A stretch of DNA of 64,000 nt, taken from positions 1,860,001 to 1,924,000 of the forward strand of contig NC_005363.1 in assembly GCF_000196175.1 (NCBI RefSeq), in the 5' to 3' direction. The stretch comes from Bdellovibrio bacteriovorus HD100 (lineage in GTDB: Bacteria > Bdellovibrionota > Bdellovibrionia > Bdellovibrionales > Bdellovibrionaceae). Below, piece by piece: positions 1 through 64,000 of this stretch (positions are counted from its first letter, which is position 1; each line of letters starts with the position of its first letter). A program made the position numbers and the translations under genes. The notes under the pieces are model-generated. The model was given only the letters and a program-made list of their open reading frames with translations, made no database searches and was not told where the DNA came from.

Positions 1-86
1 TTCCCCCTGATGAGCGTATTCTAGAGGGGGCGGGGGTAAATCACAAGAAAAAGCCCTGGGAAAGCCTTTGGATGCAGTGCGCACCT

Positions 87-115
87 TTGACTTTATCAAT
101 TCGTGATTTTCTAAT
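87..115 (+). promoter_or_regulatory. Sigma70-type promoter for the gene at 171
   Basis: A -35 hexamer TTGACT (87-92) is separated by exactly 17 bases from a -10 hexamer TCTAAT (110-115), each one base from consensus. Transcription would start near 122, giving a leader of about 50 bases. The AGGAG at 154-158 lies 12 bases before the ATG at 171. Bases 1-86 show no gene. Confidence 0.6.
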
Positions 116-170
116 CATTAAGAGCCTTTAGGATTCTAATTCAATTCAAAAACAGGAGATTATCTCGGCG

Positions 171-1475
171 ATGGAACTGGGCAGTCCCGTTATCTTGATT
201 TCAGCATTTGGTCGCGGTCATTGGCTGGCGGCGGCCTTGGCGAAAGAAGGTATCAAAACAACTCTTGTTGATGTGTCTTCAAAGCTGGGCGTGTGGCCCT
301 CTGAAGATGTTGAAGGTCCTTTTGGATTTCTGCGCAACGAACGCGTTTCTGAGTCCCAGCTCGAGCGTCTGTATGCGGATGATCCTTACGATGAAGTTTC
401 CAACGGTTTTACGTTGTGGCTGAAGGAGGGTCCTTTTGAATTTAAAGGTCCGGTCAGCAAGTACAAACTGGATCAGTCTTCATTGGCAGCACCAGTCAAA
501 GAAATCATCGCCGGTAGCAGTGCGGATAAAGCTGCGAAAAATCTTTACAAGCATCTTGAAGCTTTGAGTTTTGATCAGAGCTGGATTTTGCATCTGGCAC
601 ATCAGTGGGCGGGCACCACTTATGCCCCGAATGCGCGCGGCGCTTCTGTGGGGGCGGCAGTTCCATTGTCATCTTCGTTCCTGGTTCGTCAGGCGACTCG
701 CAATGGTCTTGAAAAATCCCTGACCTGGCTTGCCAGCAAAGGGGTTGAAGTCATGCGCCCGCACCAGATCATGGACGTGTCCTTTGGGGGTGGCAAGTCC
801 ATCACCGGGCTTGAGCTGTCCGGTGAAAAGCAGGGCTTGTTCCGTCTGGAGCAGATCATCTGGATGCTCTCCAGTGAAGAGACTTACTTCCTGAATGAAC
901 GCCTGGGGAAATACTTCTTCCCGGAAGGGGCTTTAGAGCCTGAATGGTGCTGGGTTCGTTACCGCGTGGGTCTGCAACAATGCTTTGAGCGCGATCGCCT
1001 GCCACTGCACACACTGGTGGTGGATGATCTGTCTTCGCCATGGACTCATGAAAACATGATGGTCCTGCAAAGAACCTCTTTGGCAGACCAGTTTGATGTG
1101 TGGATGCGAATTCCGACCGTGCAGCGATTCAATAAAGAATATCTGACTGTGCGCAGTGACCGCATGAAGAAACTTCTGACAGCGCGCATGTCGTTGTCGG
1201 AACCGCAGATCCTGAGCTTCCCGCAGGAATATTATTATACCTATGCTCAGCTGGGGGCTTCCCGCTTCCCGGTGTTCGGTGAAAAGCAGACGTCCCGTCG
1301 TGGACGGGCGGGTTTTGGCAATCTTCATCTGGACGGGCCCGAAGTGTGGCCCCATTACAGTTGGGGCGCATACTTTGACAATCATGAGCGCATCCAGTTG
1401 CAAATTGTGAACTGGTGGAAAGAAAAACTTCTGAAAGAGCAAAAAGAGAAGAAGCGAAAGGAACAAAATCCGTGA
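171..1475 (+). CDS. Uncharacterised Rossmann-like (possible FAD/NAD-dependent) protein
   Basis: 434 residues, no signal peptide. The N-terminus (VILISAFGRGHWLAAALA, residues 7-24) is a beta strand, a Gly-rich turn (GRGHW) and a helix, as in nucleotide-binding Rossmann folds such as FAD-dependent oxidoreductases, but the classic GxGxxG is not intact. The C-terminus is very Lys/Glu rich. The stop overlaps the purB GTG start in a GTGA arrangement, so the two are probably translationally coupled. A good promoter lies at 87-115. I do not recognise a specific family; oxidoreductase is only a guess from the fold-like N-terminus. Confidence 0.7.
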   Translation: MELGSPVILISAFGRGHWLAAALAKEGIKTTLVDVSSKLGVWPSEDVEGPFGFLRNERVSESQLERLYADDPYDEVSNGFTLWLKEGPFEFKGPVSKYKLDQSSLAAPVKEIIAGSSADKAAKNLYKHLEALSFDQSWILHLAHQWAGTTYAPNARGASVGAAVPLSSSFLVRQATRNGLEKSLTWLASKGVEVMRPHQIMDVSFGGGKSITGLELSGEKQGLFRLEQIIWMLSSEETYFLNERLGKYFFPEGALEPEWCWVRYRVGLQQCFERDRLPLHTLVVDDLSSPWTHENMMVLQRTSLADQFDVWMRIPTVQRFNKEYLTVRSDRMKKLLTARMSLSEPQILSFPQEYYYTYAQLGASRFPVFGEKQTSRRGRAGFGNLHLDGPEVWPHYSWGAYFDNHERIQLQIVNWWKEKLLKEQKEKKRKEQNP

Positions 1476-2755
1476 TTGAGAGATACACCCGCCCGGAAAT
1501 GGGCCTTCTTTGGGACGCCGACCACAAGTTCGGAAAAATGATGGAAGTTGAAATTGCGGTGGCGCAGGTTCAATCCCAGCTTGGCATCATCCCCAAGAAC
1601 GCAGCCAAGATCATCGCTCAAAAAGCTCGCTTCAACGTAAAAAGAATCTCTGAAATCGAACGCGAAACCAAACATGACGTGATCGCCTTTGTTTCAAATC
1701 TGGCAGAAAACGTCGGCCCGCAGGGAAAATTCATCCACTACGGCATGACGTCTTCGGATGTTCTGGATACGGCCTTCAGCTTGCAGGTGCGCGAAGCCGG
1801 AGTCGTTCTGATGAAATCCATCGTCGCTCTGGAAAAATCCCTGAAAACCCTGGTGACCAAGCATGCGGAAACCCTGTGTGCCGGACGCACCCACGGCATG
1901 TTTGCCGAGCCGACCACTTTCGGATTCAAGATGGCGGGCTTCCTGGCTGAAGCCCAGCGCAATAAAAAACGTGTGAAAGCCGCTCTTGATAATATGATGA
2001 TTTGCAAACTCAGCGGTGCGGTGGGGACTTATTCTTCTCAAGCTCCAAAAATTGAGTCTTTGGTGGCTAAAAAGCTGAAATTGAAAACTGAAACCATCGC
2101 AACTCAAGTGATCCCGCGCGACCGTCATGCCGAGATGCTTTCAGCCCTGGCTTTGTTCGGAACAGGCCTTGAACGCCTGGCCGTAGAGCTTCGTCATCTG
2201 CAGCGCAGTGATGTGGCCGAAGTGACTGAAGGCTTTACCAAGGGCCAAAAGGGCTCTTCAGCGATGCCTCACAAGAAAAACCCAATCAGTGCGGAAAACA
2301 TAACCGGCCTTTCCCGTTTGCTGCGTGGTTATGCCATTGCCGGATTTGAAAACGTGGCACTTTGGCACGAACGCGACATCAGTCATTCCTCAGTGGAGCG
2401 CGTGGTGTTCCCGGATGCCTTCATCGTGGCGGACTATGCCTGTAATCGTATGAGCATTCTGTTGGATGGTCTGGATGTGAACAAGAAGCGCATGATGGAC
2501 AATATCGAAAGTTCGCAAGGACAGATTTTTAGCTCCCATGTGTTGCTGGCGCTGATTCAAAAAGGAATGATTCGTGAGGAAGCGTATGCTTTGGTGCAGC
2601 GTCTTTGTCATTCTCTGTCTTACGGAGAACATCTGAAAGACAAACTTTTGGTGGACGATCAGATCCAGAAGCTTTTGAAGCCCAAAGAGATCGACGAGAT
2701 CTTTACCGGCAAAAAACACAAAAAAGCCATCAAAGACATCATCAAGAGAGTATAG
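1472..2755 (+). CDS. purB: Adenylosuccinate lyase
   Basis: 427 residues. PurB cleaves SAICAR to AICAR and adenylosuccinate to AMP plus fumarate in purine synthesis. The fumarase/aspartase superfamily signature SSAMPHKKNP is present near residues 263-272, along with GMTSSDVLDT and the AGRTHG motif with its catalytic His. I chose the GTG at 1472 rather than the ATG at 1415: it gives the family N-terminus (IERYTRPEMG), has GAAAGGAA just upstream, and forms a GTGA overlap with the preceding stop. The longer start would add 19 charged residues that overlap the upstream gene. Length is normal for the family. Confidence 0.95.
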   Translation: MIERYTRPEMGLLWDADHKFGKMMEVEIAVAQVQSQLGIIPKNAAKIIAQKARFNVKRISEIERETKHDVIAFVSNLAENVGPQGKFIHYGMTSSDVLDTAFSLQVREAGVVLMKSIVALEKSLKTLVTKHAETLCAGRTHGMFAEPTTFGFKMAGFLAEAQRNKKRVKAALDNMMICKLSGAVGTYSSQAPKIESLVAKKLKLKTETIATQVIPRDRHAEMLSALALFGTGLERLAVELRHLQRSDVAEVTEGFTKGQKGSSAMPHKKNPISAENITGLSRLLRGYAIAGFENVALWHERDISHSSVERVVFPDAFIVADYACNRMSILLDGLDVNKKRMMDNIESSQGQIFSSHVLLALIQKGMIREEAYALVQRLCHSLSYGEHLKDKLLVDDQIQKLLKPKEIDEIFTGKKHKKAIKDIIKRV

Positions 2756-2758
2756 ACA

Positions 2759-3688
2759 ATGAATTGGAAGTTTTTGAAAGAAAATGATGTGATTGATGTG
2801 GTGGCCCCGGGCTATCCTTCCAAACCTGAAGAGGTGGAAGGGGCGCGTGCGTTTCTGGAAAAATGGAATCTGCAGCCACGCATTCCCAAGGGCATCATCA
2901 AGCCGCACTTCCTGCACGCTCACGAAGACGAGGCGCGCTGGCAGTTTATGAAGGCCGCCATTGAATCCAAGGATTCCCGGGTGATCTGGTGCTTGCGAGG
3001 TGGCTATGGCAGCAATCGTCTGATTCCTTTCCTGGCTAAAATGAAGAAACCGAAAGAGCCGAAACTTCTGATTGGTATCAGCGACATTTCGTCTTTGCAC
3101 ACTTTTGTAAATCAGGAGTGGGGCTGGTCCAGTCTGCATGCACCATTGTTGGACCGCCTGGGACGAAATCTTGTTTCTGCCAAACATGAAAAAGAAATTC
3201 ATGACATTCTGTTTGGAAAAACCCGCCAGGTTGAATTCAAAAAACTGAAACCTATGAATGAGGCTGCTCGTCAGGTGAAAACCCTGAAATCCAAAATCGT
3301 GGGTGGCAATCTGACGGTTTTGCAGTCCACACTGGGAACACCGTGGCAGGTCGATGCGGATCGCCGCTTGTTGTTTGTCGAGGACATCGGTGAGCGCGGC
3401 TATCGCATTGATCGTATGTTTGAACAGTTCCGTCAGGCCGGCATTCTGAAAAAATGTCACGGCATTGTGCTGGGTGATTTCATTGGGGGCAATGAGCCCA
3501 ATGGCACCGAAGATAAAACTCAATTGGTCTTTAAACGCTGGGCTGCGGATTTGGAAATTCCGCTCTTTAAGGGTCTTGAAGCCGGACATGCTCCGGTGCA
3601 AAGACCTGTGCCCTTTAATACTCCCTGTGAACTGGTGATGGCGAATAACCGCACCGTTTTGACAATCGATACCGGAGGACGTCCATAA
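2759..3688 (+). CDS. ldcA: LD-carboxypeptidase (peptidase S66, murein tetrapeptide carboxypeptidase)
   Basis: 309 residues, no signal peptide, so cytoplasmic. S66 enzymes remove the terminal D-Ala from L-Ala-D-Glu-mDAP-D-Ala recovered from peptidoglycan. The N-terminal VVAPGYPS, the CLRGGYGSNRL segment and a plausible Ser-Glu-His triad are visible: S108 in GISD, E208 in LLFVEDIGE and H277 in EAGHAP. It starts 3 bases after purB, and its stop overlaps the next start as TAATG. With the Mpl ligase two genes downstream this forms a murein-peptide recycling module. A microcin-immunity MccF-like role is the family alternative but fits the context less well. Confidence 0.88.
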   Translation: MNWKFLKENDVIDVVAPGYPSKPEEVEGARAFLEKWNLQPRIPKGIIKPHFLHAHEDEARWQFMKAAIESKDSRVIWCLRGGYGSNRLIPFLAKMKKPKEPKLLIGISDISSLHTFVNQEWGWSSLHAPLLDRLGRNLVSAKHEKEIHDILFGKTRQVEFKKLKPMNEAARQVKTLKSKIVGGNLTVLQSTLGTPWQVDADRRLLFVEDIGERGYRIDRMFEQFRQAGILKKCHGIVLGDFIGGNEPNGTEDKTQLVFKRWAADLEIPLFKGLEAGHAPVQRPVPFNTPCELVMANNRTVLTIDTGGRP

Positions 3689-4749
3689 TGAAATTTTCTG
3701 TATTGGAAAAAAATCTGATCACTCAACTTGAAGACCGCATTCGTGACACCACTCCGGGTGTGATGGTGCGTGCTTATCAGGGCGGCCGTATCATCTGTGA
3801 TGTGGCGGTGGGTAACACTTATGCCTATTATGATCTGGCAAGTTTGACGAAAGTGATTTTCACGACTCAGGCCATGGTTCAGGCTTTTGAGGCGGGCAAG
3901 TGGAACTTTGAAACCAAAGTGGCGGACCTTCTGCCGTGGTTTGCGCACAAAGAAACCCGCATCACCGAGCTTTTGACCCACAGTTCAGGTCTGGCTTGGT
4001 GGTTGCCGTTGTATCAGGAGATCAACACCTCTTTGCCGCGTGATAAACGCCGTGAACAGCTGCAAGGCATGCTGCAAAATCTGAAAATTGAAAAGCAAGA
4101 CACGGCGGTTTATTCCGATGTGGGCTTTTTGGTTTTGGGCTTTATCATTGAAAAGATTTACGACAAATCTTTGGATGATGTTTGGACTGATATCAAAAAC
4201 AAATTCTATCTGGGCACAACATTGGAGTTCCATCCGGATAACAAGGCCGCTCACAAGGCTTCTTTGTATGCGCCGACCGAGGAATGCCCGGTTCGTCGCA
4301 AGCTGGTCCAGGGTGAAGTGCATGATCTGAATGCGTGGGCGCTGGGTGGGGTTTCCACTCATGCGGGTCTGTTTGGCAGTATTGATGATGCAGGCTGGTT
4401 CTCGTTGCACCTGCGTTCGCACTTGATGGGGATTGCCCGCTATTCCATCCGCCAGAAAACAGCTCAGCTGTTTGCCAAAAGAGCTTTGCCGGAAGGCAAA
4501 GGGGACTGGGCCATGGGTTACATGATGCCAACGCCGGGTTCTGCAAGCTGCGGGACTTATTTCTCTTTGGATTCTATTGGGCACACAGGCTTTACGGGAA
4601 CTTCCGTTTGGTATGATCCAAAGATGGACTTGAGTGTGATCATTCTGTCCAATCGGGTCCTGTACGGATCTGATAACAAAGCCTTTGGCAAATTGCGTCC
4701 GGAAATTCATAATTGGATTGTTGAAAACTACAGAAGAAGTGGACTTTAA
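3688..4749 (+). CDS. Serine hydrolase of the beta-lactamase / class C PBP family
   Basis: 353 residues with the three SxxK serine-hydrolase motifs: SLTK (S52-K55), YSD (Y142-D144, the YxN position) and HTG (H299-G301). There is no obvious signal peptide, which is odd for a DD-peptidase and suggests a cytoplasmic peptidase or esterase. It is coupled to the upstream LD-carboxypeptidase by a TAATG overlap and followed one base later by mpl. Context suggests it acts on recovered peptidoglycan peptides, for example as a D-amino-acid peptidase; that is inference. Confidence 0.85.
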   Translation: MKFSVLEKNLITQLEDRIRDTTPGVMVRAYQGGRIICDVAVGNTYAYYDLASLTKVIFTTQAMVQAFEAGKWNFETKVADLLPWFAHKETRITELLTHSSGLAWWLPLYQEINTSLPRDKRREQLQGMLQNLKIEKQDTAVYSDVGFLVLGFIIEKIYDKSLDDVWTDIKNKFYLGTTLEFHPDNKAAHKASLYAPTEECPVRRKLVQGEVHDLNAWALGGVSTHAGLFGSIDDAGWFSLHLRSHLMGIARYSIRQKTAQLFAKRALPEGKGDWAMGYMMPTPGSASCGTYFSLDSIGHTGFTGTSVWYDPKMDLSVIILSNRVLYGSDNKAFGKLRPEIHNWIVENYRRSGL

Positions 4750-4750
4750 G

Positions 4751-6160
4751 ATGAATATCAAACCAGGCAGTCACATTCACTTGATGGGTATTTGCGGGAC
4801 GGCGATGGCCTCCATGGCAGGTCTTTTGAAAGACCGTGGCTTTAAAATCACCGGCAGTGATTCCAATCCGTATCCTCCGATGTCAACCCAGCTGGAAAGT
4901 CTGGGCATCAGTATCATGAAAGGCTACAAAGCCGAAAATCTGCATCCGAAGCCGGACTTCGTGATCGTGGGGAACGTGATTTCTGCGAGCAACGAGGAAG
5001 CTCAGGAGCTGATGAAGCTGGGCATCCCGTATACTTCTTTGCCAAAAGCGATGGGTGAATTCATCATCGAAAATCGTGAAAGCGTTGTGATCTCCGGTAC
5101 ACACGGGAAAACCACAACAACTTCCATGATGGCGTGGGTGGCAGAAAATGCCGGAGTAAAACCGGGTTTCCTGATCGGGGGGATTCCGAAGAACTTCTCT
5201 CAAAGTTTCAAAAATCCGGAAGACAATTACTTCATCATCGAAGGTGATGAATACGACACGGCCTTCTTCGATAAAGTTCCAAAGTTCATTCACTATCGTC
5301 CAAAACACGTGATCCTGACTTCGGTGGAGTTTGATCACGCGGATATCTATAAAGACCTGGATGACGTGAAAAAATCCTTCGCTCGTTTGATGGATCTTCT
5401 TCCTGAAAATGGAACGTTGCTGGCTTGCGCGGAAGACGCCAATGTGATGGAGCTTCGCAAGCTTACCAAGTGCAAAAACTCCTTCACTTACGGCTTTGGC
5501 GCTGAGGCGGATTTCCGTGCGAAGATCATGTTCCAAAACGCCAATGGTCTGGGCTTTGAAGTTCATCACCGTGGCGAGATCATGGGCCCTTATGCTATGC
5601 AGATCACGGGTGAATACAACGTCCTGAATGCCACAGCTGTTGTGGCGATGTCCAAGATGCTGGGCTTCTCTGAAAACCGCATTCAGATCGCATTGGAATC
5701 CTTCGAAGGTGTGAAGCGCCGTCAGGAAATTCTGGGTGAACCCAACGGTATTTTGGTGATTGAAGATTTCGCCCACCACCCAACAGCGGTGCGTGAAACA
5801 GTGAAAGGCATTCAAAAGAAATACCCGGGCCGCAAAGTGTTCTCGGTGTTTGAGCCAAGAAGTGCGACGTCCCGCCGTAAAGTCTTCCAGAAAGACTATG
5901 TGGAGGCGTTCAAGGGCTCTCACGAAGTTCTTCTGGCAAAAGCTTTTGATCAGACCAAAATCGACGAAGAAAACCGTTTCTCCACGCATGAGCTGGTCGA
6001 TGACCTCAAGAAAACCCATGTGACCGCAGCGGACTTCGATACAGCTGACGACATCGTCGCAGCCTTGAAATCCAAAGCCCACAAAGGCGACGTCATCCTA
6101 ATCATGAGCAACGGCGGCTTCGACGGCATCTACACCAAACTCCTAAAAGCCCTCGAATAA
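4751..6160 (+). CDS. mpl: UDP-MurNAc:L-Ala-gamma-D-Glu-mDAP ligase
   Basis: 469 residues. Mpl attaches recovered tripeptide directly to UDP-MurNAc, bypassing MurC-MurD-MurE. The Mur-ligase N-domain (HLMGICGTAMASMAGLL), the ATP loop GTHGKTTT near residues 116-123, the central EGDEYDTAFFD motif and EDFAHHPTAV typical of MurC/Mpl are visible. Lacking MurC-specific context and sitting behind an LD-carboxypeptidase, Mpl is the better call than MurC. I chose the ATG at 4751, one base after the upstream stop, rather than the ATG at 4685, which overlaps that gene by 65 bases. Confidence 0.92.
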   Translation: MNIKPGSHIHLMGICGTAMASMAGLLKDRGFKITGSDSNPYPPMSTQLESLGISIMKGYKAENLHPKPDFVIVGNVISASNEEAQELMKLGIPYTSLPKAMGEFIIENRESVVISGTHGKTTTTSMMAWVAENAGVKPGFLIGGIPKNFSQSFKNPEDNYFIIEGDEYDTAFFDKVPKFIHYRPKHVILTSVEFDHADIYKDLDDVKKSFARLMDLLPENGTLLACAEDANVMELRKLTKCKNSFTYGFGAEADFRAKIMFQNANGLGFEVHHRGEIMGPYAMQITGEYNVLNATAVVAMSKMLGFSENRIQIALESFEGVKRRQEILGEPNGILVIEDFAHHPTAVRETVKGIQKKYPGRKVFSVFEPRSATSRRKVFQKDYVEAFKGSHEVLLAKAFDQTKIDEENRFSTHELVDDLKKTHVTAADFDTADDIVAALKSKAHKGDVILIMSNGGFDGIYTKLLKALE

Positions 6161-6184
6161 AAAAGGTACCTGCTTACTTTTGCA
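6161..6184 (+). repeat. Left terminal inverted repeat of the RAYT unit
   Basis: 24 bases, exact reverse complement of 6947-6970. It begins one base after the mpl stop and contains the palindrome GGTACC. Confidence 0.9.
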
Positions 6185-6214
6185 TAAACGCCGCGTCGGT
6201 CTTCTCTCCTGATC

Positions 6215-6853
6215 TTAGTAAGGTAGAGAAGTGAGTCGATGCGGTCGCTGATTCTTTCTAATTGTAGGAATTTTAAATTCCGATTTTCGAAGAGCCTTTT
6301 GTACTATCTCCTTGTCTCGTGGATCCGGAGCTGCGTTTAGCCAGGACAAAATTGAATCTGGCGATTCAAAGAGTGTGTTGTCCGGATAAATCGGGAAATT
6401 CAGTCTGTGCATGCCCAGCGAAATAGACAGAGTTGAATGTGGGTAGTCCTGAACTTTACTGCATAGGCCTGCCTCGACGGGATTTCTATAAACGTACTTG
6501 TAGGCATGTAGATAGTGGAGCGGATTGCTGATCAAGGTCTTGTGATACCTGCTCCCGTAAATTTGGTTGATTATTCCTGCCTTGGTACTCATGTGTCGGC
6601 TGGTCTCTTTCATGAAGTAATTCATGGCTTCGCCAAGATTCTGCTGTGGATCCCGTACGATCATGTGAAAGTGATTGTCCATTAAGACAAACGATAGAAT
6701 TTCAATTCCATAAGCATGAGAAATAAAGAAGAGATAGTCCTCCATTATGGACCAAACCTCTGAACGCGCTATAGGAAACCACTCGCGGTTTCGGGCGCGA
6801 GCAACTATGTGATATGGGTGATCGGCCGAGGCCGGAACTATCTTTCTAGGCAT
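6215..6853 (-). CDS. REP-associated tyrosine transposase (Y1/HUH, IS200-like)
   Basis: 212 residues from the ATG at 6853 (MPRKIVPASADHPYHIV); an in-frame ATG at 6940 would add 29 residues unlike the family. RAYTs are single-strand HUH endonucleases that mobilise hairpin repeats. Visible are the HUH metal motif in VLMDNHFHMIV (H61, H63), the GSRYHKT segment and the Tyr-rich helix before YRNPVEAGL (Tyr at about 118-122) that holds the nucleophile. The gene looks intact. Base composition appears more AT-rich than its neighbours, consistent with transfer. Confidence 0.9.
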   Translation of the reverse strand: MPRKIVPASADHPYHIVARARNREWFPIARSEVWSIMEDYLFFISHAYGIEILSFVLMDNHFHMIVRDPQQNLGEAMNYFMKETSRHMSTKAGIINQIYGSRYHKTLISNPLHYLHAYKYVYRNPVEAGLCSKVQDYPHSTLSISLGMHRLNFPIYPDNTLFESPDSILSWLNAAPDPRDKEIVQKALRKSEFKIPTIRKNQRPHRLTSLPY

Positions 6854-6946
6854 GGCAAGGTTGTTTTGCAAAAAAGAGGTTAAATCTGACGGCAAAATAG
6901 GCAAATTCTGGAGCGATAGAGTGTCTGGATTTCGGCGCAACGCTTC

Positions 6947-6970
6947 TGCAAAAGTAAGCAGGTACCTTTT
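6947..6970 (-). repeat. Right terminal inverted repeat of the RAYT unit
   Basis: 24 bases, exact reverse complement of 6161-6184. An inward extension of about 14 bases matches the other end at roughly 8 positions. Confidence 0.9.
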
Positions 6971-7040
6971 GAGGGGCGCGGTGCGTTATTTGGGTTTTTT
7001 GGGTGAAAGTGGGGCGGGGTTTCGTTAGTTTTTTTGGCCT

Positions 7041-9563
7041 ATGTCGAATCTTACGCCGCTCATGAAACAGTTCTGGGACATCAAGTCTGTCCACCAAGAT
7101 AAAATCCTTCTTTTTCGTATGGGGGACTTCTTTGAGATGTTCTTTGATGATGCTGTGAAAGCAGCTCCGGTGCTGGGAATTGCGCTGACTCAAAGAAATA
7201 AAAAATCCCAGGACGAAACGCCGATGTGCGGAGTGCCTCATCACTCTATCGCAGGTCCGATCAATAAACTTCTGGCCGCGGGATTCAAGATCGCCATCTG
7301 TGATCAGTTGGAAGATCCGAAACTTGCCAAAGGTATCGTGAAGCGTGGTGTGACCCGCGTTTTGACGCCGGGGATGGTTTATGACTCTGACACTCTGGAC
7401 GGCACAAAGCCGCACTATCTGGTCAGTCTTGATTCCGAATCTTTAAGCTTCCTGGATACAACAACGGGCGAGGCATTCTTCTTCCGCTCTAAAAAGACCA
7501 CAGAGCTCTTGCGCTTCCTTCAGATTCTGCCGGTGGCGGAGATTGTGATCGCTAAAGAAGATGAATCCCTGCTGACGGGTGTGGATGGTGTGCTGATCAG
7601 TCACCACGAAGACATCGCAGATCTGCTGCATCCGCTTCTTAAAAACGAGGCGCCGATGTCGGCAGCTCGTTTGGTTTCTTATGTCGGCAATATGTCTGGC
7701 GAAGAATCCCTGGCGACCATTTCTCCGTTTGTGATGCGTGATCTTGAGCACCGTCTGGAAATCTCCAGCACGACACTTCGTCACCTGGAAGTTTTCTCGA
7801 CCTACAAAGGTGAAGGTCTGGGCAGCTTGTTCCACGCCATCAACCGCACGCAGACCTCTGCGGGCAGCCGTTTGCTGCGTCAGTGGTTGAGCTTCCCTTT
7901 GCGTGACCTGAACGCAATTGAGCAACGACTGAATTCAGTCGAGTTCTGGCGCAATCATGTTCTGGAGCTTAAACGCGTTCGTCAGATCCTGGGTCAGATG
8001 GGTGATATCGAAAGACGTCTGGGTAAGATTTCCCAGCCTCAGTGCAATGGTCGTGATCTGCTGGCTTTGGCGGGCAGTGTGCACGCCGGAATCAGTGCTT
8101 TGGAAGTCCTGGTTCACGCCACCGGTGGCAAGGCGAACTTTGAGGGTCTGCGCGAGCTGGCTTATAAAATCGAGCGCACTCTGGTTGAAGATCCACCTTT
8201 GGCGACCAAGCAGGGTTATTTGATCCGTACTGGTGTGTCTCCGGAACTGGACGAGCTGATTGAGCTTTCCACCAATGCGCAGGCCATGGTGTCTCGCATG
8301 GAAGCTGAGGAAAAAGAAAAGACCGGTATTTCCAGTCTGAAGATCCGTTACAACAACGTCTTTGGCTATTACATCGAAATCACCAATTCCCATAAAGACA
8401 AAGCGCCGGCGCACTATCAGCGCAAGCAGACTTTGACCAATGCAGAACGCTATTGCACAGATGAACTGATCGAACTTGAAAGAAAAGTTCTTAGCGCCAA
8501 CACCAAGCGTGCGGATCTGGAATTTGAATTCTTTGAAGCTCTTCGTAAAGAGATCCTGGCTCAGTGTCCGGGACTTTTGGCTTTGGCGCACGAGTGCAGC
8601 GAAGTCGACGTGGTGGCAAGCCTTGCATGGCTGAGCCTTGAGGAAAAATACGTCCGTCCGAAATTCTCGGCTGACGGTTCTTTGAAAATGAAAGCCAGCC
8701 GCCACCCGGTGGTTGAACAGACCGTGAAAAAGAACTTCGTTGCCAACGATCTGGAGCTTCGCCAGCATTCCTGCCTGTTGCTGACAGGTCCCAACATGGC
8801 CGGTAAATCGACATTCATGCGTCAGGTGGCTTTGAATGCCATCTTGGCACAGATGGGTTCTTTCGTTCCGTGTGATGAAGCTGAAATGCCGATCTTTGAT
8901 GCGATCTTCACCCGTATCGGGGCGAGTGATCAGTTGTCTGAAGGTCTTTCCACATTCATGGTCGAGATGACTGAAACATCCGCGATGCTGAAAAATGCCA
9001 CCAAAGATTCTTTGGTGATCCTGGATGAAGTGGGTCGTGGGACCAGCACCTTTGATGGTATGTGTCTGGCGCAATCCATCCTTGAGCATCTTTTGAGTGA
9101 CGTGAAGGCTTTGACCTTCTTTGCAACTCACTATCACGAACTGACGTCTTTGGATCAAAGCTTTGGTCAGATCACCAATGCCCACATGACAGTGGCAGAA
9201 AGAAACGGCGAGATCCGCTTCCTTCATACCCTTGTAAAAGGCCCGGCGTTGAAATCCTACGGGGTTCAGGTGGCCGAGCTTGCGGGTTTGCCAGCAACCG
9301 TCACCAAGCGTGCCAAAAGCCTTCTGCGTGACATTGAATCCAAGCGTGTTCAGGCCAGCAGCCAGTTGTCGCTTTTGGATTCTTTGACCGCTGAAGATCC
9401 GTACATCGAGGCTGTTGAGGTTGTGGATCCGGAAACGGCCCGCCGTGGTGAGACCATGAAGTCCCTGATGGAAGAGCTGCAAAAGTTCCCACTGATGCAG
9501 ACAAGTCCTCTGGATGTTATGAATCAGGTCGCTAAATGGAAAGAGATCGTCGAGCGCGTTTAG
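7041..9563 (+). CDS. mutS: DNA mismatch repair protein MutS
   Basis: 840 residues, normal length. MutS binds mismatches and recruits MutL. Domain I contains the mismatch-wedging FRMGDFFEMF (Phe-x-Glu motif). Walker A is GPNMAGKST at about 583-591, followed by the Walker B region VILDEVGRGTSTFDG and the composite-site FFATHYHEL. The start MSNLTPLMKQFWDIK matches the family N-terminus, though no strong Shine-Dalgarno precedes it. The RAYT unit sits immediately upstream, so any native mutS promoter lies in the 70 bases between, or expression is inherited from that unit. Confidence 0.96.
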   Translation: MSNLTPLMKQFWDIKSVHQDKILLFRMGDFFEMFFDDAVKAAPVLGIALTQRNKKSQDETPMCGVPHHSIAGPINKLLAAGFKIAICDQLEDPKLAKGIVKRGVTRVLTPGMVYDSDTLDGTKPHYLVSLDSESLSFLDTTTGEAFFFRSKKTTELLRFLQILPVAEIVIAKEDESLLTGVDGVLISHHEDIADLLHPLLKNEAPMSAARLVSYVGNMSGEESLATISPFVMRDLEHRLEISSTTLRHLEVFSTYKGEGLGSLFHAINRTQTSAGSRLLRQWLSFPLRDLNAIEQRLNSVEFWRNHVLELKRVRQILGQMGDIERRLGKISQPQCNGRDLLALAGSVHAGISALEVLVHATGGKANFEGLRELAYKIERTLVEDPPLATKQGYLIRTGVSPELDELIELSTNAQAMVSRMEAEEKEKTGISSLKIRYNNVFGYYIEITNSHKDKAPAHYQRKQTLTNAERYCTDELIELERKVLSANTKRADLEFEFFEALRKEILAQCPGLLALAHECSEVDVVASLAWLSLEEKYVRPKFSADGSLKMKASRHPVVEQTVKKNFVANDLELRQHSCLLLTGPNMAGKSTFMRQVALNAILAQMGSFVPCDEAEMPIFDAIFTRIGASDQLSEGLSTFMVEMTETSAMLKNATKDSLVILDEVGRGTSTFDGMCLAQSILEHLLSDVKALTFFATHYHELTSLDQSFGQITNAHMTVAERNGEIRFLHTLVKGPALKSYGVQVAELAGLPATVTKRAKSLLRDIESKRVQASSQLSLLDSLTAEDPYIEAVEVVDPETARRGETMKSLMEELQKFPLMQTSPLDVMNQVAKWKEIVERV

Positions 9564-9612
9564 ACTTGAGTCGGCTGGCAAATTCGGTGATCCTTTAAAG
9601 TCAGAGGACTTT

Positions 9613-11922
9613 ATGGCCCACAAGACGTTTTTGACAGCCGAGCAGTTTCAACAGGCGCAGGAAATCCTGACTCCCCCTCTGATGACACCGGACGGGGATG
9701 TGCGCCAGGTGTTTTGTTTTTCCTCGGAAAGTCTGTCCCACTGGCTGGGCACCAAATTAGAAGAAATACTGAAAGAAAACCCACAGTGGCGCGACACCCA
9801 TCCCATCATGCTGGGGTCCTGGGCCCGGGGGGAACTAAGTCCTAAATCCGATATCGACATCCTTTTTTGTGGCGATGAGGCGCAAGTCAAAGCCTTCACC
9901 GATCATCTGCATGAGCGTGGTTTAAAGCTTCGCTATCGCATGCCTTTGAATATGGAAGACTGGACCGAAGGGGTTGAGGCCTTCGACATTCTGGCGCTGT
10001 TAAAAGCAAAGCCTTTGACGGCCGAAGGGGCCCGAAAGCTGTTTGAACAGCAAAAGAACATCTGGGCCCGTAAAAAGCATTTTCGTCGCATTCTGCTGAA
10101 AGCTGTTAAGGACGAACGCAAGAACCGTGAAAAGCGTTTTGATTCCATCACCAACTATCTGGAGCCCAGTATCAAATTTGGCCCCGGAGGTTTGCGGGAT
10201 CTGGAGCAGGGTCTGCAGATCTATGAACTGTTCGCGGAAAAGTTCAACAATCCCGGCCACGCCCTGAATGTGCTTCAGTACTATCGCAGTTATTTCCTGA
10301 GCTTGCGGCAGAAGCTTCATCTGGATGGTCACGGTGATATTTTATCCAGTGCCGTGCAGTTTGATCTGGGAAAATGGATGGGCTTTAAATCCCATAAGGA
10401 CTTCATGCGCAGCCTGCAAAGAGGTCTGTCTCGTGTGAGCTTCTATTCAGACTGGATTGTTGAAGTTGCCGAAGCTTCGGAAAAAGACCTGCGCAAAATT
10501 GAAAGTGGCACTTTTAAAAAGTTCGAGGATTTTTTAACTGCGTTACATAAGAGTTCGCGCGTTCTGGTGCAAAAGAAAGTCCGCGAGAATCTGGATTCTC
10601 TCATCCCGGATAAGTTGGTGAAAACCATGGCCAAACGCCGCGGTAAAGCACTGGATGAAGTTTTGGATGTGAAAGAATCCGACGAGTTCCTGGTCAGCGT
10701 GTTTCGTTCCCGCCTGATCGACAAGCTGGTGCCAGAGGTCCGCCGTCTGGTGGGTTATGTTCAGCACGATCAGTATCACAGATTCACGGCAGATTCCCAC
10801 ATCATGCAGGCTTGTCGTGAAGTAAAACGTATCTATAAAAAGCCCTCTGAATTGGGGCCGATGAAATTCATCAGCAAGGATCTGACCAAAGAAGACTGGA
10901 AGATTCTGACCTGGTCCTGTTTGTATCACGATCTTGCCAAGGGTCTTGAAAGTGCCGAGCACCATTCAGACTTGGGCGTGATGATTGTTGAAAGAGATTT
11001 CAGAAGCTACGGATTTTCAAAAGCTTTCACCGATGAAGTGAAGTGGATGGTGCAAAACCATCTGGAGCTTTCGCAAGCCGCCTTCCGCAAAAACCCGAAG
11101 GACCCCAAGGTCTGGCAGGAGCTGCGTGAAAAAGGAATTTCTGATGCGCGTCTTCTTCGTTTGGCGCTGTTCACGGCGATCGACATTCGCGCCACCAATC
11201 CCGAAGCGTGGAATGACTGGAAAGCGAAACTTTTAAAGGACTTGGTCTTAAATCTTCAATCCAAACGTGCGCAGAACTATTTTGATTTCGAGTCGTTAAA
11301 GAAACGCAAGAAGTTGAATCTCAGTGCTGAAGTGGTGGAAGAGCTGGGCCTTCAGCTGCTTGAAAGTGTTTCTTTAACAGATCTGGTGGATGACTTGAAG
11401 AAAGCCGAAACCAGCGAGGTCTCGTTAAAACCACGCATGCTAAAAACCCGCAAAGGCGAGCTGTGGATCCGCTTCCACGAGAAAAAAGACCGTCGTGGTC
11501 TTTTGAGTGACTACGTAGGCCAGCTTTATTCTTTGGGTCTGGGGATTCGACACGCCTCCATTCATACGCTGCCCAAGGTCGGCGTCTATGACTGGTTCCA
11601 GGTGACCAGTTCCCGCAACCTTGCAGCTCTGTCCAAGATGATCGAAAATGCGTCGGTGCAAAGCAAGCCCGTGCCGGCGGTGAAGTTTGATACGATTCAG
11701 ATTGTCAGTGCGGATGATAAGGAATGGGTGGTCAGCTTTAAGGGGGCCGATCAGCCGGGGTTGCTCGCATCTGCCGCCAAAGCCTTGAGTGATGCGGGGA
11801 TGAGTATCAAGTCCGCCCGCGTGCACACGTGGGGTCGTCAGGTGGATGATATTTTTGTAGTGAAGCCATCAGGCGATGCCCAGGAACTGGTGAAGAGTCT
11901 TTCTGAAAAGCTCGGATCTTAG
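9613..11922 (+). CDS. glnD: [Protein-PII] uridylyltransferase / UMP-removing enzyme
   Basis: 769 residues, somewhat shorter than enterobacterial GlnD (about 890). It senses glutamine and uridylylates PII. The nucleotidyltransferase signature is GSWARGELSPKSDID (G68, S69, D80, D82). The HD phosphohydrolase domain contains YHDLAKG with H439 and D440 plus HHSDLG. The C-terminus (from about 610) resembles ACT domains, the last one containing VSFKGADQPGLLASAAKAL. GAGGACTTT precedes the ATG. A terminator follows at 11937-11963. PII itself is not in this window. Confidence 0.93.
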   Translation: MAHKTFLTAEQFQQAQEILTPPLMTPDGDVRQVFCFSSESLSHWLGTKLEEILKENPQWRDTHPIMLGSWARGELSPKSDIDILFCGDEAQVKAFTDHLHERGLKLRYRMPLNMEDWTEGVEAFDILALLKAKPLTAEGARKLFEQQKNIWARKKHFRRILLKAVKDERKNREKRFDSITNYLEPSIKFGPGGLRDLEQGLQIYELFAEKFNNPGHALNVLQYYRSYFLSLRQKLHLDGHGDILSSAVQFDLGKWMGFKSHKDFMRSLQRGLSRVSFYSDWIVEVAEASEKDLRKIESGTFKKFEDFLTALHKSSRVLVQKKVRENLDSLIPDKLVKTMAKRRGKALDEVLDVKESDEFLVSVFRSRLIDKLVPEVRRLVGYVQHDQYHRFTADSHIMQACREVKRIYKKPSELGPMKFISKDLTKEDWKILTWSCLYHDLAKGLESAEHHSDLGVMIVERDFRSYGFSKAFTDEVKWMVQNHLELSQAAFRKNPKDPKVWQELREKGISDARLLRLALFTAIDIRATNPEAWNDWKAKLLKDLVLNLQSKRAQNYFDFESLKKRKKLNLSAEVVEELGLQLLESVSLTDLVDDLKKAETSEVSLKPRMLKTRKGELWIRFHEKKDRRGLLSDYVGQLYSLGLGIRHASIHTLPKVGVYDWFQVTSSRNLAALSKMIENASVQSKPVPAVKFDTIQIVSADDKEWVVSFKGADQPGLLASAAKALSDAGMSIKSARVHTWGRQVDDIFVVKPSGDAQELVKSLSEKLGS

Positions 11923-11936
11923 TAGCCCCTAAAAAC

Positions 11937-11963
11937 AAAAAGAGCCCTCTGGGGGCTCTTTTA
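11937..11963. terminator. Rho-independent terminator shared by glnD and the convergent small gene
   Basis: Stem AGAGCCC/GGGCTCT with a 5-base loop, flanked by A-rich and T-rich runs, so it can act in both directions between convergent genes. Confidence 0.8.
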
Positions 11964-11977
11964 ATTTCAACTACAGA

Positions 11978-12172
11978 CTAGTTGTTTTTCTTTTTCGCCG
12001 CACCAGTGATACCGGTGTGGTTTCTCCAGTTGTACTCTGGATCTGTTTTGGTGCGGTTGTGCCAAGCTTCCCATTTTTTCTTAGGAAGTTTGTGAGAGAC
12101 CTGACCCTTTTCATCAAAGATGTCTGGATCTTTACCTACCAAAAATTGACCGATGGACTTCAGAATACCCAT
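11978..12172 (-). CDS. Small conserved-looking hypothetical protein
   Basis: 64 residues, basic and Trp-containing (KKKWEAWHNRTKTDPEYNW), no signal peptide. GAGGTTATAA directly precedes the ATG, a good ribosome-binding site. The gene is bounded downstream by the bidirectional terminator. I do not recognise the family. The MGILKSIGQFLVGKDPDIFD start resembles small cytoplasmic accessory proteins but gives no function. Confidence 0.75.
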   Translation of the reverse strand: MGILKSIGQFLVGKDPDIFDEKGQVSHKLPKKKWEAWHNRTKTDPEYNWRNHTGITGAAKKKNN

Positions 12173-12256
12173 TTATAACCTCATTGAATTGCTATCCCAA
12201 TATAAGCGAGCAAGGGGGCTCGAGCAAGATAGCAAGGTTTATGAGTGCGGCGCGTC

Positions 12257-12520
12257 TTAGGAGCGTGGGTTGGCGCAAACGTCGATGATATCCAAACCAC
12301 GGTCTTCGGAAACCTTGCCAGCACCTTTGTAGAAGCTGAAGCACTGTTGGGCGGCTTGTTCGTAAGCTTCTTCGTAGCTGCCTGCGGATTTTTTAAGTTC
12401 CAGAGTCTGGCCGGAAAGTTTGTATTTAAACGTGTATTCTTTAGAGGCGGCATCGCGGCTGCTCCATGCGAAGGAAGTGCAAGAGAAAGCCAGGATTGCG
12501 ATAGTGATGAATGTTTTCAT
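12257..12520 (-). CDS. Small secreted hypothetical protein
   Basis: 87 residues from the ATG at 12520, which has AGGGGGACTT upstream; the upstream ATG at 12544 would add 8 residues before the signal peptide. The signal peptide is MKTFITIAILAFSCTSFA. The mature protein has two Cys (QQCFSFYKG and IDVCANPRS) that could form a disulphide in the periplasm. No family recognised. A weak hairpin (CGAGC/GCTCG) follows at about 12207-12223. Confidence 0.75.
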   Translation of the reverse strand: MKTFITIAILAFSCTSFAWSSRDAASKEYTFKYKLSGQTLELKKSAGSYEEAYEQAAQQCFSFYKGAGKVSEDRGLDIIDVCANPRS

Positions 12521-12760
12521 AAGTCCCCCTTGGTCAGGTTTCATGTTCTTGCTTTTACATAGAGCAAGGGGTGCGCCATATAACCGGCCCTCATGCCATA
12601 AAAATGCCTTATAACATACTGAAATAACTGATCTATTTCATCTCATAGTGAGGCGTCTCAAAGGGGTATAAAGGAAGTCGACAGGTGACATGTTAGGGAA
12701 TGCGGTTGATAAACTTTTGGACACTGCTAAGCTTTGATAAAAACCAACAAGGACGTTTCT

Positions 12761-13231
12761 ATGAGAGTTTTTCTTTTTGCGCTTTTGCTTCTGACAGCGA
12801 CGACATCTCAGGCCGGAACCCGGGGTCAGTTTTTGGGAATGCAGCTGATCGTGAATATCGCGTCGGTCATGTATGACGGCTCCAATGACAGTTCTCCGCA
12901 TGTGCTTTTCGAGGCGATGAACCGGCCCGAGCAGGACTCTATGGTGGGGCGTGGAAAGGTGCTGGAAGCTCCTCAGAAAGTGCTTAATTTCATCTGCGCC
13001 CGTAAAGGTGAAAACAACTATCATTGTGCCATCTATATCCACCAGTCGCCGCTGGCACGTATTGGACCGGGAATGGCGCATTTCGAGGCCCGTGGGGCTG
13101 AGGCTCGCGCCCTGTTTGAGCAGTTCCACACCCAGGACAATCGCTTTTCCTTCCGTGATGGCGATGGACTGTTCCTGATTGAGGCCACACCAGAGCGATT
13201 TGTGATGAAATTTAACGCGAACGGCGTTTAG
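12761..13231 (+). CDS. Secreted hypothetical protein
   Basis: 156 residues from the ATG at 12761, which has AAGGACG just upstream; an earlier in-frame ATG at 12734 lacks one. The signal peptide is MRVFLFALLLLTATTSQA. The mature part has one Cys pair (FICARKGENNYHCAIY). No family recognised. It is followed by a palindromic stretch (AAGGCCCTTTGAGTGAGGGCCTTTT, about 13269-13293) that looks like a terminator. Confidence 0.75.
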   Translation: MRVFLFALLLLTATTSQAGTRGQFLGMQLIVNIASVMYDGSNDSSPHVLFEAMNRPEQDSMVGRGKVLEAPQKVLNFICARKGENNYHCAIYIHQSPLARIGPGMAHFEARGAEARALFEQFHTQDNRFSFRDGDGLFLIEATPERFVMKFNANGV

Positions 13232-13330
13232 TTTCGCACCATTTCCTGTAATTACTTTGCCCCCGAAAAAGGCCCTTTGAGTGAGGGCCTTTTCTGTTAT
13301 AGAACCTTCGCTAGCCGGAGGTTTAACCAA

Positions 13331-14137
13331 ATGAAAACATGGATTGCTTTTATTTTGCTGTTTGTGGGCTTGTCAGCCCAGGCGCGCACTCTTTTGGTCA
13401 GTGATGTCGATGACACGATCAAGCTGGCTCATATCAAAGATTTGTCCGAGGCCGCCAGATACGCTTTTGACTCCAAAAGCCGTTTTGCCGGTATGAGTGA
13501 GCTGTATCACCTGATCGCCAAAGATCAGCCGGATCTTGAGATCGTTTATCTGTCCCGCGCACCGGACTGGTTCATGGGGCGTACTCACAGAAAGTTCCTG
13601 GAAAACGGCAACTTCCCGGATGGCGAGTATATCAACCGCACCAACTATGATTCAGATGTTCATAAGATCTACACACTAAGAGAAGTCATGGCGAAAGTCC
13701 GCCCTGACAAAGTCATCTTTGTTGGTGACAACGGTGAGCAGGATCCAGAGATCTACAAACAGATTTCAGAAGAGTTCGCCGGTCGTGGTGTTGAGTTTCA
13801 TCAGTTCATTCGCGTGGTCTATCCTAAAACCAACATTCTGCTGGTCCAGGCCGAAATGATGCTGGAAGGCCAGACGGCGTTTGTGACTCCGGTGGAAGTG
13901 GCGCTGGATCTTGAAAAAGCCGGCATCCTGAAATCTTCTTCCGTGCAAAATCTGATCAAGGCCGTATTGCCGAAAATTCTGGATGAGCCCAACTACACCG
14001 CGGAAGGCGAAGTGGCGTTCCCGTATTTTGTGAACTGCCGTGATATGGTGTGGAAGTGGGATGATGCGATCACCCGTTTTGATGGCGTGAAAAGCGTTAA
14101 AGACCGTATCGTGAACCGTTGCAAGCTTCGCCCTTAG
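13331..14137 (+). CDS. Secreted App1-like phosphatase (DUF2183, HAD-type)
   Basis: 268 residues with signal peptide MKTWIAFILLFVGLSAQA. The phosphatase signature VSDVDDTIK (D25, D27, D28, T29) is the DxDxT motif of App1-type phosphatidate phosphatases and HAD enzymes. SRAPDWFMG and DKVIFVGDNGEQDPEIY supply the later HAD motifs. GGAGGTTTAACCAA precedes the ATG at 13331. In the periplasm it could dephosphorylate phosphatidate or other phospholipid products; substrate is inferred from the family only. Confidence 0.85.
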   Translation: MKTWIAFILLFVGLSAQARTLLVSDVDDTIKLAHIKDLSEAARYAFDSKSRFAGMSELYHLIAKDQPDLEIVYLSRAPDWFMGRTHRKFLENGNFPDGEYINRTNYDSDVHKIYTLREVMAKVRPDKVIFVGDNGEQDPEIYKQISEEFAGRGVEFHQFIRVVYPKTNILLVQAEMMLEGQTAFVTPVEVALDLEKAGILKSSSVQNLIKAVLPKILDEPNYTAEGEVAFPYFVNCRDMVWKWDDAITRFDGVKSVKDRIVNRCKLRP

Positions 14138-14144
14138 GATAAAG

Positions 14145-14957
14145 ATGTTATTAAAGTACCAGCTTCCCCGCATTTATGAAAACATCCTGCCGCGCGAGAT
14201 TCTGAATTTCGCGCCGGAAGAAAAAAAGGCCACCTGTGATGCCTGTGCGATGTCGCGCCCGCAGAACAAGGCCAAGATTCATTATCGCGCGGATCTGAAG
14301 TGCTGCACCTTCCATCCTTTTTTGGCGAACTATATGGTCGGGGCGACCTTCCTGGACAGCAGCGCCACCGAAGCTCACCGCATCTTCCGCGACAAGATTG
14401 AGCGCCGTGAATACGCACTTCCGATTGGTTTGGTGGCGCCGGTAAAATACCAGGTCCAGTTCAACAACCGTGAAGAAGGTGACTTCGGTCAGCGTGAAGA
14501 CTGGCTGTGCCCGTACTACAACAAGGAAAGCCAGAACTGCAATGTGTGGCGCAACCGAGGGGTTGTCTGCACGACGTTCTTCTGCAAAAGCTCTTACGGG
14601 AAGACGGGTCTGAAATTCTGGGAAAAGTTCAGTAATTATCTCTGGTATGTGGAGCTGGCCCTGTTGGAAGAGGCCCTGGCGATGCTGGATTTTTCCCCGC
14701 GCCAGGTGATGACTTTGTTGGACTATCACAATCGATTTGACGGCACAGCGGCCGAAAAAAAGTCCTGGGTGATCCCGGAAAAGCTCTCTCGCGAGCTGTG
14801 GAACGGGTATTATGATGATCAAGAGGGCTTTTACAAAAAGAGCTTTGAGATTGTGGCTAATTTGGATAAAAGTGCCTTCCATGAATTGATCGGCGAGCAG
14901 GGACAGTCTCTGGAAGAAGAGCTTTTCACCATACTTCCCAAGCTGAAAAGTGAATAA
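14145..14957 (+). CDS. Cys-rich protein, possible Fe-S or zinc protein
   Basis: 270 residues, no signal peptide. Several Cys clusters are visible: CDACAM near residue 26, KCCTFHPF near 52, WLCPYY, and a group with Cys in QNCNVW, VVCTT and FFC around residues 124-145. The CxxC and CC spacings resemble YkgJ-type CxxxCxxC metal-binding proteins. It lies 8 bases after the phosphatase gene and 14 before sufE, so co-expression with an Fe-S assembly factor is likely. No firm family assignment. Confidence 0.75.
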   Translation: MLLKYQLPRIYENILPREILNFAPEEKKATCDACAMSRPQNKAKIHYRADLKCCTFHPFLANYMVGATFLDSSATEAHRIFRDKIERREYALPIGLVAPVKYQVQFNNREEGDFGQREDWLCPYYNKESQNCNVWRNRGVVCTTFFCKSSYGKTGLKFWEKFSNYLWYVELALLEEALAMLDFSPRQVMTLLDYHNRFDGTAAEKKSWVIPEKLSRELWNGYYDDQEGFYKKSFEIVANLDKSAFHELIGEQGQSLEEELFTILPKLKSE

Positions 14958-14971
14958 GCAGGGTTAGAGAT

Positions 14972-15406
14972 ATGACTATTCAAGAAAAACAAAACAAGGT
15001 TATCCAGGACTTCTCCGCTCTTGCGCAGTGGGAAGACCGCTACAAGAAGATCATCGACATGGGTAAGGCTTTGCCAGAAATGCCCGAGTCTTTGAAGACC
15101 GAGCAGAACGTGGTGAAGGGGTGCCAGTCCCAGGTCTGGTTGTCGGCGTCCTTGAATGATCAAGGGCAAGTTCACCTTCAGGGGGACAGCGATGCTTTGA
15201 TCGTGAAGGGACTGGTGGGTTTGTTGTTGAATGTTTATTCCGGCGCCACACCTTCAGAGATTTTGGCGACGCCACCCGAGTTTTTAAAAGCTTTGGGGTT
15301 TGAAGGAAATTTGTCTCCAAGTCGCGCCAACGGTCTGCACTCGATGTTGAAGCAGATTAAGCTCTATGCGACGGCTTTCGATTATTTGTTAAAAACAAAA
15401 AAATAG
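14972..15406 (+). CDS. sufE: SufE-like cysteine desulfurase activator
   Basis: 144 residues. SufE accepts persulfide sulfur from SufS for Fe-S assembly. The sulfur-accepting Cys is C51 in VVKGCQSQVW, the canonical context and the same position as in E. coli. The LPEMPESLKTEQN and GLHSML segments are also typical. AGGGTTAGAGAT precedes the ATG. No suf operon is nearby. The Cys-rich upstream gene may be a functional partner. Confidence 0.92.
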   Translation: MTIQEKQNKVIQDFSALAQWEDRYKKIIDMGKALPEMPESLKTEQNVVKGCQSQVWLSASLNDQGQVHLQGDSDALIVKGLVGLLLNVYSGATPSEILATPPEFLKALGFEGNLSPSRANGLHSMLKQIKLYATAFDYLLKTKK

Positions 15407-15477
15407 TTGTTTTTCCCTGTCACATTACACAAACTTGTAATGGTGGATGTTCATGATGAGCGTCCAGAGGGGACAAA

Positions 15478-16347
15478 GTGAAAAGGAATTCATTGGTCGC
15501 GTCCATCAGTGTCGCGGTTGCAGCAACGTTCTCAGTCGGTTTTGTTAATATCACTCCAAAAGTTATTTATGGCGAAGACAACCGTGTGGACGTGTATCAG
15601 GTCCAGCGCGCTGACATTCGTGAAATCGCGGATTCCACTGTGGCTTTGATTCCATCCCGTGCTGTGGTTCGTGATGCTCAAGGCAACTTCAAAATCAACA
15701 CCACAACTTACGGTCACGAATTGGATCTTTGTAAATCCGAGCCGTTCTTTGATCAGCCGACAGCGGCAAATTGTTCGGGCTCTTTGGTGGGTGATGATTT
15801 GATCGCAACAGCCGGTCACTGTATCAGCACCAAAGATTGCGGCACGTACAGTTTTGTTTTCGGCTTCCGCATGCTGGATGCGAAAACAGCTCCACAGACG
15901 ATTTCTGCTGACGATGTTTACACTTGCAAAGAAATCGTGGCTCGTGAATACACATCCGCTCAGGATTACGCATTGGTTCGTTTGGACAGACCGGTTCGTG
16001 GTCACCGCGTATTGGCGATCCAATCGACTCCAGTACAACCAGGTGATGATATCTATGTTGTGGGTCACCCATCCGGTTTGCCAACCAAGATTGCTGATGG
16101 TGCGAAAGTTCGTTCCCAAAAGAACGGCTACTTCGTAACTAATCTGGACACTTATGGTGGCAACTCTGGTTCTGCTGTCTTCAATGCCCGCACGAATGAA
16201 ATCGTGGGAATCCTTGTTCGTGGTGCACAGGACTTCGCCTATGACCGCGTAAATCAGTGCACAGTCAGCAACCGTTGCACTGATGATGGTTGCCGTGGTG
16301 AAGATGTGACAAACATCTCTTTCATCTCTCAGGCTTTGAAACAGTAA
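15478..16347 (+). CDS. Secreted trypsin-like serine protease (S1 family)
   Basis: 289 residues, GTG start with GAGGGG 10 bases upstream. The N-terminus is hydrophobic (LVASISVAVAATFSVGFV) and looks like a signal peptide. The catalytic triad is visible: His in ATAGHCIS, Asp in DYALVRLD, and Ser in GGNSGSAV. Cys pairs near CSGSLVG/GHC and near the C-terminus suggest disulphides. Bdellovibrio-type predators encode many such proteases for prey digestion; that role is inference. A terminator follows. Confidence 0.92.
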   Translation: MKRNSLVASISVAVAATFSVGFVNITPKVIYGEDNRVDVYQVQRADIREIADSTVALIPSRAVVRDAQGNFKINTTTYGHELDLCKSEPFFDQPTAANCSGSLVGDDLIATAGHCISTKDCGTYSFVFGFRMLDAKTAPQTISADDVYTCKEIVAREYTSAQDYALVRLDRPVRGHRVLAIQSTPVQPGDDIYVVGHPSGLPTKIADGAKVRSQKNGYFVTNLDTYGGNSGSAVFNARTNEIVGILVRGAQDFAYDRVNQCTVSNRCTDDGCRGEDVTNISFISQALKQ

Positions 16348-16370
16348 TAGAATTTAAGACTTTAAAACGA

Positions 16371-16406
16371 AAAACCCACAGCTTCCTCCGAGTTGTGGGT
16401 TTTTTG
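16371..16406 (+). terminator. Rho-independent terminator after the serine protease
   Basis: Stem AACCCACA/TGTGGGTT followed by a T-run at 16400-16409. Confidence 0.8.
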
Positions 16407-16419
16407 TTTTTTCAGGCCG

Positions 16420-16737
16420 CTACTGATATCTCAGAGGTCGGCCTGGTTCAGCAGGATCCGCGGGTCTGATAGGCTGAGCTTTAATAGCTCCTTCAGCAGG
16501 GCAGTCGCGGGTGCTGCTTTCAAGTCGGGCCATATCACTCAGTTTGTCCCGATGAGCTTCTCCGGCACAAGGCAGAAGAGGGGATTCTTTCTGAGTGTTG
16601 GCAGGTTTTCGTTTCAGTTCCTCACTTGTCACTGTGGTGCTGGACGCGTTCTTATCAGAGGACATGCGCTCAGGAGCCCCTTTGACAAATTGAGGAATGA
16701 TCATCAGAAGAGCCGTTAACCACAGGGCAAATTTCAT
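16420..16737 (-). CDS. Small secreted hypothetical protein
   Basis: 105 residues from the ATG at 16737, preceded by a strong AAAGGAGGT; the longer in-frame start at 16770 lies upstream of that site. Signal peptide MKFALWLTALLMIIPQFVKG, then a low-complexity Ser/Lys/Pro/Ala-rich mature part with two Cys (LLPCAGE, RDCPAEG). A perfect TATAAT lies on this strand at 16764-16759, so the leader would be very short. No family recognised. Confidence 0.65.
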   Translation of the reverse strand: MKFALWLTALLMIIPQFVKGAPERMSSDKNASSTTVTSEELKRKPANTQKESPLLPCAGEAHRDKLSDMARLESSTRDCPAEGAIKAQPIRPADPAEPGRPLRYQ

Positions 16738-16758
16738 AACGACCTCCTTTGCAGTTCC

Positions 16759-16764
16759 ATTATA
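16759..16764 (-). promoter_or_regulatory. Candidate -10 element (TATAAT) for the small secreted protein
   Basis: Exact TATAAT on the minus strand, 22 bases before the start codon. No good -35 hexamer is visible at 16-18 bases. Confidence 0.4.
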
Positions 16765-16868
16765 GCGCAAACAGGCCAGGGGAGTTTCTCAGGTGAAAAT
16801 AGATGGATTTCGAGATGTGAGTTTGCCGAAAGGCAGACTTTAGGATAGCCCTTGGTCGGGTGAAAATA

Positions 16869-16896
16869 AAAGGGGAGGTTGTGAAACCTCCCCTTT
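16869..16896 (-). terminator. Rho-independent terminator after yebC
   Basis: Perfect 12-bp stem (AAAGGGGAGGTT/AACCTCCCCTTT) with a GTGA loop, followed on the minus strand by a T-rich tract. Confidence 0.88.
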
Positions 16897-16908
16897 GGGT
16901 ATGCCCTG

Positions 16909-17607
16909 TTAGATTGTCGCGTGAACGCGGTGAGTGTCGTCCATATCATCAAGATAGTTCAGGAACTCTTCCACGTCTTTTCTTTGTTCGTCAGAAAGCT
17001 CGGTGATGTTCTTGGCTTTATAGGACAACTCCCCTTTGGTGACTTTCCAGCCACGGGAAGTCAGGGCCTCACGAACGGCATCAAGGTCGTCAGCCGCAGT
17101 GAAGAACTCGTAAGTGCCTTCGTCTGCGAAGACTTCGTTGGCGCCTGCTTCAATAGCCTCTTCATCTGGATCGAAAGAACCTTCTTTGGTGCCTTCAATC
17201 AGGCCCACGCGCTCAAACATCCACGCCACGGAACCCGACTCACCCATGTTCCCGTCGTGAGACTTGAAGGCGTGACGCATGTCCGGAGCCGTTCTGTGTT
17301 TGTTGTCCGTTTGGCATTCCACGATCACACCGACTCCGTGAGGGCCGTAGCCTTCATAAGTCAGCTCTTCGATCACCTTGCCGTCATCCAAAAGTCCCGC
17401 ACCTTTTTTGATGGCGCGTTCAATAGTGTCATTCGGGCAGGAAACTTTCTTGGCAGCATCAATCGCCATACGAAGACGAGCATTGGCATTGGGATCAGGG
17501 CCACCAGCTTTTGCAGCAACAGCAATCTCGCGCGCAAGTTTGGTGAATATTTGGCCTTTTTGTTGAGCTTTCTCAACTTTACCGGCGGTTTTCCATGATT
17601 TACCCAT
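16909..17607 (-). CDS. yebC: YebC/PmpR family translation/transcription regulator
   Basis: 232 residues. The family N-terminus is MGKSWKTAGKVEKAQQKG with IFTKLAREI, then NARLRMAIDAAK and NDTIERAIKKG, all YebC/TACO1 hallmarks. Recent work links the family to relief of ribosome stalling at proline stretches; older work calls them transcription regulators. Single gene with AGGAGATATATGG at its start and a strong terminator. Confidence 0.93.
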   Translation of the reverse strand: MGKSWKTAGKVEKAQQKGQIFTKLAREIAVAAKAGGPDPNANARLRMAIDAAKKVSCPNDTIERAIKKGAGLLDDGKVIEELTYEGYGPHGVGVIVECQTDNKHRTAPDMRHAFKSHDGNMGESGSVAWMFERVGLIEGTKEGSFDPDEEAIEAGANEVFADEGTYEFFTAADDLDAVREALTSRGWKVTKGELSYKAKNITELSDEQRKDVEEFLNYLDDMDDTHRVHATI

Positions 17608-17689
17608 ATATCTCCTTCTTAGGCTTGGGACTTATTGCACCAAATCAGTAAATATTTGGCAAGAAAGGGAGCGGGATGTAAAAGGGGCT

Positions 17690-18481
17690 ATGTTCAGTTT
17701 TTTGGTCCCGGATGTGTGGGAAAAAATAGACAATATTGAAAAGTCCTGTGAGGAAGCCTTTAAACTCACTCAACCCTGGACACAGATGCCTGAAGATCCG
17801 GCAAGGGACGTCCTTTTGCTGCACCCGAAGCTTCACCCCCCGAAAAAGGGCTTTTCTTCTGCCGAAGGGCAGGCTCGCATGCTGCATGACCTGGCCAATA
17901 TCGAACTTCAGGCCATGGAGCTGGGTGTAAGAACCCTGACTGAATTCCCCGACGCCCCCCAGGGCTTCAAAGAAGAACTGGTGGCCATCACCGTGAATGA
18001 ATCCGAGCATCTGCGCATGTGCCTGGAAGGCATTGAATCCCTGGGTTTCAAATGGGGGGACTGGCCGGTGCATTCAGCACTTTGGCGCGCCGTCAGTGTG
18101 GAAGACACTTTGCTGGATCGTATCCTGATTGTGCATCGCTATCTTGAAGGAAGTGGTCTGGATGCAGGGGATACATTGATCCGCCGTCTGGAAGGCCTGG
18201 GATCGAATGGTCCGATTCAAAAGATCGTAAAGCAGATCAACCACGATGAAATTGGGCATGTGAATTTTGGTTCGGAATGGTACCGCGAAATTTGCCGTCA
18301 GAAAAAAATGGATGCGGGCGAGGACTTTTTCACGCGCATGGCGGATTTGCGTCTGCGCCTGCCAAAGCGTATTGAGCCGGTGAATCGCGTTTTGCGCTCC
18401 AAAGCCGGTTTCACGGATGAAGAGATTCAGTATTTTGAAAACCTGCGCCTTGATTTCATGAACAAAGATAAAAAAGTCTAA
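17690..18481 (+). CDS. DUF455 ferritin-like protein
   Basis: 263 residues, mostly helical. Metal-ligand motifs of a ferritin-like four-helix bundle are visible: ANIELQAMELG, NESEHLRMC (ExxH) and INHDEIGHVNFG (ExxH), plus HRYLEGSGLD. DUF455 proteins are predicted di-iron oxygenases related to the tRNA hydroxylase MiaE; substrate unknown. The final 4 bases overlap the convergent LpxR-like gene. No Shine-Dalgarno of note before the ATG (AAAGGGGCT is present 5 bases upstream). Confidence 0.85.
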   Translation: MFSFLVPDVWEKIDNIEKSCEEAFKLTQPWTQMPEDPARDVLLLHPKLHPPKKGFSSAEGQARMLHDLANIELQAMELGVRTLTEFPDAPQGFKEELVAITVNESEHLRMCLEGIESLGFKWGDWPVHSALWRAVSVEDTLLDRILIVHRYLEGSGLDAGDTLIRRLEGLGSNGPIQKIVKQINHDEIGHVNFGSEWYREICRQKKMDAGEDFFTRMADLRLRLPKRIEPVNRVLRSKAGFTDEEIQYFENLRLDFMNKDKKV

Positions 18482-19521
18482 TCCAGATCCCGATAATACG
18501 ACAGAGTCAGGGAGGCGAAGCTGTGGAAGTTTTCACGTTCCTCAAACTCTGGCGACACGGTGACGAATCTCCAGATAAAGCTGAAATTCATGTATTGTAA
18601 GCCGTAACCAAATTCGGTTTCCGCCACAAAAGGGATGCGTGTCACGTGCGGCCCATTGTGAAAAACACTGCCATCAATAAAAATATTGTGCCCGATCAGA
18701 TTGCCGCGGGCGGCGCCGTAGACATAGGCTCGCCAGGGCAGCTCGGAATTGCTTTCCCGAGGATCTTTGATCATGTCACCATCAGAGGCTGAAGGTCGGG
18801 TGGGACCAAAATCATTGGGAATGTTCACCCCCAGGCGGCCAATTACGCCGGCATGAGCGGCGATCAGGGCATTTCCCAGCGAGGCCCCCGTATAGGGAAT
18901 CACATCAAACATACGGCCTGTGGTTTTATCCAGGACGTCGACAAAGCGGACTTTTTGAAAATAGGAAAGTTGGATGATGGGTTCTGTCTCAAGCTGGTTG
19001 TCCCAGCCTTGAGCTCTGGGAACTCCGATCAGGTCATGGAAATCATTCTGCACCTGCTCACCCATGGCCGGCGGGCCGACGACTCCCAAATCCAGCTCTA
19101 GACTGTGGCTGTGGGTTTCTGTTCTGTAGTTGGCCGTGAAGCCCAAGTACAGCCAGGCGGCGTAAGGGCGGTCATCCAGGATGGGCTCTGTTTGGTCCGT
19201 GTCCTCTGGTGTGTAGATTTTCTGGTTCAGCGAAATGCCGAAATTCGTGGTGGATTGGGCCAGTTCTTTTTTTAGCGTTTTGGACCAGTCGGTGAGTGTC
19301 GGGGCCCAGCCAGGAATAGTGTCTTCGGCATAGACATAGGAAAAACGAAACCCGTTGGTGTAGCCATCATCAGAGTTCGGGCCCCCCAGTCTGCGGGTGT
19401 CATTTTCAATCGTGGCGGTGTAGGATTCACCTTTGCTGGCGGCGATAGCCAGCGGGCTGAATCCTGCTAAAACAAACACCGCCAGCAATAACACCCTAAT
19501 CAAGATGCTCATCCTCTTCAA
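18478..19521 (-). CDS. lpxR: LpxR-like lipid A 3'-O-deacylase (DUF2219 outer-membrane barrel)
   Basis: 347 residues with a signal peptide ending near FSPLAIAA. LpxR is an outer-membrane barrel that removes the 3' acyloxyacyl chain of lipid A. Diagnostic segments are [10 protein letters not shown] (Asn-Asp active-site pair), [24 protein letters not shown] and [16 protein letters not shown] (catalytic His region). It overlaps the pseudouridine synthase gene by 26 bases (17 if the third-codon ATG at 19512 is used), making it the last gene of a four-gene minus-strand operon. It could edit the cell's own lipid A or that of prey. Confidence 0.88.
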
Positions 19522-20233
19522 GGAAGCGCCATTGACCTTCAGGTAATTGGCCCAGACGGATTTTTCCGATGCGCACCCGCTTAAGACCGGTGACCTTCAG
19601 GCCCACCAGTTCGCACATGCGGCGGATCTGACGTTTTTTTCCTTCCTGCAGAATAAAGCGCAGCTGATCTTCATTCAGCCATTCGACTTTCGCAGGTTTG
19701 AGTTTTTTGCCGTCCAGAGACAGGCCGAAATTCAAAAGCTTCAGTTTGTCCGGCGGCAAGGTTCCCTGAACACGCACGATGTATTCTTTTTCGACTTTGG
19801 ATTCTTCGCCGATGATTTTTTTGGCGATGCGTCCGTCCTGGGTGAACAGCAGCAGCCCTTGCGAATCAATATCCAGGCGGCCAGCCACAGCCAAGCCTTT
19901 GAAGTGCTCCTCTTTCAGGCGGGTTTTGGAATTTCCGAACTGATTTTGCGGAGTGATCAGTTTGATTGCCGGTTGATAAGGAGGTTCCGGCTGGGCGGAA
20001 ACATAACCCACGGGTTTATTCAGTAAAATCGTCGCCAGTCTTTTTTGTTGTTTCAGCGCCTGGGCCTCCAGGGTGATCTTCACATCCGGGCTGACCTTGG
20101 TGCCCAGCTGACTGACAACCTCGCCATTGACCATGACAAGACCACGGGAAATATAATCATCAGCTTCGCGGCGGGAACAGATGCCTTTTTCAGCCATCAG
20201 TTTGGAAAGGCGTACTTTGTTGTCTTCGCTCAT
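19496..20233 (-). CDS. rluF: RsuA/RluF-family pseudouridine synthase
   Basis: 245 residues. An S4 RNA-binding domain ([21 protein letters not shown]) is followed by the synthase domain with the catalytic Asp in [15 protein letters not shown] and the C-terminal [16 protein letters not shown]. The family modifies rRNA; RluF (23S U2604), RluB and RsuA are hard to separate by eye, so the symbol is tentative. The start overlaps the queD stop in an ATGA arrangement. Confidence 0.85.
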
Positions 20234-20619
20234 AGGCGGATCTCCGTCCAGATGTTGTCCATCTCGTAAAGGCGCAGATAAGAAATCTCTTCGGACTTCA
20301 CCTGACTTTTTAGTTTTTCCAGAAAATAAAGACAGATGTTTTCTGTCGTCGGGATGTTTGTTTTAAATTCCGGAATCACAAAGTTTAAATGCTCGTGATC
20401 CAGAACAGCGGTCAGGTTGTTTAAAACAGACTGATAATGCTGCTGTTGTTGTTTCCAGCTGTCGTTCTGACAATGAAAGCCTGCTTCCAGCATATAGTTG
20501 TGCCCATGTCCGTACTGTGTGTAACAGCGGCCAAAGGTTTCGCGGTTTTTATGCTCGTCCCATTGGGGTTGAGCATAAAAGTGCGCAGCGCTGAAAGGGC
20601 TTTTCAGGGTGATAATCAT
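20230..20619 (-). CDS. queD: 6-carboxytetrahydropterin synthase (QueD/PTPS family)
   Basis: 129 residues from the ATG at 20619; the longer open frame upstream overlaps the SDR gene and is not family-like. QueD makes 6-carboxy-tetrahydropterin for queuosine. Zinc ligands are His in SAAHF and the HGHNY pair; the catalytic Cys is C32 in [11 protein letters not shown], and LDHEHLN and TTENICLYF follow. ATGA overlaps join it to genes on both sides. Being next to an rRNA pseudouridine synthase gives a small RNA-modification cluster. Confidence 0.9.
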
Positions 20620-21362
20620 GTCAGGTTGATCCCGCCATCCACGGACAGCACCGCTCCGGTGGTCCAGGATGAAAGATCCGAACCCAGGAAATAAACCGCA
20701 CGGGCAATGTCTTCCGGTTTGCCGATGCGACCCAACGGTTGTAAACCGCCCATCTTGTCCAGCGTCGCTTTTTTCTGATCTTCCGGCAAAGCATGGAACT
20801 GGTGAATCGGGGTGTCGACCAGACCTGGACACACGCAGTTGGCGCGGATATTCAGTGGTCCGCCTTCCAGGGCCAGACTTTCTGTCCAGTTCACCAAGGC
20901 GGCCTTCACCGCCGAATAAGCAGACGTCGGGCCTTGAGGGCGCAGCCCCAGTGTCGAGGAGATATTCACGATGCTGCCGCCACCTTGTTCTTTGAAGTAC
21001 GGGAAGAAAGCGCGAACAATGCGCAATGGTCCCAGCATGTTAACTTCAAACTGACGGCTCCACAGTTCATCACTTCCGGATTCAGTGGTGTTGCTTTCAT
21101 AGATGCCGGCATTGTTCACCACGCACTCCACGCGGTGGATTTTAGCCCCCATAACCTCGCCCAGGCGTTTGTTCAAAGCCGCTTCATCAGACAGGTCACA
21201 GGAAACGATGGAAGCGCCACTTCGGCATTTCAAAGCCACGTCCTGCAGGCGCTCTTTGTTGCGACCCATAAGATAGACAAAGTATCCGTTTTTGGAAAAT
21301 TCGATCGCGGTGGCAGCACCGATGCCGCTGCTGGCGCCGGTGATAAGGACGGCTTTTTTCAA
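20616..21362 (-). CDS. Short-chain dehydrogenase/reductase
   Basis: 248 residues from a TTG start at 21362, chosen because it gives the standard SDR N-terminus (KKAVLITGASSGIG) with GGGGG a few bases upstream. Motifs: TGASSGIG cofactor loop, NNAG (VVNNAGIYES), catalytic Ser in NISSTLG and YSAVK, and CPGLVDTP. C-terminal VDGGINLT is typical. NAD(P)H-dependent oxidoreductase, substrate unknown. First gene of the SDR-queD-rluF-lpxR operon. In a pterin context it might act as a pteridine reductase; that is speculation. Confidence 0.88.
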   Translation of the reverse strand: MKKAVLITGASSGIGAATAIEFSKNGYFVYLMGRNKERLQDVALKCRSGASIVSCDLSDEAALNKRLGEVMGAKIHRVECVVNNAGIYESNTTESGSDELWSRQFEVNMLGPLRIVRAFFPYFKEQGGGSIVNISSTLGLRPQGPTSAYSAVKAALVNWTESLALEGGPLNIRANCVCPGLVDTPIHQFHALPEDQKKATLDKMGGLQPLGRIGKPEDIARAVYFLGSDLSSWTTGAVLSVDGGINLT

Positions 21363-21375
21363 GTTGGACCCCCGA

Positions 21376-21402
21376 ACCCCCACTCCGACTTCGTCGGAGC
21401 GT
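21376..21402. repeat. GC-rich hairpin upstream of the SDR gene
   Basis: CTCCGAC/GTCGGAG with a TTC loop lies within the leader of the minus-strand SDR operon. It is one of several GC-rich intergenic hairpins in the window. Confidence 0.5.
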
Positions 21403-21566
21403 AAATGGATTTGAACTGGACTTATGGTAGCAAAAGTAGGGGCCGAAGAGAAGTTATGTCCATGCGCGAAGCGACGTCTATCGGAATAAAGTTCTTCTTT
21501 GTCGGTCTTTTGATCTTCGGGGCCTTTTTCAGCCATTTTTAACCCCGGCCACGCCGAGGAGGCTGG

Positions 21567-21593
21567 AGTGCCGGCAGGCACGCAAGCTGGACT
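21567..21593 (+). repeat. REP-like hairpin repeat, copy 1
   Basis: 27-base element: a 5-bp stem (GTGCC/GGCAC) with loop GGCA region, followed by a tail ending CTGGACT. It matches 22 of 27 bases of the element at 33174-33200 on the other strand, including a compensatory T-A to C-G change inside the stem. Confidence 0.55.
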
Positions 21594-21610
21594 GGCGTCA
21601 TACCAAACAA

Positions 21611-21636
21611 AAAAGCCGGGTGGGAGCCCGGCTTTT
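21611..21636. terminator. Rho-independent terminator after the small Cys protein gene
   Basis: Perfect 10-bp stem AAAAGCCGGG/CCCGGCTTTT with a 6-base loop, downstream of the minus-strand gene ending at 21665. Confidence 0.85.
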
Positions 21637-21664
21637 AACGGATGAATTCGAAATAGGAACGGCG

Positions 21665-21886
21665 TTAAGCCACTTTTTTGGCTGCCGTGTAGTGATAGAA
21701 CTTCTTGTCGAAGTCTGGTGCCTTCATGCCTTCTTTAGTGATCAGGCCGGCTTTAAACCAGTCAAAGTGCTCGGCGCAGAAACCTGCTTTTTCAGATTTC
21801 TTTTTGCAGCCTTCGCCGCAGCAACGGGCAGATTCAAGGGAAACGACATTGTTTGGGATCTGTTTATCAAATTTTTTGTCAGCCAT
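21665..21886 (-). CDS. Small Cys-containing hypothetical protein
   Basis: 73 residues from the ATG at 21886 (GGAGGTCACACGT upstream); the longer frame adds 32 residues of leader translation. The centre carries SARCCGEGCKKKSEKAG and FCAEHFDWFK, four Cys and a His that could bind zinc or iron. Conserved-looking but unnamed. Two inverted repeats in its upstream region (GTCTTA-N5-TAAGAC at 21925-21941 and GTCTCA-GTT-TGAGAC at 21991-22005) may be regulatory. Confidence 0.75.
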   Translation of the reverse strand: MADKKFDKQIPNNVVSLESARCCGEGCKKKSEKAGFCAEHFDWFKAGLITKEGMKAPDFDKKFYHYTAAKKVA

Positions 21887-21924
21887 ACGTGTGACCTCCA
21901 GATGAAATCTTAAGCTGGTTGATT

Positions 21925-22005
21925 GTCTTAAGACATAAGACTTATCGGCGAAGGTCTTGCGGACTTTAGGAAATCTTCTCAAGTTTAGAAGTCTCAGTTT
22001 GAGAC
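21925..22005. promoter_or_regulatory. Two perfect short inverted repeats upstream of the small Cys protein
   Basis: GTCTTA-AGACA-TAAGAC (21925-21941) and GTCTCA-GTT-TGAGAC (21991-22005) lie in the 172-base gap before the gene at 21886. Both are operator-like; no regulator is identified. Confidence 0.4.
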
Positions 22006-22031
22006 ACGTATTGGCGATTTTACGAAGGAAT

Positions 22032-22054
22032 AAGGCCTCCTCTTCAGAGGCCTT
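22032..22054 (-). terminator. Probable terminator after the cNMP-EAL gene
   Basis: Stem AAGGCCTC/GAGGCCTT with a 7-base loop, four bases downstream of the stop. The T-run is short, so efficiency is uncertain. Confidence 0.55.
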
Positions 22055-22058
22055 GCGG

Positions 22059-23261
22059 TTAGATCAGCTTTAAGAAGCGGCCCAGATCAACGGGTTTAGA
22101 GAACAAATAACCCTGACCAAAACGAGCGCCCAAGGTTTCAAGCACCAGCGCTTCTTCGTGGTGTTCGATGCCTTCTGCGATGACTTCAATATCCATGGCG
22201 TGCGCCAAGTGGATGATCGAACTGACCACGGCTTTGGATTTTGGATCACTCAGGATCTTCATCACGAATGAACGGTCGATTTTCAGGAAGCTGATCGGCA
22301 TCTGGGTCAGGTATTGCAGACCCGAGAAGCCGGTCCCGAAATCATCAATGGAAATTGCATAACCCAGGCTGCGGCACTGGTTCAGAGCATCAATGGCGAT
22401 CGCGCCATCCATCATGATTCTTTCGGTCATCTCAAGTTTGATGTTCTGAGTGTGCAGGTCATGCTTTTCACGCAGATCCTCCAGGTTGTTCACGAAATCA
22501 GAATGCGTGAACTGACGGCCGGAGATATTGATGCTCATCATGAAATCATCAGCCATGCGCTCTTTTTTATTCAGACGCAACTGATCCTGAATGGTGCGCA
22601 GATCCTTCAGGGCCTGATTGATAATCCAGTGACCAATCGGAATCACCATCGATGAATTTTCGATGATATCGATGAAAAGATTCGGGGAAACCAACCCATG
22701 CTGCGGGGAGTTCCAGCGCAAGAGCGCCTCGCAACCCGTGATGGTTTTGTTTTTCAGATTCACGATCGGCTGATAGAACAGTTCAAATTCCTTGTTCTGG
22801 AAAGCCTGGAAGATCTGGTTTTCAAGTTTGATCTGATCAAGGGCACTCTGAGTTCCATCGTCGCCAGCGCCCGAATTGTCGAATTCAACCTCAGAGATGC
22901 GAGAACCACCAGGGCCGCCGATATTTTTTCGGCGCAGACGTTTGAGTAAAACACGCATCAGAAGCTGAACGACTTTGTCAGCGGTGGAGACGCGTTCCAA
23001 TACCTGTTGTTTGGTGACGATGGCCAAGCGGACATCTTCCAAAGCGCGCACACTGGCAGAGCGGTTTTGATTGTCGATCAGGGCCATTTCACCAAAGATT
23101 TCGCCTTCCCCCAGGATGGTTAGGGGAATTTCCTCTTTGTCTTTGGTGAGATAAATCAGCACCCGTCCTTTTTCGATGATATAGGCGCAGTCACCTGCAT
23201 CGCCTTCGCTGAAAATGATCTGATCTTTGTGGATGTCGACGGACTGAGCTGCTGCATTCAT
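22059..23261 (-). CDS. Cyclic-nucleotide-binding domain fused to EAL c-di-GMP phosphodiesterase
   Basis: 400 residues. Residues 1-115 form a Crp-like cNMP domain (GDAGDCAYIIEKG, GEGEIFGEMALI, RSASVRAL). A linker rich in Gly/Asp leads to an EAL domain from about 145. The EAL signature EALLRW, LEMTER (metal Glu), IDDFGTGFSGL (DDFGTG), the EGIE glutamate and QGYLFSKP are all present, so it should be active. It hydrolyses c-di-GMP, gated by a cyclic nucleotide or other ligand. No GGDEF domain. AGAATAAAACTCAT is upstream; no strong ribosome site. Confidence 0.9.
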   Translation of the reverse strand: MNAAAQSVDIHKDQIIFSEGDAGDCAYIIEKGRVLIYLTKDKEEIPLTILGEGEIFGEMALIDNQNRSASVRALEDVRLAIVTKQQVLERVSTADKVVQLLMRVLLKRLRRKNIGGPGGSRISEVEFDNSGAGDDGTQSALDQIKLENQIFQAFQNKEFELFYQPIVNLKNKTITGCEALLRWNSPQHGLVSPNLFIDIIENSSMVIPIGHWIINQALKDLRTIQDQLRLNKKERMADDFMMSINISGRQFTHSDFVNNLEDLREKHDLHTQNIKLEMTERIMMDGAIAIDALNQCRSLGYAISIDDFGTGFSGLQYLTQMPISFLKIDRSFVMKILSDPKSKAVVSSIIHLAHAMDIEVIAEGIEHHEEALVLETLGARFGQGYLFSKPVDLGRFLKLI

Positions 23262-23273
23262 ATGAGTTTTATT

Positions 23274-24737
23274 CTAGGGTCTTTGGTGCAGGTTGGACAA
23301 GTCCAGCTGATTCATTTGATTCAGTTTCCATCCCGTGAATTCGGGCTTGGCCAGCATCGAGAAATGAATGGCTCCCAGCGGAATCAGCAGGTGTCTTTGC
23401 ATCAGGAAGTCCATGCCGGCCTGACACCATTTCTTTTGCTCCTGGGGTTTTTCCGCCTTCGCAAGTGAGGACAAAATGTTTTCATACTCTGTCGACTTTA
23501 AGCGGATGTAGTTTTCCGGGCTCAATGGCGCAAAGGTCTCTAAGGCCGCAAGGCAGGTCGGACGATCCGGAGCCACACCTTTACGGAACACCGCCGGAGG
23601 GTTCTGCTGCAGGATTTGCAGATAGACTTTGTTTTCGCGGGACTCCAGATGCGTTTTCAGGCCTGCGTTTTTCAGCCACTGGTTTTGCATCCATTCGGTG
23701 GCGCGTTTGTGATCTTCACCGCCAAGACTTGAGAACATCAAAGTAAAGGTTGAAGTGTTCTGAATCTTGGGAACTTTCTTTAAGTCAAAGTCGTAACAAG
23801 GCGCTTTTTCCGGAAACCAGGAATCCGGAACCCCCATGCAACCGGGGCGGCCTTCAGAAGAGAAAATCTTCTGAAGCTCCACGTAGTTCAAGGAATACGT
23901 GAAGGCTTTTCTTAGGTCTTCTTTGTCGGCCAACTCGGGTCCAAACCCCAGATAGTCCAGACGGGTGACCGGAATCCAGTGAAAGTCCGGGCGCTTTTTA
24001 TGGCTGGGAATGAACAGCGTCGGAAGTCGGCGCAGGAACTGCAGTTCGTTCTTTTCATAAAGCTGCAAAGCCACGGTGTCTTCTTCGATGAACAAAAACT
24101 CCACATTCGGACGCTGCGGGTGTCCGCCCTGATAGGCCGTGTTTGCGGCCAGGATGATCTTTTGCCCTTTTTTCCATTCAGCCAGTTTGTACGGGCCGGA
24201 ATACGCGCCAAGATCTGCCTTGGTGGGTGCCAGTAAGAAGCTTGAAAGATTGTATTCAAAATCAGGGTCTGGTTCCTGGAATTCAAAACGCAAAGTCAGG
24301 GCATCCGGCGCCGAAACTCCCAGTTCGCCGGCTTTGGCTTTGCCAGCATAAAAATCCTGAGCCTTTTTGATTTTGAAAAGCAAATCCGCGCGCGGAGCTG
24401 CGGATTTGGGATCGAGAATCTTTTTATAGGTGCGCAGGAAGTCTTCGGAAGTCAGAGGTGTTCCATCGCTCCAGCGCAGATCTTTTTTCAGGCGGCAGGT
24501 CAGGTTCTTTTTCTTGTCACGGGTGCAACCGCTGCCAAGATCCGGAACCAGGCCCTTTTGGTCATCAAAGGTGAAAATATTGCGATACAGATTTCCCAGC
24601 AGGTAACTGGAGGCTGAAGTCTTTTGTTTGTTTGGATCCAGGCTGCCTGGCTCATTGGCAAGATGCAGGCGAAATGCCTTGGGGTTGGCAGAGGCAAAAA
24701 CGGGAAAAACCAGAAGAAGTGCTAGGATGATTTTCAT
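23274..24737 (-). CDS. Periplasmic peptide-binding protein (SBP family 5, OppA-like)
   Basis: 487 residues with signal peptide MKIILALLLVFPVFASA. The extracellular solute-binding family 5 signature is visible: EPGSLDPNKQ, LRWSDGTPLTSEDF and AAPRADLLF. Such proteins feed peptides to ABC importers, fitting a predator living on prey protein. No permease or ATPase gene adjoins it, so it is an orphan. It ends 12 bases downstream of the cNMP-EAL start on the same strand, possibly an operon with that gene second. Confidence 0.88.
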   Translation of the reverse strand: MKIILALLLVFPVFASANPKAFRLHLANEPGSLDPNKQKTSASSYLLGNLYRNIFTFDDQKGLVPDLGSGCTRDKKKNLTCRLKKDLRWSDGTPLTSEDFLRTYKKILDPKSAAPRADLLFKIKKAQDFYAGKAKAGELGVSAPDALTLRFEFQEPDPDFEYNLSSFLLAPTKADLGAYSGPYKLAEWKKGQKIILAANTAYQGGHPQRPNVEFLFIEEDTVALQLYEKNELQFLRRLPTLFIPSHKKRPDFHWIPVTRLDYLGFGPELADKEDLRKAFTYSLNYVELQKIFSSEGRPGCMGVPDSWFPEKAPCYDFDLKKVPKIQNTSTFTLMFSSLGGEDHKRATEWMQNQWLKNAGLKTHLESRENKVYLQILQQNPPAVFRKGVAPDRPTCLAALETFAPLSPENYIRLKSTEYENILSSLAKAEKPQEQKKWCQAGMDFLMQRHLLIPLGAIHFSMLAKPEFTGWKLNQMNQLDLSNLHQRP

Positions 24738-24803
24738 GCTTTTAAGACTAACTTAAGGGCGGGATGATTAGAAGCACGAAAATGACCGGGAAAAATCATA
24801 AAA

Positions 24804-24830
24804 AAAACGGCAGGGGATGCCTGCCGTTTT
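24804..24830 (-). terminator. Rho-independent terminator after acyl-CoA dehydrogenase
   Basis: Stem AAAACGGCAGG/CCTGCCGTTTT with a GGATG loop, T-rich on the minus strand, 24 bases after the stop. Confidence 0.85.
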
Positions 24831-24853
24831 TGGGTTTCAACTGAGGGATTGAA

Positions 24854-26020
24854 CTATTTGTCCAATTCCATTTTTGCAATCGTTTGCAATTGCATGTTGG
24901 TTGTACCTTCGTAGATCTGACCGATCTTTGCGTCACGCCAGAATTTCTCAACTGGATATTCTTTGGTGAAGCCGTTACCGCCGAACAAGTCGATGGCTTT
25001 GGAAGTGATTTTCTCTGCCGCGCGGGAAGAGTAAAGTTTCGCCATAGCAGCGGCTTCGATGAAGTCCAGGCCCGCGTCTTTCAGGCGAGCGGCATTGTAA
25101 ACCATCAAACGAGCTGCTTCCAGCTCTGTGCGCATTTCTGCCAACTGGAACTGAACGCCCTGGAAGTGAGCGATTGGTTTGCCGAACTGTTCACGACCTT
25201 TTACGTAACCCAAAGCCGCTTCGTAAGCGCCTTGAGCGATACCGATCATCTGAGCGCCGATACCGATGCGGCCTTCGTTCAGTGTTTCAATTGCGATTTT
25301 GTAGCCTTTGCCGACTTCGCCCAAAACGTTTTCTTTTGGAACTTCGCAGTTTTCAAACAGCAATTCGCAAGTGGAAGAAGCGCGGATACCCAGTTTGTCT
25401 TCTTTTTTACCAACTGAGAAGCCTTTGAAGCCACGCTCAACGATGAACGCCGTGATGCCTTTGTAGCCTTTTTCAGGCGCCATGTTGGCAAAAACGATAA
25501 AGATGTTAGCTTCGTTACCGTTGGTGATCCACAATTTGGAACCGTTCAGAACCCATTTGTCACCTTTGTCTTCTGCTTTCAATTTCAATGCGAAAGCATC
25601 AGAACCGGAAGAAGATTCAGACAAAGCGTAAGCGCCCACGTCTTTGGAAGCCATCTGGCCCAGGTATTTGGATTTCTGAGCTTCAGTACCCCATTTAAGG
25701 AAGGCATTTGTTGTCAGAGTGTTTTGAACGTCTACAAGAACGGAAACAGAACCGTCCACGCGGCCGATTTCTTCAACTGCCAGGCAGGCCATGAAGAATG
25801 TGGAGCCAGCGCCGCCCCATTTTTCAGGAGTCTCGATACCCATCAAACCCATTTCGAAAAGCTTCGTCAGGATTTCTGGTTTCATCTTGGCTTCTTCGTC
25901 CATGTGAGTCACATGAGGTTTGATTTCGGATTCTGCAAAAGATCTTACAGCATCGCGGAACGCCATTTCATCTTCAGAAAGTACAGTCAGCGCCGGACGC
26001 GCATGAGTCATATCAGACAT
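24854..26020 (-). CDS. Acyl-CoA dehydrogenase (short-chain type)
   Basis: 388 residues, typical length. FAD enzyme of fatty-acid or branched-chain amino-acid oxidation. Family signatures: YALSESSSGSDA, FGKPIAHFQGVQFQLAEM, LFGGNGFTKEYPVEKFWRDAKI and the catalytic Glu in IYEGTTNMQ. Substrate chain length is not certain. AAGGGAAATAAG precedes the ATG. A long perfect inverted repeat ends 18 bases upstream of the start, so transcription must pass through it or start close by. Confidence 0.93.
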   Translation of the reverse strand: MSDMTHARPALTVLSEDEMAFRDAVRSFAESEIKPHVTHMDEEAKMKPEILTKLFEMGLMGIETPEKWGGAGSTFFMACLAVEEIGRVDGSVSVLVDVQNTLTTNAFLKWGTEAQKSKYLGQMASKDVGAYALSESSSGSDAFALKLKAEDKGDKWVLNGSKLWITNGNEANIFIVFANMAPEKGYKGITAFIVERGFKGFSVGKKEDKLGIRASSTCELLFENCEVPKENVLGEVGKGYKIAIETLNEGRIGIGAQMIGIAQGAYEAALGYVKGREQFGKPIAHFQGVQFQLAEMRTELEAARLMVYNAARLKDAGLDFIEAAAMAKLYSSRAAEKITSKAIDLFGGNGFTKEYPVEKFWRDAKIGQIYEGTTNMQLQTIAKMELDK

Positions 26021-26038
26021 CTTATTTCCCTTCGATCG

Positions 26039-26166
26039 GAAGCCCAGCCCTAGGAGCCTTACCGCCTCATTGGCTTCGGACAGTCCTCGCGGACGCCATT
26101 CCCTTTGGGAATGTGGCTGCTGCGGAACTCGCCACTGAGCCAGTAAGGCTCCTAGGGCTGGGCTTC
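26039..26166. repeat. 128-bp structured inverted repeat between divergent genes
   Basis: Arms 26039-26062 and 26143-26166 are perfect reverse complements over 24 bases (outer sequence begins GAAGCCCAGCCC and contains CCTAGG); the match continues for 9 of the next 12 pairs. The 56-base centre holds two further hairpins: GTCC-TCGC-GGAC (26083-26094) and CATTCCC-TTT-GGGAATG (26097-26113). The result would be a long stem with a branched head. No open reading frame. It may be a MITE-like repeat or a structured leader of the acyl-CoA dehydrogenase mRNA. Confidence 0.8.
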
Positions 26167-26289
26167 AGTTCTTGTTAAAACGTGTTCAGAACCGTTTTAA
26201 ATCTGTTTTAAAACTGTTTGTAAAAACGGGGGTCACGGTAACGTTTTTGGCAGATTTATTCAAGACCTTGGAATGATGGGAGCTTTTCT

Positions 26290-26363
26290 CTTAACAAGCT
26301 GTGTTAAGCTGAATTGCACTTTAAATGTGCAAGTGTTTTATCGCACTAGACATGAGTCTAGGT
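26290..26363. promoter_or_regulatory. Three consecutive short inverted repeats upstream of the M50 protease
   Basis: CTTAACA-N5-TGTTAAG (26290-26308), TTGCAC-N7-GTGCAA (26314-26332) and TAGAC-ATGA-GTCTA (about 26347-26360) follow one another before the ATG at 26384. They could be operators or mRNA hairpins. Together with the 128-bp repeat they fill the 363-base gap 26021-26383, in which I see no gene. Confidence 0.45.
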
Positions 26364-26383
26364 GTGTTTTAGCGTGAGGTTGT

Positions 26384-27046
26384 ATGGATATGATGGAAAT
26401 CGGCGCCAAGATTGGTGTCTACTTTATTCCTTTTCTTTTTGCACTTTGCTTCCACGAGTTTGCGCACGGTTGGGTGGCGCGTCTACGTGGGGACAACACT
26501 GCGGAGCAGATGGGTCGTTTGACTCTGAATCCGGTGGCACACATGGATTTGATCGGGACGTTGATTCTTCCGATCGCGGCCATTGTATTTTCTTCGCCGA
26601 TCTTTTTTGGTTGGGCGAAACCGGTGCCGGTGAATTCCCGCAACCTTAAAAACCCTCGTGTGGATATGTTCTGGATCGCTTTGGCGGGTCCACTTTCGAA
26701 CATCCTGCTGGCGTTTGTGGGCGCTTTTGCGATTGCTCTGGTGGCCAAGTACTACTCTTTCGGCATGTATGCCAAAGGGGCGGTGGCGATTCTTCAGACC
26801 TTTATTGTTACCAACATGTTCCTGGCTGTTTTCAATCTTTTGCCGATGCATCCGCTGGATGGTGGCAAGGTGCTGGCGCGCTTCCTGCCTGCCAGCTTGA
26901 ATTATAAGCTTGAACAGAATGAACACATCACCAGCATGGTTTTGATGGTGCTGGTGTTGACGGGGATGTTGCGCTTCCTGGCTGAGCCGGTGATCTGGAG
27001 TTCTCAGCACCTGATCAATCTTGCATTGAATGGGGTGGGGGTTTAA
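26384..27046 (+). CDS. Site-2 protease-like M50 metallopeptidase
   Basis: 220 residues, multi-pass membrane protein. The zinc motif HEFAH is in CFHEFAHGWVARL near residue 25, and the second conserved motif HPLDGGKVL, supplying the Asp ligand, is near residue 160. A compact M50B form without a PDZ domain. Such proteases perform regulated intramembrane proteolysis, often of anti-sigma factors, but no such partner is adjacent. GTGAGGTTGT lies just upstream of the ATG. The next two genes (scpA, scpB) are on the same strand after a 146-base gap. Confidence 0.9.
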   Translation: MDMMEIGAKIGVYFIPFLFALCFHEFAHGWVARLRGDNTAEQMGRLTLNPVAHMDLIGTLILPIAAIVFSSPIFFGWAKPVPVNSRNLKNPRVDMFWIALAGPLSNILLAFVGAFAIALVAKYYSFGMYAKGAVAILQTFIVTNMFLAVFNLLPMHPLDGGKVLARFLPASLNYKLEQNEHITSMVLMVLVLTGMLRFLAEPVIWSSQHLINLALNGVGV

Positions 27047-27192
27047 GGCTTTGCTGCGGCGCAAACGCGTCGGGTGGGGCCTTTAAAGAGTTGTTGAATA
27101 ATCCAAAGCCGCTTGATTCAATCTTCGGCGTTTGGACGGGGACTGCGAAGTGCGTTCCGGTTTTAGTGAAAGGGTAGAGGGGACCATCTTTC

Positions 27193-28191
27193 ATGAGTAT
27201 TACAGTACAGTTGCCTAAATTCGAAGGACCTCTTGGACTTCTTCTTTACCTTATCCGTAAAGAGGAAATGGACATCATGGATATCAAAGTCCATGAGATC
27301 ACCAAACAATACCTTGAATATATCAAATTGATGAAAGAACTGGATCTGGAAGTTGCCGGAGAGTTCGTGGCCATGGCTGCGACTCTGATCCAGATCAAAT
27401 CCCGCATGCTTTTGCCTCAGTACGACGAAAACGGCGAAGCTATCGAAGTTGAAGATCCGCGCAAAGAGCTGGTTCAGAAACTTCTTGAATACCAAAAGTA
27501 CCAGGAAGCAGCGAAGCTTCTTTACGATCGCCCGCTGGTGGGTCGTGATGTGTGGTTGCGTGGAACCCGTGAAAAGCTGGATGAAAAAGAAGAGGAAATT
27601 GTTCTTGAGGACAACGCCCTGTTCTCTTTGATCGCCAGCTACCGTCGTATTTCCCGTGCAGTTAAAAAGAAAATTCACCAGGTGGCGGCGAAAGCCCAGT
27701 CCATCTCCAGCCGTATCCTTGAAATGAAGGATCGTCTGATTGTCGGTCAAAGAACCACAATGATGGAGATGGTGACGGCAACGGAAGACCGCGCCCGCCA
27801 GGCCCTGATCACCTTCCTGTCTTTGCTTGAACTGGGTAAAATGGGCTTTGTGGGTCTGTATCAGACCGAAGCTTATTCTGACATCTGGGTTGATACCAAA
27901 AAACCGATCGAAACTGACGTTTTGAGCCGGGTTGAAGAGTACGATTCCATGCGCGCTGATGAAGTTGCGGCAAAAATGATGGAAGAAACCAAAAAGATCG
28001 ACGCTGACGAAGATCTTTTGGCGGAGAATGAAGAAACTGAAGAAGAAAACAACCAGCTGCAAATGGACTTGGGTGCTGGTCTCACAGACGACATCGCTTT
28101 TGTTGATACAAATGTCGATGATATCGCCACGGACGACGAAATCTTGGCTGCTGAGAGTGAATTGTTTAAAGATGACGTGACGGAAGTGTAG
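27193..28191 (+). CDS. scpA: Segregation and condensation protein A
   Basis: 332 residues. ScpA is the kleisin that bridges SMC heads in chromosome condensation. Family markers: FEGPLGLLLYLIRKEEMDIMDI at the N-terminus and AATLIQIKSRMLLP. The C-terminal 70 residues are acidic (DEDLLAENEETEEENN), longer than usual. GAGGGGACC lies 8 bases before the ATG. Followed after 8 bases by scpB. Confidence 0.94.
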   Translation: MSITVQLPKFEGPLGLLLYLIRKEEMDIMDIKVHEITKQYLEYIKLMKELDLEVAGEFVAMAATLIQIKSRMLLPQYDENGEAIEVEDPRKELVQKLLEYQKYQEAAKLLYDRPLVGRDVWLRGTREKLDEKEEEIVLEDNALFSLIASYRRISRAVKKKIHQVAAKAQSISSRILEMKDRLIVGQRTTMMEMVTATEDRARQALITFLSLLELGKMGFVGLYQTEAYSDIWVDTKKPIETDVLSRVEEYDSMRADEVAAKMMEETKKIDADEDLLAENEETEEENNQLQMDLGAGLTDDIAFVDTNVDDIATDDEILAAESELFKDDVTEV

Positions 28192-28199
28192 AGGGGACC

Positions 28200-29666
28200 A
28201 TGTCTGAAGAAAAAGACGATTTGATCAACGAAGAAATGAATCACGCTGAAGAATCTGAAGGCTTCGAAACTGAAGCTGACGTTGAAACTGACGAGCTTTC
28301 CGCCGATGGCATTGAGTCCGACGCCTCTGTATTCCTGCAGGAAGAAGAGGAATCGGAAGGTTTCCTTCCGGAAGTGTCTGATGATGAAGTGGACGCCCTG
28401 GAGGCCACTGCAGAAGAAGACGAAGTGTCTGTCGACGGCACGGAGCTTGACGGTTTTGATTCCGCTGAAATTGAAGAAGTGGAATTCGTCGAGGAAGAGC
28501 GCCTTGAAAGCATCGTGGAAAGCGTGCTGTTTGCTTCAGACAGACCTGTAAGTCTGGCTTCTTTGAAACTACTGTTCAAAGGGACCAACATCCGTGGTGA
28601 CAAGATCCGCCGCGCCCTGGATCAGCTGGCCGTTGAATACGCTGGCGGCCGTCGTGGTGTGACCCTGGAAGAAGTTCCGGGTGGATACCAGCTGCGCACT
28701 AAAATTGACAATATGGAATTCCTGAAGCGCACATTGAAAGCGCGTCAGTTCAAACTTTCCGGCCCGGCTTTGGAAGTTCTTTCCATCGTGGCCTATAAAC
28801 AGCCGACCGTGAAAGCGGAAGTGGACGAAATCCGCGGCGTTGAATCCGGTCACTTGCTGCGTGCTTTGATGGAGAAAAATCTGGTTTGCTTCGAAGGTAA
28901 ATCTGAACTTCCAGGCCGTCCTATGCAGTACGGCACCACCAGAAAGTTCCTGGAGATCTTTGGTCTGAGAAGCTTGAAAGAGCTTCCAACCCTGTCCCAG
29001 ATTGATGAGCTTCTGCCGGATGGTATTGATGAACAGCAGGCGGAAGAAAAACCGACTCTTTCCACCATCACCGATAGCATGTCTGAAACTTACATTGGTT
29101 CTTACTCTCAAGGAGAGGAAGAGCTGATGAAGATCCAGGAACAGCTGGAGGACATCGCGACTTCTTCCAACTTCTTTGAGGAAGAAAAGCGCCGTCAGGC
29201 TGAAAAACGTGATCAGGAACGCGCTCAGAACATCCGTGATGCTTTGGCATTCGGCGAGCCGGTTTCCACTCGTGATCAAAACTGGCTGACGAAGTACGAT
29301 GAGGCTTTGGCTGCGGGAACCACTTTGGTGGCCATGGCAGCTGAAAAGAAAGCCGCTGCTTTGGAAAACATGAAAAAGCCGGCAGTGACTGCTGAAAACG
29401 GCGAAGAAATCTCTGAGGAAGGATCTGAAGAGACTTTGGAAGCTTCCATGGACGAATCCGAGAGTGAATCTCTGGACGAATCCACCGACGGGGATGATTC
29501 CGAGCTGGAAGAAGCTGTCGTAGCATTTGATAACGACGAAGATCTGGATGAGGCTTCAGACGATCAATTATTCGCTGACTCTGATGATGAATCTTCCGAA
29601 GAAGAAGAGTTGCCATTCCTGGGTGAGGCGGACGACATTGATGAAGAAGGTGAAGCTTCTGTTTAA
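28200..29666 (+). CDS. scpB: Segregation and condensation protein B with long acidic extensions
   Basis: 488 residues against about 180-240 for typical ScpB. The winged-helix core lies about 100-260 (ESIVESVLFASDRPVSL, LSIVAYKQPTVKAEVDEIRGV, GRPMQYGTTRKFLEIFGL). Residues 1-98 are dominated by Glu/Asp/Ser, and 385-488 are again extremely acidic (SEEEELPFLGEADD). A middle stretch (about 300-350) is helical and charged. GAGGGGACC is 1 base before the ATG region. The last 26 bases overlap the next gene. The flanking acidic regions are intrinsically disordered in appearance. Confidence 0.92.
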   Translation: MSEEKDDLINEEMNHAEESEGFETEADVETDELSADGIESDASVFLQEEEESEGFLPEVSDDEVDALEATAEEDEVSVDGTELDGFDSAEIEEVEFVEEERLESIVESVLFASDRPVSLASLKLLFKGTNIRGDKIRRALDQLAVEYAGGRRGVTLEEVPGGYQLRTKIDNMEFLKRTLKARQFKLSGPALEVLSIVAYKQPTVKAEVDEIRGVESGHLLRALMEKNLVCFEGKSELPGRPMQYGTTRKFLEIFGLRSLKELPTLSQIDELLPDGIDEQQAEEKPTLSTITDSMSETYIGSYSQGEEELMKIQEQLEDIATSSNFFEEEKRRQAEKRDQERAQNIRDALAFGEPVSTRDQNWLTKYDEALAAGTTLVAMAAEKKAAALENMKKPAVTAENGEEISEEGSEETLEASMDESESESLDESTDGDDSELEEAVVAFDNDEDLDEASDDQLFADSDDESSEEEELPFLGEADDIDEEGEASV

Positions 29667-30216
29667 GACTCTTCTGAGTCTTTGGATCGTATATAATATC
29701 TTTGTGATGTTGGTGATGCCCAATGTGGGTGCCTATTTCGGGCGGGTGACTGCAAACGTGGTCACCCCCTACGCCAACACGGTGGGTTTGAATGCCGGGT
29801 GGAATTTCTTTTCCCCCGAGCCAGCCCATCCCATGTATCTGAAATACACAGTCAATTATCTGTACACCGAAGGTGAAAACGCCGGCGAAGAGGCCAAAGA
29901 GCCGGTTTATGGTTTTTTCCCTTTGGAAATCGCCAAGGATGACCGTCCTTTGCCGAACATCACCCGCAAGCGTGAGTGGGCTTTGATGCGCTATATGGTG
30001 CTGGATCCCAAGCGCCTGCGCGTGCTGATGGGGCCGTGGTTCTGCCGTCAGTATCCGGGTGCCACTTCGGTGGATATGGAGCACGTGATAGAGACCATTC
30101 CATTCCTGGATCAGGCCGTGCGTTTCCGTGAAGACAGCGTCAGTGATCTGTCCAAAGAGGTCCAGTACATTCGGGAATCCTATTCCTGCGCGGGTGGGGA
30201 TGAGGAGAGTTTATGA
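29641..30216 (+). CDS. Membrane-anchored hypothetical protein of the HTTM cluster
   Basis: 191 residues from the ATG at 29641, which overlaps the scpB end by 26 bases; GTG at 29650 is the alternative. One N-terminal membrane segment (LLSLWIVYNIFVMLVM) then a periplasmic domain with GWNFFSPEPAHPMYLKY. The WxFFxP pattern is common in proteins encoded beside HTTM genes. Its last 4 bases overlap the HTTM gene as ATGA, so they are coupled. Function unknown. Confidence 0.75.
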   Translation: MKKVKLLFKTLLSLWIVYNIFVMLVMPNVGAYFGRVTANVVTPYANTVGLNAGWNFFSPEPAHPMYLKYTVNYLYTEGENAGEEAKEPVYGFFPLEIAKDDRPLPNITRKREWALMRYMVLDPKRLRVLMGPWFCRQYPGATSVDMEHVIETIPFLDQAVRFREDSVSDLSKEVQYIRESYSCAGGDEESL

Positions 30217-31112
30217 TTAAAAAGCTCTGGGCTCATTGGGATCAGTTCTGGTTTGCACCGCAAAGTCTGCTGGGGCTTGCCTCTATGCGGGTCATGTTGT
30301 GTGCGACTCTGCTGTATATGAATCTGACCCGTTTCTATAATTTGGAATTTTACACCGATTCCAGCTGGATTCCGCGCAGTCGTGCGCTGGAAGTGATGCC
30401 GGAACTGGGGCGGCCGTTGTTCTTGTGGACGTTCTGGCCGGACAGCATGAACTTTGTCATGAATCTGGTGTTGGTGGTGCTGTTGGCGCTGCTGACTGTG
30501 GGGATTGGCGGCCGCTGGTTGATGTGGATTGCCTGGATCATCAATGCCGGTTTCCTGCAAAGAAACTACGCTGTGAACTTTGGTGCGGATGTGATCGGGG
30601 CTTTGTTCCTGTTTTATATGTCCTTCACGCAAAGCTGCGAACGTTTGAGTGTCGTGAATCTGGTGCGCAGAAAAAAGACGTTCCAACTCAGCGACACGGT
30701 CAGCTCGATGATGATTCGCATGATGCAGGTTCAGATTTCTGTGATCTATGCTTACACCGGGTGGGAAAAACTCAAAGGTGGCAGCTGGTGGGACGGAACC
30801 GCTTTGTGGAGTGTTCTGGCAAATCCCCAGATGACCACGATGGACTTTTCCTTCCTGCGCCACTTCCCGTGGGTGATCCCGGTGATTGGTTATGTGACGA
30901 TTCTGTTTGAGATTTATTTCCCGGCGATGGTGGCCTGGCCCAAGACTCGTTACCTGTGTTTGTTGTTGGGACTTTCGTTCCACGCGGGGATCGGTGTGTT
31001 TATGGGGTTGATCCCTTTTGCCACGGTGATGGTGTCCACGTACTTCCTGTTCCTGGATCCGCAGCTTCTGGAAAAGACGCTTGAGAAAACCCGCTCTGTG
31101 GTGCGCCTTTAA
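30213..31112 (+). CDS. HTTM-domain multi-pass membrane protein
   Basis: 299 residues, about 6-7 membrane segments. The overall pattern matches the HTTM domain (related to vitamin K-dependent gamma-carboxylase membrane region and SdpB): SLLGLASMRVMLCATLL, NAGFLQRNYAVNFGAD, QVQISVIYAYTGWEKLKGG and LLGLSFHAGIGVFMGL. No carboxylase C-terminal domain. It is flanked by the anchored protein upstream and a thioredoxin-like gene that begins on the base after its stop, suggesting a thiol-dependent membrane system. Confidence 0.82.
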   Translation: MIKKLWAHWDQFWFAPQSLLGLASMRVMLCATLLYMNLTRFYNLEFYTDSSWIPRSRALEVMPELGRPLFLWTFWPDSMNFVMNLVLVVLLALLTVGIGGRWLMWIAWIINAGFLQRNYAVNFGADVIGALFLFYMSFTQSCERLSVVNLVRRKKTFQLSDTVSSMMIRMMQVQISVIYAYTGWEKLKGGSWWDGTALWSVLANPQMTTMDFSFLRHFPWVIPVIGYVTILFEIYFPAMVAWPKTRYLCLLLGLSFHAGIGVFMGLIPFATVMVSTYFLFLDPQLLEKTLEKTRSVVRL

Positions 31113-31622
31113 ATGAACAAAGCCCTGATTGGAAAAATCGTAAATGGACTGCTGGTTGTGGCAGTCTTGTGGGTTCTGATCAATCGCCTTCCGGGTGTCA
31201 TTGAAAACTTCAGAAAACAAAATCAGCCTGCGCCGTCCTTTGCCGTGCCTTTGCTGGATGGAACCTTGTTTGAATCAGAAGAAACGGGGAAGGCTCTGGT
31301 GGTGGTTTTTTGGGCCACATGGTGCGGCCCTTGTGAAGTGGAGCTTTCTCGTCTGCAGAAGCTGATTGATGATAAAGTTATCCCGGCGGACTCGGTCCTG
31401 GCCGTTTCCAGCCTGGAGGATCGCCATCTTGTTCAGAAAACCGTGGATCAGCGGCGTTATAGTTTCCTGGTTGGGGTGGATATCAGCGGTCAGGTGGCCG
31501 GTCTTTATGGAGTTCGCGCCACGCCGACGACGGCTTTGCTGGATAAGAATCATCAGTTAACCTGGATCACGACAGGGTTGAGTCCGTTGTTGGAAGTGAA
31601 AATCCGGGGGCTTTTTAAGTAA
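31113..31622 (+). CDS. Membrane-anchored thioredoxin-like protein (TlpA/ResA type)
   Basis: 169 residues. An N-terminal membrane anchor (IVNGLLVVAVLWVLI) is followed by a thioredoxin fold with the active site WATWCGPC (C71, C74) and the cis-Pro in RATPTTALL. It probably acts on periplasmic thiols, perhaps those of the HTTM protein or cytochromes. It starts directly after the HTTM stop. Confidence 0.9.
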   Translation: MNKALIGKIVNGLLVVAVLWVLINRLPGVIENFRKQNQPAPSFAVPLLDGTLFESEETGKALVVVFWATWCGPCEVELSRLQKLIDDKVIPADSVLAVSSLEDRHLVQKTVDQRRYSFLVGVDISGQVAGLYGVRATPTTALLDKNHQLTWITTGLSPLLEVKIRGLFK

Positions 31623-31734
31623 AACCGCCTTTATCGCAATTTGGGACGGGGAAAATGTCTCAAAACTGGACCTGATGAAAAAACTCGTTTAAGCGTCCCT
31701 GCACCTCATTTATTCTATAAAGGTGGGGGAGCTC

Positions 31735-32217
31735 ATGAGATCAGTACGATATTTTGCAGGACTTTCAAGTCTTTGTCTTCTGTTGGCGGCCTGTCAGCCA
31801 GTTGAAGGCGATTCACTGTTGACTGATAAACAAAATGATTCCAGCACTCATACGCTGGATAAAACTCCCAAATCAGAAGAACTGACAGTTCAGCTTTTCT
31901 CTCCCACGATCAACATGAAAAACACAGACACCAAAGCCGAAATCACCGGCGAGTGCTATGTTTCGACTTATCCTTCCCACAGACTGATTGTGATGAATGG
32001 CTCCACACAAATGAGCCTGGTGGACACAAATCCGGCAACGGCAGCCAATGCCAACTATGCCACTTGTAAAAACGGGCGCTTTAATTTCTCGTTGAATATT
32101 GCATCTTTGGCTTCCGGCGTTTACAGCCTGCGAATCATCATGCAGGCCTTCGATGCGGATGGAAATGCCGTGATGAACGAAGCCCGGGCGGCTCCGACGT
32201 TCACTCTTACAAAATAA
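31735..32217 (+). CDS. Lipoprotein, hypothetical
   Basis: 160 residues from the ATG at 31735 with GGGGGAG just upstream. Signal peptide with lipobox LLAAC (Cys at residue 20 or so), so lipid-anchored. The mature domain (VQLFSPTINMKNTDTKAEITGECYV) looks beta-rich, like an Ig-like fold. A weak -10-like TATAAA lies at about 31717. The 3' end overlaps the convergent binding-protein gene by 11 bases. No family recognised. Confidence 0.75.
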   Translation: MRSVRYFAGLSSLCLLLAACQPVEGDSLLTDKQNDSSTHTLDKTPKSEELTVQLFSPTINMKNTDTKAEITGECYVSTYPSHRLIVMNGSTQMSLVDTNPATAANANYATCKNGRFNFSLNIASLASGVYSLRIIMQAFDADGNAVMNEARAAPTFTLTK

Positions 32218-33127
32218 AATTGAAATCGTTTTTTAGTTTCAAAGGTGCTTCCTGATCCTTGGTTTCAAGAATCAGCGTGTCCTTCAGTTCCAGATCGCGG
32301 ATGAAGTCGGCGCGTCTGTGCAGTGGAATTTCTTTTCCGGTCACTGTTGAGAAGGTCGAATTAAAGGGAGTGCCCAGCAGTCCCTTTTCCTGGTGCTCCA
32401 CATTGGTCAGAACCTCAAGAATCTCCAACGCCAGTTCCTTCTGGGTGGAGTTTGCCGGGATGGCGGCTCCCCAGATTAAGAGGGCGCTTAAGAACGGGTG
32501 CGTGCCTCCGCGGAAGTCGCGATTCAGCGGCGTTTCAACAGCACCCTCATCACTGGTTTTGCTCAGTTGATCCAGTTGCAGGGTCAGGATTCGTTTGCTG
32601 TTAATTTGCTCCAACAAGCCCTGTTCTTTCCAGGTCTGAAAGTGTTTTAGCAGCAGATCTTCATCCGCCAGCAGAAACAAGAAGGTCTCTTTTTTGTTTT
32701 TCAGATAATCCAGGAAGGTTTCATCCAGTGGAGTATCGATCCCGGTCTTCATCCAGTAAATGGGCAAAAAAGTGAAGGTCTCGGGGTTGCGGCTTTTTAC
32801 GAAATCCGTCGACACTCGTCGCAGCAGTTCCCCTTGAATGCCGGCCACATTGGCCAAAAGATTCTGGTGCGCCAGAGTGTTGGCCCAGTACGAAGGCAGA
32901 AAGATCAAATCGGCGGAAGGACTTGCCACCACGTTGGCCAGCATGGATTCCCAGTCACGGGTCACTGTGACGGAAAAACGCACATGAAGTTCTTCTTCCA
33001 GTTCCTGACGCAAGTTCATCGGGAACAGGACTTCATCCGTGGTCAGAACTGAAATTTTCCGGGGAGTGCTGAAGTAGCTTCGAGAAATGCCTTGGGGCAG
33101 GACTCCGTGCAGAAATCCCACCCCCAT
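32207..33127 (-). CDS. Type 2 periplasmic binding protein-like protein
   Basis: 306 residues from the ATG at 33127. The body (KISVLTTDEVLFPMNLRQELEEE, SPSADLIFLPSYWANTL, FTFLPIYWMKTGI) resembles spermidine/putrescine-type solute-binding proteins. The hydrophobic N-terminal segment needed for export is encoded mostly upstream of this ATG: an in-frame CTG at 33169 would yield KSNILWIFFFLICMGVGF. No ATG, GTG or TTG lies in frame before an upstream stop, so a CTG start is possible. No transporter genes adjoin. Confidence 0.75.
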   Translation of the reverse strand: MGVGFLHGVLPQGISRSYFSTPRKISVLTTDEVLFPMNLRQELEEELHVRFSVTVTRDWESMLANVVASPSADLIFLPSYWANTLAHQNLLANVAGIQGELLRRVSTDFVKSRNPETFTFLPIYWMKTGIDTPLDETFLDYLKNKKETFLFLLADEDLLLKHFQTWKEQGLLEQINSKRILTLQLDQLSKTSDEGAVETPLNRDFRGGTHPFLSALLIWGAAIPANSTQKELALEILEVLTNVEHQEKGLLGTPFNSTFSTVTGKEIPLHRRADFIRDLELKDTLILETKDQEAPLKLKNDFNFIL

Positions 33128-33173
33128 GCAGATTAGAAAAAAGAAGATCCAAAGAATGTTGCTTTTCAGATGA

Positions 33174-33200
33174 AGTCCAGTCTCCGCGCCTGCCGGCGCT
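33174..33200 (-). repeat. REP-like hairpin repeat, copy 2
   Basis: 27-base element read on the minus strand, 22/27 identical to 21567-21593. The 5-bp stem is GCGCC/GGCGC here against GTGCC/GGCAC there, so pairing is preserved by a double change. It lies between nrdB and the binding-protein gene. Confidence 0.55.
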
Positions 33201-33219
33201 ACGACATCCTAGCCGTAGG

Positions 33220-34218
33220 CTAAAACGCTTCGTCGAAGGCAACTGCGCCGGATACGCCTGTTTGGTATGCGGAAACGCGTCTTTCGAAGAAGTTGGCAAG
33301 TTCTTGCATGTCCTGAAGTTCCATGAAGATGAACGGATTCTTCACGTTGTAGCGTGGAGCAATGTTCAGGCTTTCAAGGCGTTGATCAGCGCAGTACTCA
33401 AGATATTGTCTCATGTCTTTCGCAGACAGGCCGGCAACACCCAGGTTCAGTACGTCGTGAGCAAACTCCATCTCGCATTCGATGGCGTCTTCAAGCATTT
33501 GCACAACCATGTCTTCCATTTGCTGGTTGAACAATTCTGGCTCTTCTTTGCGAGCTGTTTTAACAACTTCGATCGCGAAGGCCATGTGCATGGACTCATC
33601 ACGGAAGACCCAGTTGGTACCAGACGCCAAACCAGCCAAAAGACCTTTGGAGCGCAGGAAGTAAACGTAGGCGAAGGCTGCATAGAAGAACAGACCTTCA
33701 ACGCAAGTTGCGAAGCAGATCAGATTCATCAGGAAGCGGCGACGATCTTCGATCGTGTTCAGCTCTGTCAGTTCGTTGATGGAATCAATCCACTTGTAGC
33801 AGAAGTCGGCTTTCTTTTTGATGGACGGAATGTTTTCAACAGCTGCGAAAGCTTCCGCGCGCTCATCTGGATTTGGAATGTAGTTATCCAAAAGTGTCAG
33901 ATAGAACTGAACGTGCAAAGCTTCTTCATAAAGCTGACGGGACAAGTACATGCGACCCTCTGGAGAGTTCACGTGCTTGTAGAGGTTCAACACCAGGTTG
34001 TTACCCACGATAGAGTCACCCGTTGCGAAGAAAGCCACCAAACGACGGATCAGATGTTTTTCTGATTCAGTCATTTTGGAGTGCAGGTCCACAAGGTCTG
34101 TAGAGAAATCAACTTCGTCCACAGTCCAGGTGTTCTTGATCCCGTTTTTGTACATTTCGTAGAAAATCGGGTATTTCATCGGGCGCAAAGTCAGGTCAAA
34201 GCCAGGATCCAAAATCAT
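33220..34218 (-). CDS. nrdB: Class Ia ribonucleotide reductase, beta subunit
   Basis: 332 residues from the ATG at 34218, preceded by TTGGAG at a 6-base spacing. NrdB houses the di-iron tyrosyl radical. Ligands at E. coli-like spacing are D68, E99, H102, E174, E208 and H211, and the radical tyrosine is Y106, four residues after H102 as in E. coli Y122. So a class Ia rather than tyrosine-less Ic enzyme. nrdA lies upstream on the same strand, separated by a 140-base hairpin-rich spacer. Codon use looks strongly expressed. Confidence 0.95.
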   Translation of the reverse strand: MILDPGFDLTLRPMKYPIFYEMYKNGIKNTWTVDEVDFSTDLVDLHSKMTESEKHLIRRLVAFFATGDSIVGNNLVLNLYKHVNSPEGRMYLSRQLYEEALHVQFYLTLLDNYIPNPDERAEAFAAVENIPSIKKKADFCYKWIDSINELTELNTIEDRRRFLMNLICFATCVEGLFFYAAFAYVYFLRSKGLLAGLASGTNWVFRDESMHMAFAIEVVKTARKEEPELFNQQMEDMVVQMLEDAIECEMEFAHDVLNLGVAGLSAKDMRQYLEYCADQRLESLNIAPRYNVKNPFIFMELQDMQELANFFERRVSAYQTGVSGAVAFDEAF

Positions 34219-34358
34219 AAAAAACTCCAAAAAAAGTACGCGCTAAAATGCGCTGGTTTAGCTTGTGGGACTGTCGTCCCGTCAGCTCTCCGCAGCTGCC
34301 GCTGCAGGTTCGGCTTCGGGGGCTTGTGCCCCCTTAGCACTCCGCGGGCAAGCCGCGA
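34219..34358 (-). other. Hairpin-rich spacer between nrdA and nrdB
   Basis: The 140-base gap contains GGGAC-TGTC-GTCCC (about 34269-34282), GGGGGC-TTGT-GCCCCC (about 34317-34332) and GCGC-N6-GCGC followed by a T-run just before the nrdB ribosome site. These could protect the mRNA 3' end of nrdA, tune the subunit ratio, or be repeats of the GC-rich intergenic type. Confidence 0.5.
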
Positions 34359-36764
34359 TTACTGACAAGCTTCGCAGGCTTCTGGGTTTTCCAGGGAGCA
34401 TGCGATGACTTCTGCGTCAGAGTAAGACTTCTTGGCTTCTTGAGCAGGAGCTGCGTCCATCATGCTTTCAGAAGCTGTTGGATTTGCAGAGTTGCTGGAA
34501 GCTTTCACAGTCGTTTTTGCGATTTTGGTCGCAGGACGAGAGCGAAGGTAATAAGTCGTCTTCACACCTTTTTTCCATGCATACATGTACATGGAGGAAA
34601 GTTTGCCGATAGTCGGGCTTTCCTGGAACAAGTTCAAAGATTGAGCCTGATCGATGTAGGCGCCACGGTCGGCAGCCATATCAACCAAGGACTTCATCGG
34701 GATTTCCCAAACAGTGCGGTACAATTCCTTGATTTGTGGAGGAATCATCGCCACGTCCTGGATAGAGCCGTCCTGAAGTTTGATTTCGTTACGAACTTCC
34801 TCAGTCCAGATGCCCATCGCTTTCAAGTCACTCACAAGGTACTTGTTGATCTGCATGAATTCTCCGGAAAGAGTCTCACGCTTGAACAAGTTGGAAACTT
34901 GCGGCTCGATCGCTTCGTAGCAACCCACGATGGAAGCAATAGTTGCTGTTGGAGCAATCGCGATCATCAAAGAGTTTCTCAGGCCGTGCTTTTTGATTTT
35001 CTCTTTCAACTTCTCGAAACGCTCTGGTTGAGAAGGTGTCACACCCCAAAGGTCGTATTGCAACAAACCTTTGGCTGCTTTTGTCTGCTCGAAGGCGCCG
35101 TGAGGGCCGTGTTTTTCAGACAATTCACAGGAAGTAACCAATGCATTGTAATAGATCTCTTCCTGAACTTTAGCAGAAAGATCACGAGCCGCTGCAGAGT
35201 CAAACGGAAGCTTCATAAGGAACAAAGCATCCTGCAGACCCATCACGCCCAGACCCACTGGACGCCATTTGTGGTTGGAGTCCTGAGCTGTTGGGATCGG
35301 GTAGAAGTTGATGTCCACAACGCGGTCCAGGTATTTCACAGCCGTGCGAACAGAACGAGCCAGTTTTTCGAAGTTGAACTGACCGTTTTCCACGTGGCGA
35401 GCCAGATTCACGGAACCTAGGTTGCACACTGCAGTTTCTTTGTCAGAGGTCACTTCAAGGATCTCTGTGCACAGGTTGGAAAGGTGGATCACATTTCCAG
35501 CTTCGCCAGTCTGGTTGGCTTTCAAATTCGCATGGTCTTTGAAAGTCATCCAGCCGTTACCAGTCTGAGCCAATGTTTTCATCATACGGCTGTACAGGTC
35601 GCGAGCTTTAAGTTGTTTAATGTAAAGTTTCTTTTCTTCGGCTTCAACGTAAGCTTTTTCGAACTCTTCACCGTAAGTGTCCACGAAATGAGGAACCACT
35701 TTCGGGTCGAACAAAGACCACATCGCATCAGCTTCAACGCGCTTCATGAACAAGTCTGGAACCCAGTTTGCCAAGTTCAGGTTGTGCGCACGTTTTGCTT
35801 CGTCACCCGTGTTGTCGCGAAGTTCAAGGAACTCCTCGATGTCACCGTGCCAAGTTTCAAGATAAACGCAGGCTGCCCCTTTACGTTTACCACCCTGATT
35901 GACCGCCGCAACGGAAGAATCCATTGTTTTCAGCCAAGGGATGATACCGTTGGAGTGACCGTTGGTTCCTTTGATCAAAGAACCACGGGAACGAACGCGG
36001 GAGTAAGCCACGCCGATACCGCCGGCGAATTTGGACAGAAGGGCGATGTCCGTGTATTTCTGATAGATGGCAGACAAGTCATCGCTTGGAGAATCCAAAA
36101 GATAACAAGAAGACATCTGCGGACGCATGGTTCCGGAGTTGAACAAAGTCGGGGTGGACGGCATGTAGTCGTGAGAGGAGATCAAGCGATAGAACTCGAT
36201 AGCCTCTTCCACGGATTGCGCCAGACCGCAGGCAACACGCATGAAGAAGTATTGAGGAGTCTCAAACACCTGACGAGTTGTTGGGTTTTTCAACAGATAA
36301 CGGTCGTAAACAGTTCTTAGACCGAAGTATTCGAAACGGTCTGTTCTGTACGGCTCGATAGCTGCGCAAAGAGCTGCCTTGTTGGTTTCAACGAATTTGT
36401 AAGTGTGCTCAGCAAGAAGACCTGCCTGATAGCCGAAGCTGACAGAGTCCGCGAAAGATTGGATCTTCTGAGAACGAACTTCTTCGTCAATATATGTGGA
36501 AAGAAGGCGGGCCGCCAGACGGGAATACTCTGGGTCTTCGCCGATCAGCAAAGAAGCTGTCTGGATGCAAAGGTTATCCAATTCCTTTGTGGAAGCGCCG
36601 TCGTAAAGACCGCTGATCGCCTTGGTGGCAACACGCAAAGGATCCACCTGAGTCAACCCCTGGCAGTTCTTGGTTACGCGCTCAACGATTTTTGTCACGT
36701 CCACTGGCTCCAGTGTGCCATCGCGCTTTTTAACTCTCATGATGTGAGCTGTTGTTTCCAACAT
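34359..36764 (-). CDS. nrdA: Class Ia ribonucleotide reductase, alpha subunit
   Basis: 801 residues from the ATG at 36764 (AGAGGGGAT upstream); the longer start at 36857 lies outside the ribosome site. The N-terminal ATP-cone starts at about residue 8 (IMRVKKRDGTLEPVDVTKI). Active-site parts: SSCYLL, the N-x-C-x-E motif in SNLCTEI, AVCNLGSVNL, and the radical-transfer pair YY in TTYYLRSRP. A C-terminal Cys pair (EACEACQ) is the thioredoxin-reducible shuttle. NrdR box upstream at 36945-36960. Confidence 0.96.
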   Translation of the reverse strand: MLETTAHIMRVKKRDGTLEPVDVTKIVERVTKNCQGLTQVDPLRVATKAISGLYDGASTKELDNLCIQTASLLIGEDPEYSRLAARLLSTYIDEEVRSQKIQSFADSVSFGYQAGLLAEHTYKFVETNKAALCAAIEPYRTDRFEYFGLRTVYDRYLLKNPTTRQVFETPQYFFMRVACGLAQSVEEAIEFYRLISSHDYMPSTPTLFNSGTMRPQMSSCYLLDSPSDDLSAIYQKYTDIALLSKFAGGIGVAYSRVRSRGSLIKGTNGHSNGIIPWLKTMDSSVAAVNQGGKRKGAACVYLETWHGDIEEFLELRDNTGDEAKRAHNLNLANWVPDLFMKRVEADAMWSLFDPKVVPHFVDTYGEEFEKAYVEAEEKKLYIKQLKARDLYSRMMKTLAQTGNGWMTFKDHANLKANQTGEAGNVIHLSNLCTEILEVTSDKETAVCNLGSVNLARHVENGQFNFEKLARSVRTAVKYLDRVVDINFYPIPTAQDSNHKWRPVGLGVMGLQDALFLMKLPFDSAAARDLSAKVQEEIYYNALVTSCELSEKHGPHGAFEQTKAAKGLLQYDLWGVTPSQPERFEKLKEKIKKHGLRNSLMIAIAPTATIASIVGCYEAIEPQVSNLFKRETLSGEFMQINKYLVSDLKAMGIWTEEVRNEIKLQDGSIQDVAMIPPQIKELYRTVWEIPMKSLVDMAADRGAYIDQAQSLNLFQESPTIGKLSSMYMYAWKKGVKTTYYLRSRPATKIAKTTVKASSNSANPTASESMMDAAPAQEAKKSYSDAEVIACSLENPEACEACQ

Positions 36765-36944
36765 GGCTGTATCCCCTCTGCCCAGTTCCGTTTGGGCAAA
36801 AAAATCCCGCCCCAAGATCTTCACCCCTCGCAAAGACTTAGGTCTGGTTAAATGCATATATAAAGTTGTATGGTAATTGGTGAGAACGAAGTTGCTAATC
36901 CTTAGCTGTTTCCCTTGAATCCCCCTTAGTTGCCTTTCGGCTTG

Positions 36945-36960
36945 CCACTATATCTAGTGG
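36945..36960. promoter_or_regulatory. NrdR box
   Basis: CCACTATATCTAGTGG matches 13 of 16 positions of the known NrdR consensus (ACACTATATATAGTGT-like). It lies 181-196 bases upstream of nrdA. NrdR boxes usually occur in pairs; the only candidate partner (CATATCCATATG at 36975-36986) is degenerate and off the usual spacing. The nrdR gene is not in this window. Confidence 0.7.
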
Positions 36961-37231
36961 TCTCTAATTGGTGACATATCCATATGCCGGGTATCTCTCT
37001 CAATTCCGATCTTGTAATTCTTTCGGAGATGTTTCAAGAACAATTTTAAAAATAACGCCGATTTTTTTGTGACGTTGCCCATCAAATAAGCAGAAAAAGA
37101 CTTCCCCTTGACTCATCTGTCGTGCAAACAAAACTGGCAAGAGCTTGTAATTTTACCTCGTAAAACTAAAGTCCAGTGCTGAAACCTTAAATTTGGGGGC
37201 TTAAAGCTGAAATTTCCCTGTACTGATCTTA

Positions 37232-37248
37232 CACAATCTTAAATTGTG
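37232..37248 (-). terminator. Hairpin downstream of the radical SAM gene
   Basis: Perfect 6-bp inverted repeat CACAAT/ATTGTG with a 5-base loop, 7 bases past the stop. No strong T-run, so low confidence as a terminator. Confidence 0.35.
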
Positions 37249-37254
37249 CAGAAA

Positions 37255-38262
37255 CTAGGCACGGACTGCGTCTGTTCTTTGGGATTTTTCGAACAAACGT
37301 TTCTGCAAAAGCAGGTCGGACTCGTTCAAAGCGGCAAAGTTTTGGGACTGGTAAGAGCCATGGGAGCGCAAAACATCGATAATATGCTGATGTATTCCCA
37401 TCTTGTTTCTTGTCCACTCGGGGGCCACAAGTTCATCCCAGCGCGAAGAGTACGCCGCCAGACGGTGCAAAGCCAAACGCGGGGAAAGATGCTGCAGGAA
37501 CAGCTCCACACGGCGTGTGTAGGTGTCTTTGTCGATCGGTAGGAATTCACCCTTGTGATACATCTCTTCCAGAGGTGTGTTTTTCAGAACGTGCAGGTTG
37601 TGCAGTTTTACGTTGGTGATCGGCAGATCGTTGCAGATCTTCGCGGTTTCAATGATCTGTTCATCAGTTTCCGTGGGACTTCCAAAGATCAGATGAATGC
37701 CCAGATCCACGGTCGTGGAGGAAGCGATTTTGTTAATGGCCGCGATGGAATCTTCTGCCGTGTGCCCCCGGCGCATGAACTCCAGCTGATCATTATAGAA
37801 GCTCTGCACACCCAGTTCGACCGCCACAAACGATTTTTCGTGATACTCCTGCCACAAGTCCAAAACAGACTTGGAAAGGCAGTCCGGACGGGTGCCCACG
37901 GTGAAGCCTTTCACCCAGGGGTAAGACAAAGCCACATCGAAATTGTTTCTAAGAGCGGACACCTTGGTGAAGGTGTTGGTGTAGGCCTGGAAATAGATCA
38001 AAAACGCCTTGGCGTTGTACTTGTTGCTGATAATACCGTGGTACTTTTCGATCTGTGCACGAAGTTCCATGGAAAGGCTTTCGGCGTTGGCGGCAGAACC
38101 CCAAACATCGCAAAACACGCAAGTCTGCATGCCTTTCAGGCCACGGCGGTTCGGGCAGTCGTCAACAACAGCAACTGGCACCTTATAAACCTTTTCACCA
38201 AAGAGTTTATTGTAGTGCTCACTGATAGTATGATAGGGAACCCCTAACCAGCCTTTTTCCAT
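37255..38262 (-). CDS. Radical SAM protein of the YhcC/TIGR01212 family
   Basis: 335 residues from the ATG at 38262; a TTG at 38301 would add 13 residues. The [4Fe-4S] motif is Cys in DDCPNRRG, then TCVFC (C-x11-C-x2-C), as in YhcC-type Elp3-like radical SAM proteins. Later: ELGVQSFYNDQL and GIHLIFGSPTET. Substrate of the family is not settled. The divergent MnmC-like gene begins at 38302, so the two share a very short or overlapping promoter; both may relate to RNA modification. Confidence 0.88.
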   Translation of the reverse strand: MEKGWLGVPYHTISEHYNKLFGEKVYKVPVAVVDDCPNRRGLKGMQTCVFCDVWGSAANAESLSMELRAQIEKYHGIISNKYNAKAFLIYFQAYTNTFTKVSALRNNFDVALSYPWVKGFTVGTRPDCLSKSVLDLWQEYHEKSFVAVELGVQSFYNDQLEFMRRGHTAEDSIAAINKIASSTTVDLGIHLIFGSPTETDEQIIETAKICNDLPITNVKLHNLHVLKNTPLEEMYHKGEFLPIDKDTYTRRVELFLQHLSPRLALHRLAAYSSRWDELVAPEWTRNKMGIHQHIIDVLRSHGSYQSQNFAALNESDLLLQKRLFEKSQRTDAVRA

Positions 38263-38301
38263 AGGCACTTTTACAGGTTTTTTCTGCGGGAAGTCAATCA
38301 A

Positions 38302-39057
38302 ATGAAGTCTTGGGCCGATATTGGATTTGAAATTGAGATCACAGGTGATGAAAGTCCCAGTTTACGTCTGTTGGAATCCATCGATGGCGCCACGGATCGC
38401 GGCGAAACCATGCATCACTCGGGCGGAGCCTGCTCTGAAACGCTGATGATCTATGGGCAGCCCGCAGCGCAGGTTCTGCAGAAAGTCCAGAAACCTCATT
38501 TTCTGGTAGTGGGCCTGGGGCTTGGTTACATTGAACTGGTGATCGCCCGTGAAGCTTTACTTATGGGAAAAACCGCGGCTGATGTGGGATTGATCACAAG
38601 TTATGAAAGCGTGCCAGAACTGCGCGAGTTTTTTGTTCAGTGGCTGCATGAGGATCGTGCGAATCTTCATCCGGAAGTGCTGCAGACCTATGATCAGGTT
38701 TTGCAAAGTATTTGCCGCCACACGGATCTGGATCCGCAGGATCTTAAGTTTTTCTTGAAAAATCACTTCTCTGACATCAGTAAAATCAGCGGAGCGCTTT
38801 CTGCCGACGTGGAGTTGGTGTCGAAATATCACTGCATATTATATGATGCCTTCAGCTCCAAGACGTCTCCGCATCTTTGGGAGGAAGAGTTCCTGAATAA
38901 GATTCTGCGCGAAGGGGCTGAAGAGAAAAGCCTTCTGACAACCTATGCTTGCAAGGGCAGTTTGAAGCGCGCTTTGAAATCCCAGGGCTTTGAAGTGGTC
39001 CTGCGTGAGGGGTTTCAAGGCAAACGCAACTCCACTTTGGGTCTTAAAAGCATCTAA
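38302..39057 (+). CDS. MnmC-like SAM-dependent methyltransferase
   Basis: 251 residues. SAM-binding loop VVGLGLGYIEL near residue 75 and the catalytic-region YDAFSSKTSPHLWEEEFL and TTYACKGSLKRALKSQGFEV, typical of the MnmC methyltransferase domain acting on tRNA wobble uridine (mnm5s2U). There is no fused FAD oxidase domain, so it is a stand-alone version. GCGGGAAG lies about 10 bases upstream. Divergent from the radical SAM gene. Confidence 0.85.
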   Translation: MKSWADIGFEIEITGDESPSLRLLESIDGATDRGETMHHSGGACSETLMIYGQPAAQVLQKVQKPHFLVVGLGLGYIELVIAREALLMGKTAADVGLITSYESVPELREFFVQWLHEDRANLHPEVLQTYDQVLQSICRHTDLDPQDLKFFLKNHFSDISKISGALSADVELVSKYHCILYDAFSSKTSPHLWEEEFLNKILREGAEEKSLLTTYACKGSLKRALKSQGFEVVLREGFQGKRNSTLGLKSI

Positions 39058-39121
39058 ATTTGTAACGTTACCCGGGTTGAAAAGACCTTGCTAAATACCA
39101 TCAATAAATCTTTACTTAGTT

Positions 39122-39835
39122 ATGTCTTTGTTTGCGCACGTAACAGCTTTGCTGATTTTGACGTCGGTGGCATCGGCCAAGCCGATAGTTCTGGCGACGT
39201 TCGCCATTCCCTTGATGGTGGAAAGTCCCGAGCGCGGACTTTTTGTGAATCTCACCCGCGAAATCGCGAAACGCAATTCCCGACAGATTGAGATCCTGGT
39301 TTATCCCACGGGGAAAACCCTTTTGGCATTTTCCAACAATAAAGTCGACGGTTTCTTCCCGGCTCTGGATGTGTATGTCCCCCAGGCCACGGCCAAATCC
39401 ACCGCTTTCTATCGTAAGGTGGACTATGTCTTTTACAAAAAGGACAAACCCCTGAGAAGCCTCAAAGATCTTGAAGGCAAAAAGGTCGGTCTGACCTTCC
39501 GCTATCCTTATGTCAGAGAGCTCATCGGCAATAAAAAGATCCGCTTTGAAATGGCGGCCGACGATGTGCTGAATATGAAAAAGTTGGGCAAGGGACTGAT
39601 TGATGCTTTTGTCGTGGAAGAGCGTTCAGGGTTGAAGGCACTGCAACTCAGCGGACAGAAGCAGATTGAGTTTGATCGAAACCAGCCTCTGTCAGAGCAG
39701 GTCGTGTACTATGCGTTTCAGGACAACGAAGACGGCAAACGTCTTGCCGATATTTTTTCTAGGACCATTGAGTCCATGAAAAAAGACGGCAGCCTCGATC
39801 GGGTCCTGACTGAGACCGCCACCACCCCACCTTAG
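39122..39835 (+). CDS. Periplasmic solute-binding protein (family 3 type)
   Basis: 237 residues with signal peptide MSLFAHVTALLILTSVASA. Typical SBP_bac_3 features: ANREIAKRN-type N-lobe start, DGFFPALDVY, SLKDLEGKKVGLTFRYPY and LSEQVVYYAFQ. Probably binds an amino acid or similar small molecule; could also be a sensor rather than a transport component since no permease adjoins. Its stop touches the convergent C45 gene stop. Confidence 0.78.
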   Translation: MSLFAHVTALLILTSVASAKPIVLATFAIPLMVESPERGLFVNLTREIAKRNSRQIEILVYPTGKTLLAFSNNKVDGFFPALDVYVPQATAKSTAFYRKVDYVFYKKDKPLRSLKDLEGKKVGLTFRYPYVRELIGNKKIRFEMAADDVLNMKKLGKGLIDAFVVEERSGLKALQLSGQKQIEFDRNQPLSEQVVYYAFQDNEDGKRLADIFSRTIESMKKDGSLDRVLTETATTPP

Positions 39836-41818
39836 CTATTCCACAGTTCCCAGACGGATCTCGGCATCAAGGACAATGTACAATTGTGCCTCTTCGCCCA
39901 AACTCCACTGCAAATCATAGAGTTCACTTTGGCGAGGGTATTTGGAAATCAAACCTTGTAACAATCCTTGCGCTTCCTGACGGAAAGCTCCTTGGGCAGC
40001 CCGGGATTGTTTTGCCTGAGGCTTCAGGGTTTCCGCGCGGAATCTCCACAGATCCAGCTGGAAGTTTTCATAGTCATGAAGACCTGAACCCAAACGCGCA
40101 GAGATCGTATTCAGACGCTCTTGTGCTTCCGTCAGATCGGTGTAGGCGATATCGCGCTGACCGCTCATGATGTTCTTCGCCGCGCGCAGAACCTTGATCC
40201 GGGCCCACATGAATTCATACGGGAATTCAAACACGCCATCTTGAGCGGCTGTGGCCGAAGCAGTTTCAAGCAACGCCAGGGTGCGATCCAGACCTGCGAT
40301 AGAGCTGTGATCCTGTTCATTGGCGAGATAAGCCTGAATATAGTACTTCATGGAGTCATACCAGGCAGGCTTCGTTGGGTCTTCCCACGCTTTGGTGGTT
40401 CCCAGAATCTCGACCGGAGCCTTTTGTCCTGGACCCAGCAGGCGGAAGCCCACAAAGTGAGAACGGTTGGTCGGGTAAGTTTCAGCCACACTCATCCACC
40501 ATTGCATGCGACCTGGTTGCATCACGTGCGTCGCTGCTGTGTACAGTTTTGTGGTGGTGCGACCAAAGGATCTGGCGCCCACCAGCTCGTCGGTGTGACC
40601 ACTTAAACGATTGATCACCCATTGGGCATCAATTTTTCCGAAATCTTCATTCAGTGTGCGTTCGACATGGGCCAGACGCGCACGGGTTTCCAGGGTTTTA
40701 TTCAGGCTGTATTCATAGCCTTCCTGGCTGGTTTTGCCACCCAGGAAATGATTGCTCTGGCCCAGGAATTTGTTCTGGGCACGACGAGCCACCACCACGG
40801 TATCTCCACTCAACTCTATGGAAGCGGATTCGTCGGTTTTGGCGTCTGAGATAAAGAACGTCCACGCCCCAAAGCCCTTGCGGGTCTGGATCATGGCAAT
40901 AGCTTCATTCAGGTTGCGTGCTTTCAACAGAACGGAATGCAGCAGGTAAGGGGCGATGTCGGATTCACCACGATCATAGCGAATCTGGGTGCCCTCGGTT
41001 TGCAGCTCATGCAAGCTTACGGAAAGACCGTGGCTGTTGATGCCACTGATGCCGCCGGCATAGTGCAGGCCCGCAGAGCCCAGACCCACCGACGTGGTTC
41101 CGTTTTTCTGACGGTTGATCACGATGACCTGTTCAGGTTCATAGAAACCCAAAAGGCCTGTGTCGAAGTTGCGACCATGAAGAAGGGCTCCATCTCTGGA
41201 GCTGCTCGCAGATGCACTGATCCCTGTGCAGCCCATTTTAATGGATCTCAAACCCTGAGCCAGCAGCTTGAAGGGCTTCGCCAGAGTGTTCCCGATAAAA
41301 TAAGGTGCACAAGAGGCAAAAACCTTCAGGGCTCCTTTGCGGGGGCTTTCATCCATCTGTCTTTGCATGGAATCAGCAAAGATAGAGAATTCCACCATGT
41401 AATTGCTTTCTTCAAACGCGCCCCAAGACACCTGGCTTCCGGCGTCTTTTAATCCGCGGTGCAGATTCTTCAAGCCCGTTTTGAATTCATCAGAAACGCT
41501 GGCGCGATAGTTGTCGATCACACATTTTTTAATCAACAGAAGTTGGTCCTGGGATTTTTTGTCCAAAGCTGAAAACGCGCGTTCGGTTCTGACCTGAACA
41601 CCCTTCAAGACACCAGCCTCGATTTCTTTTTTCAGGAAATAGCCATGGAAATAGGCGGTCTCGGAAAAACCACCCTTCAGGTCCAGCACATGCACAGATT
41701 TAGAGGCTCCCGGAGCCTGACAGACAAAGTGTTTTTGACCTTGCAGTTCATTTTTAAGAACACAGTCCGCAAAAGCCGAACCGGGAAGTAAAAGAGCCAG
41801 AATAAGAAGACGCTTCAT
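39836..41818 (-). CDS. Secreted C45-family Ntn acyltransferase/amidohydrolase
   Basis: 660 residues with signal peptide MKRLLILALLLPGSAFA. The self-processing nucleophile is C197 in KMGCTGIS, the GCT motif of C45 (isopenicillin-N acyltransferase-like) enzymes, followed by SSSRDGALLHGRNFD with the conserved Arg/Asp. Autocleavage would give chains of about 180 and 464 residues. These enzymes form or hydrolyse amide bonds between acyl groups and amines. A C-terminal region of about 200 residues beyond the core is unusual. Its start overlaps lysE-like stop as ATGA. Confidence 0.85.
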   Translation of the reverse strand: MKRLLILALLLPGSAFADCVLKNELQGQKHFVCQAPGASKSVHVLDLKGGFSETAYFHGYFLKKEIEAGVLKGVQVRTERAFSALDKKSQDQLLLIKKCVIDNYRASVSDEFKTGLKNLHRGLKDAGSQVSWGAFEESNYMVEFSIFADSMQRQMDESPRKGALKVFASCAPYFIGNTLAKPFKLLAQGLRSIKMGCTGISASASSSRDGALLHGRNFDTGLLGFYEPEQVIVINRQKNGTTSVGLGSAGLHYAGGISGINSHGLSVSLHELQTEGTQIRYDRGESDIAPYLLHSVLLKARNLNEAIAMIQTRKGFGAWTFFISDAKTDESASIELSGDTVVVARRAQNKFLGQSNHFLGGKTSQEGYEYSLNKTLETRARLAHVERTLNEDFGKIDAQWVINRLSGHTDELVGARSFGRTTTKLYTAATHVMQPGRMQWWMSVAETYPTNRSHFVGFRLLGPGQKAPVEILGTTKAWEDPTKPAWYDSMKYYIQAYLANEQDHSSIAGLDRTLALLETASATAAQDGVFEFPYEFMWARIKVLRAAKNIMSGQRDIAYTDLTEAQERLNTISARLGSGLHDYENFQLDLWRFRAETLKPQAKQSRAAQGAFRQEAQGLLQGLISKYPRQSELYDLQWSLGEEAQLYIVLDAEIRLGTVE

Positions 41819-42381
41819 AGAATCCCCACAGAAAGGTAAATTGAAAAGCAGAAGAAACCGCAGGCAGCCACGATTTCGATTTTTCTTAAGAATTTTTTAA
41901 TAGGTCCGTGCAGTCTTTTTAGCCCCCACAAAAGAGCCAGGAAGCTGACTACGAAGGTCAGAAGATACACGACAACTCCCAGCCACAGGGACTGCGCCTC
42001 ACGCAAGTGAACGAACAAACCGGCATAGATCAGGACCAGATGGAAGTTGGAAAGTGTCAAAGCCAGACTCTTGGTGAATCCCTGATGGGGGATTTCAAGT
42101 GACGCTGGCTGCTCTTTGGAAAGCAGAACTTTCAAAGAGTAAGCTGACAGCACCAGGGCGGTCATTGCGGTCAGGGTGACCTTAAGCCATTCCTGGTGAA
42201 ACAACGGGCTTTTTAGCAGGGCCATTGCCAGAAGGATGTAGGCCACATCCCCCAGTAAAAAGCCTGCAATCGAGGACCAGGGCCAGGTGCGGCGGGACAC
42301 CAGGCTGCGAATGATACTGAAGCTTGCCGGCCCCAGCGCAAACGCAGATAAAAATCCCACCGAAATCATCCACAGAATCAT
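41815..42381 (-). CDS. LysE/RhtB family exporter
   Basis: 188 residues, six predicted membrane segments. The family start MISVGFLSAFALGPASFSII with the conserved GP is visible, as is a hydrophobic C-terminal segment (IVAACGFFCFSIYL). LysE-type proteins export amino acids and derivatives. Slightly short for the family. ATGA overlaps join it to the GH3 gene upstream and the C45 gene downstream, so the three are one translational unit. Confidence 0.87.
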   Translation of the reverse strand: MILWMISVGFLSAFALGPASFSIIRSLVSRRTWPWSSIAGFLLGDVAYILLAMALLKSPLFHQEWLKVTLTAMTALVLSAYSLKVLLSKEQPASLEIPHQGFTKSLALTLSNFHLVLIYAGLFVHLREAQSLWLGVVVYLLTFVVSFLALLWGLKRLHGPIKKFLRKIEIVAACGFFCFSIYLSVGIL

Positions 42382-43898
42382 TGGGCAAGTCCTGTCTGTT
42401 CCAGATTGGTGCGGATGAAGTTCAGATATTCTTCCGCGGTCTCGAATGTGGTTTTCATTTTGAACTGACCGCGGCTGCGGTTTTTTTCAAAATACGCCTG
42501 CAGATAGTCTGCATTCATGATCTGCACTTGTGCTGGGCCCAAAACACCCACTTCGCGGCAGTCATGGTAGTCGCCATTAAGCTTTTGCATCTGTTGATCC
42601 AAAGTGGCTGCCAAAGATTCCACGTTAATGTTCGCTTTTTCTGGAACGAACAGTGTCCAAAGATAAGCCGCTTTGCCGTTATTCAGAACCGGAGACAGGA
42701 AGAAGTGGCGCATATCCACATTAAGAGAGTTTTTGGTATTCAAATAACAATCCAGAATTTCATCATCGCTGACTTTCTCTGCGGCCAGGTTCATGCCAGT
42801 GGACTTGCGGCCGACAAACTCAAACACCAGATCGCCGTTGTTCAGGTCAAAGCTAACAACATCTTTCATGCAATAGTGAATCATTCCATTCGGAGTGCCG
42901 ACGTTCAGATAGTAAGCCACGCCCATTTCGATCTGGTGCAGGCCCACGTTCTTTTTTGGTCCATTGACCGGAGTGAAAGAATAAATCAGGTCCGGGTTCA
43001 GGAAATAGCGCTGACGGCCGTTTTCATACTTTTCGTATGGCAAACCGATAGCAGCCTCTGTTGCCGCATATACGCCGTAATAGTTCAGTTCATGGCCCAC
43101 CAGACGGTCAATACGCTCCTGGTATTGTTTGATCGGGGTGGCTGCATAAACGAAGACTTTCAGGTTCGGCCAGATTTCATTGATGTGAGTCTTGCCGGTT
43201 TTTTGCAAAACCGCCTCAAAGATAGAGATGATATAAGTAGGGATTCCGCTCACCACTTGAATGTCCTGCTGGATGGATTCGTTAACCAGCATTTCAATCT
43301 TTTTGTCCCAGTTGGAAATAGCCAGCACCTCCCGGCAAGGGAAGGTGTTTTTGGCCAAAGCCTTTGGAACACGGGTGGACAGAATCCCGGAAATGTAACC
43401 AAATTTAAAACCATTTTGCGAATACAGGTACGGATCAGATCCGAATGTCAGGCGTCCTGCTTGAAGCAGATTGATGTTGGGCTCCAGAGTCGACAACTTG
43501 CTGGCGATACGCTTCTGGGATTTGATGAACATGCGGATCATGCGTTCATTATAAGGTACTCGTTTGGAGTCCTTGCCAGAGGTGCCGGAAGAAAGACCGA
43601 AATAGTCCGCTTTGTCTTTAAATAGAATGTCTTTATGACCTGCGGCGATCATGTCCACATACGGCGCATATTCGTCGTAGCTCAACACGGGAACGTGGTT
43701 CACAAACTCTTCATAAGAGTGAATGTGGGACAGGCGCAGGTCCTTATAGATGCGGGTGCCGGTCATGGCGCGCTTCAGACTGGCAAAGTTCTTCTCTTGT
43801 TTAGAGAGCAGGTCTTGATGATTCACGGTCATTCTTTGACCGTATGTTTTCAGGTATTTTTGACCCAGGGACTGGACAACATGATTCACTGCGAACAT
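42378..43898 (-). CDS. GH3-type acyl-acid amido synthetase (ANL superfamily)
   Basis: 506 residues, no signal peptide. GH3 enzymes adenylate a carboxylic acid, then join it to an amino acid through an amide bond. Visible: the P-loop SSGTSGKDSK (103-112), the YGVYAATEAAIG motif with T280/E281, and the C-terminal hinge MKDVVSFDLNNGD (D346) with FVGRKSTGMN (R364) and AEK (K375). First described in plants for auxin and jasmonate conjugation; bacterial substrates are largely unknown. First gene of a three-gene operon; AAGGAGTTTTTT precedes the ATG. Confidence 0.87.
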   Translation of the reverse strand: MFAVNHVVQSLGQKYLKTYGQRMTVNHQDLLSKQEKNFASLKRAMTGTRIYKDLRLSHIHSYEEFVNHVPVLSYDEYAPYVDMIAAGHKDILFKDKADYFGLSSGTSGKDSKRVPYNERMIRMFIKSQKRIASKLSTLEPNINLLQAGRLTFGSDPYLYSQNGFKFGYISGILSTRVPKALAKNTFPCREVLAISNWDKKIEMLVNESIQQDIQVVSGIPTYIISIFEAVLQKTGKTHINEIWPNLKVFVYAATPIKQYQERIDRLVGHELNYYGVYAATEAAIGLPYEKYENGRQRYFLNPDLIYSFTPVNGPKKNVGLHQIEMGVAYYLNVGTPNGMIHYCMKDVVSFDLNNGDLVFEFVGRKSTGMNLAAEKVSDDEILDCYLNTKNSLNVDMRHFFLSPVLNNGKAAYLWTLFVPEKANINVESLAATLDQQMQKLNGDYHDCREVGVLGPAQVQIMNADYLQAYFEKNRSRGQFKMKTTFETAEEYLNFIRTNLEQTGLAQ

Positions 43899-43963
43899 AA
43901 AAAACTCCTTCGTTGGAATGGAGGCAATCTATTTCGATTTAGGGCCGTTGTCGCTTTAACGCG

Positions 43964-43990
43964 TTGACAGTAAATGAGGGTTTTTGTCGA
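43964..43990. promoter_or_regulatory. Operator-like repeat, copy 1 (TTGACA-N15-TGTCGA)
   Basis: Inverted-repeat site in the divergent GH3/TetR promoter region. It shares TTGACAG, ten bases, then TTTTTGTC with copy 2. The starts of the two copies are 42 bases apart, about four helical turns. Probably bound by the adjacent TetR protein. The TTGACA may double as a -35 hexamer. Confidence 0.6.
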
Positions 43991-44005
43991 ATTCGCCACC
44001 TTCCA

Positions 44006-44032
44006 TTGACAGAATTCGGGAGTTTTTGTCAA
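44006..44032. promoter_or_regulatory. Operator-like repeat, copy 2 (TTGACA-N15-TGTCAA)
   Basis: Perfect 6-bp inverted arms. It ends 10 bases before the tetR-like ATG at 44042, so binding would repress that gene as well. Confidence 0.6.
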
Positions 44033-44041
44033 AATTGCAGG

Positions 44042-44548
44042 ATGGCAACTCAATCGAAGGAAGAAATCTATTTTGCGGTCTGTAACGCTATCCTGAAGAT
44101 GGAAGTGGCCAAAGGCCATTTGCAATGGACCTTGTCTGATATCTCCAGGGAATCCAACGTCACCCGGTCCTTGATTTACTACTATTTCGGGAAAGAGAAG
44201 GACAAGGTTCTTGAAGAGGCCTATAAATTCGTCATCTCTCATATCTTCAATATGGAGCGCACCAAGACCGTCGGCATCCGAGAGCGCCTGCGCGACGTCC
44301 TGCGGGACGTGAAAAACATGCCGTACCTGTTCGTGCTTTATTATCTGGAGAAAAATGCCGGGACCCAGTTCGGCAAAATGATCAACGAGGCCGAGGCTTT
44401 GTTGATGAAAGCGATGAAAATCGAGTTCCCGACTTTAAGTGAAATCCAGATCCTGGAGATTTATTTAAAGGAGCTTGGAGCCATCGCGTTCCAGCTGCCG
44501 CCGGAACGGGTCGATGATCTGTTTGCTGATTACATCAAAAAGAATTAG
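44042..44548 (+). CDS. TetR family transcriptional regulator
   Basis: 168 residues from the ATG at 44042; the longer frame from 43964 would run through the operator-like repeats. The helix-turn-helix is TLSDISRESNVTRSLIYYYFG (about residues 31-51), with the typical YYYFGKEKDKVLEEAY. The C-terminal ligand domain is helical and unassigned. Divergent from the GH3 operon, so it is the likely local repressor, perhaps sensing the GH3 product or precursor. Little Shine-Dalgarno (GCAGG directly before ATG), so possibly weakly translated or leaderless. It ends overlapping the RND gene by 4 bases. Confidence 0.9.
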   Translation: MATQSKEEIYFAVCNAILKMEVAKGHLQWTLSDISRESNVTRSLIYYYFGKEKDKVLEEAYKFVISHIFNMERTKTVGIRERLRDVLRDVKNMPYLFVLYYLEKNAGTQFGKMINEAEALLMKAMKIEFPTLSEIQILEIYLKELGAIAFQLPPERVDDLFADYIKKN

Positions 44549-45318
44549 TCCTCTGCCAGCGCTTTCGGTGTAAAGCGCGCAGCCGTCAGGCCCTGGTCAA
44601 TCTTCACCTGGGACAGGACGATGACGGTGGCTCTTTTATTCTGCACATTCTTGATACTGATTTTGGAGGCGCGCATCTTGCCGCCTGCGACTTTTTTGTA
44701 TCCGGTAAAGTCCAGGGTTTTCAGAAGCTTTCCCTGTTTGTCGAAGCATTCCACCTTCACCGGCACATAGTCTGTGGCTGAAACATAGCTGATGATTTTG
44801 GAATAGGACGGGGAGGTTGTGTTTACATCTGACTCGACAATCAGGTATTTCTTTCCGCCAATCTCAGCTTCTTTTTTGATGACGTTTTGTGCGCCCTGAT
44901 CACGGTTGAAATCAAAGTCTTCGGTTGAAAGCTCTGAACCCAAAATGCCCCCCTGGCCTGACTCTCCGGTCAGGCGGCGAGTTTGTTTGGTGGAGGGAAG
45001 GTATATCCACTTGTCTTCCTGCTCCCCCTTTAAGGTGGCCAGCAGGGCGGTGCCCTTGAGGTCCTGGGGTTTTTGCATGCGCACCAAAAGATAATGTTCT
45101 TTTTTCTGCGGGCTGAAGCGCCAGATCTTCATTTCGCGGTCTTTGCTTGAGCCATCCGCTTCGATGATCTTCATCTTCACCAGAAACTGTTCATCCCGGG
45201 AGCGCAGACGCTGACTCATTTCCTCTCCCAGTTTTTCCGTAGTCAGAGGTTGGGCGTGTGTCGGGATCGGGGCCAGTGCCACAAATATTGTCAAAAGGAT
45301 CATTGCGGATGTTGCCAT
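44545..45318 (-). CDS. Possible internally initiated secreted LolA-like protein
   Basis: In frame inside the RND gene, an ATG at 45318 is preceded by AAGGAG at a 6-base spacing, a near-perfect ribosome site. The following residues (MATSAMILLTIFVALAPIP, then THAQP) form a good signal peptide with an AxA-like cleavage site. Initiation here would make a free 257-residue periplasmic protein. Both the fusion and the short product may be made, or a stop codon may have been lost between two ancestral genes. Confidence 0.6.
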   Translation of the reverse strand: MATSAMILLTIFVALAPIPTHAQPLTTEKLGEEMSQRLRSRDEQFLVKMKIIEADGSSKDREMKIWRFSPQKKEHYLLVRMQKPQDLKGTALLATLKGEQEDKWIYLPSTKQTRRLTGESGQGGILGSELSTEDFDFNRDQGAQNVIKKEAEIGGKKYLIVESDVNTTSPSYSKIISYVSATDYVPVKVECFDKQGKLLKTLDFTGYKKVAGGKMRASKISIKNVQNKRATVIVLSQVKIDQGLTAARFTPKALAED

Positions 45319-47586
45319 GACTTTCTCCTTTTTCCACGGTACGGGAGCCAGCAACCAAGGGCAACTTTTCAACAGCGTTGGAAGAAGAATCAAATCCCCC
45401 ACCAGACCCGCGAGCATTGACAAGAGCATGTAAAAGCCAAAGATCCGGTTCATGGCAAAATACGAAGCCAGGAACACGGAGAAGCCGGCAAGCAGGGTCA
45501 AACTTGATATCAGACAAGGATTCCCTTCTCGCCACAGGGTCTTTTCGATTTCGAGTTCTTTGCTATTAGACTTTTTCTGCATATAACGAAGGCGTTCGAG
45601 CAGATACACTGTGTTGTTAAATGCCAATCCCAGGGCGATTGAAAAGATAATGGCAATACTGGGTTTGATGGGAGTTTCTGAGATCGCCAAAAACCCCAGC
45701 AGGGCCGCCGGCGGGACCAGATTGGGGATGCAGGCGACCAGAGCCCAGCGCACCGAGCGGAAGACAAAAACCAGCACCAGAGCAATCGCAATCATCGAGT
45801 GCCAGAAGCCAAAGATCAGTTCCTTGGAAAGCTCATTGTTCAGATGATGAATCGTCGAACCCATGCCGGACACTTCGACAGACATTTGCGGGAAGGCGTT
45901 GGTGGCCTTTTCGCGGATTCGCTCCACTACCTGGCTCAGTTGATTCGAGGGCAGATCAAAGGTGCGCACAGAAATACGGGTATTGGCCGAATCGGTGGTC
46001 AAAAAGTTTTTCAAGGGGCTGGCACTGCTTAAGGAATAAAGGAAGAAAATCTCTGCTGTCGAAGAGCGGCTGGCGGGCAGTCTGGAGTGGTGCAAATTGG
46101 CCGCCGCCACCAGGTCCGGCAGACCCACGACGCTTCCCACACCCTCAATCTCTCGGAGTTCCACTAAAAGCTGATCCAGCCTTGCCATCAGTTGTGGGTC
46201 GTTCCAGGAATCGGAAGGCCCTTTGACTTCAACATCCACTGGAATCATCCCACCCAGTTCGCGGTCGATGGTTTCAGTCGACAGGCGCACCTGATGATTG
46301 GCGGGAAGGTCGTCAAACAAACGCGCTGACCAGGACAGTCCTTGCCCTTTGATAGCCAGAGCAGAGCAGACCAGGACAATCAGGAAAGCCCATATGCCGG
46401 AACGACGGAATAAATACAGTCCCCAGCGCGCTTTGGCCCAGGCCCAGTCGCGGGCTTTGGGTCCCTGCATGAAATAGAGCATGGGGAACAGCATCAGCGT
46501 GGTGACCAGCCAGCCGATCACGATGGCAATTGCCGCCGTGACACCATAGTCGCGAATCAGAGGGACCTTGGTCATCAGCAGACTTAAAAAACCGATCATG
46601 GTGGTGGTCGAGGCAAAGAAATTGGGTCCCAACAGGACTTTGAAGGTGTAAATCACACGTTCCTGGTGAGTCAGGTGGGGCTGGTTCTTTTGTTCTTCGG
46701 CGTACCTTAATAAAGTATGAATGATCAGTGAGACCACATCCACCGTGGTCAAAATTGGAATCGTGCTGGAAAGAACAGAAAACGGAAAGCCAGCCAGAGC
46801 CATCACCGCAAGAACCACAATGTTCGCACAAAGAATAATGACAAAGGAGATAATCAGTGGGGACCAGTTGGCAAAGATCAGCCCCAGCACCAGAAAGCAG
46901 GCGATGAATCCCAAAACCACAAAGTTGCGTATCTCAGTCTGTAGCAGGACGCCGACATCCGTCTGTACGGCGGGGGTGCCGCCGATTTCAATGTGCGCAA
47001 ATGGCACAGCTGCTGTGGCGGTGACTTCCAGGTTCTGGCGCAAATGCAGAAGGTCTTTGGTGTTCAGGGCTTTGATGTTTACAATGACCGACGCCGTGCG
47101 GGCATCCTGTGATATCAACGTTGGAGAGATCAGAGGGTTTGCCAGCGTCTCACGACGCCAGTTTTTTTCCGGAAGATTTTGCAGCAGGGGGCCGACGCTC
47201 AGGCCGTCACTGTTATTGACGGCGCCTTGGACGGTGGCCAGGCTCAGAGTGTTTTTCACCCCCGGAAAGTTGGCAAGAAGTTCTGTGAGTCTTTTCAGAT
47301 TTTCAATTTTGTCTTTGGCGAACCAGTTTTCGCCCGGGTCTTTGATTTTGGCGGTCACGATGAAGGGTTGGGCCTCGGACAGCTGAAAGACCTGTTTGGT
47401 GTGTTCATCTCTTTGCAGAAGTGGATTATCCGTTGGAAGAAACTGCTTCAAACTGTACTGCGTTTGTAAACCGGGAAGCGCGAACAGACTAAGGATGGTG
47501 GTGAAAAAAACAAAAAGAAGAGTAGAAATGCAGAGTGTTTTGACGGAAACTTTTGAAAATAATTTGGCGATTGTCGTATTTATCAT
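44545..47586 (-). CDS. RND/MMPL transporter fused in frame to a LolA-like domain
   Basis: 1013 residues. Residues 1-755 are an MMPL-type RND protein: N-terminal TM, a periplasmic loop, a TM bundle (about 215-370), a second TM (about 395), second periplasmic domain and TM bundle (about 595-740). Residues 757-1013 are a periplasmic lipoprotein-sorting LolA-like domain (WRFSPQKKEHYLLVRMQKP, DKWIYLPSTKQTRRL, GSELSTEDFDFNRD). A thirteenth TM or signal sequence links them, which would place the domain in the periplasm. Elsewhere these are separate neighbouring genes with a DUF1302 barrel, as the barrel here. Confidence 0.88.
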   Translation of the reverse strand: MINTTIAKLFSKVSVKTLCISTLLFVFFTTILSLFALPGLQTQYSLKQFLPTDNPLLQRDEHTKQVFQLSEAQPFIVTAKIKDPGENWFAKDKIENLKRLTELLANFPGVKNTLSLATVQGAVNNSDGLSVGPLLQNLPEKNWRRETLANPLISPTLISQDARTASVIVNIKALNTKDLLHLRQNLEVTATAAVPFAHIEIGGTPAVQTDVGVLLQTEIRNFVVLGFIACFLVLGLIFANWSPLIISFVIILCANIVVLAVMALAGFPFSVLSSTIPILTTVDVVSLIIHTLLRYAEEQKNQPHLTHQERVIYTFKVLLGPNFFASTTTMIGFLSLLMTKVPLIRDYGVTAAIAIVIGWLVTTLMLFPMLYFMQGPKARDWAWAKARWGLYLFRRSGIWAFLIVLVCSALAIKGQGLSWSARLFDDLPANHQVRLSTETIDRELGGMIPVDVEVKGPSDSWNDPQLMARLDQLLVELREIEGVGSVVGLPDLVAAANLHHSRLPASRSSTAEIFFLYSLSSASPLKNFLTTDSANTRISVRTFDLPSNQLSQVVERIREKATNAFPQMSVEVSGMGSTIHHLNNELSKELIFGFWHSMIAIALVLVFVFRSVRWALVACIPNLVPPAALLGFLAISETPIKPSIAIIFSIALGLAFNNTVYLLERLRYMQKKSNSKELEIEKTLWREGNPCLISSLTLLAGFSVFLASYFAMNRIFGFYMLLSMLAGLVGDLILLPTLLKSCPWLLAPVPWKKEKVMATSAMILLTIFVALAPIPTHAQPLTTEKLGEEMSQRLRSRDEQFLVKMKIIEADGSSKDREMKIWRFSPQKKEHYLLVRMQKPQDLKGTALLATLKGEQEDKWIYLPSTKQTRRLTGESGQGGILGSELSTEDFDFNRDQGAQNVIKKEAEIGGKKYLIVESDVNTTSPSYSKIISYVSATDYVPVKVECFDKQGKLLKTLDFTGYKKVAGGKMRASKISIKNVQNKRATVIVLSQVKIDQGLTAARFTPKALAED

Positions 47587-47690
47587 TGGAATGTCTTCTT
47601 TCGATTCTGCTTAAAAAAGTTCCTTTAGATTTTTCAGTTGAAGCCGTAACTTAGAAACAGATGCCTGACATGATGAGGAAACGAAGTTCT

Positions 47691-49190
47691 ATGATGACAA
47701 CAAAACTATCGGCCACGCTACTCACATTCTTAATAACTGTACCCGCACTTTCTAAAACAGTTGTTGAATCAGAGTTCGAATTGAAACTACCTAGACAATT
47801 TCAACAAAGTTTAATTGAAGAAAAGTGGAAAACACTCACGACTCGGGAGTTCTCCGCAAACTGGCAATTTCCTGATCAGCGGGTTGTAAGTCAGGCCATC
47901 CCGGTTGATATCAAAGGCATCGCCATCGATATCAAGACCCGCCTTGAAAAGCCCTCCCTGAGCGGATCCCAGAGCGCGCTGGAACTGTCCTCCAAAGGTC
48001 TGGCAGCGCAACTGAAGATTGCAGAAGTCGTGGTGGATCACGTGGTCGAGCGCAATGTGGGCGGCATTATCGGTCGCTTTCGTGTCCAGGCGCAATGCAA
48101 GGATATCGTTCTGAACATGAAGTCAGGCGAAGGTCAGTTTGCAATGAAAGTGACTCCGAATGTGGGCGGCACTCAGGCCGGTGCTAATGTGGATACGGTG
48201 TCCTTGTCCTGGAACCCGGGGGCCTGGGTGGTGGCCGGGAATGTGCAATGTTCCGGAGCGGAAGGTTTTTCCGACATCTTGATGAATGAGGTGACCAAGA
48301 TCACCAATGACTCTGCCAGTTTCGTTGAGCCCCAGAAAGAGCTTATTAAAAGTTATGTGCAGAAATATCTGGAAGGTGCGACTTTTGATTTTTCAGGAAT
48401 CCGGAAACTGGTGCTGGCTCGTCCGGATATTGAAGTTTCAATGAGGGTCCACGACTTCAAGGACCTCGGCACGGAAGGTTTGCTGGCTAAAGGAACTCTG
48501 GAGGTGATCTTCACTCGTGTCGCTGAAGACTCCCACAAGGTTTTGAAGCTGGACAAAGAGGCTGCGGCAACGGCAAGTTCGGCATCTTTGCGACTGCCCA
48601 AGGATTTTATCAATGTGGTGTTGGGAGAGGCTTATAAAGGAAATACGTGGATGCATCAGATCAGCTCCAACCGGCTTCCGGGTTTTTCCACCATCATGGG
48701 TTCGCGCTTTGTGCAGTTTTTTATCTGGCCAGAGTTGATGAATTATTCCAAGTCTGCGAAGTTCCTGTTTGATTTATATTCTGACAAGGACGTGCAGATC
48801 ACGGGAACCGGCCTGCAGTATTCGGTGAAGGCTTCCATGTACGCCAGGATGCAGGCGCCAAAATCCGGGGCTTATATTCCGTTTATGAACTTCAGTTTGC
48901 CATTCACCTCCAAGGTGACTTTGAAGCTGGATGGCGGGAAGGTGCAGGCGAAGTTTGTGAATCCGACTCTGGGAATGACGGGGATGTATGATTCGACGTA
49001 TGTCTCCCGTTACAGCCCATCCCGTCGTTTCAAGTCTTCAACAATCCGGGATCGGATAATTGATTCCCTGTGGGGGCAGACCGTCAGCATGACCTTGCCG
49101 GAGATTCCGGTGGCAGAAGGTTTGTCGTTGCAGGTGCAAAAAATGCTGACCACGGATTCGTCGGATCTGGTGCTGCAACTGACGCCATGA
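47691..49190 (+). CDS. Large secreted hypothetical protein
   Basis: 499 residues from the ATG at 47691 (GAGGAAACG upstream); an ATG at 47661 would add 10 residues. The signal peptide is MMTTKLSATLLTFLITVPALS. The mature protein is beta-rich with amphipathic strands and few Cys (QAQCKDIV, GNVQCSGAE). I do not recognise the family; a lipid-binding shape is possible given the RND/LolA neighbour but unproven. Divergent from the RND gene with a 104-base gap. Confidence 0.75.
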   Translation: MMTTKLSATLLTFLITVPALSKTVVESEFELKLPRQFQQSLIEEKWKTLTTREFSANWQFPDQRVVSQAIPVDIKGIAIDIKTRLEKPSLSGSQSALELSSKGLAAQLKIAEVVVDHVVERNVGGIIGRFRVQAQCKDIVLNMKSGEGQFAMKVTPNVGGTQAGANVDTVSLSWNPGAWVVAGNVQCSGAEGFSDILMNEVTKITNDSASFVEPQKELIKSYVQKYLEGATFDFSGIRKLVLARPDIEVSMRVHDFKDLGTEGLLAKGTLEVIFTRVAEDSHKVLKLDKEAAATASSASLRLPKDFINVVLGEAYKGNTWMHQISSNRLPGFSTIMGSRFVQFFIWPELMNYSKSAKFLFDLYSDKDVQITGTGLQYSVKASMYARMQAPKSGAYIPFMNFSLPFTSKVTLKLDGGKVQAKFVNPTLGMTGMYDSTYVSRYSPSRRFKSSTIRDRIIDSLWGQTVSMTLPEIPVAEGLSLQVQKMLTTDSSDLVLQLTP

Positions 49191-49196
49191 AACAGA

Positions 49197-50507
49197 TTAG
49201 AAAGAACGACTGAGCGACACTGAATACGAGTCGTTCTTTCCATAAACCCCTAAAGGTGTTTCGGCGGCTCCCTGAATCAGGTCCGCCGTCACGCTCACAA
49301 CCCAGGCATCAAGGAAGCGACGGCTCAGGCCGTACTGTTGATAGGTGCTGCCATGAATGCTGTCATAGAGTCCCAAAAGATTGAAACCCCAGACTTCCTT
49401 CCATGTTATACGTCCGCCGGCCATATAGGCGCTTCGAAAAATTTCTGTAATCGAAAGATTCGAGTCGTTTTTCTTTTCTGTATTCACAAATGAATATTGA
49501 AGAATTCCTATCAGCAGACCGCTTTCTCCCAGCGGGAAGGTTTTTTCAAGGCCCAGCACATTTTCATTGGTCCACTCCTGCAGGTTGGGATTGTCTTCAA
49601 GGCTTTGTGTGTAGCTGCCAACAGCCTTAAAAAGCATGTTCCACTGATTCATCACCAATGAAAGTCCCGTCTGGCGGATGCGATAGTTATAGGTGTTCAG
49701 CAGGACATCAGGATCCACGTCGATCACGGTTTTCGGTGAAACCTGCACAATCGTTCCGGTGACCACAGGTTCCACGAACGGAAAGCTGGCAGCCCCTTCA
49801 TATCCGGAAAGGGCCACATCGACAAACTCCCCCCGGCGCTGCAGGCGGAAGGCATAGTTGTTATCCAGGGCATTCCCCAGGGTCTGCCGGGATGAGTAGT
49901 CATAACGAAGATTGTCGGGAAGATTCAGCAGCAGATCATTGTCGGCCGTCTGGGGGACGAAAATTTCACGGGGAAGCCAGCGGCTTTCAGTGCCCGGCAG
50001 GATCGAGCCGCGATTTTGAGGGATGTAAATCAGATCCAGCTCCCAGTTGCCCATGCTTTGTGAGTACAACAGCGACAAGGCTCCCAGCTTGCGGCTGCGC
50101 AAAGGATCAAAATATTGTCTTGAGTTCACGATATCCACCGGATTGTAGCCGTCGGTCACTCCCCAGGTGATAAGATTATATCCCGCCTGCAGGGACGTGC
50201 TTTCAGTTTGATAGCGGATGTGGGCTTCGGAAGGATCAAAGAAATAGCGTTCTTCTTCAGAGTTGTTGTTCGGAGTCGCGACAAAGACGGGTTTTGCGAA
50301 GAAGCGCCAGGACTCCAGATACTTCCAGTGATAAATCGGGATCAGCTCCAGATCGTAAAGCTCGGAATTGGTGTCTTCGCCATATTCTTCCGGATAGGCC
50401 GTGGCTTCAAGTTTTGAATCCAAATGCAGGCTCCACTCTGTTTTGCGGGCGGCAAAAACAGAGCCGGGCAGGAAGAGGATGACTAAAATGGGAAGCAGCC
50501 ATGACAT
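49197..50507 (-). CDS. Outer-membrane beta-barrel of the DUF1302-like type
   Basis: 436 residues with signal peptide MSWLLPILVILFLPGSVFA. The pattern LQAGYNLITWGVTDGYNPVDIVNSRQYFDP matches the DUF1302 signature, split here as AGYNLITWGVTDGYNP and VDIVNSRQYFDP. Aromatic alternating strands end in a C-terminal Phe (SVSLSRSF), the BAM recognition signal. DUF1302 barrels usually accompany RND and LolA-like proteins, and this one is on the same side of that cluster. Ends 6 bases from the convergent secreted protein. Confidence 0.85.
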   Translation of the reverse strand: MSWLLPILVILFLPGSVFAARKTEWSLHLDSKLEATAYPEEYGEDTNSELYDLELIPIYHWKYLESWRFFAKPVFVATPNNNSEEERYFFDPSEAHIRYQTESTSLQAGYNLITWGVTDGYNPVDIVNSRQYFDPLRSRKLGALSLLYSQSMGNWELDLIYIPQNRGSILPGTESRWLPREIFVPQTADNDLLLNLPDNLRYDYSSRQTLGNALDNNYAFRLQRRGEFVDVALSGYEGAASFPFVEPVVTGTIVQVSPKTVIDVDPDVLLNTYNYRIRQTGLSLVMNQWNMLFKAVGSYTQSLEDNPNLQEWTNENVLGLEKTFPLGESGLLIGILQYSFVNTEKKNDSNLSITEIFRSAYMAGGRITWKEVWGFNLLGLYDSIHGSTYQQYGLSRRFLDAWVVSVTADLIQGAAETPLGVYGKNDSYSVSLSRSF

Positions 50508-50569
50508 TCCTGATAGATCATCATAGCCCCGGACTTTTTTCCATTTAAAGAACTTTGATAGATGGCAGT

Positions 50570-51253
50570 TTAAACCATGGCAAACTTGCGCACGTATTCA
50601 ATGATAGAGCTTTTGAATTCTTCCGGCAGGCCGACAAATCGGAGTCCCGCATAGCCGTCATTGCCGACATAGACCACTTCGCAAGTTGTGTTGATCGTCA
50701 CAAACAGATTCGGGCTGGTCAGAGTGCCTTTGAATCGTTCCCCAATTTGCAGGTTTTGGGCATCATTGACTCCCAGGCCCCCTTCACTGATGGAAATCAC
50801 CCGGCAGCTGAATTCGCCTTTGGGACTTTCGCAGGCCAGGGTGCCCACCATTGGCACGCGGGGGTGGGACCGGCGACTGATGCCGAGGTCATCCACGATA
50901 CGGGGAATGGAATAGATTTCCTTCCACACATTGGAGTTGTCGGAGCAAACATCCACTGTGGAATAATCGGTCATGCCTTTGAGAAAAGAAATCAGGGCGG
51001 AGTATTTCATCGGTGGATGGTCTTTGCCTTCCACACGAACTTTCCAAAGTCCCTCGGGTTCATTGGCGGCCACCGCCACCTGGCTTGAGTCTTTCACGGC
51101 CTGGCGCCATTTTGTCGGCGTCATCCATTCGCTTTGGCCGCGCCCCCAGATCTGAGCTTCTTTGGCGGAGGCCACACGGGATTCCACTTCCTGAACATCG
51201 AAAGGGCCGTTGACCTGTCCATCTGTAAGCACGAACCAGTTTTTTGGATTCAC
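50570..51253 (-). CDS. GYF_2/PilZ c-di-GMP receptor protein
   Basis: 227 residues. N-terminal GYF_2-like fold (NWFVLTDGQVNGPFDVQEV, WMTPTKW). PilZ domain from about 120 with the c-di-GMP motifs RRSHPRVP (RxxxR) and ISISEGGLG (SxxG), so binding should be intact. It is likely an effector of c-di-GMP-controlled behaviour, consistent with the EAL protein elsewhere in the window. GAGGAGCTTC lies before the ATG. Partner unknown. Confidence 0.85.
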   Translation of the reverse strand: MNPKNWFVLTDGQVNGPFDVQEVESRVASAKEAQIWGRGQSEWMTPTKWRQAVKDSSQVAVAANEPEGLWKVRVEGKDHPPMKYSALISFLKGMTDYSTVDVCSDNSNVWKEIYSIPRIVDDLGISRRSHPRVPMVGTLACESPKGEFSCRVISISEGGLGVNDAQNLQIGERFKGTLTSPNLFVTINTTCEVVYVGNDGYAGLRFVGLPEEFKSSIIEYVRKFAMV

Positions 51254-51328
51254 GATGAAGCTCCTCGCAGTTGAGTCTTGTGTTTTATTACAGCGAAAGG
51301 TATATGACTTTGTCTAGGAGAATTACTC

Positions 51329-51910
51329 ATGAAATATATCATCGCCGGTACAGACCGTCCCGATTCCAACACTCTTAAAGTTTCCAAAATCATCCAGGGA
51401 ATCTACAAAGAGCTGGGCGAAGCTGTTGAGATCATCGATCTGAAAGAGCTGAAGCAGCATTTGCATGACGACATTCACTATGGCAAACCTTCGGAGGCTT
51501 TGCAGCCCTACATCAACAAAGTTCTGGGCAGTGATGGTCTGATTGTGGTGTGTCCAGAGTACAATGGCTCTATGCCAGGCATCTTGAAATATTTCATTGA
51601 TCACTTGAAGTTCCCGGAGTCCTTTGAATACCGTCCTGTCTGTTTTGTCGGTTTGGGTGCGATGTTTGGAGCTCTTCGTCCGGTGGAGCATCTGCAGGGG
51701 GTTTTCGGATACCGCAATGCCTTTATCTTTCCAGAACGGGTCTTTATGATGAATGTCTTTAAGATCATCAATGCTGAAGGGCAGTTGACGGACGAGCTGA
51801 TGAAGTCCCTGTTGGTCAAGCAAGCCAAGGGGTTCCAGAAGTTCGCAGAGGCCTTGAAGACCTACAAATTAGATGCGAACTCGTTTATTGAGAGTAAGAA
51901 GTCGACGTAG
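51329..51910 (+). CDS. NADPH-dependent FMN reductase family protein
   Basis: 193 residues, flavodoxin-like fold. The FMN/NADPH signature is CPEYNGSMPGILKYFIDHL, and the phosphate loop GTDRPDSNTLKVSK lies near the N-terminus. It probably reduces FMN, quinones or azo compounds. CTAGGAGAATTACTC precedes the ATG. It overlaps the small minus-strand ORF at 51885-52022 by 26 bases tail to tail. Confidence 0.9.
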   Translation: MKYIIAGTDRPDSNTLKVSKIIQGIYKELGEAVEIIDLKELKQHLHDDIHYGKPSEALQPYINKVLGSDGLIVVCPEYNGSMPGILKYFIDHLKFPESFEYRPVCFVGLGAMFGALRPVEHLQGVFGYRNAFIFPERVFMMNVFKIINAEGQLTDELMKSLLVKQAKGFQKFAEALKTYKLDANSFIESKKST

Positions 51911-52022
51911 GTTGTCGGCTGGCGATCAGTCGGTCGTGAACGCGGCCCTCAAAGTAGATCAATCCCAGGATCAAGAGGGCTGCCAAAAACCATTTCGAGC
52001 GAAAAAGTGCATTCCGTGCCAT
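51885..52022 (-). CDS. Candidate 45-residue membrane protein
   Basis: Too short for most gene callers. Residues: a positive start (MARNALFRSK), one hydrophobic helix (WFLAALLILGLIYF), then a polar basic tail (EGRVHDRLIASRQPTS). This layout is that of a real single-pass small protein. It starts at the minus-strand ATG that forms part of the 14-bp palindrome at 52019-52032. No clear Shine-Dalgarno is present (GAGACC 14 bases up). It lies between the FMN reductase and kup. Confidence 0.45.
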   Translation of the reverse strand: MARNALFRSKWFLAALLILGLIYFEGRVHDRLIASRQPTSTSYSQ

Positions 52023-52032
52023 AGATCTATGG
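52019..52032. promoter_or_regulatory. Perfect 14-bp palindrome upstream of kup
   Basis: CCATAGATCTATGG is its own reverse complement. It lies about 90 bases before kup and covers the start codon of the small minus-strand ORF; it could be an operator. Confidence 0.4.
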
Positions 52033-52120
52033 TCTCAAAGAGCCTAAAATAAAGGCAACTGAACTTCGTGTAATGTGGGCAAGATGCGTCAATCTTGCAT
52101 GGGGACTGCTGACATCACGG

Positions 52121-54082
52121 ATGAACTTAACTAGACTAAAACCTTGTTTCGACAACTTAGACGGGGTTTTTGGTATCGAAAATTCAGGCCATCACAAAAA
52201 TAGTTCCAATGTTTTAATGCTCGCATTAGGCGCCCTTGGTGTGGTGTTCGGCGATATCGGTACAAGTCCTCTGTATGCATTGAAAGAGTGTTTCGGTCAC
52301 TATGGTTTGGCGCCCACGCCAGAAAACGTGATCGGAATATTGTCTTTGATCTTCTGGACGCTGGTTCTTGCCATCTGTATCAAGTACATGGCGTTTGTCT
52401 TAAGAGCAGACAATAAAGGTGAGGGGGGGATTCTTTCCCTGATGGCTCTGGCTGTGCGCAGTCAGCAGTCCAAGGATGTTTCGCGCCGGCGCTGGACCAT
52501 GACGATCATCGGTCTGTTTGGAGCGGCCTTGCTTTATGGTGACGGTATTATCACTCCGGCGATCTCAGTGCTTTCGGCGATGGAAGGTCTCACCTTGGTC
52601 GCTCCACAGTTTAGTCCTTACATTATTCCTCTGACTATTTTTGTGATGAACGCCCTCTTTCTGATGCAAAAGTACGGCACGGCTCGTATCGGCGTTATCT
52701 TCGGTCCGATTCTTCTGATTTGGTTCACTGTTCTGGGCTTGTTGGGTATTCGCGGGATGGCGAAAAACCTGCATGTCTTTGAAGCTCTGCTGCCACATCA
52801 TGGGATTGAGTTCCTGATGAACAATGGGATGGCGGGTTTCCTGGTGCTGGGGTCGGTGTTTCTGGTTGTGACCGGAGGCGAGGCCTTGTATGCGGACATG
52901 GGGCATTTTGGTAAACGACCAATTCGTCTGGCGTGGTTCTTTGTTGCTTTACCAGCCTTGGTATTAAACTACTTCGGTCAAGGGGCTTTGCTGCTGAACA
53001 ATCCTGAGGCTGTATCCAATCCTTTCTATATGCTGGCGCCAAAATGGGCTCTGCTTCCGATGGTCATGCTTTCTACGATGGCCACGGTTATCGCATCCCA
53101 GGCGTTGATCACCGGGGTGTTTTCCATCACTCGTCAGGCAATCCAACTGGGTTTCTGTCCGCGCGTGAACATCATTCACACTTCCAGTCAGGAGATCGGT
53201 CAGATCTACATTCCAATTGTGAACTGGTCCATGTTCATCGGTGTGATCTGGCTGGTGTTGACATTTAAGACCTCCAGCAATCTGGCGGCAGCCTATGGAA
53301 TTGCTGTGACTGGTGCGACGATGATCACCACAATCCTGGCGTTTGAAGTGGCTCGTCAAAAATGGAAATGGAGTCTGCTGAAGTCTTCGGCCATTTTTGG
53401 CAGCTTCCTGGTGATGGATCTGGCCTTCTTTGGTGCCAACGTTCATAAGATCCCGCATGGGGGCTGGGTGCCGTTGGTTATTGGGGCGATCATTTACCTG
53501 TTGATGACGACCTGGCAAAAGGGCCGTCAGATTTTGTTCCGACGTCTTAAAGAACGCTCCATGCCTATTGAAGACTTCTGCCAGAAGCTTCTGCGTGAGC
53601 CTCCACTGCGAGCTCCGGGCACGGCGATATATATGGCCGGTGACCCTTGGGGTGTTCCAGCACCGCTGCTGCATAATATGAAGCACAACAAGGTTCTGCA
53701 TCAGCGCGTGGCGATCCTGACGATTCAGACCAAAGAAGTGCCGTTTGTTTCCAAGCGCGATCGCATTTCCATTCAGGAAGTGATTCCGAATATCTACCGC
53801 ATTATCGCCAACTATGGCTTTATGGAAATCCCCAAGATGAAACATATTCTTGAGGCCTGCCGTCAGCGCGATATCAACTTTAACGTGAATGAAACCACGT
53901 TCGTGCTGGGACGCGAAACCATCATCGCGGAAAAAGGACCGAATCGTCCGGGCGAAGCAGGGATGGCACACTGGCGTGAACGTCTGTTTGCCATCATGTC
54001 CAAGAATGCCCAGCGACCGACGGCGTTCTTCCGCATCCCGCCGAATCAGGTGATCGAAGTGGGAATTCAGGTCGAGATCTAG
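52121..54082 (+). CDS. kup: Kup-family low-affinity potassium transporter
   Basis: 653 residues from the ATG at 52121; an ATG at 52073 would add 16 residues and neither has a good ribosome site. About 12 membrane segments follow the family signature ALGVVFGDIGTSPLYALKE. Other markers are LYGDGIITPAISVLSA and GGEALYADMGHFG. A cytoplasmic C-terminal domain covers roughly 450-653. Potassium uptake, probably proton-coupled. Its last 4 bases overlap the convergent patatin gene. Confidence 0.94.
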   Translation: MNLTRLKPCFDNLDGVFGIENSGHHKNSSNVLMLALGALGVVFGDIGTSPLYALKECFGHYGLAPTPENVIGILSLIFWTLVLAICIKYMAFVLRADNKGEGGILSLMALAVRSQQSKDVSRRRWTMTIIGLFGAALLYGDGIITPAISVLSAMEGLTLVAPQFSPYIIPLTIFVMNALFLMQKYGTARIGVIFGPILLIWFTVLGLLGIRGMAKNLHVFEALLPHHGIEFLMNNGMAGFLVLGSVFLVVTGGEALYADMGHFGKRPIRLAWFFVALPALVLNYFGQGALLLNNPEAVSNPFYMLAPKWALLPMVMLSTMATVIASQALITGVFSITRQAIQLGFCPRVNIIHTSSQEIGQIYIPIVNWSMFIGVIWLVLTFKTSSNLAAAYGIAVTGATMITTILAFEVARQKWKWSLLKSSAIFGSFLVMDLAFFGANVHKIPHGGWVPLVIGAIIYLLMTTWQKGRQILFRRLKERSMPIEDFCQKLLREPPLRAPGTAIYMAGDPWGVPAPLLHNMKHNKVLHQRVAILTIQTKEVPFVSKRDRISIQEVIPNIYRIIANYGFMEIPKMKHILEACRQRDINFNVNETTFVLGRETIIAEKGPNRPGEAGMAHWRERLFAIMSKNAQRPTAFFRIPPNQVIEVGIQVEI

Positions 54083-55218
54083 TCATCATGGAGCAGGCGA
54101 ACAACCTGCTCCCGGACATTGATGCCATCCTTGTATCCAATTTCTATCAGATCTGCCGAATAGGATTTTTCAAACAACAGAAAGCTGGCAATCTCGCTGG
54201 CTTCCTGCAAAGTGCCCAGGCCCCGCAGCAGATAGCGAATCATCGGGGGCAGGTTTTCTGTTTTCATCGAAGCGATTTCACCCAGGTCAATAGAGGGTGA
54301 AATCCACAAGTGTCTTATGGGCTTTACCGATACATGCTCCAGCTCGCTGGCAGAAATTTTTTGCAGATTTAAATTAATCCTTTCAAGGCGTTCAATGTCG
54401 GCCTCCAGACCATCCATCATGACAGTGTTCAGTATAACGCTGACGACCCGGGCGATGGAGGGGGGCTCATGGGTGTTCACATGCTTTGAGGCAAAACAGA
54501 TGTCCTGTTTTTTTCGCACCCCAATGGCGATCAGTTTGCGCGCGCCCATGTAAATGGCCGGCGCACAAGGGGACTGGTTGCGAATACTGCCGTCACCAAA
54601 AAATCTGCCGTCCACGGTGGTGGGCGGAAACAACAGGGGAATCGACGCCGAGGCTATGACATGATCCGCGGTGATCTTTTCAGTGAGTCCGACTTTGCGC
54701 ACGCGGGTCCAGGTGGGGATGTTGTCCTCGCCTTGAATGAAGGTGACGGTTGAGGTGGTGAAATAGTCCAGAGCCGAGATTGCCACCGCCCGGAATCTTT
54801 TGGCGTCGATATTTTTTTGAATATTGTTAAAGTCACAGTTTTTTCTGATGAGCTCGTGCAACGGTTTGGTCTCGAGCAGCGAGCGATGGGGTGAGGATTT
54901 TTTCATTCCTCCCATGGAAAGATCCATCAGCCACTGAAGGCCTCCTTTGGACAGCGAAAAAATATCGCTGACATAAACCTGTTCCGCACTGATGCCGGTC
55001 CAGAGCTCCGTGAGTTTGGCTGTCGCATTGCCAATATGGCAGTTGTCGGCCGTGGTTAAGAAGGCGGTGTTGATGGCTCCGGCGCTGACTCCGGTGTAAT
55101 AAGAAAAAGGATAAGCAATACCTTCTTGCCGGCTGATTTCTGCCAGCGCGTTGATAACTCCGGCTTGATAGGCGCCGCGTGCGCCGCCACCGGATAGGAC
55201 AAGACCGAGGGAAGACAA
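54079..55218 (-). CDS. Patatin-like phospholipase
   Basis: 379 residues, no classic signal peptide. Oxyanion loop GGGARG (10-15), nucleophile S45 in TGVSAGAINT, and catalytic Asp in FFGDGSIRNQ near residue 213, so the Ser-Asp dyad is intact. Such enzymes hydrolyse phospholipid acyl chains and can be secreted effectors or cytoplasmic remodelling enzymes. AAAGGGGGCCC lies just before the ATG. C-terminal region is helical. Confidence 0.9.
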   Translation of the reverse strand: MSSLGLVLSGGGARGAYQAGVINALAEISRQEGIAYPFSYYTGVSAGAINTAFLTTADNCHIGNATAKLTELWTGISAEQVYVSDIFSLSKGGLQWLMDLSMGGMKKSSPHRSLLETKPLHELIRKNCDFNNIQKNIDAKRFRAVAISALDYFTTSTVTFIQGEDNIPTWTRVRKVGLTEKITADHVIASASIPLLFPPTTVDGRFFGDGSIRNQSPCAPAIYMGARKLIAIGVRKKQDICFASKHVNTHEPPSIARVVSVILNTVMMDGLEADIERLERINLNLQKISASELEHVSVKPIRHLWISPSIDLGEIASMKTENLPPMIRYLLRGLGTLQEASEIASFLLFEKSYSADLIEIGYKDGINVREQVVRLLHDD

Positions 55219-55620
55219 ATGGGCCCCCTTTCATTCTTCATTGATTTTAAGAGACATCACGGGGCGCGGACAGACGTTTTCTGGACTTGCAGAAAAATAC
55301 AGATAAGCGATACTGAGCGTGAACAAGGCCACAGTAATCTTAATTCGGTTGCTGGTCCCATTGAAGGGAAACCTGCCTTGTAAAAGGGAGTCAGTTCGAC
55401 TCCCTTTCTATTTTCCCCGCCGCCGCGTGAAATTCCCAAAGACCTGAAGCAGCATCCTTAATTCGGATTGAATATTTAGGAGTGCATTGAATGCAATGTC
55501 CTGTGTATTGGATTTAGGGAGAGGTTTTCTTTTCTGTATTGATCTCTGTTACATTATGCGGGAAAGTTTTGATGGTTAACAGTGATGTTAAATAACGGGA
55601 ATTGCGAAGGAGAAAATGCA
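55219..55620. other. 402-base intergenic region with an unassigned terminator
   Basis: No convincing gene. A strong hairpin (55383-55407) lacks an obvious upstream gene on either strand. A decamer CTTAATTCGG occurs twice (about 55337 and 55454) and a small palindrome GCATT-G-AATGC lies near 55485. The right part must hold the promoter of the YceI gene. Confidence 0.4.
55383..55407 (+). terminator. Orphan terminator-like hairpin
   Basis: Perfect 10-bp stem AAAGGGAGTC/GACTCCCTTT with loop AGTTC, followed by CTATTTT on the plus strand. It may end an unannotated small RNA transcribed from about 55260. Confidence 0.55.
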
Positions 55621-56211
55621 ATGCTTAAAACTGTTTTTGCTGCGTTCGTATTTGTAGTTGCTGCTCATGCACAAGCGGCTGATGTTTATAAAATTGATAC
55701 CAAGGCCAGCACTGTGGCATGGAAAGGCACCAAGAAAGTGGGCGACTCCCACAATGGTGGTATCTCCGTGAAAGAAGGCCAAGTGACTGTCGATAAAGGT
55801 CAGTTGACTGGTGGTAGCGTGGTTGTTGACATGACTACAATCACAAACGAAGACGTGAAAGATGCGGGTTATAACAAAAAGCTGGTAGGTCACTTGTCCA
55901 CTGAAGATTTCTTCAACGCCGGCAAGTTCCCCACGTCCACTTTCAAGATCACGTCCGTGGCTCCATCCAAAAACAAAGGTGAAGTTCTGGTGAAAGGTGA
56001 TTTCACAATGATCGGTGGCACACACCCTATTGAGTTCCCTGCAAAAGTGACTGTTGATAAAGGTGTTGCAACGGGTGAAGCTGTTGTGAAAATCGACCGC
56101 ACCAAATGGGGTCTGAAATACGGTTCTGGCAACTTCTTCAAAGAACTTGCGGGTGACAAAATCATCAACGACGAGTTCGAGCTGACATTGAAACTTGTTG
56201 CGAAGAAATAG
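55621..56211 (+). CDS. YceI family periplasmic protein
   Basis: 196 residues from the ATG at 55621 with AAGGAG 8 bases upstream. Signal peptide MLKTVFAAFVFVVAAHAQA. YceI lipocalin-like barrels bind isoprenoid or long-chain amphiphiles; markers are YKIDTKASTVAWKGTK, HLSTEDFFNAGKFPTSTF and DRTKWGLKYGSG. Codon use is biased to preferred codons, suggesting high expression. Strong terminator follows. Confidence 0.92.
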   Translation: MLKTVFAAFVFVVAAHAQAADVYKIDTKASTVAWKGTKKVGDSHNGGISVKEGQVTVDKGQLTGGSVVVDMTTITNEDVKDAGYNKKLVGHLSTEDFFNAGKFPTSTFKITSVAPSKNKGEVLVKGDFTMIGGTHPIEFPAKVTVDKGVATGEAVVKIDRTKWGLKYGSGNFFKELAGDKIINDEFELTLKLVAKK

Positions 56212-56235
56212 TTTTTTCCAAAAAGAAAAACGAAA

Positions 56236-56270
56236 AAAAGGCATCACGAAAACCCGTGATGCCTTTTTTT
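56236..56270. terminator. Bidirectional rho-independent terminator after YceI and bestrophin-like genes
   Basis: Stem AAAAGGCATCACG/CGTGATGCCTTTT, 13 bp, small loop, T-run on both strands; lies between convergent genes. Confidence 0.88.
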
Positions 56271-56271
56271 A

Positions 56272-57186
56272 TTAGTTGAACACGTACTGGCCCTCGTGAT
56301 TGCGTGGCAGGGCTTTTTCACCGCGCATTTCCTGCACGCTGGACTCGATGGTCTCGCACATTTGATTCAATGCCAGGTCATTGTCTTCGGTCCCAAAGGG
56401 CTCTTCGATCTGGTTTACAATGGCATCCAAAGCCATAAACGTATAAGCCACAAAAGTGCAGATTGCCGGTGTCATCCAGCCAATACTGTCCATCAGGCCG
56501 AAAGGTAAAAGCACACAGTAAATGTATACAGTTCGATGCAGAAGGACCGCATAAGGATAAGGAATCGGGGTGTTGGAGATGCGTTCGCAGCCCCCCAGAA
56601 TCTCGGACATGTCGTTCAGATTCTTGTCAAACATCCCAGCCGTGATGCTGTCGATGCGCCCGGCATTCTTCTGATCTGACACCCACTGGCCCAGATGGCG
56701 CAGCAGCACGGCCGGTTTATACTCGACCTGGGAAAGTTCAGAGGCCAAGTCCGGGGTCAGGCGTTTCAAGTCCGTCGTTGCATCGGTCTTTCGCAACTGG
56801 TGTTTGGTGCAATAGGCAAAGGCGATGAGCAGCTGCAGGAATCTGCGGCTTTCGCTGTCGTTGGCGGTAAGTCCGGTGAGTGTCAGTGCCTGGCGGGAAA
56901 GTGAGCGTGAAACATTCAGCAGCGAACCCCAAAGTTTTCGCCCTTCCCAGAAGCGATCATAGGCGGCCGAGTTGCGAAAACCCAGAAAGATCGCCAGTGC
57001 AATACCCATCAGCGTGAAAGGTGTGGGATTCAGGGAAACCTTCACTGAAAAAAACACGCCGTGGAAGTAAAGAACCAGAGCGGAAAGCAGAAAGATAAAA
57101 ACAAGGCGCGGCAGGATCTCGGGCAGAACCGAGCCCTTCCACACCAGCAGCATTTTGAACCAGTTGTATTTGGGCCGAATGACCAT
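56272..57186 (-). CDS. Bestrophin family ion channel
   Basis: 304 residues from the ATG at 57186 (GAGGTG 7 bases upstream); a TTG 6 codons earlier is less likely. Family markers: MVIRPKYNW start, FLGFRNSAAYDRFWEGRKLWG, PIPYPYAVLLHRTVYIYCV and IEEPFGTEDNDLAL, with four membrane segments. Bacterial homologues are pentameric channels, mostly cation or anion selective. No partner gene adjoins. Confidence 0.9.
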   Translation of the reverse strand: MVIRPKYNWFKMLLVWKGSVLPEILPRLVFIFLLSALVLYFHGVFFSVKVSLNPTPFTLMGIALAIFLGFRNSAAYDRFWEGRKLWGSLLNVSRSLSRQALTLTGLTANDSESRRFLQLLIAFAYCTKHQLRKTDATTDLKRLTPDLASELSQVEYKPAVLLRHLGQWVSDQKNAGRIDSITAGMFDKNLNDMSEILGGCERISNTPIPYPYAVLLHRTVYIYCVLLPFGLMDSIGWMTPAICTFVAYTFMALDAIVNQIEEPFGTEDNDLALNQMCETIESSVQEMRGEKALPRNHEGQYVFN

Positions 57187-57407
57187 TGTGAACACCTCGA
57201 TCAAATAAGCGTAGGCCCCCAGAGTGTGTCTGTCAAAGAGCTGGGCGACAGGGGGCGCAAAGTGTTCAAACCGGGGTGGGGTGTTTTATCCTGAGACGTG
57301 TTTCAAGCTGAGAATAAGGAAGGATTTCCGCAAGTTCTGCGTTTGGGGCTTTTGGCTGAGGCTTTGCATTTTCAAAGTCTGAAGTCCCATCGAACAAGGA
57401 GTGGCCT

Positions 57408-58013
57408 ATGAAGAAAACCAAAATGATCTTTGCAGCTTTGCTGGCAGGCAGTCTGATGACGGCGTGTGCGAAGAAAGACTCTGAGTTCGCCGCCCGCTAT
57501 GCAAAAAACAAGATGGGTGCAAGCGTTGTTGATGGCGCAAAAACCCAGGAGGCGGGTGAGCAGGCCGCAGCCCAAGGGTTGGAAGCCGACATTGTTGGAG
57601 TCAAAAGATACTGGACACCGCAAGGGCAGCCCGGTCCCCGCGTGGTGATGGCAACCATCCTGATCAACAACACCGAGTTCCCGGTGACCAGTCATCACTA
57701 CAGCACCGAAATCGTGGATGGCAGCGTGGATGTGAACGGGTACAATGTTCGCTATCATGCCATGTGCGGAAACGATGAATGCAATCCCTATTATGCGGCG
57801 ATGGAAGTCTATCAGAACGGGCGCATTGTGATTCAGGAAGGCATCCGTATTTACTTTGATAAAACCAAACCCGAGCACCAGGATCTTTATCAGTGGCTTT
57901 CTCCGGGCAATGAACTGCCTTTAATGGGTTCAAGCCAGGCGGACCCTCGCGGGATGGTCGGGTACTTGAATCAGGCTGTCACAGGCGGCAGTTCTTCAGG
58001 CCTGATTAAGTAA
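57408..58013 (+). CDS. Lipoprotein, hypothetical
   Basis: 201 residues with lipobox LMTAC (Cys at residue 20). AAGGAGTGGCCT precedes the ATG. The mature domain has one Cys pair (AMCGNDECNPY) and a beta-rich part. Following Lys-Asp-Ser after the Cys does not match the Asp+2 inner-membrane retention rule of E. coli, so outer-membrane sorting is likely. No family recognised. Confidence 0.75.
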   Translation: MKKTKMIFAALLAGSLMTACAKKDSEFAARYAKNKMGASVVDGAKTQEAGEQAAAQGLEADIVGVKRYWTPQGQPGPRVVMATILINNTEFPVTSHHYSTEIVDGSVDVNGYNVRYHAMCGNDECNPYYAAMEVYQNGRIVIQEGIRIYFDKTKPEHQDLYQWLSPGNELPLMGSSQADPRGMVGYLNQAVTGGSSSGLIK

Positions 58014-58028
58014 GATTTTTTATAGAAG

Positions 58029-58319
58029 CTATTTTAAGGAAGAGTCTCTTGCGGCGCTCTTCCTTTTTTCGTTTTGGATTTGCTGATCCAACAGTTCGGA
58101 CAGGAAGTTGTGGCGGCTCTTCACCTGGCTGTCGATCTTGGCCAGGCGGCTGGCGAGATTATTAAACAGCTTCTCGACCTCGGAATCGTTTTCCAGTCGT
58201 CCTTCCTCTTCTTTAATCTCTTCAATAAGGCGCTCCACAATGAACAGGGCGCCGTTGAGGTTGACTCCGACATCATGCAGAAAAGCCCGTTCGCGGCTGA
58301 GTTCTTGAGCATCGGCCAT
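58029..58319 (-). CDS. Small coiled-coil protein with a DHp-like helix
   Basis: 96 residues from the ATG at 58319 with AAGGAGG upstream. All helical, ending in a charged coiled coil. The segment RAFLHDVGVNLNGALFIVERL resembles the histidine-kinase H-box (phosphorylatable His in FLHDV), here without a catalytic ATPase domain, so it could be a phosphotransfer or dimerisation remnant. Speculative. Convergent with the lipoprotein gene, 15 bases away. Confidence 0.6.
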   Translation of the reverse strand: MADAQELSRERAFLHDVGVNLNGALFIVERLIEEIKEEEGRLENDSEVEKLFNNLASRLAKIDSQVKSRHNFLSELLDQQIQNEKRKSAARDSSLK

Positions 58320-58730
58320 AAGAACCTCCTTCATATTAGTATTCAAAGGGCTGGCAGAATCGGCAACTTGTAGGTTTACATGGGCCAAAGTGGCACTGAA
58401 TTTTCTTCATATGCTTCTGTCATTTGAACAGGTTGAAAGTGTAATGATACAAAAGGATACCACCTCAAATTGGCAAAAATGTCCTCAAATCAAATTTAAG
58501 TGGGGATGGCGCAACGATTTTTTAAAAATCCGTCAAGATTTGCTTTGCCGCTCGACCAAAGTCATGGCACCTTACTTGCTTATTGGCCTATGTGGCTCCA
58601 ATTTGGGACCATTTTTGGCAAAAAGGATCTGGGGGATAATCCGGGGTCTGAACGAGATGATTGAAAATTAAACGTCGAAAGACGGAAAAGAAAAAAGAAA
58701 CATAATTAACCATTATCGAAAGGGAAAACA
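58320..58730 (+). other. 411-base intergenic region upstream of the outer-membrane barrel
   Basis: It contains a sigma54-type site (58565-58580) and AT-rich DNA. An open frame at 58390-58671 is judged spurious. An AT-rich box just before the GTG (CATAATTAACC) could also be a -10 element. Confidence 0.45.
58565..58580 (+). promoter_or_regulatory. Sigma54-type -24/-12 promoter
   Basis: TGGCAC-CTTAC-TTGCT fits the RpoN consensus TGGCAC-N5-TTGC exactly, with 10 bases between the GG and GC. Transcription would start near 58591, 140 bases before the barrel gene at 58731. Long leader is unusual. Confidence 0.5.
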
Positions 58731-59708
58731 GTGAAAACACAAATTTTGATGTCACTGATTTTGGCGGGGTCTTTGGTTTCTGTTGCTGCTCAGGCAGAAG
58801 AACAAAACCAAAATGCAAACACTAGCACTGTAAAAGTGTCTGATGTTCAAAAGTCTGAAGAGAAAAAAGAAGACATTGACCAGGAGATCACGAATGCTCG
58901 TATGCGTTCTGAGCTTGGTTCCAAGTCTCAATGGTCTTTCAAATCCAGCCTTGGTTACAACGGCGGCTCTTTGCAAAAACCTTTCGATTCTATCCGTCCT
59001 AACTACCGCGCTTCTGCGACAATCGAGTCTTTGACTGCTTTGTCCGGTAACGTAGGTGTGAACTACCGTGTATCCAAAGGTGGTAACCTTTCCTTCGGTA
59101 CTGGTGTAGTTATCATGGCTCCACTTGAAGGCGACATCACTAAGGATTTCCAAGATCCTCGCGCTTCCAGAAAAGGTGCTGATGTAAAACGTACTCAAGT
59201 TTCCACTCCATACATGGACTACAGCCACGGTTACCGTGCAATGGACATGCAGATGATCTCCAGCGTGACTTACTCTCACTACACTGAAGAAGATCAAACT
59301 GATTACTACAACCTGATGGGCAACCTGTCTGTAAGCCAAACTGTGCTTGCTGACTTCGGTGATTCCAAATGGCAAGGTGGCGTGTCTTTGTCTCTTGATA
59401 AAGATATCGCTAAAGGTTCCTTCGACGTTGCTGGCGACTCTCGCTATGACTACGGTGTAGGTCTGTTCCCGTTCGCTGAATACGCTTTCAACGACGACTA
59501 CTCTTTCAGAACAGTATTTGGTTATTTCCAATTTGCTAAGTACGAAGAGCAAGGTGACCTGATCCAAATGGAGCCATACCAGTCTATGGGTGTTGGTATC
59601 TCCGTTACTCGTGACATCTACGTTTATCCAAACGTACAGTTCACTCCAAAAGACATTCGTGCAGACAGAACAAACGTAGCAGTTTCTGCTAACTTGAACT
59701 TGTTCTAA
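58731..59708 (+). CDS. Abundant outer-membrane beta-barrel protein
   Basis: 325 residues, GTG start with AAAGGGA upstream. Signal peptide MKTQILMSLILAGSLVSVAAQA, a short charged N-terminal region with a Lys/Glu/Asp-rich stretch (about 30-60), then amphipathic strands ending in Phe (VSANLNLF), the BAM signal. Codon choice is strongly biased, suggesting very high expression. Not a recognised porin family from the sequence alone. Terminator follows. Confidence 0.82.
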   Translation: MKTQILMSLILAGSLVSVAAQAEEQNQNANTSTVKVSDVQKSEEKKEDIDQEITNARMRSELGSKSQWSFKSSLGYNGGSLQKPFDSIRPNYRASATIESLTALSGNVGVNYRVSKGGNLSFGTGVVIMAPLEGDITKDFQDPRASRKGADVKRTQVSTPYMDYSHGYRAMDMQMISSVTYSHYTEEDQTDYYNLMGNLSVSQTVLADFGDSKWQGGVSLSLDKDIAKGSFDVAGDSRYDYGVGLFPFAEYAFNDDYSFRTVFGYFQFAKYEEQGDLIQMEPYQSMGVGISVTRDIYVYPNVQFTPKDIRADRTNVAVSANLNLF

Positions 59709-59732
59709 TTCCTGACGGAAATTTGGAAAACT

Positions 59733-59764
59733 AAAAAGGCTGCCCTCCGGGGTGGCCTTTTTTA
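59733..59764 (+). terminator. Rho-independent terminator after the barrel gene
   Basis: Stem AAAAAGG/CCTTTTT with an inner CCC/GGG extension, T-run following. Confidence 0.8.
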
Positions 59765-59809
59765 TTTCTTAAACATAAAGACGTTCATCTTGGACGTTTC
59801 GGAAAATAA

Positions 59810-59835
59810 AAAACCCGCTTTTATGAGCGGGTTTT
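59810..59835 (-). terminator. Terminator after the M23 peptidase gene
   Basis: Stem AAAACCCGC/GCGGGTTTT with loop of 8, T-run on minus strand, 12 bases past the stop. Confidence 0.8.
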
Positions 59836-59846
59836 GTTTTTAAGAT

Positions 59847-60428
59847 TTACAACTGAGCGGTGACTGAAGGAAGCAGCGGAAGCGGGTCTATCGGTCCGCG
59901 GTCCTTCCTGACTTCAAAGTGCAGGTGAACCCCGGTGGCGCGTCCTGTGCGGCCCATGGCGCCAACAACTTCGCCCTGACGGACCTTCTGGCCCTCAGAG
60001 ACCAGGATCTTGTCAAAGTGGGCATACAGTGTTGCCCAGCCGTTGCCAGATTCGATCAGGACCATCTTTCCATACCCACGGAACTCACGACCTGCATAGA
60101 TCACTGTGCCGGCCTGGGAGGCCAAAATAGGCGTTCCTTTAGGTGCTGCCAGGTCAATGCCCAGATGCGGACGACGCTTGTTGGGTAAGAACCCACGGGT
60201 CATGCGCGCACGATCCACAGGCCAATCAAAGGTCAAAGACTGTTCGATACGGGGGCTGTGATCTGAAGCGGCCACGCGGGCGCTATTGCCGCCGTTGGGT
60301 GCCAGATATTCGCGTGAAAGGGGTGTGTGAAAAGTCGTACAGGAACCCAAAGTTCCCAACGTGACAATGCATCCTGCAATTTTAACGAGCTGATTCCATC
60401 CTGGTGTCATGGATTGAGTATACGACAT
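59847..60428 (-). CDS. M23 (LytM) peptidase lipoprotein
   Basis: 193 residues with lipobox-like LGSC (Cys about 30). The LytM core has zinc motifs HLGIDL (HxxxD) and HLHFE (HxH), so it is probably an active endopeptidase of peptidoglycan cross-links or a divisome activator. Start ATG 60428 with AAGGGCTT upstream. No amidase partner adjoins. Anchoring suggests periplasmic face of a membrane. Confidence 0.9.
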   Translation of the reverse strand: MSYTQSMTPGWNQLVKIAGCIVTLGTLGSCTTFHTPLSREYLAPNGGNSARVAASDHSPRIEQSLTFDWPVDRARMTRGFLPNKRRPHLGIDLAAPKGTPILASQAGTVIYAGREFRGYGKMVLIESGNGWATLYAHFDKILVSEGQKVRQGEVVGAMGRTGRATGVHLHFEVRKDRGPIDPLPLLPSVTAQL

Positions 60429-60506
60429 AAGCCCTTGGATCCAAAGAATTTTTTGACCAAAGACCAGCTTAAAATAAAGGCATTTTCACTATTGAAAACA
60501 CAAAAA

Positions 60507-60530
60507 AAGCCCCCAGATTTCTGAGGGCTT
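60507..60530 (-). terminator. Rho-independent terminator after glyA
   Basis: Stem AAGCCCCCAG/CTGAGGGCTT, one mismatch, ATTT loop; a run of seven Ts on the minus strand. Confidence 0.82.
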
Positions 60531-60559
60531 CGTAATACTTTGTCAGTTTGAGACTGCGA

Positions 60560-61807
60560 TTAGTAAATCGGGAACTGCTTGCAAAGCTCTTTTACTTCTT
60601 CATGCACGCGGTTTTTCACACCAGCATCTTCAGCGTTATTCAGAACTTGGCCGATCCATTTCGCAATTTGCTTCATTTCCGCTGGACCCATTCCACGTGT
60701 GGTCAAAGCGGGAGTTCCGATGCGAACACCACTTGTGACAAATGGAGAGCGCTTTTCATTTGGCACAGTGTTTTTATTCACAGTGATGCCAGCTTCATCC
60801 AAAGAATTTTCTGCCAGCTTCCCCGTGATTTCTCGATCGCTCAGATCCACCAGGATCAAATGGTTGTCAGTGCCGCCGGTCACAAGCTTGAAGCCTGCAG
60901 ACAAAAGCTCTTCTGCCAGAACTTTTGCGTTGCTAACCACTTTGCCGGAATAATCTTTAAACTCTGGTTTAAGAGCTTCGCCGAAGGCCACGGCTTTACC
61001 CGCAATCACGTGCTCCAACGGTCCACCCTGGATACCAGGGAAGATGCGGGAGTTCATGGTCTTGGCTTTTTCTTCTGAGTTCGTCAGGATCATGCCGCCA
61101 CGAGGACCGCGCAAGGTTTTGTGTGTGGTCGTGGTGATGTAGTCAGCATAAGGAACCGGGGACGGGTGATGGCCTGTTGCCACAAGACCTGCAAAGTGAG
61201 CCATGTCCACCAGCAGTTGAGCGCCGACTTCGTCTGCGATCTCTTTGAATTTTGCAAAGTCCAAGGTGCGCGGATAAGCACTGTAACCCGCAATGATCAG
61301 TTTCGGCTGAACCTCTTTCGCTGTAGCGCGGATTGTATCATAATTCAAACGACCTGTTTCCGGATCCAGCTTGTACGAAGCTGCTTTGAACAGCATCCCG
61401 CTGAAATTCACCGGAGACCCGTGAGTCAGATGCCCGCCGTGAGAAAGATCCATGCCCAAGATAGTTTCACCCGCTTTGCAGGCCGCCAGGTAAACACCCA
61501 TGTTGGCCTGGGATCCAGAGTGTGGCTGGACGTTGGCATACTGAACGCCGAAAAGTTTCTTTGCTCTTTCAATCGCCAGGGATTCAACTGTGTCCACGTT
61601 TACGCAGCCGCCATAGTAGCGTTTGCCTGGATAGCCTTCAGCGTACTTGTTGGTCAGGATAGAGCCCTGAGCTTCCATCACAGCTTTGGAGGTGTAGTTC
61701 TCAGAAGCGATCATTTCCAGTCCGAACTGCTGACGTTCAGATTCTTTGTTGATGGCGGCCAGAATTTCCGGATCCACTTGGGCTAAGCTGAGTGAAGTTG
61801 AATGCAT
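60560..61807 (-). CDS. glyA: Serine hydroxymethyltransferase
   Basis: 415 residues. PLP enzyme converting serine plus THF to glycine plus 5,10-methylene-THF. PLP lysine is in [36 protein letters not shown] and [17 protein letters not shown]-type segments (here [17 protein letters not shown]) are classic. Terminator follows at once. Last gene of acpP-fabF-rpiB-glyA; a 101-base gap precedes it. Confidence 0.96.
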
Positions 61808-61908
61808 AGACGGACTCCTTAACGCAGGTTCAAACCGCGCCTTGATTTTAGTCGTGATGTTAAATCAGATGATGAAAGTATCCCTTGAAAGACAGGAATT
61901 TAAAAGTC

Positions 61909-62385
61909 TCAACAACCAGTGTCGCTTGAAAGCTTGTCGACGCGCTGTTGGTGGCGTCCACCGGCGAAGGATGTCGACAGGAACGTTTGCAGCATCTTCA
62001 CCGCATCATCAGGGGATGTGAAACGTTCGCTCAGGCAAAGAATGTTGGCGTTGTTATGTTCCCGGGACAGACGGGCGATGTCGGTATTCCAGCAAAGCGC
62101 CGCACGGATTTGTGGGAACTTGTTGGCGCGAATGGCCATACCCTGGCCGGAGCCACAGATCAAAAGACCCAAAGCCGGGCCTTTTTGAGAATCAATCAGG
62201 TTGTTTTTTTGATTTTGAAGCTCCACTTTAACAACTTCACGGCACACCTGATCGGCATAGTCCGGATAGTCGACAGAGTCAGCGGAGTGAGTGCCCATGT
62301 CCTTCCATTGGATATCTGGAAGAGCCGCCATCACTTTAAGTTTTAAATCCAACCCAGCGTGATCGCAACCAACATAGACAATCAT
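61909..62385 (-). CDS. rpiB: Ribose 5-phosphate isomerase B
   Basis: 158 residues. Interconverts ribulose and ribose 5-phosphate. Markers are GCDHAGLDLK, VDYPDYADQVC, LICGSGQGMAIRANK (CGxGxG; usually CGTGIG), and NNANILCLSER. A short insertion of about 12 residues (QNQKNNLIDSQ) precedes the active-site strand. 3 bases after fabF on the same strand. Confidence 0.93.
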   Translation of the reverse strand: MIVYVGCDHAGLDLKLKVMAALPDIQWKDMGTHSADSVDYPDYADQVCREVVKVELQNQKNNLIDSQKGPALGLLICGSGQGMAIRANKFPQIRAALCWNTDIARLSREHNNANILCLSERFTSPDDAVKMLQTFLSTSFAGGRHQQRVDKLSSDTGC

Positions 62386-62388
62386 TTC

Positions 62389-63660
62389 TTATCCTTCGTA
62401 TTTAGAGAAGATCATGGAGGCGTTGGTTCCACCGAAACCAAAGCTGTTGTTGATGACATTGGTGATTTTACCTTTACGTGCCTCATTAGGAACGTAATCC
62501 AAATCACAGTCTTCACTTGGATTTTCCAAGTTGATCGTTGGAGGAGCCACCTGGTCGCGAATTGCCATCACACAGAAAGCAGATTCAATTGCGCCAGCTG
62601 CGCCCAACGCGTGACCCATCATGGACTTGGTGCTGGAAACCCAGACCTTTTTCGCATGATCACCCAGCAGGCGTTTGATTGCCGCGGTTTCAAGGCCGTC
62701 ACCCACCGGCGTACTTGTGCCGTGAGCGTTGATATAGTTGATGTCTTCCGCTTTCAGACCGGAGTCTTTCAAAGCCATGGACATCGCCGCATAACCACCA
62801 GCGCCTTCCGGAGCCGGGGAAGTCATGTGGTAAGCATCGGAGGAAACTCCGTAGCCTGTGATTTCGCAAAGAATATTGGCGCCACGTTTGACCGCGTGCT
62901 CAAGGGATTCGATGCAAAGAACCGCCGCACCCTCTGCCAAAACAAATCCGTCACGGTCTTTATCCCAAGGACGGCTGGCTTTTTCAGGAGCATCGTTGCG
63001 GGTGGACAGGGCGCGCATGGAAGCAAAGCCTCCAACAGCCAGTCCGCAGATCGTGCTTTCTGCGCCACCTGCAAGCATCACATCAGTCACGCCGTCGCGA
63101 ATATAGCGAACCGCATCTCCGATAGAGTGAACACCTGAAGCACACGCGGAAGTCACAGAATAGTTAGGACCTTTCAGTCCCAATGAGATCGTCACCTGAC
63201 CCGCGGCCAGGTTCGTGATCACAGAAGGGATGAAGAACGGACTGATACGGCCCGGTCCTCTTTCCTTCATTTTTATGGCGGTTTCTTCGATGTTCGCAAG
63301 ACCACCGATACCGACACCAATAATCACTCCCGCTTGATTCTTCACTTCTTCGGTCAGTTCCAGCTTGGCCATTTCCACGGCCATTTTGGAAGCTGCGATC
63401 GAGTAGTGAATGAACTCGTCCATTTTCTTTTGCTCTTTTTTCTCGACGTATTGGTCTGTGTTGAAACCTTTTACTTCGCCGGCAAAAGTCACATCGAAGC
63501 CTGTCGTGTCGAATTTGGTGATCTTGGCGATCCCAGATTGACCACGGATTGCGGCAGCCCAGCTGTCCTCAATGGTATTACCAAGGGGAGTGACTGCGCC
63601 TACTCCGGTGACGACAACTCTTCTTTGTGGTTTGGATGGACGTTCAAATCGGGAGTTCAT
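62389..63660 (-). CDS. fabF: 3-oxoacyl-ACP synthase II
   Basis: 423 residues. Condensing enzyme of fatty-acid elongation. Catalytic Cys in SVTSACASGVHS, His in INAHGTSTPVGD, and His in MMGHALGAAGA; NNSFGFGGTNAS near the C-terminus. Follows acpP by 6 bases on the same strand. Length normal. Confidence 0.96.
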   Translation of the reverse strand: MNSRFERPSKPQRRVVVTGVGAVTPLGNTIEDSWAAAIRGQSGIAKITKFDTTGFDVTFAGEVKGFNTDQYVEKKEQKKMDEFIHYSIAASKMAVEMAKLELTEEVKNQAGVIIGVGIGGLANIEETAIKMKERGPGRISPFFIPSVITNLAAGQVTISLGLKGPNYSVTSACASGVHSIGDAVRYIRDGVTDVMLAGGAESTICGLAVGGFASMRALSTRNDAPEKASRPWDKDRDGFVLAEGAAVLCIESLEHAVKRGANILCEITGYGVSSDAYHMTSPAPEGAGGYAAMSMALKDSGLKAEDINYINAHGTSTPVGDGLETAAIKRLLGDHAKKVWVSSTKSMMGHALGAAGAIESAFCVMAIRDQVAPPTINLENPSEDCDLDYVPNEARKGKITNVINNSFGFGGTNASMIFSKYEG

Positions 63661-63666
63661 AATGAA

Positions 63667-63903
63667 TTAAGCTTTTCCTTTTTTCTCAAGGTAAGAAGCT
63701 ACGTCTTGAACTGTCTTCAGCTTTTCAGCGTCTTCGTCAGGGATTTCAAGATCGAATTCTTCTTCCATTGCCATCACAAGTTCAACGATATCCAAGCTGT
63801 CTGCGCCCAGATCGTCGATGAAAGAAGCTTCCGCTTTAACTTTATCTGGATCTACGCCAAGTTGTTCAACGATGATATCTTTAACCTTTGGATGAATAGC
63901 CAT
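63667..63903 (-). CDS. acpP: Acyl carrier protein
   Basis: 78 residues, acidic. The phosphopantetheine Ser is in [22 protein letters not shown] precedes the ATG. First gene of the acpP-fabF-rpiB-glyA set within this window; fabG, often next to it, is not seen in the remaining 97 bases. Bases 63904-64000 hold AT-rich promoter-like DNA. Confidence 0.97.
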
Positions 63904-64000
63904 TTATGCCTCCTAATAGTGCGTTCAATATTACTTAAATTACAAGTCTAGTCTAGTGTTAGAACTCTATCATGTCGCTCCTAGGCGATATGAAGTATTC

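Follow-up and report, generated by a model that had tools for sequence, protein, structure and literature searches.

Plant GH3 enzymes use aromatic and jasmonate acids. Bacterial members of the family are numerous (>7,500 BLAST hits), and the one characterised in the same study, OlsH, is an ATP-dependent N-acyl-ornithine synthetase described in 2025 that joins a fatty acid and ornithine with ATP and Mg (PMC12493201). In the pyoverdine pathway, a precursor acylated in the cytoplasm is exported, and PvdQ, an Ntn hydrolase of the periplasm, then removes the acyl group (PMC6206403). LysE carriers are exporters of amino acids and their analogues (PMC8498466).

The locus analysed here encodes a GH3 protein, a LysE-type exporter and a C45 Ntn hydrolase beside a divergent tetR gene. 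The window, i.e., the whole stretch of 64,000 nucleotides that was analysed, corresponds to G000:C1:1860001-1924000 of a complete host genome of 3,782,950 bp. A published description of a GH3-LysE-C45-TetR gene set was not found in the literature searched. The gene set appears to be previously undescribed and is common to Bdellovibrio and related bacteria.

The four genes and their products

The following features were identified:

39836-41818, minus strand: secreted C45 Ntn hydrolase/acyltransferase, 660 aa (PF03417, NF040521)
41815-42381, minus strand: LysE/RhtB-type inner-membrane exporter, 188 aa (PF01810)
42378-43898, minus strand: GH3-family acyl-acid amido synthetase, 506 aa, predicted cytoplasmic (PF03321)
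43964-43990: operator O1, TTGACAGTAAATGAGGGTTTTTGTCGA, on the GH3 side of the tetR-GH3 gap (dyad search)
44006-44032: operator O2, TTGACAGAATTCGGGAGTTTTTGTCAA (dyad search)
44042-44548, plus strand: TetR-family regulator, 168 aa, divergent from the GH3-LysE-C45 operon (TetR_N)

The GH3/LysE and LysE/C45 junctions are 4-bp ATGA overlaps, read as tcat on the plus strand at 42378-42381 and 41815-41818, respectively. The earlier note had described three ATGA-joined genes with a divergent tetR, and every element was recovered at its position with intact motifs. All four gene names are backed by Pfam and NCBIfam, although LysE and TetR lie barely over the cut-offs. Two adjoining genes, encoding an MMPL-LolA protein (44545-47586) and a solute-binding protein (39122-39835), were rejected as parts of the unit since they are absent beside several loci that retain the four genes. 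An NRPS gene was not found in the operon or among its immediate neighbours.

The GH3 protein matches PF03321 with 94.1 bits (1.2e-26; gathering score 23.6) and GH3_C with 7.9e-7. Its ATP motifs S103SGTSGKDSK112, YAATE281 and G338MIHYCMKD346 are intact and largely invariant in relatives, and the P-loop named in the earlier note is thereby placed at residues 103-112. The residues S104, E281, D346 and R364 are likewise largely invariant, and K480, in the C-terminal region of the catalytic Lys, is invariant. The OlsH profile (NF052613) matches the protein over its full length with 184.4 bits (3e-54) and the GH3 proteins of six sister loci with 104-159 bits, whereas the equivalog cut-off is 620 bits. 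Other GH3 proteins of the phylum (L085, L086) reach 266-346 bits and are thus nearer to OlsH. The invariant S104 aligns with the essential S115 of OlsH. The operon GH3 forms a separate clade in the tree (support 99/98) and misses the cut-off; it was therefore not assigned as OlsH proper and is best regarded as a distant relative. Its product is likely an acyl-amide bond, but with 184 of 620 bits the acyl and amine substrates may differ from those of OlsH. On plasmids of Bacteroides, Bernardetia and Vibrio, GH3 homologues with 23-25% identity lack a neighbouring LysE or C45 gene within 4-5 kb and were excluded from the unit.

The LysE protein scores 27.5 bits against PF01810 (gathering score 25.6). 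Six transmembrane helices (TM) were predicted, with K/R in the odd loops and the C terminus outside. A GP motif is present in TM1 and an acidic residue in TM2. Conservation is weak, about 20-28% between families, and the sequence diverges fast. A LysE gene was not found near GH3 or C45 in the genome G361, so that, given the weak conservation, this step may act differently there.

The C45 protein matches PF03417 (AAT/C45; 1.4e-8) and NF040521 (101.5 bits; cut-off 85). The signal peptide claimed earlier is present and comprises residues 1-17 (MKRLLILALLLPGSAFA, followed by DC). The proposed nucleophile C197 could be confirmed as directly following G196; the G196-C197 pair is invariant among relatives, and self-cleavage is predicted between the two residues. 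Further invariant residues are R216, N217, D219, N261, N356 and R420, which we take, by analogy, to have catalytic roles. Cysteines 19, 33, 99 and 170 are also invariant and could form disulphides in the periplasm. The predicted structure (pLDDT 84.9, pTM 0.86) spans the whole of isopenicillin-N acyltransferase (IAT; 2x1e) with Z 34.6 over 329 residues at 2.6 A, followed by NAAA (6dxw, Z 28.3) and acid ceramidase (5u81, Z 27.0). C197 sits at the nucleophile position of these three enzymes, which either hydrolyse N-acyl bonds or transfer the acyl group. The fold also resembles bile salt hydrolase and AHL acylase. Residues from about 484 to 651 form an added helical C-terminal domain. At the extreme C terminus, a T-x-E sequence is invariant throughout the phylum.

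The TetR protein matches TetR_N with 25.0 bits (cut-off 24). Both this domain and the conserved palindromic operators in the divergent promoter mark it as a probable local regulator of the TetR family. The tetR start was set to the ATG at 44042 because conservation begins there, and a longer, TTG-started reading frame from 43964 is unlikely to be the gene.

Conservation of the gene set and its operators

Bdellovibrio species and a second genus of the family share the order TetR-GH3-LysE-C45 despite different flanking genes (L019, L027). The order GH3-LysE-C45 is also kept in families f9 and f12, with tetR either divergent or downstream, and two genomes have no tetR near these three genes. In families f28 and f26, C45 adjoins or lies near GH3. 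No further gene was found to be consistently linked to the unit in 27 loci.

Profile searches were performed in 369 Bdellovibrionota genomes, with the GH3 clade defined by at least 299 bits (next best 192) and the C45 clade by at least 690 bits (next best 413). The 27 genomes with a GH3 clade member are exactly the 27 with a C45 clade member, a set that does not amount to 27 independent events and that includes two genomes in which the genes are unlinked. A check of 20 genomes within the family gave C45 in 12 of 12 GH3 carriers and in none of the other eight. GH3 and C45 diverge in parallel in the 27 species, their pairwise distances being correlated with r = 0.98, which, taken by itself, shared descent would explain as well. 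Second-tier C45 proteins (300-413 bits) were not counted as members, as GH3 or LysE never adjoin them.

The unit is carried by only about 7% of the genomes of the phylum (27/369). Within Bdellovibrio, it is present in 14 of 24 genomes and missing from the other ten, and it is thus accessory. A scan of GTDB r220 contigs with a C45 alignment yielded 12 loci, all from Bdellovibrionota or from bins labelled 'Deltaproteobacteria', which belong with Bdellovibrionota according to other searches. Among these loci, the C45 of B. bacteriovorus strain kdesi is 85% identical. Since the scan used two peptide patterns of limited sensitivity, the unit is likely, but not proven, to be absent outside the phylum.

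The two tandem operator-like repeats reported earlier are real. O1 and O2 are 27-bp dyads of the form TTGACA-N15-TGTCRA with starts 42 bp apart, and the exact pattern occurs in the whole host genome only at these two positions. The only promoter-like site found in the scan of the region is TTGACA-18-CAAAAT at 44006-44035 on the plus strand. Its −35 hexamer is the left arm of O2, which suggests that tetR may be autoregulated. A promoter at this position would yield a nearly leaderless, self-repressing mRNA, and tetR is probably leaderless.

A dyad (TTGACA-N15-TGTCAA) with at most two mismatches was found upstream of GH3 in all 27 loci, mostly in two copies, compared to about 0.02 per locus expected from shuffled sequence. 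In two loci (L079, L082), one copy falls at the GH3 start used in the analysis, and the true start is therefore probably further downstream. Five Bdellovibrio genomes without GH3 were searched, and the dyad was found in none of them. In G360, C45 is transcribed apart from GH3, and the gap that separates C45 from tetR contains a perfect dyad. In the UBA4095 genome G031, GH3/TetR, LysE and C45 are located on three separate contigs. There, a perfect dyad ends 61 bp before the LysE start codon, and two one-mismatch dyads, 41 bp apart, lie upstream of C45. The dyad at this relocated LysE was the only extra exact copy in ten searched genomes. Single perfect dyads in seven genomes (G062, G064, G105, G106, G256, G361, G364) were rejected as signs of a larger regulon, since their number is about that of a reversed-pattern control, and the genes beside them have no common theme. 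One of these, in G361, lies immediately before a gene for a PlsC-like acyltransferase; this gene has no operator-linked relative in other genomes and was not accepted as a regulon member.

The operator data strongly support a dedicated TetR for the operon, as the earlier note had proposed. TetR would bind the two dyads between tetR and GH3, thereby controlling both directions, and in some species it would control the unlinked LysE and C45 genes as well.

In G336 (Bdellovibrionales GWA1_52_35), LysE and C45 form a single frame of 811 aa. Against a LysE profile, the N-terminal 185 residues give E = 1.8e-15, compared to 0.97 for the best of 500 shuffles, and hhalign gives a probability of 97% over 172 columns. 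As the C terminus of LysE is predicted outside, the fused C45 domain is predicted to be outside, too. The fusion suggests that the compound handled by LysE is also the one on which C45 acts.

Co-location elsewhere had been set beforehand as the point on which the unit could fail. The genes were found to be co-located in other genomes, to co-occur exactly, to keep their operators after dispersal and, for LysE and C45, to be fused. The functional link between them is strong, about as firm as sequence allows, and GH3, LysE, C45 and TetR very probably act together.

A possible acyl-amide pathway and comparison with known systems

Computation has established which genes are present, their conservation and exact co-occurrence, the operators, the fusion of LysE with C45 and the folds. 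The step order, the binding of TetR, the substrate class and the outcome of a plausible biochemical pathway are inferred. Using ATP, GH3 would adenylate an acyl acid, with a fatty acid as the most likely candidate, and then couple the acyl group to an amino acid or another small amine through its amino group. Either this product or only its amine part would be carried through the inner membrane by the LysE-type protein. In the periplasm, the self-cleaving C45 enzyme would hydrolyse the amide or hand the acyl group to another acceptor. Such a TetR-controlled N-acyl-amide pathway from the cytoplasm to the periplasm is our main reading, with a probability of roughly 50%. The order make-export-cleave or make-export-transfer, which was deduced from the protein compartments and the gene order, has an even chance of being correct. 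The earlier proposal of a make-export-cleave/remodel pathway is thus borne out in its anatomy, with a cytoplasmic ligase, an exporter whose C terminus lies outside and a secreted acylase of the IAT/NAAA/ceramidase fold, whereas its chemistry is retained as a plausible course. As it could be futile to form an amide and then break it again, C45 may instead pass the acyl group on or work on a different compound.

A more far-reaching version is tentative and rather doubtful. It holds that the unit drives, with ATP, an acyl-amide cycle that is specific to the phylum and occurs for the most part in predatory bacteria and related organisms, in which GH3 acylates a small amine or acid, LysE exports it and C45 removes or transfers the acyl group, so that acylation would serve as a transport tag. 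We know of no description of acylation as a transport tag without an assembly line.

Other explanations share parts of this evidence. The nearest characterised GH3 relative catalyses the first step of ornithine lipid synthesis and the nearest fold of C45 is an acyltransferase, which would suit aminolipid synthesis: GH3 would make a lyso-aminolipid for export, and C45 would complete or remodel an envelope lipid, or acylate another envelope target, similar to the acyl swapping of IAT. The perfect operator before the PlsC-like gene in G361 points the same way, but that gene has no close relative in most other genomes and the operator link is seen nowhere else. The operon also lacks an OlsI-like alpha/beta-hydrolase or other O-acyltransferase, and the known substrates of LysE-type carriers such as LysE and ArgO are amino acids and not lipids (PMC8498466), so that aminolipid synthesis is considered unlikely. 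The resemblance of the C45 fold to NAAA, ceramidase, bile salt hydrolase and AHL acylase would also fit salvage or detoxification of prey amides. C45 would then cleave N-acyl compounds of the prey, such as ornithine lipids, acyl-homoserine lactones and N-acyl amines, while GH3 and LysE would conjugate and export excess fatty or amino acid. Some hosts of the unit are predators and digest other bacteria. In agreement with such a role, an overload of amino acids is relieved by LysE exporters (PMC8498466). However, the route would be roundabout, with release on the outside and ATP-dependent re-conjugation on the inside, the LysE-C45 fusion suggests that C45 works on the cargo of LysE, and many relatives, including the ten Bdellovibrio genomes mentioned above, do without the unit. 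Salvage is therefore judged quite unlikely.

Release of an acyl-amide signal or antibiotic-like product, which C45 would trim or activate in the manner of a prodrug, has a precedent in the periplasmic deacylation of exported pyoverdine precursors by PvdQ (PMC6206403), and a TetR of its own, encoded next to the operon, would be apt for a switch that senses the product. The 27 loci contain no consistently linked gene, and hence no receptor, resistance or extra biosynthetic gene, which makes this explanation improbable. That GH3, LysE and C45 share only a promoter and handle unrelated substrates could be argued from the versatility of the LysE and C45 families and from the fast divergence of LysE. 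The exact co-occurrence of GH3 and C45 even when unlinked, the survival of the operators after dispersal, the fusion and the co-divergence speak against it and render it extremely improbable.

The known predation tools of Bdellovibrio are mostly proteins, and the TetR-controlled N-acyl-amide pathway, if correct, would extend them by a small-molecule pathway. If exporter and acylase are indeed coupled, the unit would show how a cell can expel an acyl conjugate and process it on its arrival outside. Few of the numerous bacterial GH3 proteins have a known product. Since a constant exporter, a secreted acylase and a dedicated switch accompany the GH3 described here, product, transport and processing can be tested together in a laboratory predator.

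In comparison with IAT, NAAA and acid ceramidase, the operon C45 shares the fold of the whole core, the Gly-Cys self-cleavage site and invariant residues of the catalytic type. It differs in its low identity (14-15%), its secretion, the extra helical domain, the T-x-E tail and the GH3 partner. The operon LysE resembles the LysE/ArgO/RhtB exporters in its Pfam match, six predicted TM, the GP motif of TM1 and the acidic residue of TM2, but scores weakly and is fused to C45 in one lineage. With OlsH of Singulisphaera acidiphila (PMC12493201), the operon GH3 shares the fold, the ATP motifs and the conserved serine (S104/S115). In contrast, OlsH is accompanied by OlsG and OlsI, and the operon GH3 by LysE and C45.

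The proposed acylation in the cytoplasm, export and action of a periplasmic, self-cleaving Ntn hydrolase are similar to the PvdE/PvdQ pathway. The C45 signal peptide, the Ntn fold and the LysE fusion would agree with a possible periplasmic step of this type. However, the acyl chain of pyoverdine is added by an NRPS and not by a stand-alone GH3, PvdE serves as the exporter instead of a LysE carrier, and the Ntn acylase is from another family than the cysteine-type C45. By analogy, pyoverdine maturation by PvdQ may be regarded as the nearest precedent in logic, with quite different proteins.

The C45 C terminus and the gene beside tetR

The extreme C terminus of the C45 hydrolase, T-[VA]-E (window 39836-39847), was found to be invariant in all aligned relatives. 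This tail sits past the variable helical domain. Loci L128-L134 (genomes G305, G344, G133, G218, G348 and G131) encode second-tier C45 relatives, which score 300-413 bits on the C45 profile; no GH3 or LysE neighbours were found beside these genes.

The tetR gene is convergent with the following gene, their ends overlapping by 4 bp:

44545-47586, minus strand: MMPL/HAE3-type transporter and LolA-like domain (PF17131) in a single reading frame, 1013 aa

The two genes adjoin in most Bdellovibrio, not all.

Operator dyads at other genes

L153:1501-2487 (contig C17 of G361): PlsC-like acyltransferase gene, perfect operator dyad directly upstream
L140:5552-5578 (Bernardetia plasmid): exact TTGACA-N15-TGTCAA between convergent genes, directly downstream of an unrelated GH3 gene

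The G361 dyad may be due to chance, and the plasmid dyad is probably a chance occurrence. Near the GH3 gene of G361, no LysE gene was found.

Further GH3 enzymes of the phylum

L085:4805-8681 (G091): GH3 enzyme
L086:7299-10692 (G239): GH3 enzyme

One of these genes shares an overlap with a gene for an MMPL exporter, and the other with a KASIII/haem-oxygenase-like gene. Both neighbourhoods possibly represent additional GH3 pathways. With OlsH profile scores of 346 (L085) and 266 bits (L086), the two enzymes are nearer to the lyso-ornithine lipid synthetase OlsH than is the GH3 protein of the unit.
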